Shown piece by piece: positions 1 through 64,000 of a stretch of DNA of 64,000 nt (position 1 is its first letter; each line of letters opens with the position of its first letter). The DNA is from Thioclava electrotropha (GTDB taxonomy: Bacteria > Pseudomonadota > Alphaproteobacteria > Rhodobacterales > Rhodobacteraceae). The notes beneath the pieces were generated by a model. That model was not told where the DNA came from. It saw only the letters and a program-made list of their open reading frames with translations, and did not search any database. The translations under genes were made by a program, and so were the position numbers. The stretch spans positions 3,609,501 to 3,673,500 of the forward strand of contig NZ_CP053562.1 in assembly GCF_002085925.2 (NCBI RefSeq), given 5' to 3'.

Positions 1-1190
1 GCCGGAATGTTCAGATGCGTGGCGAGCGAGGCCGCTAAGTCGACATACCCCACATTGCCCACGCTGCGCGACCCGATACCGGGGCCCGCGCCCAGAACCG
101 GCACGCGTTCGCGGGTGTGATCGGTGCCGCGCCAGCTTGGATCGTTGCCGTGATCGGCGGTGAAGATCGCCAGATCGCCCGGTTGCAGGCGGTCGAGGAA
201 TTTGGCCGCCACCGTGTCGAACCATTCCAGCGCGCGGGCATAGCCCGAGATGTCGCGGCGATGGCCGTAGAGGCTGTCGAATTCCACGAAATTGGCGAAG
301 GTAAGCGAGCCCTCCCCGGCCTCGTTTGCCAGCCGGATCAGATGATCGGCCAGATCGGCATCGCCCTTGCCCTTGTGCAGATGGGTGATGCCACGATGCG
401 AGAAGATATCCCCGATCTTGCCGATCGCATGGGTCACGCGGCCCGCATCATAAGCCCAGTCCAGAAGCGTCGGAGACGGCGCCGGGATCGCGTAATCGCG
501 GCGGTTCGGCGTGCGGGTGAACTGCCCGTTCTCGCCGATGAACGGTCGCGCGATCACACGCCCCACCTTCATCGCATGGAGCGTCGGCGCGAGCCCCTCG
601 CAGAGCTTCAAAAGGCGGTCGAGGCCGAAATGCTCTTCATGGGCGGCGATCTGGAATACGCTGTCGGCGGAGGTGTAGCAGATCGGCCAGCCGGTGCGGA
701 TGTGCTCGTCGCCCAGTTCTTCGATGATATTGGTGCCCGAGGCATGGCAATTGCCCAGAATGCCCTCGGTCCCCGCGATCTCGCAGGCTTTCGCGACGAT
801 TTTGGGCGGGAAGCTGTTCTTCTGATCGGGGAAGTAATGCCATTCCCACGGCACAGGCACACCGGCCAGTTCCCAGTGCCCCGAGGGCGTGTCCTTGCCG
901 GGAGAGATTTCGGTGGCCGCACCCCAGAGCCCGGCAGGGTCAGCCATCAGCCCCGGCGCGTCCTCACCCGAGGCGAGCTTCACGCCCGCGCCCAGACCAA
1001 GCCCTGCCAGTGTGGGCATATTCAGCGGACCCGAACGGCCTTCCTCAGCGCGCCCTTCCGCACAGGCCTGCGCGATATGGCCGACGGTATTCGCGCCCGT
1101 ATCCGGCGCGCCGTCGTTGAAGAAGCGATCCGCATCGGGCGCACCGCCGATCCCGACGCTGTCCATCACGATCAGAAAGGCGCGGCTCAT
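1..1190 (-). CDS. deoB: Phosphopentomutase, 3' end cut by window edge
   Basis: Interconverts ribose- or deoxyribose-1-phosphate and the 5-phosphate, feeding nucleoside sugars into central metabolism in the cytoplasm. The reading frame starts at ATG 1190-1188 and stays open to base 1, about 396 residues, so only a few C-terminal residues are missing compared with the usual length near 400. Visible alkaline-phosphatase-superfamily motifs are the N-terminal metal site MDSVGIGG, the phosphorylated-threonine segment GKDTPSGHWE, and the C-terminal metal ligands in TADHGNDPS followed by GTDHTRE. The start overlaps the deoA stop by 4 bp (ATGA), so it is the last gene seen of a cdd-deoA-deoB salvage operon. 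Confidence 0.95.
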   Translation of the reverse strand, partial: MSRAFLIVMDSVGIGGAPDADRFFNDGAPDTGANTVGHIAQACAEGRAEEGRSGPLNMPTLAGLGLGAGVKLASGEDAPGLMADPAGLWGAATEISPGKDTPSGHWELAGVPVPWEWHYFPDQKNSFPPKIVAKACEIAGTEGILGNCHASGTNIIEELGDEHIRTGWPICYTSADSVFQIAAHEEHFGLDRLLKLCEGLAPTLHAMKVGRVIARPFIGENGQFTRTPNRRDYAIPAPSPTLLDWAYDAGRVTHAIGKIGDIFSHRGITHLHKGKGDADLADHLIRLANEAGEGSLTFANFVEFDSLYGHRRDISGYARALEWFDTVAAKFLDRLQPGDLAIFTADHGNDPSWRGTDHTRERVPVLGAGPGIGSRSVGNVGYVDLAASLATHLNIP

Positions 1191-2509
1191 TGCACATCCT
1201 CCGGGCCGATCCGTTCGTGGATCAGGGGCGGCTCTTCGGGGGCCTCGTCGCTCAGCTCGATCGCGGCCAGAAGGGCGGCTTCGGCGGCATCGGCGTCGCG
1301 GTCATTCGCGGCATGGATCGTCACCAGCGGCTCGCCCGCGGCCATGTCCTCGCCCAGCGCCACGATCTCCCACAGACCGACCGAGGGGTTGATCTTGTCG
1401 GTGCCGACGAGACGCCCGCCGCCCAGATGCACCACCGCCTCGCCCACCGCGCGGGTGTCGATGCGGCTGACGAAGCCCGCACGCGGGGCCTCCACCGCCC
1501 GGATCACCGGGGCCGATGGCAGACGGTCGGGGAAGCGTTCGACGAAATCGCTCGGGCCACCCAATGCCGCGACCATCTTGCCGAAGACCTCGACCGCGCG
1601 TCCGTTGCTGAGCACCTCGTCGATCCGCGCCGTGCCCTCGACCGCGTCCTTGGCCAACCCCGCGAGCACCAACGCCTCGCCGCCCAGCGCCGCGGTCACG
1701 TCCCACAGCGCCTCGTTCACGCCGGTGCCGGTCAGCGTCTCCATCACTTCGATCACTTCCAGCGCATTGCCCGCCGAATGGCCCAGCGGCTGATCCATGT
1801 CGGTGATCAACGCCGAGGTCTTGCAGCCCGCGCCATTCGCCGTGGCGACAAGGCTCTGCGCCAGCGCCTTCGCATCCTCGGGCCGCGCCATGAACGCGCC
1901 CGAGCCGACCTTCACATCGAGGATTAAGCCTTCCAGCCCGGCGGCCAGCTTTTTCGACAGGATGGAGGCGGTGATCAGGTCGATGCTCTCGACCGTGCCC
2001 GAGATGTCGCGGATTCCGTAGAGCCGCTTGTCGGCGGGGGCGATTTCGCCCGTGGCGCCGACGATGGCGCAACCGACCTCGCCCACGACCTTGCGCAAAG
2101 CGCCGATGCCGGGCGTCGCGTCATAGCCGGGGATCGCTTCCATCTTGTCGAGCGTGCCGCCGGTATGGCCCAGACCCCGCCCCGAAATCATCGGAACGTA
2201 GCAGCCACAGGCCGCCAGCGCGGGAGCAAGCAGCAGCGAGACGGAATCCCCCACCCCACCAGTCGAATGCTTGTCGATCACCGGGCCGGGCATGTCCCAG
2301 CGCAGAACCTCGCCGGAATTGCGCATCGCTTGCGTCAGCGCGACGCGCCCCTCGGTGCCGATGCCTTTCAGCAGAACGGCCATCGCAAAGGCCCCCGCCT
2401 GCGCATCCGAGACCGAGCCATCGGCAAGACCGCACGCGAACCATTGGGCTTGATCTGCGCTCAGGCTTTTGCCGTCGCGCACCGATTGGATAATGCTGCG
2501 GGCGTCCAT
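1187..2509 (-). CDS. deoA: Thymidine phosphorylase
   Basis: Phosphorolyses thymidine or deoxyuridine to the base plus deoxyribose-1-phosphate, which DeoB then isomerises. The product is 440 residues, the normal length, and carries the family signature KHSTGGVGD in the phosphate-binding region and the glycine-rich stretch GRGLGHTGGTLDK. Its ATG (2509-2507) overlaps the last base of the cdd stop (TGATG), and its own stop overlaps the deoB start by 4 bp. The three genes are therefore translationally coupled and make one catabolic unit. No deoR/cytR-type regulator lies beside them inside the window. Confidence 0.96.
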   Translation of the reverse strand: MDARSIIQSVRDGKSLSADQAQWFACGLADGSVSDAQAGAFAMAVLLKGIGTEGRVALTQAMRNSGEVLRWDMPGPVIDKHSTGGVGDSVSLLLAPALAACGCYVPMISGRGLGHTGGTLDKMEAIPGYDATPGIGALRKVVGEVGCAIVGATGEIAPADKRLYGIRDISGTVESIDLITASILSKKLAAGLEGLILDVKVGSGAFMARPEDAKALAQSLVATANGAGCKTSALITDMDQPLGHSAGNALEVIEVMETLTGTGVNEALWDVTAALGGEALVLAGLAKDAVEGTARIDEVLSNGRAVEVFGKMVAALGGPSDFVERFPDRLPSAPVIRAVEAPRAGFVSRIDTRAVGEAVVHLGGGRLVGTDKINPSVGLWEIVALGEDMAAGEPLVTIHAANDRDADAAEAALLAAIELSDEAPEEPPLIHERIGPEDVQ

Positions 2510-2901
2510 CAGGTGTTTTCCATATGGCTCATGTCGAAGCGACCGGGCAGCAGATCGCCCACCGTCGTGTCGAGCCGCTCGCCCTCGGTCGTGGCCAGCG
2601 TCACCGGCGTGTCGTGGCGCGCGAATTCCGCCAGCTTCTGACGGCAGCCGCCACAGGGCGGCACGGGCGTCGGGCTGTCGGCGATCACGGCGACCTCGGT
2701 GATCTCGGTCTCGCCGGCTGCGACCATCGCGGCGATCGCGCCAGCCTCGGCACAGGTGCCTTCGGGATAGGCCACGTTCTCGACATTCACGCCGCTATAG
2801 ATGGTGCCGGACGCCCCGCGCACCGCCGCACCGACCTTGAATTTCGAATAGGGCGCATAGGCGTTTTCGCGCACCTGACGGGCAGAATCGAGCAACGACA
2901 T
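2509..2901 (-). CDS. cdd: Cytidine deaminase, homotetrameric type
   Basis: Deaminates cytidine and deoxycytidine to uridine and deoxyuridine, the first salvage step ahead of DeoA. I chose ATG 2901 (130 residues) because GGAGA sits 6 nt upstream; the in-frame ATG at 2919 has no ribosome binding site. The zinc site is complete: C50-A-E52 (TCAE) and PPC83GGC86. The upstream NVENVAYPEG is the usual substrate loop. The short, single-domain length fits the tetrameric class with three cysteine ligands. It is the first gene of the cdd-deoA-deoB operon and is divergent from maeB across about 240 bp. Confidence 0.95.
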   Translation of the reverse strand: MSLLDSARQVRENAYAPYSKFKVGAAVRGASGTIYSGVNVENVAYPEGTCAEAGAIAAMVAAGETEITEVAVIADSPTPVPPCGGCRQKLAEFARHDTPVTLATTEGERLDTTVGDLLPGRFDMSHMENT

Positions 2902-3111
2902 CGGCGGTCTCCGGGCCATGGCCGGAGCGTAAAATTTGTCCAGCCGGTTGAGTTCTCCCGATCCTGCGCCGCGCCTGCGTCGGATGCAAGCGCTCACCTC
3001 GCGCCACCCCACCGCCTCGCGTGGAGTTCATGCCGCAGCGTAATTTCATGGGGTTGCAATCACCCCCTTCGTGCTATCTAGAACGACGGGAGAGTCGCGC
3101 GCGAAAAATTA

Positions 3112-3125
3112 GTTTAGCGCTAAAC
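3112..3125. promoter_or_regulatory. 14-bp perfect palindrome upstream of maeB
   Basis: GTTTAGCGCTAAAC is a perfect inverted repeat ending 18 nt before the maeB start codon, just upstream of its GGGAGG ribosome binding site. A weak TTGCAA/TATCTA promoter-like pair (3054-3080) lies upstream, which would put the palindrome downstream of the transcription start, where a repressor could block elongation. The cognate regulator is not evident in the window. The site is seen directly; its function is inferred. Confidence 0.45.
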
Positions 3126-3143
3126 CAGTTTCGGGAGGATCTC

Positions 3144-5420
3144 ATGGAAGAGCTGCGTCAGGACAACCTGCGTCAGTCGGCACTGGACTATCACGCCAAG
3201 CCGAAACCGGGAAAACTGGAAATCCGCGCGACGAAGCCGCTCGCCAACGGGCGCGATCTGGCCCGCGCCTATTCGCCGGGCGTGGCGGAGGCGAGCCTTG
3301 CCATCAAGGAAGATCCCGACACCGCACGCGACTACACCGCGCGAGGCAATCTGGTCGCCGTCGTCACCAACGGCTCGGCCGTGCTGGGCCTTGGCAATAT
3401 CGGCCCGCTCGCCGCGAAGCCGGTGATGGAAGGCAAGGCGGTCCTGTTCAAGAAATTCGCCGATATCGACTGTTTCGATATCGAAGTCGCCGAGAAAGAC
3501 CCCGAGAAGCTGGCCGAGATCGTCTGCGCGCTCGAGCCCTCCTTCGGCGCGATCAACCTCGAAGACATCAAGGCGCCCGACTGTTTCATCGTGGAGAAGA
3601 TCTGCCGCGAGAAGATGAACATCCCGGTCTTTCACGACGACCAGCACGGCACCGCGATCGTGGTGGGCGCGGCTGCGACCAACGCGCTGCGCATCGCGAA
3701 GAAGAACTTCGAGGACATCAAGATCGTCTCGACCGGCGGCGGCGCGGCGGGCATCGCCTGCCTCAACATGCTGCTGAAACTGGGCGTGAAGCGCGAGAAT
3801 GTCTGGCTCTGCGACATCGAGGGGCTGGTCTACAAGGGCCGCGAAGCTGACATGACGCCGCAAAAGGCGGACTATGCGCAGGACAGCGATCTGCGGACGC
3901 TCGACGAGGTGATCGAGGGCGCGGATATGTTCCTCGGCCTCTCCGGCCCCGGCGTACTGAAGCCCGAGATGGTGCAGAAGATGGCCAAGCAGCCGATCAT
4001 TTTCGCGCTGGCGAACCCAAACCCGGAAATCCTGCCCGACGTGGCCCGCGAGGTCGCGCCCGATGCGATCATCGCGACCGGGCGCAGCGATTTCCCGAAC
4101 CAGGTCAACAACGTGCTGTGCTTCCCCTTCATCTTCCGGGGCGCACTGGACGTGGGCGCGACCACGATCAACGACGAGATGCAGATCGCCTGCGTCGAGG
4201 GGATCGCCAAGCTCGCGCGGCAAACGACCTCCGCCGAGGCCGCTGCCGCCTATCGCGGCGAAAAGCTCACCTTCGGCGCGGATTACCTGATCCCGAAACC
4301 CTTCGATCCACGCCTGATCGGCATCGTCGCATCTGCCGTGGCGAAAGCCGCGATGGAGACCGGCGTGGCGGCCCGCCCGCTGGAAAATCTCGACAGCTAC
4401 AAGGTTCAGCTCGACGGCTCGGTGTTCAAATCCGCGCTGCTGATGCGCCCGGTCTTCGATGCCGCCGCGACCGCAAGACGTCGCATCGTCTTCGCCGAAG
4501 GCGAGGATGAGCGCGTGCTGCGCGCCGCCAACGCGATGATCGAGGAGACCACCGACACGCCGATCCTGATCGGTCGTCCCGACGTGATCGAGATGCGCTG
4601 CGAACGGGCGGGCCTGCCGCTCGATCTAGGCGCGGTCGAGATCGTGAACCCGGAAAACGACCCGCGCTATCGCGACTATTGGGGCACCTATCACGAGTTG
4701 ATGGCCCGGCGCGGCGTCACCCCCGATCTGGCGCGCGCGATCATGCGCACCAACTCCACCGCGATTGCCGGGGTCATGGTTCATCGCGAAGAAGCGGATT
4801 CGATGATCTGCGGCACGTTCGGGCAATATCTCTGGCACCTGAAATACGTGCGCGAAATCCTCGCCCGCGACGGGCTGCATGCCCAAGGCGCGCTGAGCCT
4901 GATGATCCTCGAGGATGGCCCGCTTTTTGTGGCCGACACCCATGTCCATCACGCGCCCACGCCCGAGCAGATCATGGAGACGGTCTGCGGCGCCGCGCGC
5001 CACGTCTCGCGCTTCGGTCTGAAGCCGAAGATCGCGCTGTGCTCGCATAGCCAGTTCGGCAATCTCGACAGCGACTCGGGCGAGCGGATGCGCGCCGCGA
5101 TGAACCTGCTGATCCGGCGCGAGGTCAATTTCGACTTTGAGGGCGAGATGCATGTCGACGCGGCCCTAGATCCCGAGACCCGCGCCCGGCTGATGCCGAA
5201 TTCGCGCTTCGAGGGGGCGGCGAACGTGCTGGTCTTCGCCAATACCGACGCGGCCTCGGGCGTGCGCAACATCCTCAAGATGAAAGCAGGCGGCCTCGAA
5301 GTCGGGCCGATCCTGATGGGGATGGGCAACAAGGCGCATATCGTGACGCCCTCGATCACCTCGCGCGGGTTGCTGAACATGTCGGCCATCGCGGGCACGC
5401 CGGTCGCACACTACAGCTGA
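3144..5420 (+). CDS. maeB: NADP-dependent malic enzyme, fused to phosphotransacetylase-like domain
   Basis: Oxidatively decarboxylates malate to pyruvate with NADPH formation, a cytoplasmic link from the TCA cycle to acetyl-CoA and reducing power. ATG 3144 follows GGGAGGAT closely; the frame is open further upstream but lacks a better start. The 758-residue length matches the MaeB class. The N-terminal half is the malic enzyme (YSPGVAEA, then [14 protein letters not shown] with the divalent-metal acidic residues, then [12 protein letters not shown] for the nucleotide). From about residue 440 to the end it resembles phosphotransacetylase ([20 protein letters not shown]); in MaeB proteins this part is generally regulatory. 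A 14-bp palindrome lies in the leader. prpE follows about 200 bp downstream. Confidence 0.96.
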
Positions 5421-5439
5421 GTCGCGTGCACCTGCGAAA

Positions 5440-5528
5440 TTTGCAAACCCCTCCCGGGCTGCAAAGAAGCTGAATACTCGCCCGCAGTTTGCAAAAGTTT
5501 GCGGGCGATTTGTCGCGCTTTCTGCAAA
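5440..5528. promoter_or_regulatory. Cluster of TTTGCAAA boxes upstream of prpE (ScfR/PccR-like operator)
   Basis: Two perfect TTTGCAAA octamers lie at 5440-5447 and 5488-5495. Imperfect copies are at 5458-5465 (GCTGCAAA), 5498-5505 (TTTGCGGG, 2 nt after a perfect box) and 5521-5528 (TCTGCAAA). TTTGCAAA is the half-site recalled for the short-chain acyl-CoA-responsive regulators of the ScfR family, PccR in Rhodobacter sphaeroides, which control propionyl-CoA assimilation. The gene immediately downstream makes propionyl-CoA, which fits. The regulator gene itself is not in the window. Confidence 0.6.
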
Positions 5529-5626
5529 TTTTTTGGCGTCGCACCCGATTGTGCGCGGTAACATTCTTGCGCCAACGCGTTGCGCTTCGTAACACATCTC
5601 CAAATTCCTGAGGAGGAGATGTTCGC

Positions 5627-7519
5627 ATGGGCTACAAAGAGGTCTATTCCGCCTGGCAGGCCGATCCCGAGAAATTCTGGATGGACGCCGCCGAGAAGAT
5701 CGACTGGGACGAGAAGCCCTCGAAGGCCCTGTTTGACGGAAACGCGCCGCTCTACGAATGGTTCTCAGACGGGATGGTCAACACCTGCTGGAACGCGGTC
5801 GACCGCCATGTCGAGCAAGGGCGCGGCGATCAGATCGCGATCATGCATGAAAGCCCGATCACCCACTCGACAAAGGGCATCACCTACAAGGAATTGCAGA
5901 CCCGTGTGGCCTCGCTCGCGGGCGCGCTGAAGATGCGCGGCGTCGAAAAGGGCGACCGCGTCATCATCTACATGCCGATGATCCCCGAGGCGCTGGAGGC
6001 GATGCTCGCTTGCGCCCGGATCGGCGCGGTCCATTCGGTCGTGTTCGGCGGCTTCGCGGCGCACGAGCTCGCGGTGCGGATCGACGACTGCACCCCCAAG
6101 GCGATCATCGCGGCAAGCTGCGGCCTCGAGCCCGGGCGCACCGTGCATTACAAACCGCTTCTGGACGAGGCGATCGAACAGGCCGAGCACAAGCCGGAAT
6201 TCTGCGTCATCTTCCAGCGCGAACAGGAAGTGGCGAAGCTGATCGAGGGGCGCGACTTCTCGTGGCACGGCTTCCAATATGGCGTGAAACCCGCGGACTG
6301 CGTTCCGGTCGAGGGCAACCACCCGGTCTACATCCTCTACACCTCCGGCACGACCGGCCAACCCAAAGGCGTCGTGCGTCATACCGGCGGCCATCTCGTC
6401 GCGCTGCAATGGTCGATGAAGAACATCTACAATATCGAGGCGGGCGACCGGTTCTGGGCGGCCTCGGATGTCGGCTGGGTCGTGGGCCACTCCTACATCT
6501 GCTACGGCCCGCTGATCGCAGGCGCGACCACAGTGGTGTTCGAGGGCAAGCCGATCGGCACCCCGCATCCGGGCGTGTTCTGGCGGATCATTCAGAACAA
6601 CCGCATCAAGAGCTTCTTCACCGCCCCCACGGCGCTGCGGGCGATCAAGCGCGAAGACCCGAACGGCGAGTGGATCAAACGCTACGCGCTGCACGATCTG
6701 CAGGCGCTGTTCCTTGCAGGCGAGCGGGCCGATCCCGCGACCGTCGAATGGGCGCAGAAACATCTCGGCGTGCCGGTGGTCGACCACTGGTGGCAGACCG
6801 AGACCGGCTGGGCGATCGCCGCGAACCCGATCGGGATCGAAGAGCTGCCGACCAAGGTAGGCAGCCCCTCGGTGCCGATGCCGGGCTACGACATTCAGGT
6901 GCTCGACGAGGGCGGCCACCCGGTCGAGACGGGCCAGCTTGGCGCCATCGCGATCAAGCTGCCGCTGCCTCCGGGCACGCTGCCGACGCTGTGGAACGCC
7001 GAGGCGCGTTTCAAGAAAAGCTACCTCGAGCAATTCCCCGGCTATTACGAGACGGGCGACGCGGGCTATGTCGACGAGGACGGCTATCTCTACATCATGG
7101 CGCGCACCGATGACGTCATCAACGTCGCGGGTCACCGCCTCTCGACCGGAGCGATGGAAGAGGTCCTTGCCGGGCATAGCGATGTCGCCGAATGCGCGGT
7201 GATCGGTGTGGCCGACGACCTGAAGGGCCAGACGCCGATGGGCTTCCTGTGCCTCAATTCGGGCTGCAACCGCCCGCATGGCGAGGTGATCAAGGAATGC
7301 GTGAGCCGGGTGCGCGAGCAGATCGGCCCGGTCGCGGCCTTCAAGCTCGCCACCGTGGTGGACCGTCTGCCGAAGACCCGCTCGGGCAAGATCCTGCGGG
7401 CCACGATGGTGAAGATCGCGGACGGGCAGGACTGGAAAATGCCCGCGACGATCGACGATCCCGCGATCCTCGACGAAATCACCGAGGCGCTGAAGGGGCT
7501 TGGCTATCCGAAGAAATAA
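5627..7519 (+). CDS. prpE: Propionyl-CoA synthetase
   Basis: Activates propionate to propionyl-CoA through an acyl-adenylate in the cytoplasm. The protein has 630 residues, the PrpE length, shorter than typical acetyl-CoA synthetase. The adenylate-forming P-loop TSGTTGQPKG is at 239-248, the aryl/acyl motif VDHWWQTETGW lies in the middle, YETGDAGYVDEDGY marks the hinge, and the catalytic lysine is K588 in TRSGKILRA. WWQTETGWAI with the neighbouring ANPIGIEELPTKVGS favours PrpE over Acs. ATG 5627 is preceded by GAGGAGGAG with 8-nt spacing; an out-of-frame ATG at 5619 is ignored. Its upstream region is packed with TTTGCAAA boxes, pointing to control by a propionyl-CoA-sensing regulator. Confidence 0.92.
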   Translation: MGYKEVYSAWQADPEKFWMDAAEKIDWDEKPSKALFDGNAPLYEWFSDGMVNTCWNAVDRHVEQGRGDQIAIMHESPITHSTKGITYKELQTRVASLAGALKMRGVEKGDRVIIYMPMIPEALEAMLACARIGAVHSVVFGGFAAHELAVRIDDCTPKAIIAASCGLEPGRTVHYKPLLDEAIEQAEHKPEFCVIFQREQEVAKLIEGRDFSWHGFQYGVKPADCVPVEGNHPVYILYTSGTTGQPKGVVRHTGGHLVALQWSMKNIYNIEAGDRFWAASDVGWVVGHSYICYGPLIAGATTVVFEGKPIGTPHPGVFWRIIQNNRIKSFFTAPTALRAIKREDPNGEWIKRYALHDLQALFLAGERADPATVEWAQKHLGVPVVDHWWQTETGWAIAANPIGIEELPTKVGSPSVPMPGYDIQVLDEGGHPVETGQLGAIAIKLPLPPGTLPTLWNAEARFKKSYLEQFPGYYETGDAGYVDEDGYLYIMARTDDVINVAGHRLSTGAMEEVLAGHSDVAECAVIGVADDLKGQTPMGFLCLNSGCNRPHGEVIKECVSRVREQIGPVAAFKLATVVDRLPKTRSGKILRATMVKIADGQDWKMPATIDDPAILDEITEALKGLGYPKK

Positions 7520-7596
7520 GCCGAGCTTATCATAAGCAGAGCTCATTGTGAGCGACGCAGATAGGCACCACATCAAAAGTTTACGCCCGAGTTAAG

Positions 7597-7626
7597 AAGC
7601 CGCATCCACAATGGGTGCGGCTTTAT
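7597..7626 (+). terminator. Rho-independent terminator after prpE
   Basis: AAGCCGCATCC (7597-7607), a 5-nt loop and GGGTGCGGCTT (7613-7623) pair over 11 positions with one T-G wobble, followed by a short T run. It separates prpE from the downstream two-component genes. Confidence 0.7.
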
Positions 7627-7694
7627 GCTATTGTTTATGTTATCGAAGGTTAATTTGAGAACCGTACCCCGGAACCATCCATCGAGGGGTTATT

Positions 7695-9236
7695 TTGACG
7701 AACCGAAAGTTGCCCGATCCCGCTGCGCAGGAGCCATTCGCATCGTTGCGATGCGATCTCGGTCCTTTATGGCAGCACGATCTGCGCGCCGCGCTTGCAG
7801 ATGTGATGTGCGGTCTGGATGCGGCGCTCGCCGATCCGGGCGGTCAAAGCACGCATGGACAATTGGAGCGCGCGCGCGAAGCGGCGAGCGATCTGGCCCA
7901 GCTGCTCGATCTGGACGGGGCGAAGGAATTTGCGCCCGCCGCGCCGAGCGATGACGCGGCAAGCAAGTTTTCCGACGCGTCCGAGGCAAGCCCCGCCCCT
8001 CCGCATTTGGTCATTGCCGACGCGCTCGAACGGGTGCGCCGCCGCTGGACAAGCGCGGCCCATGTTCGGGGCATGTCACTCGCGATCCACATGGCCCCCG
8101 ATCTGCCGCCCGTTCTGGCGATCGATCGCGTGCCGCTCAACCGCATCTTCGCCAATCTGATGCGCAACGCGCTGTGTTATGCCCAGCGCGGCACGATCCA
8201 CCTGTCGCTCGACTTCGACCCGACCGAGGGGCTGCTGCTGACCGTGCGCGACGAGGGCGATGGCTTCCCCGAGGATCGCCTGCGCGCGCCCGCCCGCGCA
8301 GGGCAGCGCAGCGAGCCCGCGACATTCCGCAACCCCGAGGGGCAAGGCCTGGGCCTCGCGATCTGTCACGCGCTGGTGGCAGAGGCCGGCGGCAAGATAG
8401 ACCTCGCCAACGCGCCCGAAGGCGGGGCCGAAATCCGCGTGTCGCTCCCGGCCCGCCCCGTCGATATCAGCTCCACGATGCGCGATGCCCCCCTGCCCGA
8501 TCTGAGCGGGTGGAACGTGCTCGTTGCCGATGACAGCGAGATGAGCCGCGCCGTGCTCGAACAATTCCTGAGCGCGATGGGCGCGCAGGTGACCGGGCTG
8601 CGTCGTGGCGACAGTGCGGCCGCGCAACTGCGGGCCGAACGCTTCGATCTCGCGGTGCTGGATGTCGAGATGCCCGGCTGCCGCGGCCCAGAGGTGATCG
8701 CCAGCATTCGCCGCTCCGGTCTGCCTTGGGCGGACCTGCCGATCATCCAGTGCAGCGGCTATCGCGACGTCGAGAAAGGCGCGGCCGATGCCTGCCTGAT
8801 CAAGCCCGTATTGGGCCTGCAGCCGATCCTGCGCGCCTTGGAAGAGGCTGGTTGCATGACGACCGTGCCACGCGTAACTACGCCGCCGCGCGGTTTGCTC
8901 GCCCATCTGCGTCTTGCCGAGAAGGCATTGCCAGCGGGGCTCGGGCAGGAACTGATCGCCGATCTCGAGACGGTACGTCACGGGCTGTCGCTCGCCCTGC
9001 CCCCTTTCGACCTCTGCGCCCTGCAATTGCTGAGCCACAAGCTCAGTGCGGTGGCCGGAGTGGCGGGGGATCACCCCCTTTCGCGGCACGCACGCGCGCT
9101 TGACAGTGCAACCCGACATGGGACTTATGAAGACATTCAAGACCTTGGCCGGGTCGCCCTCATTTTCATCGACCGGCTGATAGCCACCACCCGAAATAAT
9201 TTGAACGCGAAGACTGATTTACAGCATGAGAACTAG
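7695..9236 (+). CDS. Soluble hybrid histidine kinase with receiver and HPt-like C-terminus
   Basis: Predicted cytoplasmic phosphorelay kinase of 513 residues with no membrane segment or recognisable sensor domain. The domains in order are: an H-box-like segment at 27-40 with candidate phospho-accepting H28 (QHDLRAALADV); a Bergerat ATPase with N box N154/N158, G1 DEGDGF 186-191 and G2 GQGLGLA 216-222; a receiver with D279/D280, phospho-acceptor D323 and K370; and an HPt-like helix bundle with H448 (LSHKLSAVAG). The start is TTG 7695, supported by GAGGGG 5 nt upstream; no earlier ATG fits. Its stop overlaps the next regulator by 11 bp, so the two form a coupled pair, presumably passing phosphate H28 to D323 to H448 to the regulator. 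The input signal is unknown. Confidence 0.8.
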   Translation: MTNRKLPDPAAQEPFASLRCDLGPLWQHDLRAALADVMCGLDAALADPGGQSTHGQLERAREAASDLAQLLDLDGAKEFAPAAPSDDAASKFSDASEASPAPPHLVIADALERVRRRWTSAAHVRGMSLAIHMAPDLPPVLAIDRVPLNRIFANLMRNALCYAQRGTIHLSLDFDPTEGLLLTVRDEGDGFPEDRLRAPARAGQRSEPATFRNPEGQGLGLAICHALVAEAGGKIDLANAPEGGAEIRVSLPARPVDISSTMRDAPLPDLSGWNVLVADDSEMSRAVLEQFLSAMGAQVTGLRRGDSAAAQLRAERFDLAVLDVEMPGCRGPEVIASIRRSGLPWADLPIIQCSGYRDVEKGAADACLIKPVLGLQPILRALEEAGCMTTVPRVTTPPRGLLAHLRLAEKALPAGLGQELIADLETVRHGLSLALPPFDLCALQLLSHKLSAVAGVAGDHPLSRHARALDSATRHGTYEDIQDLGRVALIFIDRLIATTRNNLNAKTDLQHEN

Positions 9237-10686
9237 TGACTCCGATACGACCACCCCGGACAGGGATACCAGCTCCAAGACGGATAGTCCGCAATACGGC
9301 CTCAGTCGAAACGGGCGGAACAGCGTCGACACCGAGACCGAACATTTTCTATTGATCGAAGATGTGGGATCGCTCCGGGCGATCTATGACGCCTATCTGC
9401 GCAACGCCGGCTTCATCACCCATCTCGCGGCAAGCGCCGAGGAAGGGATGCGAATCTTCCGCGACAACCCAATCCGTATGGTGCTGTTGGACCTGATGCT
9501 GCCCGATCGCGACGGCGACACGCTGATCGCCGAAATGCTGGCCCTGCGCCCCTATGCGGCGATCATCGCGGTCACTGCCGACCGCTCGATCGATCGCGCG
9601 GTGCGGGCGATGCAGGAGGGCGCGATCGACTTCCTCGTCAAACCGATCGACGAACCTCGCCTCAGAAGCGCCATTGAGAGCGCGCGCAGCCTGTCGCTGC
9701 GTTCGGACTTCGACGACGCGAGCGCCAGCGAGGAGACGGTCGGGGATTTCGTCGGTAACGCGCCGCAGATGCGGGCGCTCTACGCCCGGACCCGAGCTGC
9801 CGCCCGCTCGACCGCGCCTGTCTATATCTGGGGCGAGAGCGGCACCGGGAAGGAGCTTTGCGCCCAGGCGGTTCACGCCACGAGCCCCCGCGCCGATGGT
9901 CCCTTCATTGCGCTCGATTGCGGCGCACTGGCCGCCGAACGCGTCGACAGCGAACTCTTCGGCCATAACCGCGGGGCCTTCCCGGGCGCTTTGGAGGACA
10001 AGGACGGTGCACTTCTCGCCGCCGATGGTGGCACGCTTCTGCTCGACAATATCTGCGAACTTGCCCCCACCGCGCAGATCAAGCTGCTCCGGTTCCTACA
10101 GAGCGGCCAAGTCAAACCGCTCGGCGCCAGCCAACCGGTCGACGTCAATGTGCGGATCGTCTGCGCGGCCAAGAGCTCGCCTAGCGTCATGCTGCAAAAC
10201 GCTGTGCTCCGCGAGGATCTCTATTACCGGCTGATGGTGCTCACGATCGAGATGCCGCCGCTGCGGATGCACCGCGAGGATATCGGCCCTCTGGCGCGGA
10301 TGGCGCTGGAGCGGTTCGCCTCCGAGGAGCAGCGCGACTTCAGCGAGATCGAACCTGAGGCCATCACCCGCCTGGAGGACCGGCCGTGGCCCGGCAACGT
10401 CCGCCAACTGATGAACGTCATCCGCGCGGCGATCGTGATGCATGACGGGCCGGTGCTGCGCACTCATATGCTGCCGGAATTCGATCCGACGACGAGCCGT
10501 GCCGCGCCCACTACCGCCCCGGCGGTCGATCCTTTCGTGGACCGCACCCTGGCCGAGATCGAACGTGCGGCGATAGAGGCCGCGATCAATCGGCATGACG
10601 GATCGATCCCGCGCGCTGCGCTGGAACTGGGGGTCGCGCCCTCTACGATCTATCGCAAGCGCGACGCGTGGCTGTCGAAGGGCTGA
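9226..10686 (+). CDS. NtrC/LuxO-shaped response regulator with degenerate AAA+ domain
   Basis: A 486-residue regulator: receiver (E45/D46, phospho-acceptor D89, T117, K139), AAA+ domain at about 172-410 and a Fis-type helix-turn-helix at about 445-482. The Walker A GESGTGKE (203-210) and the REDLYYRL motif near 329-336 are intact. However, the sigma54-contacting GAFTGA loop reads GAFPGA (250-255), and Walker B reads LLLDN with N275 in place of the catalytic glutamate. ATP hydrolysis and sigma54 remodelling are therefore doubtful, and it may act on sigma70 promoters or as a nucleotide-locked switch. ATG 9226 lies inside the end of the kinase gene with no clear ribosome binding site, which suggests translational coupling. 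It converges on nadK 3 bp away. Confidence 0.82.
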   Translation: MRTSDSDTTTPDRDTSSKTDSPQYGLSRNGRNSVDTETEHFLLIEDVGSLRAIYDAYLRNAGFITHLAASAEEGMRIFRDNPIRMVLLDLMLPDRDGDTLIAEMLALRPYAAIIAVTADRSIDRAVRAMQEGAIDFLVKPIDEPRLRSAIESARSLSLRSDFDDASASEETVGDFVGNAPQMRALYARTRAAARSTAPVYIWGESGTGKELCAQAVHATSPRADGPFIALDCGALAAERVDSELFGHNRGAFPGALEDKDGALLAADGGTLLLDNICELAPTAQIKLLRFLQSGQVKPLGASQPVDVNVRIVCAAKSSPSVMLQNAVLREDLYYRLMVLTIEMPPLRMHREDIGPLARMALERFASEEQRDFSEIEPEAITRLEDRPWPGNVRQLMNVIRAAIVMHDGPVLRTHMLPEFDPTTSRAAPTTAPAVDPFVDRTLAEIERAAIEAAINRHDGSIPRAALELGVAPSTIYRKRDAWLSKG

Positions 10687-10689
10687 GCT

Positions 10690-11454
10690 TCAGGCGAACT
10701 GTTCGCGCATCAACCGCTCTTCGAGCCCGTGACCGGGGTCGAAGAGGATGCAATGCTCGATCTCCGGCTCGGAGCGGACCTCGACCCATTTGACCGGCTT
10801 GACCGAGCGACTGTCCGCATCGGCCATGACCGGGCGCTTGTCGGGTTCGAGAATATCGAAGCGCACCAGCGCGGAGGATGGCAGGATCGCGCCCTGCCAC
10901 CGCCGCGGCCGGAAGCTCGCGATGCCGGTCAGTGCCAGCACGTCCGAGCCGATCGGCAGGATCGGCCCGTGCGCGGAGAAGTTATAGGCGGTCGATCCGG
11001 CGGGGGTGGAGACGATCGCGCCGTCGCAGACCAGCTCCTGCATCCGCACCTTGCCGTTGATCGAGATCTTCAGTTTCGCCGCCTGCGGACCTGCGCGCAG
11101 CAGCGAGACCTCGTTGATGGCGAGCGCCTCATGCAGCAACCCGTCCTGCGTCTCGGCCTTCATCGACAGCGGATTGATCACCGCCTGCTCCGCCGCCTCA
11201 AGTCGCGCGGGCAGATCGTCCGCGACATAGTCGTTCATCAGGAAGCCGACCGAGCCACGATTCATCCCGTAAACCGGCAGCCCCGTGCCCTCGTGCAGGC
11301 ATTGCAGCATGAACCCGTCACCGCCAAGCGCCACGATCACATCGGCCGCATAGCGCGGCACCTGCCCGTAGCGCGCGACCAGATCGGCCTGCGCCGCCTG
11401 CGCCGTCTCGGCGTGGGAGGCCGCGAAATGGATATGGGTATACTGGTTCGCCAC
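10690..11454 (-). CDS. nadK: NAD kinase
   Basis: Phosphorylates NAD to NADP, the only de novo NADP route in the cell. The GGDG motif is at residues 44-47 (VALGGDGFM), and the conserved NE/S segment (AINEVSLLRAGPQAAKLKI) and STPAGSTAYN loop are present. I prefer GTG 11454 (254 residues) because AGGAGGA lies 7 nt upstream and the product then begins at the first strand (ANQYTHIHFAAS); the in-frame ATG at 11472 actually contains that ribosome binding site in its own codons. It is divergent from glyA across about 157 bp and converges with the response regulator. Confidence 0.93.
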   Translation of the reverse strand: MANQYTHIHFAASHAETAQAAQADLVARYGQVPRYAADVIVALGGDGFMLQCLHEGTGLPVYGMNRGSVGFLMNDYVADDLPARLEAAEQAVINPLSMKAETQDGLLHEALAINEVSLLRAGPQAAKLKISINGKVRMQELVCDGAIVSTPAGSTAYNFSAHGPILPIGSDVLALTGIASFRPRRWQGAILPSSALVRFDILEPDKRPVMADADSRSVKPVKWVEVRSEPEIEHCILFDPGHGLEERLMREQFA

Positions 11455-11611
11455 GGCGCGTTCCTCCTGCATGTCCAAGGTGTTGCAAGGGCTTGGACGA
11501 AAGACAAGCGTCAATCCGGCGCGGAAATGACCGATTTGGTCGTTTGTCTGCTTTCAGCCCTGTGAAATCTGCGCTAAACGGTCGGCGACCGGATCTTTGC
11601 GAGGAATGGCC

Positions 11612-12904
11612 ATGAAAGACCAACGCGATGCGGGCTTCTTCACCGAAAGCCTCTCCAGCCGTGACCCCGAACTCTTCAAGTCGATCACCGATGAACTCGG
11701 TCGCCAGCGCGACGAGATCGAACTGATCGCCTCGGAAAACATCGTCTCGAAGGCGGTGATGGAGGCGCAGGGTTCGGTGATGACGAACAAATACGCCGAA
11801 GGGTACCCGGGCAAGCGCTACTATGGCGGCTGCCAATATGTCGACGTCGCGGAGAACCTCGCGATCGATCGCGCCAAGGAGCTGTTCGGCTGCGAATTCG
11901 CCAACGTCCAGCCGAACTCGGGCTCGCAGGCGAACCAGGGCGTGTTCACCGCGCTCGTGAAGCCGGGCGACACCATCCTCGGCATGAGCCTCGATGCGGG
12001 CGGCCACCTGACCCACGGCGCCAAGCCGAACCAGTCGGGCAAGTGGTTCAACGCGGTGCAATACGGCGTGCGCAAGCAAGACAGCCTGCTGGACTACGAT
12101 CAGGTCCGCGAACTGGCGCTCGCACACAAGCCGAAGCTGATCATCGCGGGCGGCTCGGCCATTCCGCGTCAGATCGACTTCGCCAAGTTCCGCGAGATCG
12201 CGGATGAGATCGGCGCGTATCTGATGGTCGACATGGCCCACTTCGCGGGTCTCGTGGCGGGCGGTCAGCACCCCTCGCCCTTCCCCTATGCCGATGTCGC
12301 GACCACCACGACGCACAAGACCCTGCGCGGTCCGCGTGGCGGCATGATCCTCACCAACAACGAGGAGATCGCGAAGAAGGTGAACTCGGCGATCTTCCCG
12401 GGCATCCAGGGCGGTCCGCTGATGCATGTCATCGCCGGCAAGGCCGTGGCCTTCGGCGAGGCGCTGCGCCCCGGGTTCAAGGACTACGCCGCTCAGGTCG
12501 TGAAGAACGCTCAGGCGCTGGCCGACGAGCTGATGAAGGGTGGCCTCGATATCGTCACCGGCGGCACGGACACCCACGTGATGCTGGTCGACCTGCGTCC
12601 GAAAGGCGTGAAGGGCAACGCGACCGAGAAGGCTCTGGGCCGCGCGCATATCACCTGCAACAAGAACGGCATCCCGTTCGACCCGGAAAAGCCGATGGTC
12701 ACCTCGGGCATCCGTCTGGGCACCCCGGCGGGCACCACCCGTGGCTTCGGCGAGGAAGAGTTCCGCGAGATCGCACGCCTGATCGTCGAAGTGGTCGACG
12801 GGCTCGCCGCGAATGGCGAAGAGGGCAATGGCGAGGTCGAAGAGGCCGTGAAAGCCAAGGTCGCGACCCTGCTTAGCGGCTTCCCGATCTACCCCGAACT
12901 GTGA
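11612..12904 (+). CDS. glyA: Serine hydroxymethyltransferase
   Basis: PLP enzyme that converts serine plus tetrahydrofolate to glycine plus methylene-THF, the main source of one-carbon units. It has 430 residues. PLP lysine K236 lies in the [14 protein letters not shown] motif, and the conserved [14 protein letters not shown] region is at 61-74. Two ATGs 6 nt apart are possible; 11612 is chosen because GAGGA then lies 6 nt away rather than touching the start. A strong terminator follows. The leader has a small inverted repeat (CGGTC/GACCG, 11579-11591) just ahead of the ribosome binding site, of unknown meaning. Confidence 0.97.
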
Positions 12905-12925
12905 TCCGGTTTCGAGATTGAATTG

Positions 12926-12955
12926 AAGGCCCCCGCGATCCGGGGGCCTTTTTCA
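12926..12955 (+). terminator. Rho-independent terminator after glyA
   Basis: AAGGCCCCCG (12926-12935) and CGGGGGCCTT (12941-12950) form a perfect 10-bp stem with a 5-nt loop, followed by a T run. It can also serve the convergent minus-strand gene. Confidence 0.92.
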
Positions 12956-12975
12956 TGTCTAGGATCGTGACCCGA

Positions 12976-13347
12976 TCAGATTGCCCCGGTCCAGACCATC
13001 GCGGCCAGCAAGGTGCCGCCCACGATCACCACGATCACGGCGATCGAACTGGCAAGGCCAAGCACCGCAGCGCGCAGCCGCTCCGCCGCACCCAGCGGTT
13101 CGAGATAGTCGCGACAGGTCGCGAAAGCGCCCTCCACCCTTCGGGCATCCAGTTGCCGGGCGATCTTGGGCGCGTGCGCTTTGCGCTCGGCATCGACCAG
13201 CACCAGCGCCGCCTTGCGCACCTTGCGCGGCAGCGCCCGGGCCCGCGAGGCGACCCGCGCCTCGAGCGTCGGCCCCTTCGCCCCCAGCCGCTGCGCCAGA
13301 AGCCTCGAGACCTGCCCCACCATCTGATTGATCTTCTCCGGCCCCAT
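12976..13347 (-). CDS. Hypothetical protein with C-terminal membrane anchor
   Basis: A 123-residue protein that I cannot assign to a named family. Residues 1-90 are charged, rich in Arg and Ala, and predicted helical. Residues about 92-121 form one hydrophobic segment (LASSIAVIVVIVGGTLLAAMV), so it is probably a tail-anchored inner-membrane protein with its helical part in the cytoplasm. ATG 13347 is supported by GGGAGAGG shortly upstream. It lies between glyA, with which it converges, and a divergent esterase gene. Codon use resembles its neighbours, so it is likely a genuine resident gene. Confidence 0.7.
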   Translation of the reverse strand: MGPEKINQMVGQVSRLLAQRLGAKGPTLEARVASRARALPRKVRKAALVLVDAERKAHAPKIARQLDARRVEGAFATCRDYLEPLGAAERLRAAVLGLASSIAVIVVIVGGTLLAAMVWTGAI

Positions 13348-13490
13348 CCGGCCCTCTCCCTTACGCCGCGTTCAGCAATACCGCACCGGACGCTATCCGC
13401 CGCGCGCGATCAGCGCAACTGCGCGCATGGCCGCAGATTTTTTCGCATCCGCTCTGGAAGCGCCCCGGGAGGCGATCTAGCTTAGGCGCC

Positions 13491-14279
13491 ATGTTGAACA
13501 CGACCCCCTACACCTCCGACAGCAATCCCGGCGCGCGACCGCTGATCATCGCCCCCGGTCTTTTCGGATCGGCCCGGAACTGGAACGCGATCGCCAAGCG
13601 GCTGAGCGCGGACCGCCCCGTCATCGCGCTCGATATGCGCAATCATGGCGACAGCTTCTGGGACGACGATCACAGCTATCAGGCGATGGCAGGCGATATC
13701 GCCGAGGTGATCGAGGCGAATGGCGGGGTCGCGGATGTGCTGGGCCATTCGATGGGCGGCAAGGCGGCGATGACCCTCGCCCTGACGCAGCCGCAACTCG
13801 TCGCGCATCTCATCGTCGCGGATATCGCGCCCGAAAACTACGATCATGGCGACAACCACAGCGCGCTGATCGAGGCGATGCAGGGGATGGATATCAGCGA
13901 CCTCACCTCTCGCTCCGCCGCGGACGAGCGGCTGGGAGAGCAGGTCTTCGATCCGGGCACCCGTGCCTTCCTGCTGCAATCGCTGGTGCTGCGCGACGGC
14001 CCGCCGCGCTGGAAGTTCAACCTTGCCGCGCTGAAGGCGAATATGGACGACATCCTCGGCTGGCCCGAGGCGCTGGAGGGCAAGCAGTACGACGGCCCGA
14101 CGCTGTTCTTGTCGGGCGCGGACTCGCATTACGTGCGGCCGGAAATGCACGACCGTATCCGCGGCTTCTTCCCGCAGGCGCGTTTCGAGGAAATCGACAA
14201 TGCGGGGCACTGGCTGCACGCCGAGAAGCCCCGCGAGTTCGAAGCCGACGTGGCGCGTTTCCTCGACTCGACGAGTTGA
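13491..14279 (+). CDS. Alpha/beta-fold hydrolase (YbfF-like esterase)
   Basis: A 262-residue single-domain alpha/beta hydrolase without a signal peptide, so cytoplasmic. The oxyanion segment is APGLFGSARNW (21-31), the nucleophile S87 sits in GHSMGGKAA, an acid is probable in FLSGADSHYV, and the catalytic histidine lies in NAGHWLHAEKP near the end. The LFGSARNW and DMRNHGDS elements are typical of the YbfF/ABHD11 esterase group, whose physiological substrates are mostly unknown. ATG 13491 has only a weak ribosome binding site. It converges with the cytochrome b561 gene. Confidence 0.85.
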   Translation: MLNTTPYTSDSNPGARPLIIAPGLFGSARNWNAIAKRLSADRPVIALDMRNHGDSFWDDDHSYQAMAGDIAEVIEANGGVADVLGHSMGGKAAMTLALTQPQLVAHLIVADIAPENYDHGDNHSALIEAMQGMDISDLTSRSAADERLGEQVFDPGTRAFLLQSLVLRDGPPRWKFNLAALKANMDDILGWPEALEGKQYDGPTLFLSGADSHYVRPEMHDRIRGFFPQARFEEIDNAGHWLHAEKPREFEADVARFLDSTS

Positions 14280-14298
14280 GGAAACCGCGCCGCTGCGA

Positions 14299-14790
14299 TC
14301 ACGCGCCCGGCTTCATCATCCGCCGGATCAGGTGATCACGCTTGACGTACTGGTGATAGAGCGCGGCTGCCACATGCAGCCCGGCCAGCCACAGCAACAG
14401 GGTCGTCAGGATCGAGTGCGTCTCGGCCGCCCATCCCAGCTGCCCGTAATAGGCTACGAGGCCCGCAATCGGGATCAGGAACAGCAGCGCGTAGAGCAAC
14501 CAGTGGACTGCGGCCGCGCCGCGCCGGAAAATGGCGGGATCGTTCTCCGGCGGCTCGGGCGTGCCGTGGCTCGCGCGCAGTATCAGGCGCCAGATCGCAA
14601 GCGCGAGCACCGCGATACCGAGGACGATGTGACCATAGGTCAGCACCCCGGCGCTCGCCGATCCGCTCTCCATGAGATCGTGGAAGGTGTGCCCCATCGC
14701 GTCATTGAACAGATACTGGACGATGAGCAGCAGGACGACGGCCCAGTGGAGCCAAATCTGGGTTTTCGAATAACCGGGAGCGTAGGACAT
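14299..14790 (-). CDS. Cytochrome b561-type membrane protein
   Basis: A 163-residue, four-helix inner-membrane protein of the bacterial cytochrome b561 family, thought to move electrons between quinol and an acceptor, with superoxide scavenging proposed for some members. Histidines suited to two b hemes are in TQIWLHW (H15), LTYGHIVLG, AAVHWLLY and LHVAAALYHQYVKRDH. The hydrophobic segments are spaced as in the family. ATG 14790 lies behind AGAGGT. A 60-residue membrane protein is encoded just upstream in the same direction with an FNR box before it, so both may respond to oxygen. Confidence 0.88.
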   Translation of the reverse strand: MSYAPGYSKTQIWLHWAVVLLLIVQYLFNDAMGHTFHDLMESGSASAGVLTYGHIVLGIAVLALAIWRLILRASHGTPEPPENDPAIFRRGAAAVHWLLYALLFLIPIAGLVAYYGQLGWAAETHSILTTLLLWLAGLHVAAALYHQYVKRDHLIRRMMKPGA

Positions 14791-14909
14791 ATTACCTCTT
14801 TGAATTGACGAAACGCCGCCGCGCCTCGCCGGACTAGCGCGGCGAAGGCGCAGAGGTTCCGCCCTTCACGAAGTTGGGATTTTCCCGACGCCTGTGCCGC
14901 GCCGCGCCG

Positions 14910-15092
14910 TCAGGCGTTTTCGCGGATCATTTTGGCGATATACCACGCAACTGGCACGGCGACGAGGAACCCGATTACCGCGGAGACGATCATCGCGTTG
15001 GTGGTGAACATGTTCATCGTCAGCGCGGCAGTGATGAGGATACCCGCGAGGGTCGGTCCGACGAGGGCGTAGATGATACCGAAGAGGCGCAT
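14910..15092 (-). CDS. Small two-helix membrane protein
   Basis: A 60-residue protein with two hydrophobic helices (about 3-25 and 31-53) and a short basic end. It resembles tiny membrane proteins of Rhodobacterales that databases often mislabel as CTP synthetase; nothing in it resembles that enzyme, and its function is unknown. ATG 15092 has GGAG 7 nt upstream. A perfect FNR-type box is centred about 71 bp before the start, so induction under oxygen limitation is likely. Cytochrome b561 follows in the same direction about 120 bp downstream without a convincing terminator between. Confidence 0.72.
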   Translation of the reverse strand: MRLFGIIYALVGPTLAGILITAALTMNMFTTNAMIVSAVIGFLVAVPVAWYIAKMIRENA

Positions 15093-15156
15093 GTCTGATC
15101 TCCATTGAGCGGCGCATTTCGGTGGTCAGACTGACTCCGATCACGCGGATGTGACC

Positions 15157-15170
15157 TTGATCCGCATCAA
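15157..15170 (-). promoter_or_regulatory. FNR/FnrL-type binding site
   Basis: TTGAT-N4-ATCAA with all ten consensus bases (TTGATCCGCATCAA). If the site acts at -41.5 as a class II activator, transcription toward the 60-residue membrane protein would start near 15122, leaving a leader of about 30 nt, which is a sensible geometry. The site is seen; oxygen control is inferred from the known FNR consensus. Confidence 0.7.
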
Positions 15171-15204
15171 GTCCGCGCGGTCGCCGCTGCGGCAGGGCGT
15201 CGCA

Positions 15205-15522
15205 TCAGCAATCGAGCTGGAAGCGCGCCTCCCCCGTATCGCCGGGCAGCGAGGGCGATCGGTAGAGCCCTCCCGCCGGTCCCGCCACCGTACAGCCCGA
15301 GACCTTCTCTGCCGCGCGGATCATCAGCGGCGGCACGCGCCCCCGCTCTGCCCGGCGCAGAAAGCCCATGCGCACCACCTCCGCCCGTTCTCCCTTGAGG
15401 AAGACGACGAACTCGATGCCGTCGAGCGTGACCGTATGCCGTGATGCCCCGAAGAACTGCGGCGCCGGAGAGGCGCAGCCCGCGAGAAGGCCAAGAATAA
15501 GGAAAAATGGGGCTTTAGACAT
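15205..15522 (-). CDS. Small predicted lipoprotein
   Basis: A 105-residue product with a lipoprotein signal: basic start, hydrophobic core and lipobox LLAGC with acylated C16. The mature part has no family I recognise; it has a cysteine pair near the end (SGC and LDC) that could form a disulfide in the periplasm. The signal peptide fixes the start at ATG 15522. The start codon directly abuts a 14-bp hairpin whose 3' arm contains the only ribosome binding site (GGAG), and a CtrA box lies further upstream, so both transcription and translation look conditional. Confidence 0.75.
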   Translation of the reverse strand: MSKAPFFLILGLLAGCASPAPQFFGASRHTVTLDGIEFVVFLKGERAEVVRMGFLRRAERGRVPPLMIRAAEKVSGCTVAGPAGGLYRSPSLPGDTGEARFQLDC

Positions 15523-15559
15523 TGAAAGGCTCCGGGGAGGGACAACCCGGAGCCTTTCA
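15523..15559 (-). promoter_or_regulatory. Hairpin that sequesters the ribosome binding site of the lipoprotein gene
   Basis: TGAAAGGCTCCGGG (15523-15536) is perfectly complementary to 15546-15559, with a 9-nt loop. In the minus-strand transcript the 3' arm contains GGAG seven nucleotides before the ATG at 15522, and the stem ends exactly at the start codon. No T run follows, so a plain terminator is less likely than a translational block. Confidence 0.6.
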
Positions 15560-15567
15560 GAGCTTAA

Positions 15568-15583
15568 TTAACAAGAAGTTAAC
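15568..15583. promoter_or_regulatory. CtrA-type binding site (TTAA-N7-TTAAC)
   Basis: TTAA at 15568-15571, seven bases, then TTAAC at 15579-15583 match the full CtrA consensus. It lies about 46-61 bp before the lipoprotein start. If it overlaps the -35 region, transcription toward the lipoprotein would start near 15540, inside the hairpin loop. The match is seen; CtrA binding is inferred. Confidence 0.5.
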
Positions 15584-15600
15584 CAGCTCGGGCGGAGTGT

Positions 15601-15632
15601 GCGGCCCCCGCGAGGGACAAAGCAGGGGCCGC
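15601..15632 (-). terminator. Hairpin downstream of the 70-residue membrane protein gene
   Basis: GCGGCCCC (15601-15608) pairs with GGGGCCGC (15625-15632). It lies just past the stop of the minus-strand gene ending at 15652, so it is probably its transcript end, though no T tract follows. Its loop contains GAGGGACAA, the same nine bases that make the loop of the hairpin at 15523-15559. Confidence 0.4.
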
Positions 15633-15651
15633 AAGACCGTTCTGACAGGGA

Positions 15652-15864
15652 TCATGCCTGGCGGGGCGGCCAGAACGGGTCATTCCTTTTTATCCGCCGC
15701 TCGGTCCAGAGACCTGCGGGAATTCCTAAGACAATCCCGACGATCACGGCGAACGCGAATTCCTGCCATCCGACAAAGCCGAAAGTCAGAGCTGCGATCA
15801 CCACGACCCCGGTCACGACGAGGGCCGAGAGGGCGGCGAGGAATAAGCGCAGAGGCTTCTTCAT
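15652..15864 (-). CDS. Small two-helix membrane protein under an EcfG-type promoter
   Basis: A 70-residue inner-membrane protein with two hydrophobic helices (about 7-28 and 34-52) and a basic, proline-rich tail (ERRIKRNDPFWPP). The family is unknown to me. ATG 15864 is preceded by GGGAGA. A GGAAC-N16-CGTT promoter lies about 30 bp upstream, back to back with an identical type of promoter facing the entericidin gene, so both are probably part of the general stress response. A hairpin follows its stop codon. Confidence 0.7.
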   Translation of the reverse strand: MKKPLRLFLAALSALVVTGVVVIAALTFGFVGWQEFAFAVIVGIVLGIPAGLWTERRIKRNDPFWPPRQA

Positions 15865-15894
15865 TCGGGCTCTCCCTTATGTGTTCGAGGGCAA

Positions 15895-15919
15895 AACGCC
15901 GCTCCTTGCCTCCAGTTCC
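15895..15919 (-). promoter_or_regulatory. EcfG-type (general stress sigma) promoter, leftward
   Basis: On the minus strand GGAAC (15919-15915), a 16-bp spacer and CGTT (15898-15895) match the -35/-10 consensus of alphaproteobacterial EcfG sigma factors. The predicted transcript start near 15888 gives a leader of roughly 24 nt to the 70-residue membrane protein gene. Confidence 0.65.
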
Positions 15920-15921
15920 AC

Positions 15922-15946
15922 GGAACCGTAAATTTTTTCGTACGTT
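15922..15946 (+). promoter_or_regulatory. EcfG-type promoter, rightward, for the entericidin-like gene
   Basis: GGAAC (15922-15926), a 16-bp spacer and CGTT (15943-15946). The -35 element is only 2 bp from that of the leftward promoter (GTTCC-AC-GGAAC), giving a nearly symmetrical divergent pair. The start of the entericidin-like gene is 34 bp past the -10 element. Confidence 0.65.
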
Positions 15947-15979
15947 GGCCGGTGATGGCTTAATAGGAGAGCGAAAGAG

Positions 15980-16117
15980 ATGACGAAATCGGTTCAAATG
16001 GCGGCAATGACCGTAATCCTTCTGGGCCTCGCGGCCTGCAACACCGTGCAAGGCGCAGGTCAGGACCTGTCCGTTGCAGGCAACACGATCGCGGGCGAGG
16101 CGCGTCAGGCGCGCTAA
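15980..16117 (+). CDS. Entericidin-like small lipoprotein
   Basis: A 45-residue lipoprotein: MTKSVQ start, hydrophobic core and lipobox LAAC at about 17-20, then NTVQGAGQDLSVAGNTI, the hallmark of the entericidin A/B family. The mature peptide of about 26 residues would be anchored in the envelope by its lipid. Entericidin B of E. coli is a stationary-phase, bacteriolytic lipoprotein; whether this homologue is toxic is unknown, and no paired antidote gene is visible. AGGAGA lies about 10 nt before ATG 15980. The gene has an EcfG-type promoter upstream and a strong terminator downstream, so it is a single-gene stress unit. Confidence 0.88.
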   Translation: MTKSVQMAAMTVILLGLAACNTVQGAGQDLSVAGNTIAGEARQAR

Positions 16118-16148
16118 ATTCCAAGCCTGACAGCCAAACGAAAAAGTC

Positions 16149-16180
16149 AAAGGCCCCGGAGTTTTCCGGGGCCTTTTTTT
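16149..16180 (+). terminator. Rho-independent terminator after the entericidin-like gene
   Basis: AAAGGCCCCGGA (16149-16160), loop GTTT, then TCCGGGGCCTTT (16165-16176): a perfect 12-bp stem running into seven T residues. Confidence 0.95.
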
Positions 16181-16210
16181 CTCACCTCTGACGTCAGGGA
16201 CACGCCTGGC

Positions 16211-16690
16211 TCAGTAATTCACATGAGCGACGCGGTCTTTCATCGACTCGCCCGGGTCCGACGAGAGCAGGATCTTCGCGCCCGCGACCAGCGCGTTGCC
16301 GCTGTCCCAGATCTCGGCCTGATCCGGATCGAAGCGCAGCAGCACCAGCTTCGGGTCGTCCTTGCCCTCGTACCAGGCGCCGATGAAGGGGTTCCATAGC
16401 CGCTCCACGACCGTGGGGTCAGTATTCTCGGTCAGACGCCCCGTGACGGTCGCGAAGACCTTGTGGCCCTTGTCCGAGAAGGTGAACATCGCCCCTGCTC
16501 AGGGGGCCAGCCCGTCCATCAATTCCGTGTCGCGCGCGGTGAAGAACCACACAGGGCCGGGCTTCTCCTCGACGATCGCCGTCATCGGGCGCGGCGCTGC
16601 CGTCTCGACGCCGGCCCGCGCCAGCATCACGGTGCGATCCGAGTCGAGCGCATCCCAGAAATCTTTCTCGATCTTGGCTTGGTCGGTCAT
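16211..16690 (-). pseudogene. Pyridoxamine-phosphate-oxidase-like general stress protein, interrupted by in-frame TGA
   Basis: Two collinear fragments in the same frame together make one flavin-binding split-barrel protein of the general stress protein 26 family (about 159 residues). The first runs from ATG 16690 (AGGAGGA 7 nt upstream) through DKDFWDALDSDRTVML-type residues to DGLAP; then TGA at 16501-16499; then AGAMFTFSDKGHKVF and WNPFIGAWYEGKDDPK to the end at 16211. No bases are inserted or lost, so a single substitution (for example GGA or CGA to TGA) explains it. It may be a true pseudogene, a base error or a rarely read-through stop. A GGAAC-N17-CGTT promoter upstream fits a stress role. 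Confidence 0.75.
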
Positions 16691-16722
16691 GTCGTTTCCT
16701 CCTGAAATAGGTCTGGGAGGAG

Positions 16723-16748
16723 AACGTGGGGGTGGCGCGCCATGTTCC
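16723..16748 (-). promoter_or_regulatory. EcfG-type promoter before the stress-protein gene
   Basis: On the minus strand GGAAC (16748-16744), a 17-bp spacer and CGTT (16726-16723). The predicted start near 16716 leaves about 26 nt to ATG 16690 with the ribosome binding site in between. Confidence 0.62.
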
Positions 16749-16793
16749 TCAGAAAGACTGGAGCCCTGCCCTTCCGGCGCGGGCTTCAAAACG

Positions 16794-16819
16794 AAAAGGC
16801 CCGGCGCAATCGCCGGGCC
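16794..16819 (-). terminator. Rho-independent terminator of lepA
   Basis: In the minus-strand RNA GGCCCGGCG and CGCCGGGCC (16798-16806 with 16811-16819) form a perfect 9-bp stem with a 4-nt loop, followed by TTTTCGTTTT. It begins about 25 bp past the lepA stop codon. Confidence 0.9.
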
Positions 16820-16842
16820 ATATTCGTCAACTTCGCGGAAGA

Positions 16843-18642
16843 TCACTCATCCATCTTCAGCGCCGCGATAAACGCGCTCTGCGGGATTTCGACCTTCCCG
16901 AACTGGCGCATCTTCTTCTTACCGGCTTTCTGCTTTTCCAGCAGCTTCTTCTTCCGGCTCGCGTCGCCGCCGTAGCATTTCGCGGTCACGTCCTTGCGCA
17001 TAGCCGACAGAGTCTCGCGCGCGATCACGCGGCCACCGATGGCGGCCTGGATCGGGATCTTGAACATGTGGCGCGGGATCAGGTCTTTCAGCTTCTCGCA
17101 CATCGCGCGGCCGCGGGCCTCGGCACGGTCGCGGTGGACCATGATCGAGAGCGCATCGACCGGCTCGTCATTCACCAGAATCGACATCTTCACGAGGTAA
17201 TCCTCGCGATATTCGGTGATCTGGTAATCGAAGCTGGCGTACCCCTTGGTGACCGATTTCAGGCGGTCATAGAAGTCGAACACGACCTCGGCGAGCGGCA
17301 GGTCATAGACGACCATCGCGCGGCCACCGACATAGGTCAGGTCCTGCTGGATGCCGCGACGGTCCTGACAGAGCTTGAGCACGTCGCCCAGATATTCGTC
17401 TGGCACGAGGATCGTCGCCTTGATGCGCGGCTCCTCGATGTGATCGACATAGGTCAGGTCGGGCATGTCGGCGGGGTTGTGAAGCTCGATCACCTCCCCG
17501 TCCTTCATGTGGATCTTGAACACGACCGAGGGCGCGGTGGTGATCAGGTCCAGATCGTATTCCCGCTCCAGACGGTCGCGCACCACTTCGAGGTGCAACA
17601 GCCCGAGGAAGCCGCAGCGGAAGCCGAAGCCGAGCGCTGCCGAGGTTTCCATCTCCGCCGAGAAGCTCGCATCGTTCAGCTGCAGTTTCTCGATCGCGTC
17701 GCGCAGCGCCTCGAAATCATTCGCATCGACCGGGAAGAGGCCGCAGAACACGACCGGGATCGAGGGTTTGAAGCCCGGCAGCGCCTTGGCGCAGGGCTTC
17801 TTCTCATGGGTGATCGTGTCGCCGACCTTGGTGTCGCGCACCTGTTTGATCGAAGCGGTGAAGACCCCGATCTCGCCGGGGCCCAGCTCGTCGATATTGA
17901 CCATCGCGGGTTTCAGAACGGCGAGGCGGTCGAGCTTGTAGGCAGCCCCCGTCTTCATCATCTTGATCTGATCGCCCTTCTTGATCACGCCATCCATGAC
18001 GCGGATCAGAACCACGACGCCCAGATAGGGGTCATACCACGAATCCACCAGCATCGCTTTCAGCGGCGCGTCGCGGTCGCCCTGCGGGGCGGGTAGACGA
18101 TGCACGATTGCTTCCAGAACGTCGGGAATGCCCAGACCGGTCTTCGCGGAAATCTCGACGGCATCCGAAGCGTCAATCCCGATCACGTCCTCGATCTGCT
18201 CCTTCACGCGCTCGGGCTCTGCCGCGGGCAGGTCGATCTTGTTCAGGACCGGGACGATCTCGTGATCCGCGTCGATCGCCTGATAGACGTTGGCCAGCGT
18301 CTGCGCCTCGACGCCTTGCGAGGCATCGACGACCAGCAGCGAGCCCTCGACCGCCTGCATCGAGCGCGAGACTTCATAGGCGAAGTCCACGTGACCAGGG
18401 GTGTCGATCAGGTTCAGCACATAGGTTTTGCCATCCTTGGCGGGATAGTCGATCCGCACCGAGTTGGCCTTGATCGTGATGCCGCGCTCTCGCTCGATAT
18501 CCATCGCGTCGAGGAGTTGGTCCTTCATATCGCGTTCGGCCACGGTACCGGTCAGCTGGATCAGCCGGTCGGCGAGCGTGGATTTACCGTGGTCGATATG
18601 CGCCACGATGGAGAAATTGCGGATGCGATCAAGATCAGTCAT
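16843..18642 (-). CDS. lepA: Elongation factor 4 (ribosome back-translocating GTPase)
   Basis: Ribosome-associated GTPase that acts on stalled or mistranslocated ribosomes and in initiation. It has 599 residues, the family length. The G domain is complete: P-loop [10 protein letters not shown] near the start, ERGITIKA switch [10 protein letters not shown]3 and NKIDLP G4. The LepA-specific C-terminal domain is present ([26 protein letters not shown]) and ends in ALKMDE. ATG 18642 is chosen because the product then starts [19 protein letters not shown], as in homologues; longer frames upstream lack similarity. A terminator follows. Confidence 0.97.
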
Positions 18643-18761
18643 GGGCGCGCGTATACAGGGGAAAAAGCGGGCCGGGAAGAGGGATTGAACGCCATCTGCC
18701 ATTGACCTCGGCCCGGTCGCGTCCGACATATCCCTGAGACACGAAACACGGGAGACGCAAG

Positions 18762-18953
18762 ATGATCTATTCCGTTCCGAACATGACCTGCGGGCACTGC
18801 AAAGCCTCGGTCGAGGCCGCGATCGAAGAGGTCGGCGGCAAGGCCGATGTCTATCTGGAAGATCGCGAGGTCGAGGTGGAAGGGCTGCCCGAATCCACCG
18901 TGATCAGCGCCCTGAAAGGCGCAGGCTACGAGGCCACCCCGGTCGAAGAGTAA
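18762..18953 (+). CDS. copZ: Copper chaperone, heavy-metal-associated domain
   Basis: A 63-residue single HMA ferredoxin-fold domain with the metal site MTCGHC (C10 and C13) and the standard beta-alpha-beta-beta-alpha-beta pattern ending [11 protein letters not shown]. It should bind Cu(I) in the cytoplasm and pass it to a P-type ATPase; no such ATPase or copper regulator is in the window, so the chaperone stands alone. GGGAGA lies shortly before ATG 18762. It is divergent from lepA with about 120 bp between. Confidence 0.88.
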
Positions 18954-19048
18954 TCCGGAGGGCTGACGCCATCCAGATGTAGTGGGCCCGTGCACGCGCA
19001 ACGCGACGGCTAGAAAACGGGTTCCCTCCCCTGCCCCGAACCGGCGGA

Positions 19049-19116
19049 ATCCTGCCTGTTTTGTTGCCCGCTTTTTGAATTTGAGTTAGAATCGCGGACA
19101 AATGAGCAGGCAGGAT
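19049..19116. repeat. Separated 10-bp inverted repeat before a secreted-protein gene
   Basis: ATCCTGCCTG (19049-19058) and its exact complement CAGGCAGGAT (19107-19116) flank 48 bp of AT-richer DNA in the roughly 200-bp gap between the copper chaperone and the secreted-protein gene. It could be paired operator half-sites around a promoter, or the base of a leader stem. Nothing else is recognised in this gap. Confidence 0.4.
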
Positions 19117-19156
19117 CGGCAAACACATGCCGGCCGCAACGACAAAGGGGCAGTAG

Positions 19157-19465
19157 ATGATTTTCAAGACCACACTCGGACTCTGTGCATTCTCGGGCGC
19201 CATGGCGCTTGCTTCGATGGCTTCGGCCGGGCCGATCGACAACGCGTGTCAGAAAGCGGGCCGCGCCAGCAATCCCGGCACCTGCGGCTGCATCCAGCAA
19301 GTCGCGGACATGACGTTGAGCCATCGCGACCAGCGCCGCGCCGCCAGCTTCTTCCACGATCCCGACCGCGCGCAGGAAGTGCGCATGTCCGACCGCCAGT
19401 CGGATTCGGACTTCTGGGACCGCTACAAGAATTTCGCCGCGACGGCGGAAGGCTTCTGCAAATAA
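19157..19465 (+). CDS. Secreted small cysteine-containing protein, Rhodobacterales-type
   Basis: A 102-residue product with a signal peptide (MIFKTTLGLCAFSGAMALASMASA, cleavage before GPID). The mature protein has four cysteines (C31, CGC at about 43 and 45, and C101), which suggests two disulfides in the periplasm. It also has a conserved-looking core IQQVADMTLSHRDQRRAASFFHDPDRAQEVRMSDR. I recall close relatives across Rhodobacterales, sometimes labelled arginine transporter, a name the sequence does not support. Function unknown. It converges with the phosphatase gene. Confidence 0.75.
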   Translation: MIFKTTLGLCAFSGAMALASMASAGPIDNACQKAGRASNPGTCGCIQQVADMTLSHRDQRRAASFFHDPDRAQEVRMSDRQSDSDFWDRYKNFAATAEGFCK

Positions 19466-19488
19466 GCGGATGATCGGCGGCGCGCGGT

Positions 19489-19959
19489 CTACTGCCCGCG
19501 CCGCTTTTCTTCCTCATCGGCCAGCAGGTCGGCGATCAACTGATCCGCGCCCGCCTCGATCAGATCGAGGGCTCCATCGAAATTGCGGGTGAAATAGGGA
19601 TCGGGCACATCGCGCGGCCCCTCCGGCCCGTCGATGAACATCTGCACCTGAGCGCGCATCTCGCGCGGCGCCCCGTCGAGCGCATCGCGCAGGTTATTCT
19701 CATCCATCGCGAGGATCACATCGAACCCGTCGTAATCGGCGGGCTGGATCTGACGTGCGCGCAGGCTCCGCATGTCGTAGCCTCGCGCTTCCGCCGCCGC
19801 GATCATCGGATCGTAGGGCGGCTCTCCGAGATGCCAGGTGCCGGTGCCTGCACTGTCGAACTCGATATCGAGCCCGGCCGCGGCGGCCTTGTGACGGGTC
19901 ACCGCTTCGGCGGCGGGCGAGCGGCAGATATTGCCAAGGCAGAGAAAGAGGATACGCAT
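19489..19959 (-). CDS. Low-molecular-weight protein-tyrosine phosphatase
   Basis: A 156-residue cytoplasmic phosphatase. The P-loop CLGNICRS carries nucleophile C7 and R13, and the general-acid loop is VPDPYF near residue 120. The start at ATG 19959 puts the P-loop at the usual distance from the N-terminus (MRILFLCLGN), although no ribosome binding site is visible. It is divergent from cobB, with only 28 bp between the two start codons. In bacteria this family dephosphorylates tyrosine kinases of polysaccharide export or arginine-phosphorylated proteins; no such partner is nearby. Confidence 0.93.
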   Translation of the reverse strand: MRILFLCLGNICRSPAAEAVTRHKAAAAGLDIEFDSAGTGTWHLGEPPYDPMIAAAEARGYDMRSLRARQIQPADYDGFDVILAMDENNLRDALDGAPREMRAQVQMFIDGPEGPRDVPDPYFTRNFDGALDLIEAGADQLIADLLADEEEKRRGQ

Positions 19960-19987
19960 AGGGGAAGTGATAACGGAGGGCGCAGCG

Positions 19988-20683
19988 ATGGCCAAGGTCG
20001 TGATTCTGACGGGCGCGGGAATTTCTGCCGAAAGCGGCATCCGCACGTTTCGGGCAAGCGACGGTCTGTGGGAAGAACACCGCATCATGGACGTGGCGAC
20101 GCCCGAGGGTTTCGCGCGCGACCCCGCGCTGGTGCATCGCTTCTACAATGCGCGCCGGGCAGCAGCGCGCGCGGCCCAGCCGAACCCGGCCCACGTCGCG
20201 CTGGCCGAGCTGGAGGCCGATCCGGGCCACGAGGTTCTGGTGGTGACGCAGAATGTCGATGATCTGCACGAGCGCGCCGGGTCTCAGAACGTGATCCACA
20301 TGCACGGCTCGCTCTTCGGTGCGCTGTGCCACGCGTGCGACCATCGCTGGTCCGCGCCCGAGGCGATGCAGCCGCAAGACACCTGCCCCGAGTGCGGGCG
20401 CAAAGCCACGCGACCCGACATCGTGTGGTTCAACGAGATGCCCTATCAGATGGATCGGATCATCCGCGAGCTGGAAGCCGCGGATCTGTTCGTCTCGATC
20501 GGCACCAGCGGCAATGTCTACCCGGCGGCGGGCTTCGTGCAGGACGCCGCTATGTGCGGGGTGAAGACGCTGGAGCTGAACCTCGACCGCTCGGCAGGCA
20601 GCGAGATGTTCGACATCTCGCGCCAGGGCCCGGCGAGCGTGCTGGTCCCTCAATGGGTGCGCGAGCGGCTGGAGTCGCGGTGA
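19988..20683 (+). CDS. cobB: NAD-dependent protein deacylase (sirtuin)
   Basis: Removes acyl groups from protein lysines using NAD. It has 231 residues: NAD motif GAGISAESGI (9-18), TQNVDDLHERAG (87-98), catalytic H106 (HMHGS) and a zinc site C114-C117-C133-C136. Y53 and R56 in FYNARR form the YxxR pair that in class III sirtuins admits succinyl or malonyl lysine, so desuccinylation is likely as well as deacetylation. ATG 19988 has GGAGG with 8-nt spacing. In many bacteria CobB reactivates acyl-CoA synthetases such as Acs and PrpE; prpE is 12 kb away here. Confidence 0.95.
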   Translation: MAKVVILTGAGISAESGIRTFRASDGLWEEHRIMDVATPEGFARDPALVHRFYNARRAAARAAQPNPAHVALAELEADPGHEVLVVTQNVDDLHERAGSQNVIHMHGSLFGALCHACDHRWSAPEAMQPQDTCPECGRKATRPDIVWFNEMPYQMDRIIRELEAADLFVSIGTSGNVYPAAGFVQDAAMCGVKTLELNLDRSAGSEMFDISRQGPASVLVPQWVRERLESR

Positions 20684-20720
20684 GAGGAGCTACAGGGCGG
20701 CTGATCGCCCTGCCCTCTCG

Positions 20721-22091
20721 TCAGTAGCTGTATTCGGCGTAGATCTTGCTCAGATCGCCATTCCACTCGCCGTGGTATTTCTCCAGAAGCTCGTCGGCAG
20801 GCACGCGGCCCGTCTCGACGCTCTCTTCCAGCGCGTTGAGGAAATGGGTCTCGTCGGGGATCATCCCGCCCGCGCCGGGCCGCGCCCGCGCCGCCAGACC
20901 GGATTTCGCGATCGCCACCGTTTCGCGTGCGAGGTCGTGCAGCTTCACGCCGTTGAACTCGCCCTGCAGCGCATCGACCGCCGCCGCGCGACGCAGACCT
21001 TCGCGGGTCTCGTGATCGAAGCCCTTCACCAGATCCCAAGCAGCATCCAGCGCGGTCTGGTCGTAAAGCAGGCCGACCCAGAGCGCCGGGAGCGCACACA
21101 GACGCCGCCACGGCCCGCCATCGGCACCGCGCATCTCGATGAATTTCTTCGCGCGCGCTTCAGGGAAGACAGTGGTCAGGTGATCGGCCCAGTCGCTCAG
21201 CGTCGGCTTCTCGCCGGGCAGCGCGGGCAGCTCGCCCTTCAGGAAGTCGCGGAAGGACTGGCCCAGCGCGTCGATATATTTGCCGTCGCGATAGACGAAA
21301 TACATCGGCACATCGAGGACGTAGTTCACGTAAGCCTCGTAGCCCGCACCCTCTTCGAACATGAAGGGCAGCATGCCCGTGCGCGCATCGTCGAGGTTCT
21401 GCCAGATATGGCTGCGCCACGATTTCATGCCGTTGGGCTTGCCATCGAGGAAGGGCGAATTGGCGAACAGAGCGGTCGCAACCGGCTGCAGCGCCAGCGC
21501 CACGCGCATCTTCTGCACCATGTCGGCTTCCGAACCGAAGTCGAGATTCACCTGCACGGTGCAGGTGCGATACATCATCTGCGTGCCCAGCTCGCCCACG
21601 CGGCCCATGTAATCGGTCATCAGCCGATAGCGCCCCTTGGGCATCATGTGCATCTGGTCCTGAGTCCAGATCGGGGCCGCGCCCAGCCCGATGAACTTCA
21701 CACCGATATCGTCGGCGACCGACTGCACTTCGCGCAGGTGTTCGTTCACCTCGTCGCAGGTCTGGTGGATCGTCTCGAGCGGCGCGCCCGACAGTTCCAG
21801 CTGACCACCCGGCTCGAGGCTGACATTCGCGCCGTTCAGCTCCAGCCCGATGATCTTGCCCTGCTCTTCCACCGGTTTCCAGCCGAAGCGGTCGCGCAGA
21901 CCTTCCAGCATCGCCTTGATCGACCGCGGGCCGTCATAGGGCAGCGGCAATTGCTTGTCCGCGCAATAGCCGAATTTTTCATGCTCGGTGCCGATGCGCC
22001 AGTCGTCGCGCGGCTTCTCACCTTCGGCCAGATATTCGGCCAGTTGCTCGAAGCGCTCGATCGGGCCACCGCCCTGCTGCGGAATGGACAT
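20721..22091 (-). CDS. gshA: Glutamate-cysteine ligase, plant/alphaproteobacterial type
   Basis: First step of glutathione synthesis: ATP-dependent joining of glutamate and cysteine. The 456-residue length and motifs (DDWRIGTEHEKFGY near the start, GANVSLEPGGQLELSGAP, MYRTCTVQVNLDF, FLDGKPNGMKSWRSHIW) are those of the plant-like GCS2 class found in alphaproteobacteria. These enzymes are commonly redox-regulated through cysteines in plants; conservation of that switch here is unknown. ATG 22091 is supported by GAAAAG. A short DUF gene and rsmE lie upstream in the same direction, about 50 bp away. Confidence 0.95.
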   Translation of the reverse strand: MSIPQQGGGPIERFEQLAEYLAEGEKPRDDWRIGTEHEKFGYCADKQLPLPYDGPRSIKAMLEGLRDRFGWKPVEEQGKIIGLELNGANVSLEPGGQLELSGAPLETIHQTCDEVNEHLREVQSVADDIGVKFIGLGAAPIWTQDQMHMMPKGRYRLMTDYMGRVGELGTQMMYRTCTVQVNLDFGSEADMVQKMRVALALQPVATALFANSPFLDGKPNGMKSWRSHIWQNLDDARTGMLPFMFEEGAGYEAYVNYVLDVPMYFVYRDGKYIDALGQSFRDFLKGELPALPGEKPTLSDWADHLTTVFPEARAKKFIEMRGADGGPWRRLCALPALWVGLLYDQTALDAAWDLVKGFDHETREGLRRAAAVDALQGEFNGVKLHDLARETVAIAKSGLAARARPGAGGMIPDETHFLNALEESVETGRVPADELLEKYHGEWNGDLSKIYAEYSY

Positions 22092-22142
22092 GTCTTTTCT
22101 CGCGTCGCTTTATGGAGCGCCACAGGTGGCGCGGGGGTTGGC

Positions 22143-22697
22143 TCAAGTCAAGCGTGAAACCTGTTTGCGGGTCCAGAGGCTCTGTGCGGCAGTCTGCTGG
22201 TCAAGCGCGGCGGAGATCTTCCCCATATCGATCCCCGGCAGGCTCGCGAAAGCGTCGTAGAGCGCATCCGCCCCCGCCGCGTCGAGCGGGATCAGCAGCG
22301 CCTCGCCCGAGAGGCTGCGCAGCCGCCAATATTGCTGGCCCTGCAGCGTGAGCAGACGGATTTCCGCCAGTTCGCGAAGGGGCAATTCGCCACCCATCCC
22401 GAGGGCCGAGACATTGCTGCCCGGTCCTGCAATGGCGCGCGCCCGGCTGGCTGCGAAATAGGAGATACGGCCCTCGTCGATCTCGACCAGACCCGGCGCA
22501 CTTGTTTCACGCGCGAAGCGCAACCGACGCCAGCCGATCAGCGCCCAGCCAAGCCCGAGCGCGACCGCGACCAGCCCCAGCGGCATCAGGATTAATCCAC
22601 CGAGCCAGATCAACCACGCACCGAACGCCACCACGACGCCAGCCGCGATCACCTCGCCCCAGCGCTTGAACCCTTCTGCGACCTCGGGACGGATCAC
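22143..22697 (-). CDS. Hypothetical inner-membrane protein downstream of rsmE
   Basis: A 184-residue protein. Residues about 14-58 form two adjacent hydrophobic helices with WLIWLGGLILMPLGLV between them; the rest (from 65) is a soluble domain resembling a PH-like barrel (LVEIDEGRISYFA, LPLRELAEIRLL, YWRLRSLSGEALLIPLDAAGADALYDAFASLPGI). The start is taken as GTG 22697, which overlaps the rsmE stop by 3 bp (GTGA), so it is translationally coupled to rsmE; longer readings upstream lie inside rsmE in another frame. Function unknown. gshA follows. Confidence 0.8.
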   Translation of the reverse strand: MIRPEVAEGFKRWGEVIAAGVVVAFGAWLIWLGGLILMPLGLVAVALGLGWALIGWRRLRFARETSAPGLVEIDEGRISYFAASRARAIAGPGSNVSALGMGGELPLRELAEIRLLTLQGQQYWRLRSLSGEALLIPLDAAGADALYDAFASLPGIDMGKISAALDQQTAAQSLWTRKQVSRLT

Positions 22698-23419
22698 CGC
22701 CAGTCTCCCAGCGCCGATTGCCACAACGTGATCGCCGCGCAGACCGCCGTATCGGCGCGCAGGATGCGCGGGCCGAGACTGACGGGGGTCACGAAATCGA
22801 GGCTGCGGAGCGCTTCGCGCTCGGCCTCCGAGAACCCGCCTTCGGGACCGATCAGGATCGCCCAAGGGCCGGGCTGGAGCCCCGCGAGCGTCTCTGCAGG
22901 CCCAACCAAAGCCTCGTCGGCCCAGAGGATGCGACGGCTCGGATCCCAGCCATCCAGCAGCTTCTTGAGACCCTGCAAATCCTCGACCGGGGGCACATAG
23001 GTGCCCAGACATTGCTCTGCCGCTTCCTTGGCATGGGCCTGCAAGCGGTCCTGCCGGATGCGCGCGGAATTGGTGAACTCGGTCTGCACTGGCAGCACCT
23101 TGGCGCAGCCCAGCTCGGTCGCCTTCTCGACGATGAAATCGGTGCGCTCTTTCTTGATCGGCGCGAAGATCAGCCAGAGATCGGGCGGCGCGAGCTGCGG
23201 CGCGGCCTGCTCGACGCAGGCCAGAATACCGCGCTTCTTGTGGGCCTCGACGACCTCAGCCGTCCACTCGCCATCGCGCCCGTTGAACAGTGCGACACGG
23301 GCGCCCACGGCCAGACGCATCACCGCAAAGAGGTAATGCGCTTCGTCCTGAGTCAGAGGCGCGGCTTGCCCCGCGCCCAGCGGGTGCTCTACACAGAGCC
23401 TGATCTTGGCACGTTCCAT
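22694..23419 (-). CDS. rsmE: 16S rRNA (uracil-1498-N3)-methyltransferase
   Basis: SPOUT-fold methyltransferase that modifies U1498 of 16S rRNA. It has 241 residues, with an N-terminal PUA-like domain (QDEAHYLFAVMRLAVG) and a C-terminal trefoil knot (AILIGPEGGFSEAERE, then VSLGPRILRADTAVCAAI). ATG 23419 lies only 12 bp from the divergent ubiA start and has no ribosome binding site in that gap, so its transcript may be leaderless or start within ubiA. It is coupled downstream to a membrane-protein gene. Confidence 0.95.
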   Translation of the reverse strand: MERAKIRLCVEHPLGAGQAAPLTQDEAHYLFAVMRLAVGARVALFNGRDGEWTAEVVEAHKKRGILACVEQAAPQLAPPDLWLIFAPIKKERTDFIVEKATELGCAKVLPVQTEFTNSARIRQDRLQAHAKEAAEQCLGTYVPPVEDLQGLKKLLDGWDPSRRILWADEALVGPAETLAGLQPGPWAILIGPEGGFSEAEREALRSLDFVTPVSLGPRILRADTAVCAAITLWQSALGDWR

Positions 23420-23431
23420 GAGGCGGACTGT

Positions 23432-24436
23432 ATGAGCGGAAAAACCGAAACGCCAGAGGCGGCAAACGCGAGCACGGGCGAGACCCCGAACGACGCGAAC
23501 GGCACGGTCGCGGATGCCTATCGCGGCAACTGGGTCGACCGGCTGGCTCCGGCATGGACGCGGCCCTACCTGCGGCTGAGCCGTGCCGACCGACCGATCG
23601 GGACATGGCTGCTGCTGCTGCCCTGCTACTGGTCGATCGCGCTGGCGGCGTCCTCGACGGGCGGCTTCATCTGGTGGGATTTGTGGCTGGCGGTGGGCGC
23701 GTCGATCGGGGCCTTCCTGATGCGCGGCGCGGGCTGCACATGGAACGACATCACCGACCGCGACATCGATGCAGGCGTGGCCCGCACCCGCTCGCGGCCG
23801 ATCCCCTCGGGGCAGGTCTCGACAAAACAGGCGCTGGCCTGGGCGGTGATCCAGTCGCTGATCTCTTTCGCGATCCTGCTGACCTTCAACGTGCCCGCAA
23901 TCATCCTCGGGATCGTGTCGCTCGGGCCGGTCGCGATCTATCCCTTCGCCAAGCGCTTCACCTGGTGGCCGCAGATCTTCCTCGGGATCGCGTTCAACTG
24001 GGGGGCGCTGCTGCTATGGGTCGCGCATACCGGCAGCCTCAGCTGGCCGCCCGTTGTGCTTTACTTCGCGGGCATGGCCTGGACGCTGTTCTACGACACG
24101 ATCTATGCGCATCAGGACAAGGAAGACGACGCACTGATCGGCGTGAAATCCACCGCGCGGCTCTTCGGGGACGATAGCGCGAAATGGCTCGGCGGCTTCC
24201 TGATGACTTCTGTTGCGCTGATGACCATCGCCGTGATGGGCGCGCTCATGCCCGGCGCGCCGCCGCTGCGCCTCGCGATCTCGCTACTCGCGCCCTGGGC
24301 GATGGGTTGGCACATGCTCTGGCAGATGCGCCAGCTCGATATCGACGACCCGGATACCTGCCTGAAACTGTTCCGCGCGAACCGCGACACGGGCCTCATC
24401 GCTGCGCTGTTTCTCGCCGTTGGCGCAATCGTGTAA
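23432..24436 (+). CDS. ubiA: 4-hydroxybenzoate polyprenyltransferase
   Basis: Integral membrane prenyltransferase that attaches the polyprenyl tail to 4-hydroxybenzoate in ubiquinone synthesis. It has 334 residues with about eight to nine hydrophobic segments. Both Asp-rich motifs are intact: GCTWNDITDRDIDAGVARTRSRP and YDTIYAHQDKEDD. The first 50 residues are polar and low in complexity (ETPEAANASTGETPNDAN), a cytoplasmic extension not needed for catalysis. ATG 23432 is 12 bp from the rsmE start on the other strand. coq9, another ubiquinone gene, lies at 58 kb. Confidence 0.95.
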   Translation: MSGKTETPEAANASTGETPNDANGTVADAYRGNWVDRLAPAWTRPYLRLSRADRPIGTWLLLLPCYWSIALAASSTGGFIWWDLWLAVGASIGAFLMRGAGCTWNDITDRDIDAGVARTRSRPIPSGQVSTKQALAWAVIQSLISFAILLTFNVPAIILGIVSLGPVAIYPFAKRFTWWPQIFLGIAFNWGALLLWVAHTGSLSWPPVVLYFAGMAWTLFYDTIYAHQDKEDDALIGVKSTARLFGDDSAKWLGGFLMTSVALMTIAVMGALMPGAPPLRLAISLLAPWAMGWHMLWQMRQLDIDDPDTCLKLFRANRDTGLIAALFLAVGAIV

Positions 24437-24515
24437 CGGCGTTTCGATTGATCCTCGCGCGCCCGCGCCTTAAGGAACACGGGATAAAGATTCCCCGGGG
24501 GAGGGCCTGAGACCG

Positions 24516-26585
24516 ATGCGCAGCCGCGCCACCTTGTTGACGATCGCCGCCTTTGTCCTCGCACTCGTCGTCTCCGCAGTCATTGCGGGCGGCGCTGCGA
24601 CCGTTGTCGAGAAATCCACGAAACAAGAAGTGCGCGTCGCGATGGAGGCGCAGGGCTACGGCTGGATGCGGATCCATACCGACGGGCTGCAGGTGATCCT
24701 CTCCGGCACCGCCCCAACCGAGGCCGAACGCTTCCGCGCCGTCTCCGAGGTCGACAAATACGTCGACAGCTCGCGGGTCGTCGACAATACCGACACGCAG
24801 ATCACCAAGCCGATCACGCCCCCCGCCTTCTCGCTGGAGATGCTGCGCAACGAGAACGGCATCTCGCTGATCGGGCTGGTGCCCTCTTCGGTCGACCGCG
24901 ATGCGATCGTCGAGAAGCTCTCGAAAGTCGCGGGCGAGGATGGCGTCACCGACATGCTGGAGAGCGCCGATTACCCGGTGCCCGGCGGCTGGGACGAAGC
25001 GATGCAATTCGCGATGACCACGATCGAGACGCTGCCGCGCTCTAAGATTTCGGTCACCGCCGGCAAGGTCTCGGTGCAGGCGATCACCGACAGCCCCTCC
25101 GAGAAAGGCCGGGTGGAGACGTCGCTCGCACGCCGCCGCCCCACCGATCTCAAGCTCAGCTTCGACATCTCCGCGCCGCGCCCCGTGATCACCCCCTTCA
25201 CCCTGCGCTTCCTCATCGACGAGGAGGAAGGCCCGCATTTCGACGCCTGCTCCGCCGATAACGAGCGCGCGCGCGACCGCATCCTGACTGCCGCCCGGGC
25301 GACAGGCGCGAAAGGCACGCTGACCTGCACCATCGGCATGGGCACCCCGTCGCCCGATTGGTCCAAGGCCGCGCAGATGGCGATCAAGGCGGTCGGCGAT
25401 CTCGGCGCAGGCTCGGTGACCTTCTCGGATGCCGATATCGCACTCGATGCCCCCTCGACCGTCGATCAGCAGAAATTCGACGATGTCGTGGGCGAGCTGG
25501 AATCGAACCTGCCTGGAGTGTTCTCGCTCAAGGCCAAGCGCGAACCGGCCCCCGATGCGAAAGCCGCCGAGGCCAGCTTCACCGCGACCCGCGATGGCGA
25601 CGGCCATGTCGAGCTCAAGGGCCGCGTGACCGATGCGCGCGAACGCCAGACCATCGAAAGCTACGCCCGCGCCAAGCTCGGCCATGACAATGTCCATGGC
25701 GCGACCCGCGTCGACAAAGAGCTTCCCGCCGGTTGGCCGGTGCGCACGCTGGCCGCGCTCGATGCGCTGTCGGTGCTCCATGACGGCAAGGTCACGGTCA
25801 CCCGCGACGGGATCTCGGTCAGCGGCATCTCGGGCGATCCGCAGGCTTCCGACACGATCTCGCGCATCCTGACCAGCCAGCTTGGCGAAGACGCGCAGAT
25901 CGACCTGAGCGTGAAATACGATAAGCGCCTCGATGAGCAGCTGGCCCTGCCGACCGGCAAGGAATGCGTCGCGCGCCTCAATGAGACGCTGCAGAAGAAG
26001 AAGGTCGATTTCGATCCGGGTTCGGCGCAGGTCGCCTCGGAAAGCCTGGACGCGCTCGACGCTTTGGCGAAATCGATGAAGAACTGCACGGACTTCAAGA
26101 TGGAAGTCGCCGGCTACACCGACAATCAGGGCCGCGAAGAAATGAACCTGCAGCTGTCTCAACAACGGGCGCAGGCGGTGATCCGCGGGCTTCTGGACCG
26201 TGGCGTGCTGATCGGCAATCTCGAAGCGAAGGGCTATGGCGAAGCGCAACCGATCGCCTCGAACGACACCGAAGCAGGCCGCGAGAAGAACCGCCGGATC
26301 GAATTCGTCCTGCTGGACGAGGCGCCGGTGGGCGACGATGCACTGCCCGATGCCACCGCAGATGCAACGGGCGCCGCAGAAGACGGCGAGCCGCATTGGA
26401 ACGGCGCCGTGACCGACGACGGCGCGCCCGCCACCGAGGACGGCGCGCAAAGCGAAAACGGCGATGGGGACACCGCCGCAGAACCGGGGGAAAACACCCC
26501 GCAAGAAGAAGAAATTCCGGTCGAGACGCCCGGCGATCAAACGCCGCGCCCGCAATCCCGGCCGGAGGACCTGTCGAAGGGCTGA
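24516..26585 (+). CDS. OmpA-family protein with repeated BON-like domains and acidic tail
   Basis: A 689-residue envelope protein. An N-terminal hydrophobic segment (about 7-28) acts as signal or anchor. Residues about 45-480 hold several BON-like repeats (ILSGTAPTEAERFRAV, SLIGLVPSSVDRDAIV, ELKGRVTDARERQTI, SVSGISGDPQASDTI). An OmpA peptidoglycan-binding domain spans about 485-602 (VDFDPGSAQVA, GYTDNQG, LSQQRAQAV, NRRIEF). Residues 604-689 are an acidic Ala/Glu/Asp/Pro-rich tail. It probably links the envelope to peptidoglycan. The BON number is my estimate by eye. ATG 24516 has GGGGGAGG about 11 nt away. A coiled-coil membrane protein follows 11 bp downstream. Confidence 0.85.
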   Translation: MRSRATLLTIAAFVLALVVSAVIAGGAATVVEKSTKQEVRVAMEAQGYGWMRIHTDGLQVILSGTAPTEAERFRAVSEVDKYVDSSRVVDNTDTQITKPITPPAFSLEMLRNENGISLIGLVPSSVDRDAIVEKLSKVAGEDGVTDMLESADYPVPGGWDEAMQFAMTTIETLPRSKISVTAGKVSVQAITDSPSEKGRVETSLARRRPTDLKLSFDISAPRPVITPFTLRFLIDEEEGPHFDACSADNERARDRILTAARATGAKGTLTCTIGMGTPSPDWSKAAQMAIKAVGDLGAGSVTFSDADIALDAPSTVDQQKFDDVVGELESNLPGVFSLKAKREPAPDAKAAEASFTATRDGDGHVELKGRVTDARERQTIESYARAKLGHDNVHGATRVDKELPAGWPVRTLAALDALSVLHDGKVTVTRDGISVSGISGDPQASDTISRILTSQLGEDAQIDLSVKYDKRLDEQLALPTGKECVARLNETLQKKKVDFDPGSAQVASESLDALDALAKSMKNCTDFKMEVAGYTDNQGREEMNLQLSQQRAQAVIRGLLDRGVLIGNLEAKGYGEAQPIASNDTEAGREKNRRIEFVLLDEAPVGDDALPDATADATGAAEDGEPHWNGAVTDDGAPATEDGAQSENGDGDTAAEPGENTPQEEEIPVETPGDQTPRPQSRPEDLSKG

Positions 26586-26596
26586 AGGGACGTCAA

Positions 26597-26923
26597 ATGA
26601 ACAGAACAGAATTCATCATCGCCACAGCGATCATCCTTTTCGTGGCTTTCGCGCTCGGCTGGTTCGCGAGCTGGTTGATCCACCGCCTCACCCGCGTGAG
26701 CCAAGCCGATATGGGCGAACTGGAACAGATGGCGCAGGCGTTGCATGAAGCCGAAGAGACCCGCGATCAGGCGCTCGTCTATGTCGAGCAGCGCGAGGCG
26801 GAACTGGCCAATCAGCTCAGCCAGACCGAGGCGGAACTGCGCGCGGCGATGGATGGTCTGCGCGACGCGCGCCACGAGGCCGAGGAACTGCGCGCCTATA
26901 TCGAGCGCTCGAAAGAGGCCTGA
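26597..26923 (+). CDS. Membrane-anchored coiled-coil protein
   Basis: A 108-residue protein: one N-terminal membrane helix (about 6-28, IIATAIILFVAFALGWFASWLI) followed by a long heptad-patterned coiled coil (35-105, rich in Glu, Ala, Gln and Arg). ATG 26597 lies 11 bp after the OmpA/BON gene with GAAGGGA as ribosome binding site, so the two are probably co-transcribed and may act together in the envelope. No named family is recognised. Confidence 0.8.
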   Translation: MNRTEFIIATAIILFVAFALGWFASWLIHRLTRVSQADMGELEQMAQALHEAEETRDQALVYVEQREAELANQLSQTEAELRAAMDGLRDARHEAEELRAYIERSKEA

Positions 26924-27119
26924 GCCGTCGCACAGCCGCGCTCACCGAGGGCGCGGCATCGTGGCCACGCCCGGCGAAACTCGGACATCTCGCGCTTTGG
27001 CCCGCCTGTCGAAAGTGGTATCGCCCTCTCTGTCCGCCATGCGCGGCAATCCTGCCATCCAATAGGTGCGCCATGCTCCAGACCCTTCCCGTGATGCGCG
27101 TCCCCACAGGCACGCCCGC

Positions 27120-28595
27120 ATGAGCGCCGACCCGATGCCCCGAGCCGCAGGCCGCGCCCTTCCCGATGCGATCTGGCCCCTGAGCATCGTCGCCTATTTC
27201 GTCCTCCAGACCCTCTACCGCACCGCCTTGGGCGGCGCGCTCGGGCTCGACGATGCGCAGATGATCTTCGATGCGCGCAGCTTCGCGTGGGGCTACGGCC
27301 CGCAACTGCCGCTCTTCGCATGGCTGCAACATCTGGTCTTCATGGTGACCGGGCCGACGATGTTCGGCCTCGCGCTTTTGAAAAACACCCTGCTCTGCGG
27401 CACCGTCCTGACCTGCTACGGGCTGATGCGCACGCGGCTCGATCCGCGGCGGGCATGGGTCGCGACGCTGGGCCTCATGCTGCTGCCGCAGATCGCATGG
27501 GAGAGCCAGCGCGCCCTGACCCATTCGGTGCTTGCGACCTTTTCGGCGGCGTTATGCTTCGCGACGATCTGGTGGATCGCGCGCCGCCCCAGCCTCGCGG
27601 GCTTCGTGACGCTCGGACTGGTGCTGGGCTTGGGGCTGCTGTCGAAATACAACTTTGTGCTGCTGCCGATCTCGACGACCCTCGCGCTGATCGGCTTTCC
27701 GGAGCTCCGTGCGTCCTTCCGCGACCGTCGCCTGTTCCTGTCCCTGCTGATCGCCGCCGCCATCGCGCTGCCGCCCTATGTCTGGATCCTGAACCATCCC
27801 GAGATCGCCTTCGCCTCGGCAAAGAAATTCGACGCCGCCGAAGACGTCTCACTGGGCGCGCGGCTTGTCGGTCCGGTTCTTGCAACCGGTCAGGGTGTTC
27901 TGAATTTCCTCGCTTTGCCGCTGCTGGTCGGCGGGCTGCTCTACTGGCGCTACCGGGAGAGAAAACCCGAAGCGCCGCAACCGCTGCTGCGGCTGATGCT
28001 GTGGGTGATAGTGATCGGCCTCGTGCTACTGCTGATCGGCGCGCTTGCGGTCGGGGCGGGGCAGATCAAGGATCGCTGGCTGCAACCGCTGCTGTTCCTC
28101 GCAGGCCCCGCGGTTGGCCTTTGGCTTCTGCCCCGGCTCAGCGCGACCGGGCTGCGGCGGCTGCAGCAGGTCTACGCGGTGCTGCTCGTGCTGGTGATGA
28201 TCGCGCTGCCGATCCATTTCTTCCAGGGCAAGAGCCGCAATGCCGCCCCTTTCGAGACGCTGGTGCCGCAACTGGTGGCCGCCGTTGGCGCGGATGCGAC
28301 CCTGATCGCGCCGCAATGGGAGGGCGCAAATATCCTCTATCGCGCGCCCCGGATGACGGTTCTGAATGCCAGTTCGGGCCTTGCGAAACCTCTGCCCGAC
28401 GGCCCGGCCTTCGTGATCTGGGACGGCACGAATGCGGCAACCGGCGCGGGCCTTCTGCGCGCGACTTACCCCGATTATCCCGACTGGACGACCGGCGAAG
28501 TGCAGCAGCTCGCGGCCCCCTACCCCTTCGCGGACGGGAAAACCTTCACCCTCTCCTTCGCGCCGGTCGTGAAGCCCGGCGATCAGCCTCGCTGA
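27120..28595 (+). CDS. GT39-type (PMT/ArnT-like) membrane glycosyltransferase
   Basis: A 491-residue polytopic protein with about ten to twelve hydrophobic segments. The first periplasmic loop carries the acidic pair GLDDAQMIFDARSFAWGYGPQLPLFAWLQH, as in GT39/GT83 enzymes that move sugars from a lipid phosphate carrier to envelope acceptors. A later loop has LGLGLLSKYNFVLLPIS, also typical. Donor and acceptor are unknown. ATG 27120 is preferred over GTG 27066; neither has a good ribosome binding site, so the start is uncertain. Its 3' end overlaps fdsD by 13 bp, tail to tail. The 196-bp gap before it holds nothing I recognise. Confidence 0.85.
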   Translation: MSADPMPRAAGRALPDAIWPLSIVAYFVLQTLYRTALGGALGLDDAQMIFDARSFAWGYGPQLPLFAWLQHLVFMVTGPTMFGLALLKNTLLCGTVLTCYGLMRTRLDPRRAWVATLGLMLLPQIAWESQRALTHSVLATFSAALCFATIWWIARRPSLAGFVTLGLVLGLGLLSKYNFVLLPISTTLALIGFPELRASFRDRRLFLSLLIAAAIALPPYVWILNHPEIAFASAKKFDAAEDVSLGARLVGPVLATGQGVLNFLALPLLVGGLLYWRYRERKPEAPQPLLRLMLWVIVIGLVLLLIGALAVGAGQIKDRWLQPLLFLAGPAVGLWLLPRLSATGLRRLQQVYAVLLVLVMIALPIHFFQGKSRNAAPFETLVPQLVAAVGADATLIAPQWEGANILYRAPRMTVLNASSGLAKPLPDGPAFVIWDGTNAATGAGLLRATYPDYPDWTTGEVQQLAAPYPFADGKTFTLSFAPVVKPGDQPR

Positions 28596-28795
28596 GGGGC
28601 GCGGATCTCCGGCAGGGCCGCCTTCACCAGCGGATGCAGCTCCAGCTTGTCGGCCGCCGCGAGGAACGTGTCGCGCATCGTGGGCGCCCAATTGGCATTG
28701 ATGTGATCGGCGACGGCATGCGCCTGATCGCCGGGCTGGCTCTCGAAGAACTGTGCAATCTGATTGGCCATCCCGGCGAGTTTCTCAGGCTTCAT
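28583..28795 (-). CDS. fdsD: Formate dehydrogenase delta subunit
   Basis: A 70-residue protein typical of the last gene of fds operons. The sequence pattern (KLAGMANQIAQFF, then HINANWAPTMRDTFLA, then LVKAALPEIR) is that of FdsD, needed for assembly or activity of the soluble NAD-linked enzyme. Its ATG overlaps the fdhD stop by 4 bp. Helical, no cofactor motif. Confidence 0.93.
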   Translation of the reverse strand: MKPEKLAGMANQIAQFFESQPGDQAHAVADHINANWAPTMRDTFLAAADKLELHPLVKAALPEIRAPQRG

Positions 28796-29562
28796 GCGGT
28801 GGCCTCCTGCGGCGCGGTGTAAAGCGCGAGGCCCCGGCCTGCGCGCGCGATAACGGTAAGGCCCGCGTCCCGTGCCTCACTCACCGCAAGCGCGGTCGGG
28901 GCGGAGGGGCCGACGATCACCGGGATACGTAGCGTCGCCACTTTCTGGATCAGATCGACCGAGAGCCGCGAGGTCATCACCAGCGCGCCGCTCGCCGGGT
29001 CTATCCCGCCCCGGATCAGCGCCCCGATCAGCTTGTCGAGCGCGTTGTGCCGCCCGACATCCTCGCGCGTCAGCACGATCCCCTTGCCCGGCTGCCAGAA
29101 ACTCGACGCATGGGCGGCGCGGGTTTCGTCCTGCAGCGGCTGGTGGTCGCGCAGGGTCTCGAGCGCCTCCGTGGCCTGCTCGGGCGTCATGGTGAAACGC
29201 GGCGGTGCGACCGGCGGAAGCTTGCGCCGCGCCTCTTCCAACTGCTCGATCCCGCAGAGCCCGCAGCCCACCGGCCCCATCGTGGCGCGGCGGCGTTCGG
29301 CAAAGCGCGCGCCCGCAGGCGCTGCCAGCCAGTTGCGCGCCTCGATCCCGGCCTCGGTCACTTCCAGCTCCTGCCGGGTGATCTCGGACGCGTCCGCGAT
29401 CAGCCCTTCGGAGAGCGCGAAGCCCAGTGCGAACTCCTCCAGATCGGCGGGACTGGCCATCATCACCGCCTGCGTCACCCCGTCGAAGGACAGCGCGACC
29501 GGCACTTCCTCGGCGAGCCGCTGCACCGCGCCGCTGGGCATGGGCCAATCCGTCGCTGTCAT
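28792..29562 (-). CDS. fdhD: Formate dehydrogenase accessory sulfurtransferase
   Basis: Transfers sulfur from a cysteine desulfurase to the molybdenum cofactor before it is inserted into the catalytic subunit; called fdsC in Rhodobacter capsulatus. It has 256 residues, with C100 and C103 in the GCGLCG loop that carries the persulfide, and conserved ALGFALSEGLI and DVGRHNALDKLIG segments. The ATG overlaps the fdsA stop by 4 bp and the stop overlaps the fdsD start by 4 bp, so it is made together with its client enzyme. Confidence 0.95.
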   Translation of the reverse strand: MTATDWPMPSGAVQRLAEEVPVALSFDGVTQAVMMASPADLEEFALGFALSEGLIADASEITRQELEVTEAGIEARNWLAAPAGARFAERRRATMGPVGCGLCGIEQLEEARRKLPPVAPPRFTMTPEQATEALETLRDHQPLQDETRAAHASSFWQPGKGIVLTREDVGRHNALDKLIGALIRGGIDPASGALVMTSRLSVDLIQKVATLRIPVIVGPSAPTALAVSEARDAGLTVIARAGRGLALYTAPQEATA

Positions 29563-32444
29563 TCAGCCGCCTCGACGCGCCGGGTCAGCTTGGTCTGTGC
29601 TGTGTAAAGCTCCTGCCAGTCCGAGGGCCCGTTCGAGAGCCCCACCTGCACCGCCGTCACCTTGTATTCCGGGCAGTTCGTCGCCCAGTCGGAATTGTCG
29701 GTGGTGACCACATTGGCCTGCGTGTCGGGGTGGTGGAAGGTCGTGTAGACGACGCCGGGCGAGACCCGATCCGTGATCGTCGCGCGCAAGGACGTCTCGC
29801 CCGCACGGCTCGCCAGACGCACCCAATCGCCGTCGCGAATACCGCGCGTCTCCGCGTCATGGGGGTGGATTTCGAGCCGGTCCTCGGCGTGCCAGACAGA
29901 GTTCTCGGTCCGTCGCGTCTGCGCACCCACGTTATATTGCGACAGGATGCGCCCGGTCGTCAGCAGCAGCGGGAAACGCGGCCCGGTGCGTTCCTCGGTC
30001 GCGACATAGGCGGTGCGGATGAAACGCCCCGCGCCACGCACGAAGCCATCCTCATGCATCACCGGCGAGCCTTGCGGATGCGCATCGTTGCAGGGCCACT
30101 GCACCGAGCCCATCTGGTCAATCAGATCGTAGGTGACGCCCGCGAAGGCCGGGGTCGTACGCGCGATCTCGTCCATGATCTCGGAGGGGTGGGTGTAGCT
30201 CCACCCCGCGCCCAGCGCGTTGGCCAGCGCCTGCGTCGCCTCCCAATCGGCCAGCCCCGCTTTCGGCGCCATGACCTTGCGCACCGGATTGATGCGGCGC
30301 TCGGCATTGGTGAAGGTCCCGTCCTTCTCGAGGAAGGTCGAGCCCGGCAGGAAGACATGGGCGTAGCGCGCGGTCTCGTTCAGGAACAGGTCATGCACGA
30401 TCACACACTCCATCGCCGCCAGACCAGCGGCCACGTGATGGGTATCGGGATCGGATTGCAGGATGTCTTCGCCCTGAATGTAGATCGCCTTGAAATCCCC
30501 CGCGACGGCCGCGTCGAGCATGTTCGGAATGCGCAGCCCCGGCTCGGGGTCGAGCGTGACGCCCCATTCCACCTCGAACCCGTGGCGCGCGGTATCGTCC
30601 GACACATGGCGGTAGCCCGGCAATTCATGCGGGAACGAGCCCATATCGCAGGAGCCCTGCACGTTGTTCTGCCCGCGCAGCGGGTTCACGCCCACACCGG
30701 GCCGCCCGATATTGCCGGTCATCATCGCGAGGTTGGCAATCGCAATCACGGTGGTCGAGCCCTGGCTATGCTCGGTCACGCCCAGCCCGTAATAGATCGC
30801 CCCGTTGGGCGCGGCGGCATAGGTGCGCGCGGCTTGGCGCAGCGCCTCGGCCGGCACGCCGGTCAGCTCTTCGACGGCTTCCGGCGAATGGGCCGGATCG
30901 GCGGCGAATTCGGCATAATCCGACCATTCGTCCCAATCGCAGCGCTCGCGGATGAAGGCCTCGTCGAACAGCCCTTCCGTCACGATCACATGCGCCATCG
31001 CGGTCAGCACCGCGACATTGGTGCCCGGACGCAGCGGCAGGTGATGCCCCTCGCCCATATGTGGGGTCTCCAGCAGGTCAATCCGGCGCGGGTCGACCAC
31101 GATCAGCTTCGCCCCCTGCCGCAGCCGCTTGCGCAGCCGCGAGCCGAAGACCGGGTGGCCGTCGGTCGGGTTCGCCCCGATCACCACGGCGCAATCCACC
31201 TGCTCGACGGAGTCGAAATCCTGCGTCCCAGCCGAGGTCCCGAAGGTCTGCTTCAGCCCGTAGCCCGTGGGCGAATGGCAGACGCGGGCGCAAGTGTCGG
31301 TGTTGTTCGTGCCCATCACCGCGCGGGCAAGTTTCTGCACGAGGAAGGTTTCCTCATTGGTGCAGCGCGAGGAGGTGATGACACCGACGCTGTCCTTGCC
31401 GTGCTTGGCCTGCGCACGCTTGATGCCGTTCGCGGCAAACTCCAGCGCCTCTTCCCACGACACTTCGCGCCACGCATCGGTGATGCTGTCGCGGATCATC
31501 GGGTTCAGAATGCGGTCGCCGTGATTCGCATAGCCCCAGGCGAAGCGACCCTTCACGCAGCTATGGCCGCGGTTCGCCTTGCCCTCTTTCCACGGCACCA
31601 TTCGGACGAGTTGGTCGCCGCGCATCTGGGCCTCGAAAGAGCAGCCCACGCCGCAATAGGCGCACGTCGTGACCACCGAACGCTCCGGCACGCCGATCTC
31701 GTCGACGGTCTTTTCCTGCAGGGTCGCAGTCGGGCAGGCCTGGACGCAGGCGCCGCAGCTGACGCAATCGGAGTTCAGGAAATCCTCCGTCCCGGTCGAG
31801 ATGCGGGCGTCGAAGCCGCGCCCGTCCACGGTCAGCGCGAAAGTGCCCTGCACCTCTTCGCAGGCGCGCACGCAGCGCATGCAGACGATGCATTTCGACG
31901 GGTCGTAGAAGAAATACGGATTGGAATCGTCGCGCGGGATGTAGAGCGGATTGGCTCCCTCCGCCGCGCGCGTCTCGACATGGTTCTCGCCCGGCGCATA
32001 GCGCACGTCGCGCAGGCCCACGGCCCCTGCCATGTCCTGCAATTCGCAATCGCCATTGGCCGCGCAGGTCAGGCAATCCAGCGGGTGATCGGAGATATAG
32101 AGCTCCATCACCCCGCGCCGCAGCCGCGCAAGCTGATCGGTCTGGGTCTTCACGACCATGCCCTCTCGCACCGGGGTCGTGCAGGACGCAGGCGTGCCGC
32201 GCATCCCTTCGATCTCGACCACACACAGGCGGCACGAGCCGTAGGCATCCAGCATATCGGTCGCACACAGCTTCGGCACGGTGATCCCGGCCTCGGCGGC
32301 GGCGCGCATCACGGAGGTGCCCTCGGGCACGCTCACATCCATGCCGTCAATCACCAGCGTCACGGGCGGGCCCGATTTTTCAGGCGTGCCCATGTCGGAG
32401 AGTTTCGGCCCGTGCACTCCGTCGGGGATGATGAAATCCTTCAT
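29559..32444 (-). CDS. fdsA: NAD-dependent formate dehydrogenase, molybdenum alpha subunit
   Basis: Catalytic subunit that oxidises formate to CO2 with bis-MGD molybdenum. It has 961 residues. Iron-sulfur ligands in order are: [2Fe-2S] C60, C71, C74, C88; His-ligated [4Fe-4S] H120, C124, C127, C133; two ferredoxin-type clusters at 185-195 (CIVCMRC) and 227-237 (CVSCGAC); and a NapA-like cluster C261, C264, C268, C296. The active-site residue is C389 followed by H390 (ARVCH), a cysteine where some FDHs use selenocysteine. Electrons pass to FdsB/FdsG. ATG 32444 overlaps the fdsB stop (ATGA). Confidence 0.97.
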   Translation of the reverse strand: MKDFIIPDGVHGPKLSDMGTPEKSGPPVTLVIDGMDVSVPEGTSVMRAAAEAGITVPKLCATDMLDAYGSCRLCVVEIEGMRGTPASCTTPVREGMVVKTQTDQLARLRRGVMELYISDHPLDCLTCAANGDCELQDMAGAVGLRDVRYAPGENHVETRAAEGANPLYIPRDDSNPYFFYDPSKCIVCMRCVRACEEVQGTFALTVDGRGFDARISTGTEDFLNSDCVSCGACVQACPTATLQEKTVDEIGVPERSVVTTCAYCGVGCSFEAQMRGDQLVRMVPWKEGKANRGHSCVKGRFAWGYANHGDRILNPMIRDSITDAWREVSWEEALEFAANGIKRAQAKHGKDSVGVITSSRCTNEETFLVQKLARAVMGTNNTDTCARVCHSPTGYGLKQTFGTSAGTQDFDSVEQVDCAVVIGANPTDGHPVFGSRLRKRLRQGAKLIVVDPRRIDLLETPHMGEGHHLPLRPGTNVAVLTAMAHVIVTEGLFDEAFIRERCDWDEWSDYAEFAADPAHSPEAVEELTGVPAEALRQAARTYAAAPNGAIYYGLGVTEHSQGSTTVIAIANLAMMTGNIGRPGVGVNPLRGQNNVQGSCDMGSFPHELPGYRHVSDDTARHGFEVEWGVTLDPEPGLRIPNMLDAAVAGDFKAIYIQGEDILQSDPDTHHVAAGLAAMECVIVHDLFLNETARYAHVFLPGSTFLEKDGTFTNAERRINPVRKVMAPKAGLADWEATQALANALGAGWSYTHPSEIMDEIARTTPAFAGVTYDLIDQMGSVQWPCNDAHPQGSPVMHEDGFVRGAGRFIRTAYVATEERTGPRFPLLLTTGRILSQYNVGAQTRRTENSVWHAEDRLEIHPHDAETRGIRDGDWVRLASRAGETSLRATITDRVSPGVVYTTFHHPDTQANVVTTDNSDWATNCPEYKVTAVQVGLSNGPSDWQELYTAQTKLTRRVEAAE

Positions 32445-33964
32445 TCCGCAGCCTCCTGTGAGAGCGAGAATTCTTGCGGGAAGAGCCGGATCGCCGAGCG
32501 CACCGGGTAAGGCGTGAAGCCCCCCATCGCGCAGAGCGAGCCCTTCTCCATCACTTCGCATAGCTCGTGCAGCAGCTCGATCGCCGCCGGGTCGCCCGCC
32601 GCCACGCGGTCGAGCGTCTCGATGCCGCGCACCGCGCCGATCCGGCAGGGCGTGCATTTCCCGCAGCTCTCGATGGCGCAGAACTCCATCGCGTAGCGGG
32701 CGAGCGCGAGCATGTCGGCGCTGTCGTCATGCACCACGAAGCCGGCATGGCCCACGAGCCCGCCTTGATCTGCAAAGGCCTCGTAGCAGACCGGTAGATC
32801 GAAATCGTCGGGGCCGTGATAAGCGCCCAGCGGCCCGCCGACCTGTACCGCCTTGAACGGACGCCCCGAGGCGGTGCCGCCGCCGATCTCGTTGACCAGC
32901 GTGCCAAGCGACATCCCGAAGCCGGTCTCGAACAGCCCGCCATGTTTGACATTGCCCGCGATCTGGATCGGGATCGTCCCGCGCGAGCGGCCCAGCCCGA
33001 ACTCCGCATAGGCTGCGCCACCATGGACCAGAATCCAAGGCACAGCTGCGAGCGAGAGCACATTGTTCACGACCGTGGGCCTGCCGAACGCGCCTTCCAG
33101 CGCGGGCAACGGCGGCTTGGCGCGAACCATGCCGCGCTTGCCTTCGAGCGAATTGAGAAGCGACGTTTCCTCGCCGCAGATATAGGCGCCCGCGCCGACG
33201 CGAACTTCGAGATCGAAGGCCGGGCCCTGCCCCATCAGGCTGTCGCCGATGATCCCCGCAGCGCGCGCCGCCTTGATCGCCGCGTTCAGCGTACGGATCG
33301 CGTGCGGATATTCCGAGCGGATATAGATGAAGCCCTTGGTCGCGCCGACCGCGAGACCGGCAATCGCCATACCCTCGATCAGGCAGAAGGGATCGCCTTC
33401 CATCAGCATCCGGTCCGCGAAAGAGCCGCTATCGCCCTCATCCGCGTTGCAGACGATGTATTTTTGCGGGGCGTCTGCCCCGGCGACGGTCTTCCACTTG
33501 ATACCCGTCGGGAAGCCCGCACCGCCGCGTCCGCGCAGGCCGGAGGTGGTGACCTCTTCGATGGTCTGCGCGCCGCCCAGTTCCAGCGCGCGTTTGAGAC
33601 CCTGCCAGCCCTCATCCGCCTCGTAATCGGCCAGCGAGAGCGGATCGGTGCGCCCGCAACGCGCGAAGGTCAGACGAGTCTGTTTTGCGAAGAAGGGGAT
33701 CTCCTCGACCGGGCCAAGCGCCTTCGGGTGATCGCCGTCCTCGAACAGCGCGGGCACGTCCTCGGGCGTCATCGGGCCGAAGCCGTGGCGCACACCGTCG
33801 CGCTCGATCTCGACCAGCGGCTCCAGCCAGATCATTCCGCGCGTGCCGTTGCGGACGATCTCGACCTCTTCGCCACGCAGTCCCGCCGCCGACGCGAGAG
33901 CGGCGGCGACCTCATCGGCCCCACAGGCTACGGCGGCGGCATCGCAGGGAACCCAGACCTTCAT
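32441..33964 (-). CDS. fdsB: Formate dehydrogenase beta subunit, NuoF-like diaphorase
   Basis: FMN and NAD-binding subunit that hands electrons from FdsA to NAD. It has 507 residues: N-terminal thioredoxin-like region (about 1-120), then the NuoF-like core with FMN site GRGGAGFPTGIKWK, NADH site VGAGAYICGEETSLLNSLEGKRG, and a C-terminal [4Fe-4S] motif ESCGKCTPCR with a distal cysteine in SLCAMGG. The ATG at 33964 overlaps the fdsG stop by 4 bp. It is homologous to the complex I dehydrogenase module but is soluble. Confidence 0.97.
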   Translation of the reverse strand: MKVWVPCDAAAVACGADEVAAALASAAGLRGEEVEIVRNGTRGMIWLEPLVEIERDGVRHGFGPMTPEDVPALFEDGDHPKALGPVEEIPFFAKQTRLTFARCGRTDPLSLADYEADEGWQGLKRALELGGAQTIEEVTTSGLRGRGGAGFPTGIKWKTVAGADAPQKYIVCNADEGDSGSFADRMLMEGDPFCLIEGMAIAGLAVGATKGFIYIRSEYPHAIRTLNAAIKAARAAGIIGDSLMGQGPAFDLEVRVGAGAYICGEETSLLNSLEGKRGMVRAKPPLPALEGAFGRPTVVNNVLSLAAVPWILVHGGAAYAEFGLGRSRGTIPIQIAGNVKHGGLFETGFGMSLGTLVNEIGGGTASGRPFKAVQVGGPLGAYHGPDDFDLPVCYEAFADQGGLVGHAGFVVHDDSADMLALARYAMEFCAIESCGKCTPCRIGAVRGIETLDRVAAGDPAAIELLHELCEVMEKGSLCAMGGFTPYPVRSAIRLFPQEFSLSQEAAE

Positions 33965-34413
33965 GCCGAGACCTCCGCAACCAGAGCCTCGATCCGCTCG
34001 GGCGTCGCCCGCCCGACCAGTTGATCGCCCACCATCGCGGCAGGCGCACAGGCGCATAGCCCGAGGCAATAGACCGCCTCAAGGGTCACATCGCCCTTCG
34101 TTTCCCCGACTTTCATGCCCAGCGCACGCTCCAGCCGCGCGATCATCTCGGCCCCGCCCATCGACTGGCAGGCCTCGGCGCGGCACAGCTTGATCACATG
34201 CTTGCCCGCGGGCGCGTCGCGGAAGTCGTGATAGAAGGAGACGACGCCCGCCACCTCGGCCCGGCTCAGACGCAGCGCATCGGCAATCGGCTGGTAGCAA
34301 TCGGCGGGCACGCAGCCGTAAGCGGCCTGCACATCGTGAAGAATGGGCAGCAGCGCACCTTCGCGCCCCGCATGATCCGCCAGAATCGCGGCGAGCCTGT
34401 CGTCTTCGGTCAT
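33961..34413 (-). CDS. fdsG: Formate dehydrogenase gamma subunit, NuoE-like
   Basis: [2Fe-2S] subunit of the diaphorase module. It has 150 residues from ATG 34413, chosen because GGGAGG is then 6 nt away; an ATG two codons upstream (34419) touches that site. The thioredoxin-like fold has ligands C77 and C82 (CRAEAC) and C116 and C120 (CLGLC). First gene of the operon fdsG-fdsB-fdsA-fdhD-fdsD, in which every junction overlaps by 4 bp. The promoter must lie in the 138 bp shared with divergent sppA; no LysR-type regulator is adjacent. Confidence 0.96.
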   Translation of the reverse strand: MTEDDRLAAILADHAGREGALLPILHDVQAAYGCVPADCYQPIADALRLSRAEVAGVVSFYHDFRDAPAGKHVIKLCRAEACQSMGGAEMIARLERALGMKVGETKGDVTLEAVYCLGLCACAPAAMVGDQLVGRATPERIEALVAEVSA

Positions 34414-34551
34414 ATCCATCCTCCCGGCCCCGATGATGGGGCGAGCATGCCCCGGCCAGCAAGTCACGACTGGTTCAATCGCGAACAGGCGCGGACAGGA
34501 ACCGTCATTGCTGCGCTTGCGCGGGCAGGGGTGAGCCTCTACATCCCTCAC

Positions 34552-35391
34552 ATGAGCCTGATCCAACGCCTCCCCTTCGTCAAGAAATCGCCCTTCGTCG
34601 CGGTTATCCGTTTGCACGGTGCCATCGGCATGTCGCGCCCCGGAGCGCCCGGCCTGTCGGACGCCGCAATGGCCCCGATCATCGAGCGTGCCTTCGCGCG
34701 CGGCAAACCGGCCGCGGTCGCACTGCTGATCAATTCGCCCGGCGGATCGCCCGTGCAATCGGCGCTGATCGCGGGGCGCATCCGCAGACTTGCGGATGAA
34801 AAAGGCATTCCCGTCCATGCCTTCGTCGAAGACGTCGCGGCGTCGGGCGGCTATTGGCTGGCCTGCGCCGCCGACCAGATCTGGGCCGACCCGACCTCGG
34901 TCGTGGGCTCGATCGGGGTGATCTCGGCAGGCTTCGGGCTCGACGAGTTCATCAACCGCCACGGCATCCAGCGCCGCGTTCATACGGCGGGCGGCTCGAA
35001 AAGTTTCATGGACCCGTTCCGCCCCGAGAAGGACGAAGACGTCGCGCGGCTCAACAAGCTGCTCGACGACATGCATGTCTCGTTCAAGGAGCATGTGCAG
35101 TCCCGGCGCGGCGCGAAACTGCCCGAGGATCGCGACCTCTTCACCGGCGATATCTGGACCGGGCGGCAGGCGCTGGCCGAGAATACCGGACTGATCGACG
35201 GGCTCGGCCATGCGGTGCCGAAGCTGAAAGAGATCTACGGCGAGAAGACCCGCATCGTGCCTTACGCACCCAAACGCTCGATCTTCCGGCGCTTCGGCGC
35301 GCAGATCGGGGGCGAGATGGCGGCGGCCACGGCAGGCGCTTTGATCGACACGACCGAGGAGCGCGCGCTCTGGGCGCGCTACGGGCTGTAA
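34552..35391 (+). CDS. sppA: S49-family serine peptidase (SppA/SohB-like)
   Basis: Signal-peptide peptidase-like protease, 279 residues, the short single-domain type. Nucleophile S98 lies in DVAASGGYWLA, and the dyad lysine is probably K150 (AGGSKSF), 52 residues later as in the Bacillus-type enzyme. LLINSPGGSP precedes the active site. There is no clear N-terminal membrane anchor, so it may be cytoplasmic or peripheral. ATG 34552 gives an N-terminus starting MSLIQRLPF; the ribosome binding site is weak. It is divergent from the fds operon and followed 4 bp later by a small gene. Confidence 0.9.
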   Translation: MSLIQRLPFVKKSPFVAVIRLHGAIGMSRPGAPGLSDAAMAPIIERAFARGKPAAVALLINSPGGSPVQSALIAGRIRRLADEKGIPVHAFVEDVAASGGYWLACAADQIWADPTSVVGSIGVISAGFGLDEFINRHGIQRRVHTAGGSKSFMDPFRPEKDEDVARLNKLLDDMHVSFKEHVQSRRGAKLPEDRDLFTGDIWTGRQALAENTGLIDGLGHAVPKLKEIYGEKTRIVPYAPKRSIFRRFGAQIGGEMAAATAGALIDTTEERALWARYGL

Positions 35392-35395
35392 CCCG

Positions 35396-35611
35396 ATGCT
35401 CATCAAGGGCATGACACTCTTCCTCGTCGTCATGGCGGTGCTCGCCATGTTCGGTAAGCTGCGGATGCCGAAACTCAAGGGCCCGCGCGGACCCGGCAGG
35501 CTATCGGCCCGTTGCCCCGATTGCGGACGTCCGAAAATCGGCCGGGGCCCCTGCCCCTGCAAGACGACCTCCAATAGCAAGACTGCGAAGAAGACGGAGC
35601 GCCGTAAATGA
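35396..35611 (+). CDS. Small membrane protein with zinc-ribbon-like cysteines
   Basis: A 71-residue protein with an N-terminal membrane helix (about 4-21), a basic stretch and then CPDCGRPKIGRGPCPC, four cysteines spaced like a small zinc ribbon, and a Lys/Thr-rich tail. It lies 4 bp after sppA and its stop overlaps the exchanger start by 4 bp (ATGA), so it belongs to that operon. I do not recognise a named family; conserved position would support a real gene. Confidence 0.72.
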   Translation: MLIKGMTLFLVVMAVLAMFGKLRMPKLKGPRGPGRLSARCPDCGRPKIGRGPCPCKTTSNSKTAKKTERRK

Positions 35612-36588
35612 TCTGGGATTTCGGCGAGATCATTGCCGGGCTGGTGCTGCTGGTCGTGGCGGGCGATCTGCTGGTGAAAGGCGCGGTGGCGATGTCGCTG
35701 CGCCTTGGCATTCCAGCACTGATCGTCGGCCTGACCGTAGTGGCGTTCGGCACCTCCGCGCCCGAGCTGATGGTCTCGGTCGCGGCCGTGCTCGACAAGG
35801 CGCCCAGCATGGCGCTCGGCAATGTCGTGGGCTCGAACATCGCCAATATCCTTCTGGTGCTGGGCCTGCCTGCGATGATCTCCGCGATACGCACCGATCT
35901 TCACGACACGCGCGAGAGCTTCGTGCTGATGATGGGGGCGACGATCCTCTTCATCCTCGTCTGCTTCATGGGCCCGATCGGCTGGGCGCAGGCGCTGCTT
36001 CTGCTCTTCGCGCTCGGCATCATCCTGTTCCGACAAATCCGCGAGGCGCGCGCCCATCGCGCCAATCGCGGCGCGGGCGCCGGACCCGAGACCGAAGCCG
36101 ATGAAGAGGTCGAGAGCGTCGATCCGAAAATGCCGCTCTGGCGCATCGGGCTCTATGTTCTCGCGGGGCTCATCGGGCTGCCTCTGGGGGCGAGCTGGCT
36201 GGTCAGCGGCGCGTCGGAAATCGCAAGCGCGATGGGCGTCTCGGATGCGGTGATCGGCCTGACGCTGGTCGCGCTCGGCACCTCGCTGCCGGAGCTGGCG
36301 ACCTCGATCACCGCGGCGATGAAGGGCCGGTCGGACCTCGCGCTCGGCAATGTCGTGGGCTCGAACATCTTCAACCTGCTCTGCATCATCGGCGTCGCAG
36401 GCCTGTTCGGCGACATTCCGGTGCCGAGCCAGATGCTGCATGTCGACCTTTGGGTGATGGCCGCGGCCTCGATCGCGCTGGCCCCGTTCATCTTCGGCAA
36501 CCGCGTGATCACCCGAGGCATCGGCATCGCTTTCACCGCCGCGTACCTGGCCTATATGGTGGCCCTCTTCATTGGAGGCAGCGCATGA
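35608..36588 (+). CDS. Calcium/sodium antiporter (YrbG family)
   Basis: Inner-membrane cation exchanger of the CaCA superfamily, 326 residues, about ten helices in two inverted halves. Each half has the alpha-repeat: GTSAPELMVSVAA with GNVVGSNIANILLVLG, and GTSLPELATSITAA with GNVVGSNIFNLLCIIG. The halves are joined by an acidic cytoplasmic loop (ETEADEEVESVDPK). Start and stop both overlap neighbours by 4 bp, linking it to the small cysteine protein upstream and the SDR downstream. E. coli YrbG is the closest type I can name. Confidence 0.92.
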   Translation: MIWDFGEIIAGLVLLVVAGDLLVKGAVAMSLRLGIPALIVGLTVVAFGTSAPELMVSVAAVLDKAPSMALGNVVGSNIANILLVLGLPAMISAIRTDLHDTRESFVLMMGATILFILVCFMGPIGWAQALLLLFALGIILFRQIREARAHRANRGAGAGPETEADEEVESVDPKMPLWRIGLYVLAGLIGLPLGASWLVSGASEIASAMGVSDAVIGLTLVALGTSLPELATSITAAMKGRSDLALGNVVGSNIFNLLCIIGVAGLFGDIPVPSQMLHVDLWVMAAASIALAPFIFGNRVITRGIGIAFTAAYLAYMVALFIGGSA

Positions 36589-37361
36589 AACGAGCATTGG
36601 TGACAGGCGGCGCGAAACGGCTGGGACGCGCGATGGCGCTTTATCTGGCCGAGCGCGGCGTGGACGTCGCAATCCATTATCACGGCTCCGCCGAGGAGGC
36701 GGAGGCCACGGCGGCGGAGGCCCGCGCGAAAGGCGTGCGCGCCGAGATCGTGCAGGCCGATCTGCTGGACGAGGCCGCGACGGCGGAACTGGTGCCGCGC
36801 GCGGCGCGACTTCTCGACGGGCCGCTCGATCTGCTGATCAACAACGCCTCGATTTTCGAATACGACACGATCCGCTCAGCCACGCGCGAAAGCTGGGACA
36901 GGCATATCGGGTCGAACCTGCGCGCACCCTTCGTGCTGATCCAGCATTTCGCGGCGCAGGCCCCGGATGCCGACCGCTCGGGCGCGGAGCCCAAGGCCCG
37001 CGCGCTGGTGATCAACATGGTCGACCAGCGGATGCGCAAGCTGACGCCGGAGTTCATGACCTACACGCTAGCGAAGATGGGTCTGTGGACTCTCACGCAG
37101 ACGAGTGCGCAGGCGCTGGCTCCCGCTATACGTGTGAACGCGATCGGCCCCGGCCCGACCCTGCAAGGCGCCCGCCAGTCGGAAGAGCACTTCAACCGGC
37201 AGCGCGCGGCGACGATCCTCGAACGCGGCGCAGACCCTGCAGATATCGTCGCGGCGCTGGGATATTTCATGGACGCGCCGGCCGTCACAGGGCAGTTGCT
37301 CTGCGTCGATGGAGGCCAACATTTGGGCTGGCGGACCCCCGATGTATTAGGTCCGGAATGA
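36585..37361 (+). CDS. SDR-family pteridine reductase (FolM/PTR1-like)
   Basis: NADPH-dependent short-chain dehydrogenase, 258 residues. Nucleotide motif TGGAKRLG (7-14), NNAS at 86-89 and the catalytic pair Y160 and K164 (YTLAK). D147 stands where most SDRs have serine (NMVDQRM), the arrangement seen in pteridine reductase PTR1 and FolM dihydromonapterin reductase, so a pterin or dihydrofolate substrate is likely. GPGPTLQG follows the active site. ATG 36585 overlaps the exchanger stop by 4 bp. A nearly 300-bp AT-richer gap then precedes uvrC. Confidence 0.85.
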   Translation: MKRALVTGGAKRLGRAMALYLAERGVDVAIHYHGSAEEAEATAAEARAKGVRAEIVQADLLDEAATAELVPRAARLLDGPLDLLINNASIFEYDTIRSATRESWDRHIGSNLRAPFVLIQHFAAQAPDADRSGAEPKARALVINMVDQRMRKLTPEFMTYTLAKMGLWTLTQTSAQALAPAIRVNAIGPGPTLQGARQSEEHFNRQRAATILERGADPADIVAALGYFMDAPAVTGQLLCVDGGQHLGWRTPDVLGPE

Positions 37362-37496
37362 GCCTGAAAACGAATCGCAGGCCAAAGTTGTGCACTGCGC
37401 GGCGGCTTGTAACAGTACCGTCACAAAAGTAGTAATCCTTTCAATAGCTTGGCGAGTGTGCGAAAAATTTCTCAATGAAATCAACGTACTCGTAAC

Positions 37497-37515
37497 TTGC
37501 TCAAAAAATGAGCAA
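37497..37515. repeat. Small hairpin in the AT-richer gap before uvrC
   Basis: TTGCTCA, an A5 loop and TGAGCAA form a perfect 7-bp inverted repeat in the 298-bp intergenic stretch 37362-37659, which is noticeably richer in A and T than its surroundings. The stretch probably holds the uvrC promoter and the end of the preceding transcript; I see no other clear element and no LexA box. Confidence 0.4.
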
Positions 37516-37659
37516 ACACTCTATCAACCCTTATATTAAGGTCGGAACCCACGGTCCCACATGTTTGCCAACAGAGTTATCCCCAAATTTCGTGGACATG
37601 TTTTTCCTTGAAAACGTCTTCGCGAGGTTGCAGCCACAGGGGAGAATCGAAGCCTGCTC

Positions 37660-39567
37660 ATGAATGACGACGTAAACAGCAACGACGCCCTCGATCCCCC
37701 GGCGGCCACGCGCCCGCAACACGGGATGACGGGCCATGCGCTGATCGCGGATTACCTCAAGCGTCTCGACGGATCGCCCGGCGTCTATCGGATGCTGAAC
37801 GCGAAGGGCGAGGTGCTTTACGTCGGCAAGGCACGCAACCTGAAGGCGCGCGTTTCGAACTATGCACGCCCCTCGGGACACTCGGCGCGGATCGCCCGGA
37901 TGATCCATGAGACCGCCTCGATGATGTTCCTCACGACGCGGACCGAGACCGAGGCGCTGCTGCTCGAGCAGAACCTGATCAAGCAGCTCAAACCGCGCTA
38001 CAACGTGCTCGCACGGGACGACAAAAGCTTTCCCAATATCCTGATCGCGACGGACCACCCCTATCCGATGATCAAGAAGCATCGCGGCGCGCGCAAAGAA
38101 AAGGGCCATTACTTCGGCCCCTTCGCGAGCGCGAGCGCGGTGAACCGCACGCTAAACCAGCTGGAGCGGGTCTTCCTGCTGCGCAACTGCTCGGACTCGA
38201 TGTTCGAGACCCGCACGCGCCCCTGCCTGCAATATCAGATCAAGCGTTGCTCGGGGCCCTGCGTCGGCAAGATCTCCGAGGAGGATTACGCAGCGCTGGT
38301 CGACGATGCGAAGCGGTTCCTGCAAGGCAAGTCCACCACGATCCAGCGCGAGCTGGCCGAACAGATGCAGCAAGCCTCCGACGATATGGAATTCGAGCGC
38401 GCCGCTGCGCTCCGCGACCGGATCAAGGCGCTGACCAACGTGCAGCAAAGCCAGGGGATCAACCCGCGCAGCACCGCCGAGGCCGATGTGATCGCTCTCC
38501 ATCAGGAGGGCGGGCAGGCCTGTGTGCAGGTCTTCTTCATCCGCGCGAACCAGAGCTGGGGCAATCACGACTTCTATCCCAAGACCGGCTCCGGCGCCGA
38601 AGCGCCCGAAATCCTGCAGGCCTTCATCGCGCAGTTCTACACCAACCGCCCGCCGCCGAAGCTGATCCTGCTATCGCATCCGGTCGAGGATGAGGAACTG
38701 GTAAGCGAATTCCTCTCCGAGCGCGCCGAGCGCAAGGTCGAGATCACCGTCCCGCAGCGCGGCGAAAAGGCAGAGCTGGTCGAGAATGCCGCGCGCAATG
38801 CCCGCGAGAGCCTCGGTCGGAAGATGTCGGAATCTGCCGCGCAGGCGAAACTGCTGGCGGGCGTCGCCGAGGCCTTCGGGCTGGAGAAGCCGCCGCAGCG
38901 GATCGAGGTCTACGACAACTCGCATATTCAGGGCGCGCATGCCGTGGGCGGGATGATCGTCGCGGGGCCGGAAGGCTTCATCAAAAGCCAGTATCGCAAG
39001 TTCAACATCAAGAACGCGGAGCTGACGCCGGGCGACGATTTCGGGATGATGAAAGAGGTGCTGACCCGCCGCTTCACCCGGTTGCTGAAGGAAGACCCAG
39101 AGCGGAAATCCGAGGCCTGGCCCGATCTACTGCTAATCGACGGCGGCGCCGGGCAGGTCTCGGCGGTGCGCGAGATCATGGACGAGATGGGCGTGAGCGA
39201 CGTCGCGATGGTCGGCGTCGCGAAAGGCGTGGACCGCGACCACGGCAAGGAAGAGTTCCACCGCACGGGTCAGCGCCCCATCGCCCTGCCCCGGCAATCG
39301 CCGGTCCTCTATTACATCCAGCGCCTGCGCGACGAGGCGCACCGCTGGGCCATCGGCACCCACCGTGCGAAACGCGCCAAGGCGCAGATGGCGAACCCGC
39401 TGGACGAGGTTCCAGGCATCGGGGCGGCCCGCAAGCGCGCGCTGCTCACGCATTTCGGCTCCGCCAAGGCGGTCAGCCGCGCCGCCCCCATCGACCTGAT
39501 GGAGGTCGACGGCATCTCCGAGGCGATGGCCGAGACGATCCACAATTTCTTCAACGAGAAGGGCTGA
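37660..39567 (+). CDS. uvrC: Excinuclease ABC subunit C
   Basis: Makes the two incisions of nucleotide excision repair together with UvrB. It has 635 residues: GIY-YIG nuclease near the start ([24 protein letters not shown]), central cysteine region, UVR domain ([18 protein letters not shown]), RNase H-like endonuclease ([28 protein letters not shown]) and C-terminal helix-hairpin-helix ([13 protein letters not shown]). The N-terminus has about 25 extra polar residues, so a later start is possible. One base separates it from the aminomutase-like gene. Confidence 0.96.
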
Positions 39568-39568
39568 G

Positions 39569-40627
39569 ATGACCGATCACAGCCGCCACCCCCGCGCGCT
39601 GACCCGCGTGGCCGATCTCGAACGCGACGGGCTGACCGCCTCGGACACCCGCGCCGATCTCGAGCGCGTAGCCGAAGAGTTCCGCATCCGCGTCACACCC
39701 GAAATGCGCGGGGCGATTGCCGATCCGACCGATCCGGTGGCCGCGCAATTCGTGCCCTCGGCGGCCGAGCTGGTCACCCGTCCCGAAGAGCTCGAAGATC
39801 CGATCGGCGACGACGCCCATTCCCCCGCTCCGGGGCTGACGCATCGCTATCCCGACCGGGTGATCCTGCACATCACGAAGACCTGCGACGTCTATTGCCG
39901 CTTCTGCTTCCGCCGCGAGACGGTGGGCGAAACCGGGCCGCTGCCGGAAGACCAATTGACGCAGGCGCTCGATTATATCGCGGCGACCCCGGCCATTCGC
40001 GAGGTGATCCTGACCGGAGGCGATCCGCTGACGCTCTCGACGCGCAGGCTTGGCGCGGTGCTGGAGTGCCTCTCCGCGATCCAGCACATCGACCAGATCC
40101 GGCTGCATACCCGCGTGCCGGTCGTCGCCCCCGAGCGGATCACCGAACAGCTTTGCGCCCTCCTGCGCGCCGCCCCGACCGCCTGGATCGTGCTGCACAC
40201 CAACCACGCGCAGGAACTGACGCCGGCCGCCCGCGATGCCATCGCGCGGCTAGTGGATCGCGGCATCCCGATGCTGTCGCAAACCGTGCTGCTGCGGGGC
40301 GTCAACGCGAGTGCCGACGCGCTGGAGGTGCTGTTCCGCGCCCTCACCAAGCTGCGCGTCAAACCTTATTACCTGCACCATTGCGACCTCGCGCGCGGCA
40401 CCTCGCATTTCCGCACCACCATCGCGGAAGGGCGCGCGCTGATGGCCGAGCTGCGCCGCCGCTGCTCGGGGACGATGCTGCCCAGCTACGTGCTCGATAT
40501 CCCCGGCGGCCACGGCAAGGTCCCGATCACCTCGGACCACTTCACACCGGGCGACGGCCCCGGAGACTGGCGCGTTACCGACCGCAATGGGACGGTGCAT
40601 GCATATCGCGATCCCGCGACCCGTTAA
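39569..40627 (+). CDS. Lysine 2,3-aminomutase-like radical SAM protein (EpmB/KamA group)
   Basis: A 352-residue radical SAM enzyme with the cluster motif C106-X3-C110-X2-C113 (TCDVYCRFCFR), EVILTGGDPL for SAM binding, and the lysine-binding region VLDIPGGHGK near the end. It has the length of EpmB, which isomerises lysine for modification of elongation factor P, and lacks the long C-terminus of clostridial KamA. Neither epmA nor efp is in the window, so the substrate (free lysine or EF-P) is open. It lies in a run with uvrC and pgsA. Confidence 0.88.
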   Translation: MTDHSRHPRALTRVADLERDGLTASDTRADLERVAEEFRIRVTPEMRGAIADPTDPVAAQFVPSAAELVTRPEELEDPIGDDAHSPAPGLTHRYPDRVILHITKTCDVYCRFCFRRETVGETGPLPEDQLTQALDYIAATPAIREVILTGGDPLTLSTRRLGAVLECLSAIQHIDQIRLHTRVPVVAPERITEQLCALLRAAPTAWIVLHTNHAQELTPAARDAIARLVDRGIPMLSQTVLLRGVNASADALEVLFRALTKLRVKPYYLHHCDLARGTSHFRTTIAEGRALMAELRRRCSGTMLPSYVLDIPGGHGKVPITSDHFTPGDGPGDWRVTDRNGTVHAYRDPATR

Positions 40628-40672
40628 CGCGCCCTCTTCCGCTTTGCGAACCACGCAGCTAGGTTGCCTCCC

Positions 40673-41302
40673 ATGAAATGGACCCTTCCCAATATCCTGA
40701 CCGTGCTCAGGCTCTTGGCTGCCCCCGGTGTGGCGGTCTTGTTCCTTTATTTTTCTCGCCCCTGGGCCGACTGGCTCGCGCTTGCGCTGTTCATCAGCGC
40801 GGCGGTCACCGACTGGTTCGATGGCTACCTCGCACGGGCGTGGAAACAGGAGAGCCGCTTCGGCGCGATGCTCGACCCGATCGCCGACAAGGCGATGGTG
40901 GTGATCGCGCTGGTGGTGCTGACCGGCTATTCGGGCATGAACCCGTGGCTGATCCTGCCCGCGACCGTGATCCTGTTCCGCGAAGTCTTCGTCTCGGGGC
41001 TGCGCGAATTCCTCGGCGCGGATGCCGGGCGGCTGCGGGTAACGAAGCTCGCCAAATGGAAGACCACCGCGCAGATGGTGGCGATTGCCGTGCTGTTCCT
41101 CGGCACCGGGCTTGCCTATCTCGAGCAGGGTCAGGCCCCGCGCGCAGGCGAAGGCGATATCCGCTTGGGCGCCACACCCGCCGATTTCGCGACCCATGTC
41201 GGCCTCGCGCTGATCTGGATCGCCGCCGTGCTGACCGCGATCACCGGCTGGGATTATTTTCGCAAGGCCCTGCCCTATCTGAAGGAGCCGAGCCATGATT
41301 GA
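40673..41302 (+). CDS. pgsA: CDP-diacylglycerol-glycerol-3-phosphate 3-phosphatidyltransferase
   Basis: Makes phosphatidylglycerophosphate, the committed step to phosphatidylglycerol, in the inner membrane. It has 209 residues with about four to five helices. The CDP-alcohol phosphotransferase motif is complete: DG-YL-AR-x8-G-x3-D-x3-D in FDGYLARAWKQESRFGAMLD. ATG 40673 is chosen; TTG 40664 in frame is the alternative. Its end overlaps moaD by 8 bp, an order common in Rhodobacterales. Confidence 0.95.
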   Translation: MKWTLPNILTVLRLLAAPGVAVLFLYFSRPWADWLALALFISAAVTDWFDGYLARAWKQESRFGAMLDPIADKAMVVIALVVLTGYSGMNPWLILPATVILFREVFVSGLREFLGADAGRLRVTKLAKWKTTAQMVAIAVLFLGTGLAYLEQGQAPRAGEGDIRLGATPADFATHVGLALIWIAAVLTAITGWDYFRKALPYLKEPSHD

Positions 41303-41543
41303 CGTTCTCTATTTCGCTTGGGTCCGCGAGCGGATCGGCCTGCCACGCGAAAAGGTCGAGACTGAGGCCAAGACTGTGGCCGACCTCGTCGAAGAGCTGA
41401 AGGCACGCGAGCCGCGCTATGAGGCGGCTTTTGCCGACATTTCCGCGCTGCGCGTCGCGCTCGATCAGGATCTGGCGGAGTTCGATGCGCCGCTCGAAGG
41501 CGTGCGCGAGGTGGCCTTCTTCCCGCCGATGACGGGGGGCTGA
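41295..41543 (+). CDS. moaD: Molybdopterin synthase sulfur-carrier subunit
   Basis: An 82-residue ubiquitin-fold protein ending in the Gly-Gly (PPMTGG) that is adenylated and thiocarboxylated to supply sulfur for molybdopterin. It starts inside the end of pgsA and lies one base before moaE, its obligate partner. The formate dehydrogenase 7 kb away is a client of the cofactor. Confidence 0.95.
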   Translation: MIDVLYFAWVRERIGLPREKVETEAKTVADLVEELKAREPRYEAAFADISALRVALDQDLAEFDAPLEGVREVAFFPPMTGG

Positions 41544-41544
41544 G

Positions 41545-41985
41545 ATGAAAGTCTCCGTTCAGGCCGAGCCCTTCGATCTGGGCGCAGAGCTTGCCGATTT
41601 CGGCACGGGCCGCGCGGATGTCGGCGCCGTCGTCAGCTTCACCGGCATCGTGCGCGACGACACCGGCGCGATGGAGGCGCTGGAGCTGGAGCATTACCCG
41701 GGCATGACCGAACGCGCGATCGCTGGCATCGTGGATCAGGCGGTCGAGCGTTGGACCCTGTCGGACGTGACCGTCATCCACCGCCACGGACGGCTGGGCG
41801 TGGGCGAGCAGATCATGATGGTCGCCACCGCCGCCCGCCACCGCGTCGCGGCGTTTGAAGCCGCCGAATTCTTGATGGATTACCTGAAATCCCGCGCCCC
41901 CTTCTGGAAGAAGGAACACGGGCCCGAGGGCACCTCCTGGGTCGCTGCGAAGGATGAAGACGAGGACGCGCTGAAACGCTGGTGA
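41545..41985 (+). CDS. moaE: Molybdopterin synthase catalytic subunit
   Basis: Converts cyclic pyranopterin monophosphate to molybdopterin using the MoaD thiocarboxylate. It has 146 residues. FTGIVRDDT, LELEHYPGMTE, IHRHGRLGVGEQ and the active-site lysine region PFWKKEHGPEG are all present. It forms the operon end pgsA-moaD-moaE, and its stop codon directly abuts the stop of the convergent sulfotransferase gene with no spacer. Confidence 0.96.
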   Translation: MKVSVQAEPFDLGAELADFGTGRADVGAVVSFTGIVRDDTGAMEALELEHYPGMTERAIAGIVDQAVERWTLSDVTVIHRHGRLGVGEQIMMVATAARHRVAAFEAAEFLMDYLKSRAPFWKKEHGPEGTSWVAAKDEDEDALKRW

Positions 41986-42804
41986 TCAGTCGCCCAGCTT
42001 GGCGTGCACCTCGTCCAGATCGATCTCGCCCACCGGTATCTTGTTGTCCGGATCGTCGAAATCGTATTGGAACAGCTGGAAATCCTTCTTGTAGATTTCC
42101 CAGATCAGGTGGCGCGACAGGTCGTCGAAATAATCGCTCACCTTATGCGCGCGCTTCGGCCCGTGCCCTTCGGACTCGTTGAACCGCGGCACCTTGGCCA
42201 GATCGACCTTCACCGGCGTCTCGACCGCGTCGAGCACCGACTGCATGCCTTCGTTGAACTTCTCGGTGAAGAAGATGTTGTCGTAGCGCCCGCCATTGAC
42301 GATGAAGGTCGAGATATGGCCCGACATGGCCGACCAGTGAATGTCCGGCTCCATCGGGCGGCGCCAACGGATCGTGTCGCGCGCAAACAGCAGGAAGCGG
42401 CGGAACGAGGCGACCTGATCGAAATCGAAATTGTCTTCCGGAGAGCCGACCTCGATCCCGTATTTCTGGATCAGCTGCGGCACCAGCTTGCCGCGATAGC
42501 GTTTGCCGTTGCGCTGGATGCCCGCGATCTTGTCGAAGAAGGACGACAGGATGCGCTGATAGGGATTGCGCACGCAGGTGAAGGCGTAGCTCTTATGCGC
42601 CACTACGTTTTCGGTGATCGGCGTCTGGCTTTCGTCCTGCGACCACTTGTGCAGCCCGGTCTTGGAATCGTGGATATCGCCGTCGAAGAATTTCCCGTGA
42701 TCGGAATAGAACATGATCTGCCCGATGGAGGAGCAGGCGCATTTCGGCACGACGCGATACACCATGCTTTCGCTCTCGGTCATCCAGGTTCCGGGAAATC
42801 CCAT
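41986..42804 (-). CDS. Sulfotransferase family 2-like protein
   Basis: A 272-residue PAPS-dependent sulfotransferase of the carbohydrate type. The 5'-phosphosulfate loop is VPKCACSSI (19-27) and the 3'-phosphate site is CVRNPYQRILSSF (77-89). There is no signal or membrane anchor, so it acts in the cytoplasm, probably on a glycan precursor or lipid-linked sugar. ATG 42804 has GGAGG 7 nt upstream. It is divergent across 150 bp from a GT14-type glycosyltransferase, suggesting a shared role in a surface polysaccharide. Two cysteines flank the PAPS loop lysine, which is typical of the group. Confidence 0.8.
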   Translation of the reverse strand: MGFPGTWMTESESMVYRVVPKCACSSIGQIMFYSDHGKFFDGDIHDSKTGLHKWSQDESQTPITENVVAHKSYAFTCVRNPYQRILSSFFDKIAGIQRNGKRYRGKLVPQLIQKYGIEVGSPEDNFDFDQVASFRRFLLFARDTIRWRRPMEPDIHWSAMSGHISTFIVNGGRYDNIFFTEKFNEGMQSVLDAVETPVKVDLAKVPRFNESEGHGPKRAHKVSDYFDDLSRHLIWEIYKKDFQLFQYDFDDPDNKIPVGEIDLDEVHAKLGD

Positions 42805-42954
42805 TCAAAGCCCTCCAGAAGGTCGCATACCCGTGACCGGGTAACGCAGACATAATAAATATCGAGTAAAGAGCAAAGAAGTCCTGTCTTTTCAACGCTC
42901 ATTCCGGCTAACAAGTCGGATAATACCAGCAAGTGACATCGCATCGTTTCCCGT

Positions 42955-44529
42955 ATGGCCCGAATCGCCTTTATTCTTCTGACCCATAAGGATCCTGACG
43001 GGATCATCGCGCAGGCGGAACGGCTGACGCAGACGGGCGATTATGTGGCGATCCATTTCGACGCGCGCGCCAAGCCCGAACATTACCGCAAGCTGCGCAG
43101 CGCGCTCGATGCCAATCCCAATGTCACCTTCGCGAAAAAGCGCGTCAAATGCGGCTGGGGCGAATGGAGCCTCGTCGCCGCGACCCTGGAGGCGGTAAAA
43201 GCCGCGGTCGCCGATTTCCCGCGCGCCACGCATTTCTACATGCTCTCGGGCGATTGCATGCAGATCAAATCGGCCGAATACGCCCATAACTTCCTCGATG
43301 CCGAAGAAGTCGATTATATCGAAAGCTTCGACTTCTTCTCGTCGGGCTGGATCAAGACGGGGATGAAGGAAGACCGGCTGGTCTATCGCCACTGGTTCAA
43401 CGAGCGCAATCAGCCCAAGCGGTTCTACCTCGCCTATAACCTGCAAAAGCAGCTTAAGCTGTCGCGCGAGGTGCCCGGCGATCTTCAGATGATGATCGGC
43501 TCGCAATGGTGGTGCCTGCGGCGGCGCACGATGGAACAGGTGCTCGATTTCATCAAGGCGCGGCCCGATGTGATGCGGTTCTTCCGCACGACATGGATCC
43601 CGGACGAAACCTTCTTCCAGACCATCGTCCATCATCTGATTCCCGAGACCGAGATCCGCACCCGGACGCTGACCTTCCTGATGTTCACCGATTACGGGAT
43701 GCCCGCGAATTTCTACAACGACCATTACGATCTGCTGCTGGCGCAGGATTACCTCTTCGCGCGCAAGATCAGCCCCGAGGCGCGCGACCTGAAGCAGCGT
43801 CTGGGCGAGCTGTGGACGCGCGAGGGCGTGGACTTCGCCGTCTCGAACGAGGGCCGCGCGCTGCATCGCTTCCTCACCGGGCGCGGCCGCATTGGCCGTC
43901 GCTTCGCACCGCGCTTCTGGGAGGCGGAGGCGACTTTGGGCCGCGAGCGCACGCTGACCCTGATCCTGTGCAAGAAATGGCATGTCGCGAAACGGCTGGT
44001 GGCCGAGTTCCGCAAACGCTCCTCGATCCCCGCGCTCGATTACGTCTTCAACGAGATGGGCCCTCTGCCCGATCTCGGCGGGATCGAGACCAGCCCGGAA
44101 AAGCGTAACCGTCACCGCCGCGCGCTGATGCGGATGGTCTTCGACCACGAGAACGCTGACCGCATGGTGATCTGCGTCGATCCCGCCGAGCTCGACGTGA
44201 TCGAAGATTTCACCCGCGACAAATGCCAGACCCGCATCCTCGAGATCGAGTGTCAGTTCTCCGACGACTATCTCAAGGGGCACGCGCAGCGCGTCGGCCT
44301 CGCGGGGCAGCACACGCCGCCGCAGGTGGTGGAGCAGATGCTGCCGACAATCCGCGCCGATCTGCACCACGAATCCGAGCGGCTCCGCGACGCCGAGTTC
44401 GAGAATTACGCGCTCATGCGCGAGGGCGGCGAGATCGAGGACAACGCCCGCGCGCTGGCCCATGCGCTCGACATCCCTTCCGATATGGCGCAGGAATTGG
44501 CCGAACTCGACTACATCTTCCGCGACTGA
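42955..44529 (+). CDS. GT14-type glycosyltransferase with extra C-terminal domain (DUF5928-like)
   Basis: A 524-residue protein. Residues 1-about 290 resemble core-2/I-branching beta-1,6-N-acetylglucosaminyltransferases (ARIAFILLTHKDPDG, THFYMLSGDCMQIKS, IGSQWWCLRRRTME, PDETFFQTIVHH). The rest (about 300-524) is a soluble domain like DUF5928, seen mainly in Rhodobacterales, with an ATP/sulfate-like LILCKKWHVAKRLVAEF stretch of unknown role. Cytoplasmic, no membrane helices. ATG 42955 has no good ribosome binding site. Its divergent partner is a sulfotransferase and the HIT gene follows 11 bp later. Confidence 0.78.
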   Translation: MARIAFILLTHKDPDGIIAQAERLTQTGDYVAIHFDARAKPEHYRKLRSALDANPNVTFAKKRVKCGWGEWSLVAATLEAVKAAVADFPRATHFYMLSGDCMQIKSAEYAHNFLDAEEVDYIESFDFFSSGWIKTGMKEDRLVYRHWFNERNQPKRFYLAYNLQKQLKLSREVPGDLQMMIGSQWWCLRRRTMEQVLDFIKARPDVMRFFRTTWIPDETFFQTIVHHLIPETEIRTRTLTFLMFTDYGMPANFYNDHYDLLLAQDYLFARKISPEARDLKQRLGELWTREGVDFAVSNEGRALHRFLTGRGRIGRRFAPRFWEAEATLGRERTLTLILCKKWHVAKRLVAEFRKRSSIPALDYVFNEMGPLPDLGGIETSPEKRNRHRRALMRMVFDHENADRMVICVDPAELDVIEDFTRDKCQTRILEIECQFSDDYLKGHAQRVGLAGQHTPPQVVEQMLPTIRADLHHESERLRDAEFENYALMREGGEIEDNARALAHALDIPSDMAQELAELDYIFRD

Positions 44530-44540
44530 GGAGAGAGGCC

Positions 44541-44921
44541 ATGGCCTATACTTATGACGACCAGAACATCTTCGCCAAGATCCTGCGCGGCGAGATTCCG
44601 AACGACACCGTTCTGGAGACCGAGCATACGCTTGCCTTCCGCGACATCGCCCCGAAAGCGCCCGAGCATGTGCTGGTGATTCCGAAAGGCGCCTATGTCG
44701 CGCTCGATCATTTCTGCGCCGAGGCGAGCGATGCCGAGATCGTCGATTTCCACCGCACCGTGGCCGAGGTCTGCAAGATGACCGGCGCGAGCCCGGGCGA
44801 AGGCGGCGAAGGCTATCGCGGCATCACCAATGCGGGCGAGAATGGCGTGCAGGAAGTGCCGCATTACCACCTGCACATTCTCGCAGGTCGCCCGCTCGGG
44901 CCGATGCTGCTGATGCGTTAA
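44541..44921 (+). CDS. HIT-family nucleotide-binding protein
   Basis: A 126-residue HINT-type phosphoramidase. The active-site triad is HYHLHILAGRPLG near the C-terminus, with NIFAKILRGEIP at the N-terminus, as in HINT/PKCI proteins that hydrolyse adenosine phosphoramidates. ATG 44541 has GAGAGAGG upstream, 11 bp after the glycosyltransferase, so it is likely the end of that transcript. A hairpin separates it from convergent adenosine kinase. Confidence 0.9.
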   Translation: MAYTYDDQNIFAKILRGEIPNDTVLETEHTLAFRDIAPKAPEHVLVIPKGAYVALDHFCAEASDAEIVDFHRTVAEVCKMTGASPGEGGEGYRGITNAGENGVQEVPHYHLHILAGRPLGPMLLMR

Positions 44922-44928
44922 GTCTTGC

Positions 44929-44953
44929 GGCGCGCCCTTATCCCGGGCGCGCC
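44929..44953. terminator. Bidirectional hairpin between HIT and adenosine kinase genes
   Basis: GGCGCGCCC (44929-44937) and GGGCGCGCC (44945-44953) form a perfect 9-bp stem with a 7-nt loop between two convergent genes. No T tract on either side, so termination efficiency is uncertain. Confidence 0.55.
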
Positions 44954-44961
44954 AGACAGGC

Positions 44962-45948
44962 TCAGATGAGCCCGCGCTCTGCAAACAGCGCTTTCACATC
45001 GATCTCGGGCCGTGCGCCGTAATGGCCGATCACCTCGGCCGCCGCAGCGCAGCCCATCTTGCCCGCAGTCTCTAGGCTCTGCCCCGTCGCGTAGCCGTAA
45101 AGGAAGCCGGCAGCGAACTGATCGCCCGCGCCTGTCGCATCGACCGGCACCACGCGCTTGACCGGAACCGTCGCGCGTTCCTCGCCACGGATCAGGATCA
45201 CGTCGTCGCCCGAGCGGGTGCAGACCACCAGCTCGCATTCCTCAGCGGCCTGCTTCAGCGCCGCGTCCAGATCGGTCTGGTAGAGCGATTCCCATTCATG
45301 CTGGTTGCCGATCACGTAATCCATCTGGTCGCGCACGAGACGGCGGAAATCGGCGCGGTGACGATCGACGCAAAACGGGTCCGACAGCGCGATCCCGGCC
45401 TTGCCGCCGCCCCGGTGACAGCCCTGCGCCGCCTTCAGGAACGCAGCCTTCCCGTGATCCTTGTCGAAGAGATAGCCTTCGAGGAACAGGATCTGCGTGT
45501 TCTCCACCACGTCGAGGCTGACATCCTCGGTCGAGACCTCCGCCGAGATCCCCAGATAGGTGTTCATCGAGCGCTCGCCGTCGGGCGTCACGAAGATCAT
45601 CGAACGCGAGGTCGGCAGTTCGCCATCCTTGACCGGCGGGTTTGGGAAATCCGTGCCCTCGCCATGCAGAGCCGCCTCGTAGAAGCGCCCCAGCGTGTCG
45701 TCGCGCACCCGGCCGATAAAGGCCGTCGTGAGCCCGAGATTGCCCAGCCCCGCGATCGTGTTGCCGACCGAGCCGCCCGGCGCCTGCGTGCGCTCTTTCA
45801 TGGCGCCGTACAGCGTCTCGCCGCGTTCACGTTCAATCAGCTGCATGATGCCTTTCTCGATGCCCATATGCTCGAGGAAGCTATCGTCGCATTGCGCGAT
45901 CACGTCCACGACGGCATTGCCGATGCCGACGACCTGATACTGTTTCAA
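44962..45948 (-). CDS. Adenosine kinase (PfkB/ribokinase family)
   Basis: A 328-residue sugar-nucleoside kinase. The N-terminal GIGNAVVDVIA and GGSVGNTIAGLGNLG are the substrate and lid elements, and DATGAGDQFAAGFLYG holds the anion hole and catalytic aspartate. Rhodobacterales members are annotated as adenosine kinase, consistent with the pattern here. Salvages adenosine to AMP. The ATG at 45948 overlaps the nth stop by 4 bp, so the two are co-transcribed. Confidence 0.87.
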   Translation of the reverse strand: MKQYQVVGIGNAVVDVIAQCDDSFLEHMGIEKGIMQLIERERGETLYGAMKERTQAPGGSVGNTIAGLGNLGLTTAFIGRVRDDTLGRFYEAALHGEGTDFPNPPVKDGELPTSRSMIFVTPDGERSMNTYLGISAEVSTEDVSLDVVENTQILFLEGYLFDKDHGKAAFLKAAQGCHRGGGKAGIALSDPFCVDRHRADFRRLVRDQMDYVIGNQHEWESLYQTDLDAALKQAAEECELVVCTRSGDDVILIRGEERATVPVKRVVPVDATGAGDQFAAGFLYGYATGQSLETAGKMGCAAAAEVIGHYGARPEIDVKALFAERGLI

Positions 45949-46589
45949 AGGTTTTTCTCCTCAAACTGGCACAGATCCTTGATCGGACAGGCCTGACATT
46001 TGGGTTTGCGCGCCAGGCAGATATAGCGACCGTGCAGGATCAGCCAGTGATGGGCGTGGCGCTGGTATTCGACGGGCACATTGTCTTCGATGGCGCGCTC
46101 GACCGCGTCGACGTCCTTGCCCGGACAGATGCCGCTGCGATTGCCGACCCGGAAAATATGCGTATCGACTGCCTGCGCGGGATGGCCGAACCACATGTTC
46201 AGCACGACATTCGCGGTCTTGCGCCCCACGCCGGGCAGCGATTGCAGCGCGGCACGGGACGACGGCACCTCACCGTTATACTGATCGACGAGGATCTGGC
46301 TCAGCTTGATGACGTTCTTCGCCTTCTGCCGGAACAGACCGATCGTCTTGATATGCTCGGTCACGCCCTCGAGGCCCAGCTCCAGCATTTTCTCGGGTGT
46401 GTCGGCCACGGCGAAAAGCTTCCGCGTCGCCTTGTTCACGCCCGCATCGGTCGCCTGCGCGGATAGCGCCACGGCCACCACCAGCGTATAGGCGTTGACG
46501 TGCTCGAGCTCCCCCTTGGGATGGGGCTCGGAGGCTTCGAACCGCGCGAAGACCTCTTTCATCGTGGCATAATCGAATTGCTTGGCCAT
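45945..46589 (-). CDS. nth: Endonuclease III
   Basis: Base-excision glycosylase/AP lyase for oxidised pyrimidines. It has 214 residues: helix-hairpin-helix LPGVGRKTANVVLN with the catalytic lysine, catalytic aspartate in AVDTHIFRVGNR, and a C-terminal [4Fe-4S] motif C-x6-C-x2-C-x5-C (CLARKPKCQACPIKDLC). ATG 46589. Coupled to adenosine kinase downstream and divergent from an alkyl-repair gene, so two DNA repair genes lie side by side. Confidence 0.96.
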   Translation of the reverse strand: MAKQFDYATMKEVFARFEASEPHPKGELEHVNAYTLVVAVALSAQATDAGVNKATRKLFAVADTPEKMLELGLEGVTEHIKTIGLFRQKAKNVIKLSQILVDQYNGEVPSSRAALQSLPGVGRKTANVVLNMWFGHPAQAVDTHIFRVGNRSGICPGKDVDAVERAIEDNVPVEYQRHAHHWLILHGRYICLARKPKCQACPIKDLCQFEEKNL

Positions 46590-46704
46590 GCTTTCCTAAT
46601 GCCCGCCACGCGCGCGAAGGGCAAGGCCGCGCGCAAACCGCAGCTTTCGGGTCGCGCGCCTGCCGCCCGCGCCCTAGGATCGGGAAAAGCCCAAGAGGTG
46701 CGTG

Positions 46705-47559
46705 ATGAACGACCACAGCGACATTGCCGAGAGCTACCACTATCAGGTCATCGCCCGCGCGCTGGACGAGATCGACGCGGCGCAGGCGGCGGGCGAGTTG
46801 CTGACGCTCGAGGCGATCTCCGCACGGCTCTCGATGAGCCCCGCGCATTTTCAGCGGCTGTTCTCGGCCTGGGTCGGGGTCTCTCCGAAACGCTACCAGC
46901 AATATCTGACACTCGACTTCGTGCGCGAGTTGCTGAGCCAGCGCCTGCCGCTCGACGAGGTGGCCGACCGTGCGGGGCTGTCCGGTACAGGCCGGCTGCA
47001 CGATCTGGTGCTGCGCTGGGAAGCCATGACGCCCGGCGCGTTTGCCCGCGGCGGCGGCGGCGTCGCGATCCGCTGGGGACGGTTCGACAGCCCCTTCGGC
47101 CCGGTGATTGCGATGGGCACCGATCAGGGCCTGTGCGGTATGGGCTTCACCGCCGAGATGGGCGAACGCGAGACCTTTGACGACCTCGCCCGCCGCTGGC
47201 CCGACGCCCGCTTCACCGAAGACCCCGAGCCGCTGCGTCCTTGGGTCGAGGCCGCGTTCAGCCGCCACGGCGAAGCGAAGCTGACGCTGATCGGCGCGCC
47301 CTTCCAGATCAAGGTCTGGGAGGCGCTGCTCTCGATTCCTTCGGGGCAGGTCACCACCTATTCCGGCATCGCCGAGGCGATCGGCAACCCCAAGGCCGTG
47401 CGCGCCGTGGGCACTGCCGTGGGCCGCAACCCGATCTCCTTCCTGATTCCCTGCCACCGCGCCTTGCGCAAATCGGGCGGATTGGGCGGCTATCACTGGG
47501 GTCTGGGCGTCAAACGCGCGATTCTGGGCTGGGAAGGCGCCCGCGCAGAGGCCGATTGA
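46705..47559 (+). CDS. Ada-like protein: AraC-type HTH fused to O6-methylguanine-DNA methyltransferase
   Basis: A 284-residue protein: an AraC-type DNA-binding domain (about 15-110, LSMSPAHFQRLFSAWVGVSPKRYQQ) followed by an Ogt/Ada-C domain (about 120-280) with the alkyl-acceptor cysteine in IPCHR. It lacks the N-terminal Ada zinc domain that senses methylphosphotriesters, so it can repair O6-methylguanine but probably senses damage differently. ATG 46705 is preferred over GTG 46702 because AAGAGG is then 6 nt away. Divergent from nth. Confidence 0.9.
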   Translation: MNDHSDIAESYHYQVIARALDEIDAAQAAGELLTLEAISARLSMSPAHFQRLFSAWVGVSPKRYQQYLTLDFVRELLSQRLPLDEVADRAGLSGTGRLHDLVLRWEAMTPGAFARGGGGVAIRWGRFDSPFGPVIAMGTDQGLCGMGFTAEMGERETFDDLARRWPDARFTEDPEPLRPWVEAAFSRHGEAKLTLIGAPFQIKVWEALLSIPSGQVTTYSGIAEAIGNPKAVRAVGTAVGRNPISFLIPCHRALRKSGGLGGYHWGLGVKRAILGWEGARAEAD

Positions 47560-47700
47560 GCGTCCCTCCGCCGCTTCTACCGCCAGATGATGCGCGGATT
47601 TCCGCGCTTCACGAAAAGGGCATGGAACCTGCGCGAATTTTACGCGTATCTTCCGGCAAGCCTCGAGACATGGGGCGACCAGAGAAGGCAGAGACAGAAC

Positions 47701-48381
47701 ATGACCACCGTTCTCAAGACCAAAACCATTCTTCTGAGCGCCGCCGCTGCAATGGCGCTCACCGCTTGTGTGCCGGGCGGCTACACCGGGGCGAACAACC
47801 CCGACCAAAGCCCGAACGCAAACCGCAATGCCGGTGCGATCACCGGCGCGCTCATCGGCGGCGCCCTCGGCGCCAAGAGCAAAGGCGACGAAAAGCTGAC
47901 CAAAGCCGCAGCCGGCGCGATCGTCGGCGGCGTGATCGGCGGCGCGATCGGCTCGCAGCTCGACCGTCAGGCGCAGGAACTGCGCCGCGACCTGACCACC
48001 AACGGCGTCAGCGTCGTGCGTCAGGGCAACCAGCTGATCGTGACGATGCCGCAAGACGTGCTCTTCGCGACCGACAGCGCGGCCGTGCGCCCCGATCTGC
48101 AGCGCGATCTGTACACGCTCGCAGGCAGCCTCAACCGCTATCCGGACACCACCGTCGAAGTCGTCGGCCATACCGACAACACCGGCGATGCGGCCTACAA
48201 CATGCGCCTGTCGCGTCAGCGCGCGCAGTCGGTGGCCAATGTCCTGATCAATGGCGGCGTTCCGAGCTACCGCGTGATCCCGACGGGCCGTGGCGAGGAT
48301 CAACCTATCGCGAGCAACCTGACCCCCGAGGGTCGTCAGGCGAACCGCCGGGTCGAATTCATCATTCGTCCGAACAACTAA
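47701..48381 (+). CDS. OmpA-family lipoprotein with glycine zipper
   Basis: A 226-residue outer-membrane lipoprotein. Lipobox LTAC (about residues 18-21), then a glycine-zipper segment (GAITGALIGGALGAKSKG and GAIVGGVIGGAIGSQ), then an OmpA peptidoglycan-binding domain (VLFATDSAAV, GHTDNTGDAAYNMRLSRQRAQSV, NRRVEFII). It is the YiaD type. ATG 47701 is fixed by the signal peptide. A near-match to an EcfG promoter (GGAAC-N16-CGTA, 47624-47648) lies upstream but has a wrong last base. A strong terminator follows. Confidence 0.92.
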   Translation: MTTVLKTKTILLSAAAAMALTACVPGGYTGANNPDQSPNANRNAGAITGALIGGALGAKSKGDEKLTKAAAGAIVGGVIGGAIGSQLDRQAQELRRDLTTNGVSVVRQGNQLIVTMPQDVLFATDSAAVRPDLQRDLYTLAGSLNRYPDTTVEVVGHTDNTGDAAYNMRLSRQRAQSVANVLINGGVPSYRVIPTGRGEDQPIASNLTPEGRQANRRVEFIIRPNN

Positions 48382-48404
48382 ATCGCTCGTCAGAGTGGGA
48401 AAAG

Positions 48405-48428
48405 GGCCGGGGAAACCCGGCCTTTTTT
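48405..48428 (+). terminator. Rho-independent terminator after the OmpA lipoprotein gene
   Basis: GGCCGGG (48405-48411), loop GAAA, CCCGGCC (48416-48422) and six T residues. Confidence 0.93.
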
Positions 48429-48447
48429 CATTGCCGACGACCCGATC

Positions 48448-48458
48448 TGGTCATACAT
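48448..48458. promoter_or_regulatory. Candidate FadR/GntR-type operator
   Basis: TGGTCATACAT matches the GntR/FadR-subfamily pattern TnGTnnnACnA at six of seven fixed bases, and ends 21 bp before the start of the regulator gene, a normal place for autorepression. Weak on its own. Confidence 0.35.
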
Positions 48459-48479
48459 CTTTACCACATGGAGGGGTGC

Positions 48480-49241
48480 ATGCCATTTCAGAAGATCGAA
48501 TCCGAGAAGCTCGCGAATGCTGTCGTGCGCCAGATCGAACAGCTCATCCTGCAGGGCATTCTGCGCCCCGGTGAGCGCCTCCCCTCCGAGCGTGAGCTGT
48601 CCGAACGTCTTGGCGTCTCGCGTCCGAGCCTGCGCGAAGCGGTCGCGGAACTGCAGGAATCGGGTCTCCTGACCACACGCGCCGGGGCCGGGATCTATGT
48701 CGCCGAAGTGCTCGATTCCGCCTTCTCGCCTGCCCTGATCCGGCTGTTTGCGCGCAACGATCAGGCGCTGTTCGATTACATCTCGTTCCGTCGCGACATG
48801 GAGGGGCTCGCCGCCGAGCGCGCCGCGCAATGCGGCTCTGACACCGATCTCGCGGTGATCCAGACGCTGTTCTCCCAAATGGAAGCGGCCCATTCCAAGC
48901 GCAATCCCACGCAGGAGGCGCAGCTCGATGCGCAGTTCCACATGGCGATCATCGAGGCGAGCCACAACGTCATCATGATCCACATGATGCGCGCGATGTT
49001 CGACCTGCTCGCCGAGGGCGTGTTCTACAACCGCTCCATGATGTTCCGGAACCGCGGCACGCGCAGCAAGCTGCTCGACCAGCACCGCGCGATCAACGAG
49101 GCGATCCAGCGCCGCGACGCCTCTGCCGCGCGCAAGGCCATCGCGGCCCATATGGAATTTGTCGAAGTCGAGATGGCGGCGATGCGCCGGGCCGAGCGCA
49201 ACGAGGCCACCGCGCGCTTACGTCTCGAACATAACCGCTGA
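48480..49241 (+). CDS. GntR-family transcriptional regulator, FadR subfamily
   Basis: A 253-residue regulator: winged helix at about 8-75 (LILQGILRPGERLPSERELSERLGVSRPSLREA) and an all-helical FCD ligand domain at about 90-230 with metal-binding-type residues (FRRDMEGLAAERAA, DAQFHMAIIEASHN, LDQHRAINEAIQRRD). These regulators usually sense small organic acids such as lactate, glycolate or pyruvate; no target operon is adjacent. ATG 48480 has GGAGG 5 nt upstream; ATG 48468 in frame lacks one. Possible operator just upstream. Confidence 0.9.
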   Translation: MPFQKIESEKLANAVVRQIEQLILQGILRPGERLPSERELSERLGVSRPSLREAVAELQESGLLTTRAGAGIYVAEVLDSAFSPALIRLFARNDQALFDYISFRRDMEGLAAERAAQCGSDTDLAVIQTLFSQMEAAHSKRNPTQEAQLDAQFHMAIIEASHNVIMIHMMRAMFDLLAEGVFYNRSMMFRNRGTRSKLLDQHRAINEAIQRRDASAARKAIAAHMEFVEVEMAAMRRAERNEATARLRLEHNR

Positions 49242-49272
49242 GCCCACATCACCTCTGCCACCAAGACAAAGA

Positions 49273-49301
49273 AAAACCCCGGCCCATCGGACCGGGGTTT
49301 T
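49273..49301. terminator. Bidirectional terminator between the GntR gene and atpF
   Basis: AAAACCCCGG (49273-49282) and CCGGGGTTTT (49292-49301) form a perfect 10-bp stem whose ends give T runs on either strand, between two convergent genes. Confidence 0.9.
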
Positions 49302-49323
49302 CAATGTCACCCATTAGGGGAGA

Positions 49324-49881
49324 TCAGTTCAGGCGCTGTTCGACTTCGTTCAGCGAGCTGTCGATCATCGCGGCACGGTCCGACGCGCTCAGCTGCTTGG
49401 CGAGCACGTCACCAGCGGCGGCCACGGCAACCGACACGGCACGGTCCTTGACCTCTTTCAGAGCCTGCGCCTCGGCCGAGGCGATCTGCTCGTCAGCGGC
49501 CTTCAGGCGGCGCTCGATCGAGACCTTTAGGTCTTCCTTGGCCTTCTCGGCAGCGGCTTCGGCGTCGCGCTTGGCGGCGGCGACGATCTGGTCGGCCTGC
49601 CCCTGCACTTCCCGCGACTTGCGCTCGTAGCTGGCGAGAACCGCTTGCGCCTCGTCACGAAGCTTGCGCGCTTCGTCGAGATCCGAGCGGATGTTCGTCG
49701 CGCGCTTGTCGAGCATCTTGCCCAGCATGCCCGGCACCTTCGCGTAGAGCACGATGCCCACGAAGATGATGAAGGCGATGGTCACGATGAAGTTCGTGTT
49801 CCAAAGCGAGAAGAACGGGCCCGTCGCTGCGAAGGCGGGCTGTGCCGCCACGAACGGAAGGAGAAGCGAGAGTTTCTTCAT
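49324..49881 (-). CDS. atpF: ATP synthase F0 subunit b
   Basis: Peripheral-stalk subunit of the ATP synthase. It has 185 residues: an N-terminal hydrophobic segment ([12 protein letters not shown], probably a cleaved or re-entrant leader, then [17 protein letters not shown] as the membrane helix) and a long charged coiled coil to the end. Last of the five F0 genes; it pairs with b' encoded 4 bp upstream. The F1 genes are not in the window, the usual split arrangement in alphaproteobacteria. Confidence 0.95.
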
Positions 49882-49885
49882 CGTC

Positions 49886-50449
49886 TTACCCTTTCAGCCG
49901 TTGTTCGACAGCCGCGTTGACAGCCGATGCGTCCGAGTTGCCACCCAGAGCCGCGACGATCTCGCCGGCGGTGTCCTTGGCGACCTGATCGACCGCTGCA
50001 AGCGCGCCGTCACGGATTTCCGCGATGCGGGCTTCCGATTCCGCGGAGCGTGCGGCGATCTCGGCATCTGCCTTGGCGATAGCCGCGTCGAGGTCCTTTT
50101 GGATCTCGGCCTTGGTTTCGCCTGCGATCTTCTGCGCCTGAGCGCGTGCTTCGGCCAGAGCCTTCTCGTAAGCTGCTTCGGCCTCTTCGGCCTTGCGCTT
50201 GAAGTCTTCGGCCGCGGCGATGTCACCCGCGATCGTGCCCTGACGATCGGCGAGAACTGCCTCGATCCGGGGCAGTGCGATGCGCGTCAGCAGCCAGTAG
50301 ATCGCGACCAGAGCGACCACGAGCCAGAAGATCTGGTTCGGGTAGCTCGAGAAGTCGAGCTGCGGCATACCGGCCTTTTGCGCGGTATGTGCCGCGCCTT
50401 GGGCCGCATCAGCGGCTGCGTGCGCTGTATTTTGCGTTTCGCTTGCCAT
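49886..50449 (-). CDS. atpF': ATP synthase F0 subunit b'
   Basis: Second, diverged stalk subunit found in alphaproteobacteria and photosynthetic organisms, forming a b/b' heterodimer. It has 187 residues with an Ala/Gln-rich N-terminus, one membrane helix ([21 protein letters not shown]) and a coiled coil. Also called atpX or atpG. It lies between atpE and atpF. Confidence 0.94.
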
Positions 50450-50540
50450 GTCGTCCCTCGACCCTGATCACAAATCCCCTTGCGGGTCACGGGATGGGCT
50501 CCGAATGAGCCCACCCGCCCTCAAGGAAAAGCGTGCTGGA

Positions 50541-50777
50541 TCAGACGGCGAACATCAGCAGCAGCGCGACGAGGAACGAGAAGATCCCGAGCGCTTCTGC
50601 GAAGGCGATGCCGATGAAGAGGGTCGCGGTCTGGCCAGCGGCCGCCGAGGGGTTGCGCAGTGCGCCCGACAGGAAGTTGCCGGCAACGTTGCCCACACCG
50701 ATAGCCGAGCCGCCCATGCCCATGCAGGCCAGACCAGCGCCGATGTAAGCACCCATTTGAACGATATTGCCTTCCAT
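50541..50777 (-). CDS. atpE: ATP synthase F0 subunit c
   Basis: Proteolipid of the rotor ring, 78 residues, two membrane helices. The proton-carrying glutamate is in [13 protein letters not shown], the glycine-rich first helix is [12 protein letters not shown], and the polar loop is RNPSAA. AAGGAG sits just before ATG 50777. Glutamate with no sodium-binding polar ligands nearby suggests a proton-driven enzyme. Confidence 0.97.
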
Positions 50778-50841
50778 TGTCGTAACTCCTTGAGGTTGGA
50801 AGTGGCAGAAATTTGGTGAACTGGTTCGATCCGTTATCCGG

Positions 50842-51618
50842 TCAGTGTGCCGGGTGAAGCGCGTCGCGCAGATAGACGCAGGTCAGGATCGTGAAGACAT
50901 AGGCCTGGATGAAGGCCACGAGAACTTCGAGCCCGTACATCGCGGTGATCGCGAGGATCGACAGCGGGGTGACGGCGATGCCGACGCCCGAGAACAGGAT
51001 CAGCGGCGCGAAGGCGGCGAACACTTTCATAACCGCGTGGCCAGCCATCATGTTGCCTGCAAGACGAATGGAGTGGCTGACGGGGCGCACGAAGTAGGAA
51101 ATGATCTCGATGATCGCGAGGATCGGGCGCAGCGCCAGCGGCGCCGAGGCCACCCAGAACAGGCTCAGGAAGCCCGCGCCGTTCTTGACGAAACCGATCA
51201 CGGTCACCGCAACGAACACGGCGATCGCCAGCAGACCGGTCACAGCGATATGCGAGGTCGTGGTGAAGCCGCGCGGCAGCAGGCCGAGGAAGTTCGAGAA
51301 GACGATGAACAGGAAGACCGTGAAGATATAGGGGAAGAACTTCAGCGCGTCCTTGCCCGCGACGTCTTCGACCATCTTGTGAATGAAGCCGTAGGACAGC
51401 TCCGCGATCGACTGGGCGCGCGAGGGCACAACGGCGCGGCCGCGGGTGCCGATCACGAGCATGAAGAAGATCGCCAGAACGGCGATCGCCATCCACAGCG
51501 TCGCATTGGTCGGCGTGTACCAGTGAACCGGGCCATCGCCGAAGAGGGGCTTAACGATAAACTGATCCATCGGGTGGAAGGTCAGTTCACTGCGCATTTC
51601 CTGTTCAAGAGTTGCCAC
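50842..51618 (-). CDS. atpB: ATP synthase F0 subunit a
   Basis: Stator channel subunit, 258 residues, with the essential arginine in [14 protein letters not shown]. The membrane helices are spaced as in the family, and [15 protein letters not shown] at the N-terminus is typical of Rhodobacterales. Start taken as GTG 51618 because AGGA lies 8 nt upstream and the product then begins like homologues (MATLEQE); ATG 51597 is the fallback. It overlaps the atpI stop by 14 bp. Confidence 0.95.
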
Positions 51619-51961
51619 GGTCGTCTTCCTCTTCATCGGCCATGTCGGCCGCACGCTCTTCGTTCATTTCCTTGGCCGAGCGAAGCATCACCTTCACCCC
51701 GGCCGCGAGCCCGAGAAGCGTGAACAGCACCATCATCCAAGGCATCGTGCCCATAAGCACATCCAGCCCGTATCCGATGCCGAAGCCGATCCCCAGCCCC
51801 GAAACCATTTCGATCACCATACGCCAGGCCATATTCGCCTGGGACAGATGATGATCGGCACGTTGCGGAGGCGGCTCTTGCGTCTTTCTCACTGCCGCAA
51901 GCTTCTTCTCAAGCGCTGCGAGGCGCTCGGGATCGGGCTCGTCGGAGCGGTGATCAGGCAT
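51605..51961 (-). CDS. atpI: ATP synthase-associated protein I
   Basis: First gene of the F0 operon, 118 residues from ATG 51961 (GGGGGG 7 nt upstream). Two membrane helices ([24 protein letters not shown] and [19 protein letters not shown]) follow a charged N-terminus. AtpI-type proteins assist c-ring assembly or bring Mg2+ to the enzyme. The C-terminus is acidic. The operon promoter lies in the 216 bp shared with the divergent ArsR gene. Confidence 0.9.
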
Positions 51962-52112
51962 GGTTCGGCCCCCCACTCAGGTCTCAGCCGTGATAGCCGT
52001 GGCCCCCGCCTGAGTCAATTCCGTATAGGCCTCCGAAAGCACCTCGCAACCCATTGATCCGTAACGATTTTGAAAATAGGCCTCAAATTCGCGCCGCACC
52101 AAGCTCACGCAA

Positions 52113-52146
52113 ATGCGAGCAATCGCATATTCAACCGATCGGTTGA
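52113..52146. promoter_or_regulatory. Tandem palindromes upstream of the ArsR gene
   Basis: ATGCGA-gcaa-TCGCAT (52113-52128) is followed 2 bp later by the perfect 16-bp palindrome TCAACCGATCGGTTGA (52131-52146), which ends 31 bp before the regulator start. ArsR-family dimers bind such palindromes over their own promoter, so autoregulation is likely. Either site could also touch the divergent atp promoter. Confidence 0.6.
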
Positions 52147-52177
52147 CGTTTATCGCGCGCCGCCCCATCAAGGAGCG

Positions 52178-52594
52178 ATGCTACCGCCGCCCACCCCTTC
52201 TCTCGATGCGATCTTCGCCGCGCTCGCCGATCCGACCCGGCGGACGATCCTGACGATGCTGCTCGAAGACGACATGGCGGTGACCGACGTGGCCGAGCCC
52301 TTCGAGATGTCGCTGGCGGCCGTCTCCAAGCACCTTGCGATCCTGACCAATGCCGGGCTGATCTCTCAGGAGAAACGCGGCCGGGTGAAATGGTGCAAGC
52401 TGGAGCCGCTCGCGATGTCCGCCGCCACGACATGGATTCAAGGGTTCGGCCAGTTCGAGCCGCTGGATTTCGACGCGTTCGAGAAATTCCTCGAAGCTGA
52501 ATTGGCGCAGATCGAGATCGAGCCGGAGGAAATCGGGCCGGTGGAGAATGGGCAAAGCGACGCGCCGCCCGGCAGCGCGCCGCAACACGATTAA
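52178..52594 (+). CDS. ArsR-family winged-helix regulator
   Basis: A 138-residue regulator with the ArsR helix-turn-helix (LADPTRRTILTMLLEDDMAVTDVAEPFEMSLAAVSKHLAILTNAGLI) and a wing (RGRVKWCKLEP). It lacks the CxC metal site of arsenic sensors, so it belongs to the metal-independent group often paired with SRPBCC proteins or acting alone. The C-terminus is acidic. AGGAG is only 2 nt from ATG 52178, so the start is slightly uncertain. It converges with an SDR gene; their stop codons share TTAA. Confidence 0.87.
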   Translation: MLPPPTPSLDAIFAALADPTRRTILTMLLEDDMAVTDVAEPFEMSLAAVSKHLAILTNAGLISQEKRGRVKWCKLEPLAMSAATTWIQGFGQFEPLDFDAFEKFLEAELAQIEIEPEEIGPVENGQSDAPPGSAPQHD

Positions 52595-53340
52595 ATCGAG
52601 CCCGCCTCGACCATGTAGTTGTTCGCCGTGCACATCGCCGCATCGTCCGAGGCGAGGAACAGCACCATCCGCGCGACATATTCCGGCTGGATCAGATCGG
52701 GCAGGCATTGGTTGCGACGATGCTCCTCCAGCGCCTCGGGCGTGGCCCAGAGCGTTTTCTGCCGATCCGTCATGATCCAGCCCGGCACGACCGTGTTGAC
52801 CCGGATGCGATGCCCGCCCAATTCGCGTGCCATCGTGCGGGTCAGCCCATGCACCGCCGCTTTCGCCGTCGCATAGGCCGGAAAGCCGCTACCGGCCTCC
52901 CACCACGAATTCGATCCCATATTGATAATCGACCCCGCCCCTTTCGAGATCATGTCCGGCGCAACCGTCTGGATCGCGAAGAACATGTGGCGCAGGTTGG
53001 TGTGCTGTCGCTCGTCCCAATATTCGGCATCGATCTCGCGCCAGTCGTGGCGGTCGTCGCGCGCGGCATTGTTCACTAGCACATCCGCCGGGCCGATCTT
53101 CTCGCGCAGCCGAGCCAGCGCCTCTTTCATCGCGGCGATGTCGCGCAGGTCGCACAGCTCGTAATCGACGCCGAACCGTTTCGCGATCGCCGCGCTCCCC
53201 TCGGCATCACGGTCGAGAAACCCGACCTTCGCCCCCTGCGCGGCGAAGCCTTCGACGATCAGCGCCCCGATCCCCGAGGCGCCCCCGGTCACGATCACGG
53301 ATTTGCCCTTCAGGCTTGGATAGTTAGCGAATTCCGGCAT
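52591..53340 (-). CDS. SDR-family oxidoreductase (sugar-dehydrogenase-like)
   Basis: A 249-residue classical short-chain dehydrogenase: TGGASGIG nucleotide site, D in LCDLRD, NNAARDD, a serine in GSNSWWEAG and catalytic YATAK. It resembles sugar 1-dehydrogenases of the arabinose/galactose type, with the substrate unproven. No transport or sugar operon surrounds it. ATG 53340 is preceded by GAGGAGGAG. Its stop overlaps the ArsR stop on the other strand by 4 bp, so the regulator may be functionally linked or simply a neighbour. Confidence 0.85.
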   Translation of the reverse strand: MPEFANYPSLKGKSVIVTGGASGIGALIVEGFAAQGAKVGFLDRDAEGSAAIAKRFGVDYELCDLRDIAAMKEALARLREKIGPADVLVNNAARDDRHDWREIDAEYWDERQHTNLRHMFFAIQTVAPDMISKGAGSIINMGSNSWWEAGSGFPAYATAKAAVHGLTRTMARELGGHRIRVNTVVPGWIMTDRQKTLWATPEALEEHRRNQCLPDLIQPEYVARMVLFLASDDAAMCTANNYMVEAGSI

Positions 53341-53440
53341 CTGCTCCTCCTCTTTTCGCGGAGAGCATCGCGCCCGACGTAACGACTGTCCAGACGGCGA
53401 CGACAGGGCCTACGTCACAAATCCTTCGCCCCGGCGTCAG

Positions 53441-53457
53441 CGGGCTGTCACAGCCCG
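53441..53457. repeat. 7-bp hairpin in the gap between SDR and phosphoesterase genes
   Basis: CGGGCTG, a TCA loop and CAGCCCG lie in the 218-bp divergent gap 53341-53558. A possible operator or leader stem; nothing else is recognised there. Confidence 0.35.
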
Positions 53458-53558
53458 GGGTATTATGACGCCCGAAGCCCCGAGCCGACGACCCGCCGTC
53501 CGACGCGGCACCTCGCCCTCAGGGCCTTCGTCATATCAAGTCACCTTTGGGGGTATAT

Positions 53559-54620
53559 ATGCCACGCCTTTCCCGTTCGTTCACGCTGTCCGCAGTGCTC
53601 AACGCCGCCCTCCTCTCCACCGCGCTGGTGGCTCCGGCCCATGCGCAATCCGCCTCCGACGCGGGCGTTCTGAAGGTCGCGCTCTGGGGCGACGAGTTCT
53701 ACAGCAAGGACCCCGAAGAGAAGGCGAACTGGATCGACCAGACCGTCGCCTCGATGAACGATCACAACCTCGACTTCACGATCTTCGCCGGCGACACCAA
53801 GAGCGGCAGCAGCGAATGCACCGATCAGGCGATCGGGGCGGACGTGCAGGCGATCTTCAACCGCCTCGACATGCCGACGCTCTACGCCCTCGGCGACAAT
53901 GAATGGGTCGACTGCCACCGCACCAACAACGGCAGCTACGACCCGGTCGAGCGGCTGTCCTACCTGCGCAAGACCTTCTTCGATGCGGCAAAGTCGCAGG
54001 GCTCGAACCCGATCGACGTCGAACGTCAGGGCGCCCCGGGCGAAGCCTACAGCGAGAACAGCCGTTTCGAGCGCAACAACGTGATGTTCGTCGCCCTCAA
54101 CGTGCCGGGCAGCAACAACAACCTCGTCGCGACCGACAAGCAATGCACCAAGAAGTCCGACCGCACGCAGGCCGATTGCGATGCCGCGACTGCGGAATAC
54201 GAAGCCCGCAATCCGAAGAACGTGGAATGGCTCAAGGAGTCCTTCGCGAAGGCGCGCGAGAATAACGACGCGGGCATCCTGATCGACATTCAAGCCGACA
54301 TCTTCTTCCCGTTCGAGCTGAGCGACGGCGGCTACGAGGACGATTTCCTGCCGACCCTCGACGACAAGAATGGCTTCACCGATTTCTACAAGACCCTCGT
54401 CGACGAGACGCATAACTTCGACGGTCAGGTCCTGCTGGTCCACGGCGACTCGCATTACTTCAAGGTCGACAAACCGATGCTCCAGCCCGATGGCCGCAGC
54501 ACCGCGAACTTCACCCGCGTCGAGGTCTTCGGCAGCAGCGACAACAGCTGGGTGGAGATGACGGTCGATCCGAAATCCGAAGGTGTGTTCTCGTTCCAAC
54601 CCGTGGTGCTGAAGCAGTAA
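53559..54620 (+). CDS. Secreted metallophosphoesterase-like protein
   Basis: A 353-residue periplasmic or secreted protein with a signal peptide cleaved after AHA (about residue 29). Calcineurin-type metal motifs are recognisable but modified: FAGDTKSG, YALGDNEWVDCHR and LLVHGDSHYF; the first motif lacks the usual D-x-H (VALWGDEFY). Four cysteines may form disulfides (SSECTD, VDCHR, KQCTKK, QADCDA). Such proteins occur in many soil and marine bacteria with unknown substrates. ATG 53559 has GGGGG 6 nt upstream; TTG 53547 is less likely. Confidence 0.78.
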   Translation: MPRLSRSFTLSAVLNAALLSTALVAPAHAQSASDAGVLKVALWGDEFYSKDPEEKANWIDQTVASMNDHNLDFTIFAGDTKSGSSECTDQAIGADVQAIFNRLDMPTLYALGDNEWVDCHRTNNGSYDPVERLSYLRKTFFDAAKSQGSNPIDVERQGAPGEAYSENSRFERNNVMFVALNVPGSNNNLVATDKQCTKKSDRTQADCDAATAEYEARNPKNVEWLKESFAKARENNDAGILIDIQADIFFPFELSDGGYEDDFLPTLDDKNGFTDFYKTLVDETHNFDGQVLLVHGDSHYFKVDKPMLQPDGRSTANFTRVEVFGSSDNSWVEMTVDPKSEGVFSFQPVVLKQ

Positions 54621-54749
54621 GCCGCGCCTGTCGCGGGAGTTCGTCGGTTCTCCGGCAGCTCACACCAACCTTTGAGATACGGGCGGCGGTTCATCCGTCG
54701 CCCGTGTTCCCATTAAAGCCTCAACGACGCGACCCGTTGCACCGCAACG

Positions 54750-54776
54750 AAAAAGGCCGCCCCCTATGGAGCGGCC
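54750..54776 (-). terminator. Rho-independent terminator of trcR
   Basis: In the minus-strand RNA GGCCGC pairs with GCGGCC, extended by a G-U and two G-C pairs to 9 bp with a 4-nt loop, then five U residues. Confidence 0.8.
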
Positions 54777-54800
54777 CTGATCTTTCGCGGCGACGACAGC

Positions 54801-55577
54801 TTACTTGCGGTTGTCGTCCTCATCCTCGTCGTCATCATCCTCGGGCAGGTTGAAGAAGCTGTCCGCGTCCGAATAATCGGCGTTATCCGCGGCGTCGTCC
54901 TCTTCCTCGTTCTCCTGCTTGAGATCGGAAGAGGAGAAGTTCTCCAGACCGGCGATGCCGGAGGGCAGGCGCGGCTCGTCGGGCATGCCCAGCGACTGCT
55001 CGGTCGAGACCAGCTTGCGACGCTCGTCATCGCTCATCACGCCTTCGGCGGCGGCTTTCTTCGCGGCCTTCTGCACTTCGATATCCAGTTCCGACTGGCG
55101 GCACAGACCCAGCGCGACCGGATCGATCGGGGTCATGTTCTGGATATTCCAGTGCGTGCGCTCACGGATCGACTGGATCGTGGGCTTGGTGGTGCCGACG
55201 AGACGCGCGATCTGCGCATCGGCCAGTTCCGGGTGGAATTTCACCAGCCACAGGATCGCGTTCGGACGGTCCTGACGCTTCGACAGCGGCGTGTAGCGCG
55301 GCCCGCGACGCTTGTCCTCGCCGACGGCAGCTTTGTTGAACTTCAGCTTGAGCTTGTGCATCGGGTCTTTCTCGGCCTTGTCGATCTCTTCCTGATCGAG
55401 CTGGCTCGAGGCGACCGGATCGAAGCCCTTCACGCCGGTTGCGACGTCACCATCGGCGATGCCCTGCACTTCCAGTTCGTGCAGGCCACAGAAATCCGCG
55501 ATCTGCTTGAAGCTGAGCGTCGTATTGTCCACCAGCCACACGGCGGTGGCCTTTGCCATCAGGGGCTTGTTCGTCAT
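54801..55577 (-). CDS. trcR: Cell cycle transcriptional regulator TrcR (DUF1013)
   Basis: A 258-residue conserved alphaproteobacterial protein. The N-terminal half holds helix-turn-helix-like segments (NTTLSFKQIADFCGLHELEVQGIADG, and LADAQIARLVGTTKPTIQSIRERTHW); the C-terminus (about 215-258) is very acidic with runs of Asp and Glu. TrcR has been placed in the cell-cycle regulatory network of alphaproteobacteria. ATG 55577 is chosen because AAGGA is 8 nt away; ATG 55586 touches that site. It has its own terminator and is divergent from RNase T2. Confidence 0.9.
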   Translation of the reverse strand: MTNKPLMAKATAVWLVDNTTLSFKQIADFCGLHELEVQGIADGDVATGVKGFDPVASSQLDQEEIDKAEKDPMHKLKLKFNKAAVGEDKRRGPRYTPLSKRQDRPNAILWLVKFHPELADAQIARLVGTTKPTIQSIRERTHWNIQNMTPIDPVALGLCRQSELDIEVQKAAKKAAAEGVMSDDERRKLVSTEQSLGMPDEPRLPSGIAGLENFSSSDLKQENEEEDDAADNADYSDADSFFNLPEDDDDEDEDDNRK

Positions 55578-55709
55578 TGCAGCCATCCTTTACATATCTC
55601 TCCCGGGCCGAGAAATCGGCTGCGGCGCGGGAATTCCCTGCCGCGGTCCATTTCTGGAAGGGGAATTGCCGCCTCATATAGTCAATCGCGCGTCGGGAGA
55701 AAAGAGAAA

Positions 55710-56360
55710 ATGACTCGTTTGGGCCTTCTGGCCGCAGCCCTGCTTGCGCTTTCGACCGCCGCCCTGCCCGCCCATGCCGAAGGCGAGCGCGCGGGCGATT
55801 TCGACTATTACGTCCTCTCACTCAGCTGGTCGCCCACTTGGTGCGCGCTGACCGGCGATGCGCGCAACTCTCCGCAATGCGATCCGAAGCACGATCATTC
55901 TTTCGTGCTGCACGGGCTTTGGCCGCAATACGAGCGCGGCTGGCCCAGCTTTTGCCGCACGCCGCATCGCGATCCCTCGCGCCAGCAGACCGCCGCAATG
56001 GAGGATCTGACCGGCGCGCCGGGACTGGCCTGGTACGAGTGGAAAAAACACGGGCGCTGCTCGGGCCTGTCGGCCACGGACTATTTCGCGCTGGAACGCG
56101 AAGCCTATGCGAGCATCGAAATCCCGGAGGTGTTGGCCAATCTCGATCGCGACGTCCGACTGCCCGCGAAGGTGGTCGAGCAGGCGTTTTTGGAGGCCAA
56201 TCCCGGCCTCGATGCCGACGAGATCACCATCACCTGCAAATCGGGCCGCATTCAGGAGGCCCGCATCTGCCTGACCAAGGATCTCGAGCCGCGCAAATGC
56301 GGCTCCGATACGATCCGCGATTGCAGCCTGTCCGACGCACTTATGGAAAAGGTGCGCTGA
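55710..56360 (+). CDS. Periplasmic ribonuclease T2 family protein
   Basis: A 216-residue secreted RNase. Signal peptide cleaved after AHA (about 24). Both catalytic signatures are intact: CAS I HGLWPQYERGWP and CAS II WYEWKKHGRCSG, giving the two histidines and the lysine. Six or more cysteines support disulfides. Cleaves RNA in the periplasm, probably for nutrient recovery, like E. coli RNase I. ATG 55710 follows GGGAGAAAAGAG. Confidence 0.93.
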   Translation: MTRLGLLAAALLALSTAALPAHAEGERAGDFDYYVLSLSWSPTWCALTGDARNSPQCDPKHDHSFVLHGLWPQYERGWPSFCRTPHRDPSRQQTAAMEDLTGAPGLAWYEWKKHGRCSGLSATDYFALEREAYASIEIPEVLANLDRDVRLPAKVVEQAFLEANPGLDADEITITCKSGRIQEARICLTKDLEPRKCGSDTIRDCSLSDALMEKVR

Positions 56361-56364
56361 GGGA

Positions 56365-56829
56365 TCAGTCCTCGAGCGGCGGCTGGCGATCTTCCAACGT
56401 GGGCAGCTTGTGGCGCGCGGCGACGTCGTGGCTGTGGTCTTCCTCAGCCTTGCCCGCGGCGCAAATCCACGCCTTGGCCTGATCCAATTCGCTCAGGCGG
56501 AACAGCTTGACCGTGCCGGGGATCATTGGCGCGAAGGCCTGCACGCCCCAGCGGATCCAGTCGACATCGCTGACCAGCGCCACCGCGGCGAAATCGCCCA
56601 GATGCGACAGGCCCAGCTTGGTGTCGTCCCATGCCGCTTTCGCGGTGTAGCCGTCGAATGCGTCGCCGATGATATAGAGCAGCTTCACCTTTCCCTCAGC
56701 GGCGATCTTGGCCTCCACCGCCGGGATCAGGTGTTGTTCGTAAGCCTCCGCGCCGATCGTGCCCTTGGCCTCGAATGCCAGCACATCGGCCGGATACCCA
56801 TCCAGAAATTCAAAGCGTCCGTCGCTCAT
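56365..56829 (-). CDS. SpoIIAA/STAS-like protein
   Basis: A 154-residue protein with the SpoIIAA-like (STAS/CRAL-TRIO-related) fold pattern: DVLAFEAKGTIGAEAYEQHLIPAV, VKLLYIIGDAFDGYTAKAAWDDTKLGLSH and FAAVALVSDVDWIRWGVQAFAPMIPG. Members are small cytoplasmic proteins of unknown job, perhaps binding lipids. ATG 56829 has GGGGAGG upstream. It is the last minus-strand gene before convergent RNase T2, 4 bp away. Confidence 0.82.
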   Translation of the reverse strand: MSDGRFEFLDGYPADVLAFEAKGTIGAEAYEQHLIPAVEAKIAAEGKVKLLYIIGDAFDGYTAKAAWDDTKLGLSHLGDFAAVALVSDVDWIRWGVQAFAPMIPGTVKLFRLSELDQAKAWICAAGKAEEDHSHDVAARHKLPTLEDRQPPLED

Positions 56830-56894
56830 GACCGCCTCCCCTCGTTGGTGCGCGCGCGCCATAATGATACACCCGGCGCGCGCGTGACGAAAGT

Positions 56895-57896
56895 TCAGCC
56901 GCCCGCAACTTCCAACACGATCTTGCCAATATGCTGGCTGGTCTCCATCCGCTCATGGGCTTTTGCGGCCTCGGCCAGCGGGAAAGTGTTGTCATGGATC
57001 ACGCGCAGCTTGCCCGAATTGATCATCGGCCAGACATTGGCGCGCAACTGCCGCGCAATCTCGGCCTTGGCCGCATCCGATTGCGGGCGCAGCGTGGCCC
57101 CGGTGATCGTGAGACGCTTCACCATGACCTGCGCGAAGTTGATCTCGGCCTTGGGCCCGCCAAGGAAGGCGATGAAAACGAGGCGCGCATCATTGGCCAT
57201 CGCCTTGATGTTGCGCGCGATATAGTCGCCGCCCACCATGTCTAGCACGAGGTTCGCGCCGCCTTCGGCCTTCAGAACCTCGACGAAATCGCCCGTCTTG
57301 TAGTTGATCGCCGTCGCGCCAAGCTCTTCGCAGACCGCGCATTTCTCGGGGCTGCCCGCAGTGGTGAAGACCCGCGCACCCAGCGCCGTCGCGATCTGGA
57401 TCGCGGTCGTGCCGATCCCGGAAGAGCCGCCATGCACCAAGAACCGCTCGCCCGCCTGCAAGCCGCCGCGCATCACCATGGTCGACCAGACGGTGAAGCA
57501 GGTCTCGGGCAGACAGGCCGCCGATTTCAGGTCGAGCCCCGCAGGCACGGGCAGCGCATGTTCGGCCGGACAGCTCACATACTCGGCGTAACCGCCACCG
57601 GGCAGCAGCGCGCAGACCTGATCGCCCACGTCCCAATCCGTGACGCCCGGCCCGATCGCCGCGACCCGGCCCGAGCATTCCAGCCCCGGCAGGTCCGACG
57701 CGCCCGGCGGCGGGTTGTAGGCGCCTGCGCGTTGCAGCGCATCGGGGCGGTTCACCCCGGCATAGGCCACCTCGATCAGTATCTCCCCATGACCTGCGAC
57801 CGGCACGGCGCGGGTGACTTCCGTCAGCACCTCCGGCGCGCCATGTTCGGAAATCTCGACGCAGCGCATCTCGGTCGGCATTTCGACAGGTTTCAT
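56895..57896 (-). CDS. NAD(P)H quinone oxidoreductase, zinc-independent MDR family
   Basis: A 333-residue medium-chain dehydrogenase of the QOR/PIG3 type: N-terminal GroES-like domain (YAGVNRPDALQRAGAYNPPPGASDLPGLECSGRV), nucleotide motif LVHGGSSGIGTTAIQIA and no structural zinc cysteines. Reduces quinones or enones with NADPH. ATG 57896 overlaps the coq9 stop by one base (TGATG) with GGGAGG 7 nt upstream, so it is coupled to coq9 and may have a quinone-linked role. Confidence 0.9.
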   Translation of the reverse strand: MKPVEMPTEMRCVEISEHGAPEVLTEVTRAVPVAGHGEILIEVAYAGVNRPDALQRAGAYNPPPGASDLPGLECSGRVAAIGPGVTDWDVGDQVCALLPGGGYAEYVSCPAEHALPVPAGLDLKSAACLPETCFTVWSTMVMRGGLQAGERFLVHGGSSGIGTTAIQIATALGARVFTTAGSPEKCAVCEELGATAINYKTGDFVEVLKAEGGANLVLDMVGGDYIARNIKAMANDARLVFIAFLGGPKAEINFAQVMVKRLTITGATLRPQSDAAKAEIARQLRANVWPMINSGKLRVIHDNTFPLAEAAKAHERMETSQHIGKIVLEVAGG

Positions 57897-58564
57897 CAAT
57901 GCGCCTCCCGGCCCGGCATGTCGTCAGTGCCTTTCGGCGCACGGATGCCGCCGAGAAGCTTCGGCAGGAAGGGCAGCTTCATCGCAGCGCCCTTTACCTT
58001 TTCAAACTGCATCACATCCTCGATCCGACGATCGAGGAAGGCCCAGGTGTCGCCCTTGCCCTCGCTCTCATCGCCCATCCAGTAAAGCACGGTCGAGCTA
58101 TAGACCCCGGAAAGCGTCATCCGCTTCGTGTACCAGTTGTAATCCTCGCTGACATCGCCGAGCGCACGCCAGATCTTGTCCGAGGTCTCCCAGATCAGCT
58201 TCGAGCCGGTCGTTGCATTCTGCGGCAGCGCGAAGATCGCCGCACCGCGGCGCACCAGCTCCGGATCGGCCTCTTCCAGACGGAAGCGCACGGCGGTCGC
58301 AATCCGGTCGCGGAACTTCATCCCCGACAGATCGGCCTCCTCCAGACGCTTGAGCATCGCGGCATCGCCCTCGCGGTGATAGGCCACCGCCAGATCGACG
58401 GCGCCACGCGGACACACGACCCGCGCCAGCCCCGGATCGAGCCCCAGATCGGAGACCGCGAGCTTGAAGGCAGGCTCGGACCAGCCGTCGAAAGGCACAT
58501 GCGGCTTGATCGCCGCCAACAGCTCGGATCGCGTGCGGTCCATATCGAGATGGTCGTTTTTCAT
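57896..58564 (-). CDS. coq9: COQ9-family ubiquinone biosynthesis protein
   Basis: A 222-residue protein with the TetR-like fold of COQ9 (HVPFDGWSEPAFKLAVSDLG, then VDLAVAYHREGDAAMLKRLEE) and a C-terminal amphipathic lipid-binding helix (RRIEDVMQFEKVKGAA). COQ9 presents lipid intermediates to the ubiquinone hydroxylase COQ7. ATG 58564 with AGAGGA 7 nt upstream. Divergent from rpsU and coupled to a quinone oxidoreductase. Confidence 0.93.
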   Translation of the reverse strand: MKNDHLDMDRTRSELLAAIKPHVPFDGWSEPAFKLAVSDLGLDPGLARVVCPRGAVDLAVAYHREGDAAMLKRLEEADLSGMKFRDRIATAVRFRLEEADPELVRRGAAIFALPQNATTGSKLIWETSDKIWRALGDVSEDYNWYTKRMTLSGVYSSTVLYWMGDESEGKGDTWAFLDRRIEDVMQFEKVKGAAMKLPFLPKLLGGIRAPKGTDDMPGREAH

Positions 58565-58671
58565 CGCGTTTCCTCTCTCAGCTTTGGCGGTAGACAAACC
58601 GCCTTTTGGTGACTATATGGAGCGCTCCTGCAAGCAACTGCAACTCTAACTTAGGAAGGTGGTGACACCAC

Positions 58672-58878
58672 ATGCAGGTCAGCGTTCGCGACAACAACGT
58701 CGAACAGGCGCTCCGTGCTCTGAAGAAAAAGCTTCAGCGCGAGGGTGTGTTCCGCGAAATGAAGCTCAAGCAGCATTTCGAGAAACCCTCGGTCAAAAAA
58801 GCGCGCGAGAAAGCCGAAGCCGTCCGCCGTGCCCGTAAACTGGCACGTAAGAAGGCTCAGCGCGAAGGCGCGCTCTAA
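58672..58878 (+). CDS. rpsU: 30S ribosomal protein S21
   Basis: A 68-residue basic protein near the 3' end of 16S rRNA that helps initiation. [31 protein letters not shown] is the family pattern, with a Lys/Arg-rich end. AGGAAGGTGGTG lies before ATG 58672, and GTGGT/ACCAC around it can fold into a small stem, which might tune translation. A terminator follows, so it is a single-gene unit. Confidence 0.97.
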
Positions 58879-58939
58879 GCGCACCGCTCCGCGTCTGAAA
58901 AGGCGCCTGAAAATGCTGGCGGGCTTGCCCGCACCGATG

Positions 58940-58968
58940 ACCCCCGAGGCTTGGCCGCGGGGGTTTTT
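58940..58968 (+). terminator. Rho-independent terminator after rpsU
   Basis: ACCCCCG (58940-58946) and CGGGGGT (58958-58964) pair over 7 bp with an 11-nt loop, followed by five T residues. Confidence 0.85.
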
Positions 58969-59084
58969 GGTTTCTGGAAGACACCTCCACAAGAAAGCGC
59001 AACCGACGCCGCTTTGATCTTGCCTAAAGCGCCGCGCCCCCTACCCTAGCGCCAGCACTTCGTTCTGGCGGGAACCGCTTTCAC

Positions 59085-60533
59085 ATGTCCGATATCCGGC
59101 CCGTCCTGCATCTCTTCGGCCTGATCCTCACAGTCCTCGGGACAACAATGCTGGTCCCGGCGGCAATGGACTTCAGCGATCTCAATCCGAACTGGCAGGA
59201 ATTCTTCGAGGCGGCGGTCGAGACCGCGCTGATCGGGATGGTTCTCTCGCTCGCGACCCGAACCAAAAGCGCGAACGGGCTCAACACGCGTCAGGCCTAT
59301 CTGCTCACGGCGGCGATCTGGCTCGGCTTGCCGATCTTCGCGGCCCTGCCCTTCATCGAGGGCGCGCCGCATGCGACATGGACCAACGCCTATTTCGAGG
59401 CCGCCTCGGGCATCACCACCACCGGCTACACGGTCTTCGAACATCTCGACACCCTGCCGCGCGGGGTCGTGCTGTGGCGCGGAATGCTGAACTGGTTCGG
59501 CGGGCTCGGGATCGCCTTCGTCGCGATGATCTTCCTACCGGTGCTGCGCATCGGCGGCATGCGCTATTTCCAGGCCGAAGGGTTCGACACGCTGGGCAAG
59601 GTCATGCCCCGCGCCCATAACATCGCGCGCTCGCTGCTTTGGGTCTATGTCTCGCTGACGCTGGCCTGCGCGATCAGCTATGCCGCCGCGGGCATGAGCT
59701 CGTTCGACGCGATCTGCTACGCGATGGCGACAATCGCGACGGGCGGCTTCGGCACGCATGACAGCTCCTTCGCGGGCTTCTCGCCGGGTGCACAATATGC
59801 CGGTGTCATCTTCATGCTGGGCTCGGCCCTGCCCTTCATCCGCTATGTCCAGCTTGGCCGCGGCGATCTGCGCCCGTTCTGGGACGACCCGCAAATCCAC
59901 GCCTTCCTGCGCTGGTTCGCGCTCGCGCTCGCCGCGCTCCTGATCTGGCTCTACACCCACGCGCCCGACGGGATCGAACCCACCTTCCGCTCCGCCGCCT
60001 TCAACCTGTCCTCGATCATGACCGGCACCGGCTTCGGCACCGCCAATGTCGCGAATTGGGGAAGCTTCGCGATGGTGCTGGCCTATTGGGTCGGGCTGAT
60101 CGGCGGCTGCACCGGGTCCAGTTCCGGCGCGCTGTCGGTCTTCCGCTGGCAGGCGCTCGGCGCGGTGATCCGCGCAGCCGTGCGCCGCCTGCAGATGCCG
60201 CACCGAGTCCTGCAACCGCGCCTCGGCGACAAGCTGCTGGAGGAGGACGTGCTCTCCTCCCTGATCCTCTATTTCACCGGCTATATGCTGACGCTCGGCC
60301 TGATCTCGGTCGGGATCTCGATGACCGGCGCCGATTTCGTCTCGGCGCTCTTCGCGACATGGGGGGCGCTTGGCAATATCGGCTACGGGGTCGGCCCGCT
60401 CACCGATCGCACCGGTACGATGATCGATTTCAGCGACGCCGCGACCTGGCTGCTGACGCTCGCAATGCTGCTGGGCCGGATCGGGATGCTCGCGATCCTC
60501 GTCGTGTTCCTGCCGCGCTTCTGGCGGGCCTGA
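59085..60533 (+). CDS. trkH: TrkH-family potassium uptake protein
   Basis: Inner-membrane K+ translocating subunit, 482 residues with about ten to twelve helices. Four selectivity-filter loops are visible: SGITTTGYTVF, IATGGFGTHD, IMTGTGFGTAN and LGNIGYGVGP. It normally works with TrkA, which is not in the window. ATG 59085. The 206-bp gap upstream holds the rpsU terminator and little else. It converges with the Lrp gene. Confidence 0.94.
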   Translation: MSDIRPVLHLFGLILTVLGTTMLVPAAMDFSDLNPNWQEFFEAAVETALIGMVLSLATRTKSANGLNTRQAYLLTAAIWLGLPIFAALPFIEGAPHATWTNAYFEAASGITTTGYTVFEHLDTLPRGVVLWRGMLNWFGGLGIAFVAMIFLPVLRIGGMRYFQAEGFDTLGKVMPRAHNIARSLLWVYVSLTLACAISYAAAGMSSFDAICYAMATIATGGFGTHDSSFAGFSPGAQYAGVIFMLGSALPFIRYVQLGRGDLRPFWDDPQIHAFLRWFALALAALLIWLYTHAPDGIEPTFRSAAFNLSSIMTGTGFGTANVANWGSFAMVLAYWVGLIGGCTGSSSGALSVFRWQALGAVIRAAVRRLQMPHRVLQPRLGDKLLEEDVLSSLILYFTGYMLTLGLISVGISMTGADFVSALFATWGALGNIGYGVGPLTDRTGTMIDFSDAATWLLTLAMLLGRIGMLAILVVFLPRFWRA

Positions 60534-60536
60534 GCC

Positions 60537-61001
60537 TCAGACCGGCATCGCCGTGGTCGAGACTACGCATTTGAGCGAGAAGCTCGACTGGATCTGCGCC
60601 ACGCCCGGAATATTGGCGAGCTTCGCCCGGTGCAGCCGCGCGAAATCCTCGGCATCGGCGGCCACCACTTTCAGCAGGTAATCCGCAGCCCCCGCCATCA
60701 GGTGACATTCAAGCACTTCCGGCACCTGCTTCACGCCCTTCTCGAATGCATCGAGCACCTCGTCGGCCTGACTCGACAGCTTGATCTCGACATAGACCGT
60801 CGTGGTCCGCCCCAGCTTGCGCGGGTTCAGCAGGGCGACGTAATCGCGGATGTAGCCCTCCTCCTCCAGCCGCTGCACCCGGCGATGGCAGGCCGAAGCC
60901 GATAGGTTTACCCGCTCGCTCAGCTCGGCATTGGAGATTCGCCCCTGCCGCTGCAAAACCTCCAGCAGCCGACGATCTGTCGCGTCCAGCTTGTCGCTCA
61001 T
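60537..61001 (-). CDS. Lrp/AsnC-family regulator of alanine dehydrogenase
   Basis: A 154-residue Lrp-type regulator: helix-turn-helix at about 8-55 ([46 protein letters not shown]) and a RAM ligand domain ([47 protein letters not shown]). It is divergent from ald with 144 bp between, the arrangement of AldR-type alanine-responsive activators. A 20-bp imperfect palindrome is 22 bp from its start. Confidence 0.92.
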
Positions 61002-61022
61002 GCAATATCCTGCCGATCTTTG

Positions 61023-61042
61023 CGTATTTTATCGAAGATACG
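61023..61042. promoter_or_regulatory. Imperfect 20-bp palindrome in the lrp-ald gap
   Basis: CGTAT-TTTATCGAAG-ATACG: five-base arms plus an internal TT/AA match make it 7 of 10 pairs symmetrical. It lies between the divergent regulator and ald genes and is the best candidate for the Lrp-family operator; a second copy nearer ald was not found. Confidence 0.4.
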
Positions 61043-61145
61043 AGCGACCCACCCCATCCACAACCGGCAAATTGGCAAAGCACTTGCTTGTGACGGAGCG
61101 CATACTGGGCACAGGACGTTTCCATTTTTTGGAGGAGGACACGCG

Positions 61146-62270
61146 ATGAAGATCGGTACGGTGCGCGAGATCAAGGCGCAGGAATTCCGCGTCGGGCTGA
61201 CCCCGGCTGCGGCACAAGAGGCGGTGGCCCATGGCCACGAGGTGCTGGTCGAGACCGGCGCAGGTCAGGGCGCGGGCTTCAACGACAGCGATTACGAGGC
61301 GGCCGGCGCGAAAATCCTCGGCGATGCGGCGGATGTGTTCGCCCAGGCTGAGATGATCGTGAAGGTGAAAGAGCCGCAGGCCTCGGAGCGCGCGATGCTG
61401 CGCGAGGGCCAGCTTCTCTTCACCTATCTGCATCTGGCCGCCGACCCGGCGCAGACCCATGATCTGATGAAATCGGGCGCGACCTGCATCGCCTACGAGA
61501 CGGTCACCGCGAAAGACGGCACCCTGCCGCTGCTCGCGCCGATGTCCGAAGTGGCCGGTCGCCTCGCGCCGCAGATGGGCGCCTGGACCCTGCAGAAAGC
61601 CAATGGCGGGCGCGGTGTGCTGATGGGCGGCGTGCCGGGCGTGTCGCCCGCGAAGGTCGTCGTGATCGGCGGCGGCGTCGTGGGCACCAACGCCGCGCGC
61701 GTAGCTGCCGGGATGGGCGCGGATGTGACCGTGCTCGACAAGTCGCTGCCGCGTCTGCGCTATCTCGATGACACGTTCGGCGGCACCTTCCGCACCGCCT
61801 ATGCCTCGAAAGCCGAGACCGAGGCGCTGGTCGCGGCCTCCGATCTGGTGATCGGCGCGGTGCTGATCCCCGGGGCTGCTGCTCCGAAACTGGTCACCCG
61901 CGAGATGCTGAAGACGATGAAGCCCGGCGCGGCGATCGTCGACGTCGCTATCGATCAGGGCGGCTGCGTCGAGACCTCGCACCCCACAACCCATGACGAC
62001 CCGATCTACGAGGTCGAGGGCGTGATGCATTACTGCGTGGCCAACATGCCCGGCGCGGTCGCACGCACCGCGACCCTCGCCCTGTCGAACGCGACGCAGC
62101 CGTTCCTGCTCGCGCTGGCCGACAAGGGATGGGAGCGCGCCTGCGCCGAGGATCCGCATCTGGCCGCGGGCCTCAACGTCCATGCGGGCAAGGTGACCTA
62201 CAAGGCTGTGGCCGAAGCGCTCGACCTGCCGCTCGATGCGCCGGACGCGGTGAAGCACGCAGCCGAATAA
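61146..62270 (+). CDS. ald: Alanine dehydrogenase
   Basis: NAD-dependent interconversion of alanine and pyruvate plus ammonia. It has 374 residues: [21 protein letters not shown] at the N-terminus, catalytic region with K and H residues ([15 protein letters not shown]), the NAD motif [24 protein letters not shown], and [16 protein letters not shown] 61146 has GGAGGAGG with 8-nt spacing. Probably switched on by alanine through the divergent Lrp-type gene. A hairpin follows its stop. Confidence 0.97.
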
Positions 62271-62293
62271 GGGCCGCCCCGCCCCACGAACGA

Positions 62294-62321
62294 AACGGCC
62301 CGGAGCTTTGCCCGGGCCGTT
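62294..62321. terminator. Hairpin terminator between ald and mscL
   Basis: AACGGCCCGG (62294-62303) and CCGGGCCGTT (62312-62321) form a perfect 10-bp stem with an 8-nt loop between convergent genes; the following T run is short (TTCTC). Confidence 0.7.
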
Positions 62322-62363
62322 CTCATATCTGTCTGCGACGTCCGCCCGCGAGGCCCCGCGCCG

Positions 62364-62792
62364 TCACTTCCGAAGCGCGTCGCGGATCTCGAGGAGCACG
62401 TCGAGCTGGCTCGGCCCGGTTTCCACCGCGGGCGCGACATCGTCGGGCTTCTCCGCCGCGGCCTTCACGCGGTTGACCATTTTCACCAGCATGAAGACGA
62501 CGAAGGCGATGATGAGGAAGTTGATCACTGCCATCACGAAGGCCCCATAGGCGAAGATCGACGCCCCCGATTTGCGCGCCTCGTCAAGGCTTGCCCCTGC
62601 GGGAACCTCGCCGGAGAGCACGGCATAATTATTGGTGAAGTCGACCCCGCCCGTGAACAGGCCGATGATCGGGTTGATGATGTCGCCGACCAGCGACGTG
62701 ACGATCGCGGTGAAGGCCGCGCCGATGATGATGCCAACCGCCATGTCCATGACATTGCCCTTGGCGATGAAATCCTTGAATTCCTGAATCAT
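62364..62792 (-). CDS. mscL: Large-conductance mechanosensitive channel
   Basis: Emergency osmolyte valve of the inner membrane, 142 residues. Two helices: the pore-lining [30 protein letters not shown] and [25 protein letters not shown], with a periplasmic loop between and a cytoplasmic helix at the end. ATG 62792 has GAGGG 7 nt upstream; the frame further upstream has no family similarity. Confidence 0.96.
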
Positions 62793-62905
62793 TTCAGACC
62801 CTCTTTCCGATGCGCCTTTTGCGCCGCAACAGGCTAGCACGATCTTCGGGTCTGCATAGCTTCCAACGCGGGGCATAGCGGGCCGTATCAAGACGGGATC
62901 GCGGC

Positions 62906-63568
62906 TCAGCAAAGTCTCCGTCGCGCATCCTCGACAAGGCGGCGGGCGACCTGAGCCGCCGTGGTCCCCGTATCACCTCCGCGGCGAGGCGAGAGAGGCG
63001 ATGCGACCGGCAAGGCCGCGAAGCCGTCGCTGAGACGTGCGCGGGCCTCCTGCCGGGCGATATCGGCGATGGCTTCCGCATCGAAACGCAGCGCCTGCTG
63101 GATTTGCTCTGCCGCGTCCTCGCACGGCCCTGCCCCGACGCGGCTACACGCCCAGGCACAGCCGAAATGATCGGGCATCTGAGAAATGTTGCGCAGGCGG
63201 CGTTGTGCGGCGCGGATGCGATCGCAGGCCGCGTCGCGCTGATCGGCGCGCAGGGAAAGCTCCAGCGGCAATGTCTCTGCCAGAGTCACCCGCTCTTCCT
63301 GCAGCCCTTCGGCCGCCGCACGCAGGGCCGCTGCCGTGTCCGGCTCGGCCGTTTCCGCATCCTCAAAGCAACCCGAAATCATCTCGTCCAGAAACGCGAC
63401 CCGGTGACGCGCGATCAGGTCGGCCGCCTCGGCAAAAGCGAGATCGGAGACCGCCTGCCGCAACTCTTCCAACGCGCGGTCGACGGCGCAATCGCCCGGC
63501 CCGTGCAGCGCAGTCAACGCACGCTGTTCAAGCGCGATCGACGTAGCTCCGTATTCCTGTCCAACCAT
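62906..63568 (-). CDS. Hypothetical helical protein between mscL and suhB
   Basis: A 220-residue, largely helical protein rich in Ala, Arg, Glu and Leu with scattered cysteines, including a cluster at [15 protein letters not shown]. No signal peptide, membrane segment or family that I recognise. ATG 63568 is taken because the segment before it is out of character, but the ribosome binding site (AAAGGGATG) is only fair. Codon use matches its neighbours, which supports a real gene. It is downstream of suhB in the same direction. Confidence 0.62.
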
Positions 63569-63672
63569 GGCGGCATCCCTTTCTGGTAACCGCATCAGGC
63601 TGGCACAACGGAATGAACGAAAGGTGAACCTTCGTCCGCCTTTCGCCGCCACATCTAAATTTCAGAGATATC

Positions 63673-64000
63673 TCAGTCGCTTGACCGAAGCGCTTTCGTG
63701 AGGGCCGGGAACATTTCGGCATTCGACGCGATCACCGAGCCCGATTCGAGAACGCCGCGCCCTTCGCGCACGGCTTCCACGAAACCGCCCGCTTCCTTCA
63801 CGAGGAGCATGCCCGCAGCCACGTCCCACGCGTTCAGCCCGCGCTCCCAATAGCCCTCGTAGCGGCCCGCCGCGACATAGGCCAGATCGAGCGAGGCCGC
63901 ACCCCAGCGCCGGACGCCCGCGCATTGCGGCATCAGCTTGGCAAGGTCCTTCAGCGTCGCCGGAAGCGTCGATTTGCCGCCGAAGGGCACGCCGGTCGCG
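63673..64000 (-). CDS. suhB: Inositol monophosphatase family protein, 5' part outside window
   Basis: The C-terminal portion of an inositol-1-monophosphatase/SuhB-type phosphatase; the start lies beyond base 64000. The family C-terminal metal motif is clear: NAWDVAAGMLLVKEAGGFV, preceded by GVRRWGAASLDLAYVAAGRYEGYWE. Whether it is SuhB (which also binds RNA polymerase in E. coli) or a related CysQ/HisN-type phosphatase cannot be settled from this part, though the WG-SLD-AYVA region suits SuhB. Confidence 0.88.
   Translation of the reverse strand, partial: ATGVPFGGKSTLPATLKDLAKLMPQCAGVRRWGAASLDLAYVAAGRYEGYWERGLNAWDVAAGMLLVKEAGGFVEAVREGRGVLESGSVIASNAEMFPALTKALRSSD

Follow-up and report, generated by a model that had tools for sequence, protein, structure and literature searches.

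A predicted divergent pair of EcfG-type promoters between two small envelope genes of Thioclava electrotropha

Two copies of GGAAC-N16-CGTT stand back to back between two tiny genes of Thioclava electrotropha, which raises the question of whether they form a divergent promoter pair read by EcfG, the general-stress sigma factor of alphaproteobacteria. We addressed this question in a stretch of 64,000 nucleotides, referred to as the window (NCBI RefSeq assembly GCF_002085925.2, contig NZ_CP053562.1, positions 3,609,501 to 3,673,500, forward strand). Window positions 15895-15946 read AACG-N16-GTTCC-AC-GGAAC-N16-CGTT, and the form expected of an EcfG promoter (GGAAC, 16 to 17 bp, CGTT) is exact on both strands, with the back-to-back layout and the GTTCC-AC-GGAAC centre that an earlier note on this DNA had described. 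The two open reading frames (ORFs) that the note placed beside the sites are also as described. CGTT and the ATG are separated by 33 nt on the entericidin-like side and by 30 nt on the 70-aa side, and a consensus scan of 14200-16300 found no sigma-70-like promoters. The features of the locus are the following:

15205-15522, minus strand: 105-aa lipoprotein-like ORF (lipobox judged by eye), the next gene behind the minus-strand promoter
15652-15864, minus strand: 70-aa ORF, judged by eye to encode a hydrophobic membrane protein; relatives in 12 of 61 genomes
15895-15919, minus strand: predicted EcfG-type promoter GGAAC-N16-CGTT, directed towards the 70-aa gene and then the lipoprotein gene; its 9 motif columns all unchanged across the 12 orthologues
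15915-15926, no strand: GTTCC-AC-GGAAC centre holding both putative -35 boxes, 2 bp apart, from the sequence and the orthologue alignment
15922-15946, plus strand: predicted EcfG-type promoter GGAAC-N16-CGTT, directed towards the entericidin-like gene; its 9 motif columns all unchanged across the 12 orthologues
15980-16117, plus strand: entericidin-like small lipoprotein of 45 aa (PF08085, 22.2 bits; NF007487, E 7.8e-8)
16149-16176, plus strand: hairpin and T run resembling an intrinsic terminator, after the entericidin-like gene, by consensus only

We term the 45-aa protein entericidin-like because its profile scores fall below the cut-offs, just below for PF08085 (23.3) and further for NF007487, the NCBIfam entericidin B model (31.9 bits against 94). 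The 70-aa ORF matched no protein family above cut-off in profile searches. The terminator-like feature is a single hairpin seen on both strands, and 1.6 such sites are expected in the region.

The earlier note had called nine fixed bases matched twice in 52 bp hard to dismiss as chance, a judgement that fails for the single motif and holds for the divergent arrangement. A window scan for GGAAC-N16/17-CGTT returned 4 matches, namely, the pair and two N17 sites elsewhere, where 0.82 are expected; this number was reached in 1 of 100 shuffles of the window. Across the whole genome the single motif is not enriched, with 61 sites against 88 for the reversed control pattern, and the nine fixed bases alone therefore prove nothing. 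Divergent pairs were sought with at most 30 bp between the -35 boxes and one spacer fixed at N16, a pattern that misses N17/N17 pairs. They occur at 3 places in this genome (5 hits), against 0 control hits, and at 46 places in 37 of 295 genomes of the family (65 hits, both strands), against 3 control hits, the last count being tallied by eye from the table.

The strongest evidence for the predicted promoter pair is the conservation of its motifs upstream of orthologous genes. Both sites are kept in all 12 Thioclava genomes that have a close entericidin-like orthologue and a syntenic upstream region (G000-G003, G005-G007, G009, G010, and G013-G015, all of the window's genus). All 18 motif columns are invariant; among the remaining columns of the aligned block the figure is 7 of 34, and in its flanks 11 of 64, or 18 of 98 neighbouring columns in all (Fisher P 1.6e-11, with columns taken as independent and kinship uncorrected). 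The block holds 10 distinct sequences among the 12 orthologues, from species that are related and not independent. Within the spacers, 1 of 16 columns is invariant on the minus strand and 6 of 16 on the forward strand. Because the motifs are conserved in 12 same-genus orthologues, a chance origin of the pair appears very unlikely.

An EcfG reading supposes a genome that encodes EcfG, NepR, and PhyR, and the earlier note had named the lack of an ecfG-type sigma as fatal to its proposal. All three genes were found together. The nepR gene scores 57.6 bits (cut-off 25.7), and the ECF sigma gene adjoining it scores 328.8 with NF009198 (cut-off 270), the only place in the genome above that cut-off. 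Divergent at the same locus is phyR, which scores 359 with NF006623 (cut-off 240) and has PhyR sigma domains in Pfam, and an HWE/HisKA_2 kinase beside these genes scores 257 against a PhyK model cut-off of 750, a shortfall that counts against the EcfG reading. The name of NF009198 is RNA polymerase sigma factor only, and the assignment to EcfG comes from the locus and from the top-scoring relative of solved structure, 5uxx (167.5 bits), which we take to be an EcfG-type sigma with NepR. For PhyR, the top-scoring relatives of solved structure are 9cb6 (373.5 bits) and 4qic, named PhyR (244.3 bits). GGAAC-N17-CGTT stands upstream of nepR, and of the 61 motif sites in the genome, 9 fall within 19.3 kb around the phyR-nepR-sigma locus where 0.27 are expected, in a region chosen after inspection and with only some of the nine sites examined as promoters.

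Relatives of the entericidin-like protein occur in 25 of the 61 genomes, with 31 matches, 30 of which yielded loci. GGAAC-N16/17-[C/T]GTT lies upstream of the best hit in 18 of these 25 genomes: the 12 Thioclava genomes, G004, G008, and G011 with TGTT, and G025, G028, and G030 with CGTT. It is absent upstream of the best hit in G012, G016, G021, G022, G041, G043, and G050, the last of which has GGTT at N17, and upstream of five second-best loci (L112-L116). The motif accompanies nepR, being found before the best hit in 18 of the 22 nepR-bearing genomes and in 0 of the 3 that lack nepR (Fisher 0.015), where the [C/T] of the -10 pattern was picked after seeing the sites, the species are not independent, and G016 counts as nepR-bearing with a hit below cut-off. 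With CGTT only, the counts are 15 of 22 and 0 of 3. The 4 nepR-bearing genomes that lack the motif before this gene count against the EcfG reading. In G028 and G030, the entericidin-like gene is about 1.6 and 2.4 kb from nepR, respectively.

Comparable targets have been described in other alphaproteobacteria. GGAAC-N16-CGTT is the EcfG motif of Sphingopyxis granuli, where the -10 boxes attributed to EcfG promoters include TGTT and GGTT (PMC7083833). According to the same source, ecnAB (SGRAN_1922) and csbD are direct EcfG targets, the former of two EcfG factors, and both fall to 0.00 in the double mutant (Table 1 for ecnAB). The Caulobacter entericidin B homologue CC_3473 has a SigT motif and is 2.57-fold down in a sigT mutant under carbon starvation; counting against the EcfG reading, it is not SigT dependent under osmotic stress (PMC3073932, Table 1). 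Its number places it beside the sigT locus, and one passage of PMC3073932 assigns it to PhyR, whereas the Thioclava gene, which has a divergent partner, is located about 0.5 Mb away from that of the sigma factor.

These observations bear on the alternative that the promoters are real and are read by a different ECF sigma with a GGAAC -35 box. Eleven sigma-family places in the genome score above cut-off, and the 10 that are not the EcfG-type sigma leave room for such a factor; housekeeping and heat-shock sigmas are probably among them. However, the same motif precedes the genome's own nepR-sigma unit, the motif before the entericidin-like gene tracks nepR, and the same target class and motif are EcfG dependent in other bacteria according to the published accounts cited above. 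We regard a different sigma as highly improbable.

The minus-strand promoter faces the 70-aa gene, as the earlier note proposed, yet it may have more than this one purpose. At 5 of the 12 orthologous places, the gene is broken or absent: it has an internal stop in G003, lacks its start and a further part in G010, and has no match in G005, G014, or G015. None of these five species has lost the promoter that points at the gene, and the 70-aa gene may therefore not be the promoter's only purpose. Since G003, G010, and G005 each resemble a member of the set that possesses the gene, it was probably lost at least four times, as judged without a tree. The minus-strand spacers of G003, G005, and G010 differ by one base at most from that of a near relative with the gene, and recent gene loss is an alternative account of promoter survival in these three. 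G014 and G015, where the spacers have diverged and the gene is gone, are the informative cases.

Such losses, together with a minus-strand spacer that is nearly free of invariant columns, would suit the idea that the forward promoter alone works and the minus-strand match is a chance occurrence or a relic. Against this stands the retention of 9 of 9 minus-strand motif columns in 12 of 12 orthologues, G014 and G015 included, and three remote relatives of the 70-aa protein have a motif of their own upstream. These relatives, at other loci, are preceded by GGAAC-N17-TGTT (G010 and G013) or GGAAC-N17-GGTT (G017), and no motif stands just upstream of a second relative in G017 or of the relatives in G022 and G026, two genomes without a nepR hit. 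A single working promoter thus seems to us more improbable still. Least probable is a dimeric transcription factor that binds the GTTCC-NN-GGAAC palindrome, with incidental CGTT matches. We rejected such an operator, although the 5-bp inverted repeat is perfect in all 12 orthologues, because the half-sites are not at a fixed spacing (the gap is 3 bp in G014 and 2 bp in the other 11, with variable letters), both CGTT tetramers at N16 are just as invariant, and at six more distant entericidin genes GGAAC occurs singly, followed by CGTT or TGTT.

The simplest reading is that the minus-strand promoter serves a longer unit, and it may also serve the next gene, the small lipoprotein, which is found at 11 of the 12 loci; in the remaining genome, G005, the contig ends with no more than the start of this gene on it. 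As an addition to the EcfG reading and not a rival to it, the promoter could be kept mainly for the lipoprotein gene and its structured leader behind the 70-aa gene. The survival of the promoter in all five species without an intact 70-aa ORF points this way, as do a lipoprotein start behind the promoter in 12 of 12 orthologues and a hairpin predicted over the likely ribosome-binding site of the lipoprotein gene in 12 of 12. However, a conserved CtrA-like box upstream suggests that the lipoprotein gene perhaps has its own promoter, the losses of the 70-aa gene may be too recent for decay, and intervening GC-rich hairpins may block read-through. We hold this addition to be plausible, a little short of an even chance.

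The hairpin in question spans 15522-15557 on the minus strand with 13 to 14 pairs; the likely site of ribosome binding lies in its 3' arm, which ends at the start codon of the lipoprotein gene, and translational control or attenuation is a possible role. The box, TTAA-N7-TTAAC at 15568-15583, is the sole one in the window (0.01 expected) and, as we take it, resembles the CtrA consensus; all 12 aligned orthologues retain the two TTAA half-sites with 7 bp between them. A search of 15000-16300 with Rfam gave no match at the gathering score among the 21 listed. We also considered a separate small RNA in G014 and G015 and set it aside as too weak to claim, with 7 of 43 predicted pairs double-changed and a covariation term of -0.94, as counted in 9 of the 12 sequences (excluding G006, G007, and G013, near-copies of G000).

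Taken as a whole, the locus is very probably a divergent promoter pair read by EcfG, and the divergent general-stress unit of the earlier note is supported as a prediction. Under stress, phosphorylated PhyR would sequester the anti-sigma NepR and free the EcfG-RNA polymerase. Transcripts would then start about 7 nt past each CGTT, leading in the plus direction to the entericidin-like lipoprotein and in the minus direction to the 70-aa membrane protein and then, perhaps by read-through, the small lipoprotein, such that both genes would be induced by stress, and together. Because the -35 boxes are only 2 bp apart, one polymerase would cover both of them and the two promoters would exclude each other, the two sides being co-induced across the population and fired singly. 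This argument for exclusion rests on the general footprint size of the holoenzyme. A bolder version, which we consider unlikely, is an exclusive two-way switch in which one EcfG polymerase per round picks the envelope programme and the minus transcript provides the lipoprotein gene with a structured leader or RNA. A minus transcript that is useful without the 70-aa protein would account for a promoter that persists although the 70-aa gene has repeatedly been lost.

R. sphaeroides belongs to the same order as Thioclava. Its PhyR has a role in membrane stress and no major role in general stress (PMC5830050), which counts against the EcfG reading. Overall, the pair is a well-supported, ordinary member of the known class of EcfG/SigT/RpoE2 promoters of alphaproteobacteria, with which it shares GGAAC-N16-CGTT, a phyR-nepR-ecfG locus, and small envelope or stress targets, including entericidin and CsbD. 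Its geometry is unusually tight: unlike in that class, two promoters nearly touch. In S. granuli, nepR2-ecfG1 and ecfG2 are likewise divergent general-stress genes with a GGAAC-N16-CGTT promoter, but the ecfG2 side lacks the consensus, and the portions of PMC7083833 at hand mention no divergent promoter partner for ecnAB, whereas the Thioclava gene has one. Literature searches on divergent EcfG promoters, overlapping divergent promoters, and general stress in Thioclava listed nothing recognisable as this arrangement.

These results have implications for the predicted general-stress regulon of Thioclava, which would gain two tiny envelope genes and perhaps one more. The pair is also a small, naturally occurring system in which to ask whether two holoenzymes can work from neighbouring -35 boxes. 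Divergent EcfG-type pairs recur across the family with very different spacings, and the window pair sits at the tight end of the range: among the 46 family pairs, the gap between -35 boxes is at most 4 bp in 8 and 23 or 24 bp in 12. The genome's other two pairs, between genes for an AI-2E transporter and CsbD and between those for PLDc_N and DUF1328 small proteins, likewise match the motif exactly on each strand and are flanked by small envelope or stress genes, but have 24 bp between the -35 boxes against 2 bp at the entericidin-like locus. The PLDc_N/DUF1328 pair, at L032 16477-17022, lies between genes for two tiny proteins. The pile-up of family gaps at 23 to 24 bp could mark a preferred spacing for two polymerases or a single orthologous locus.
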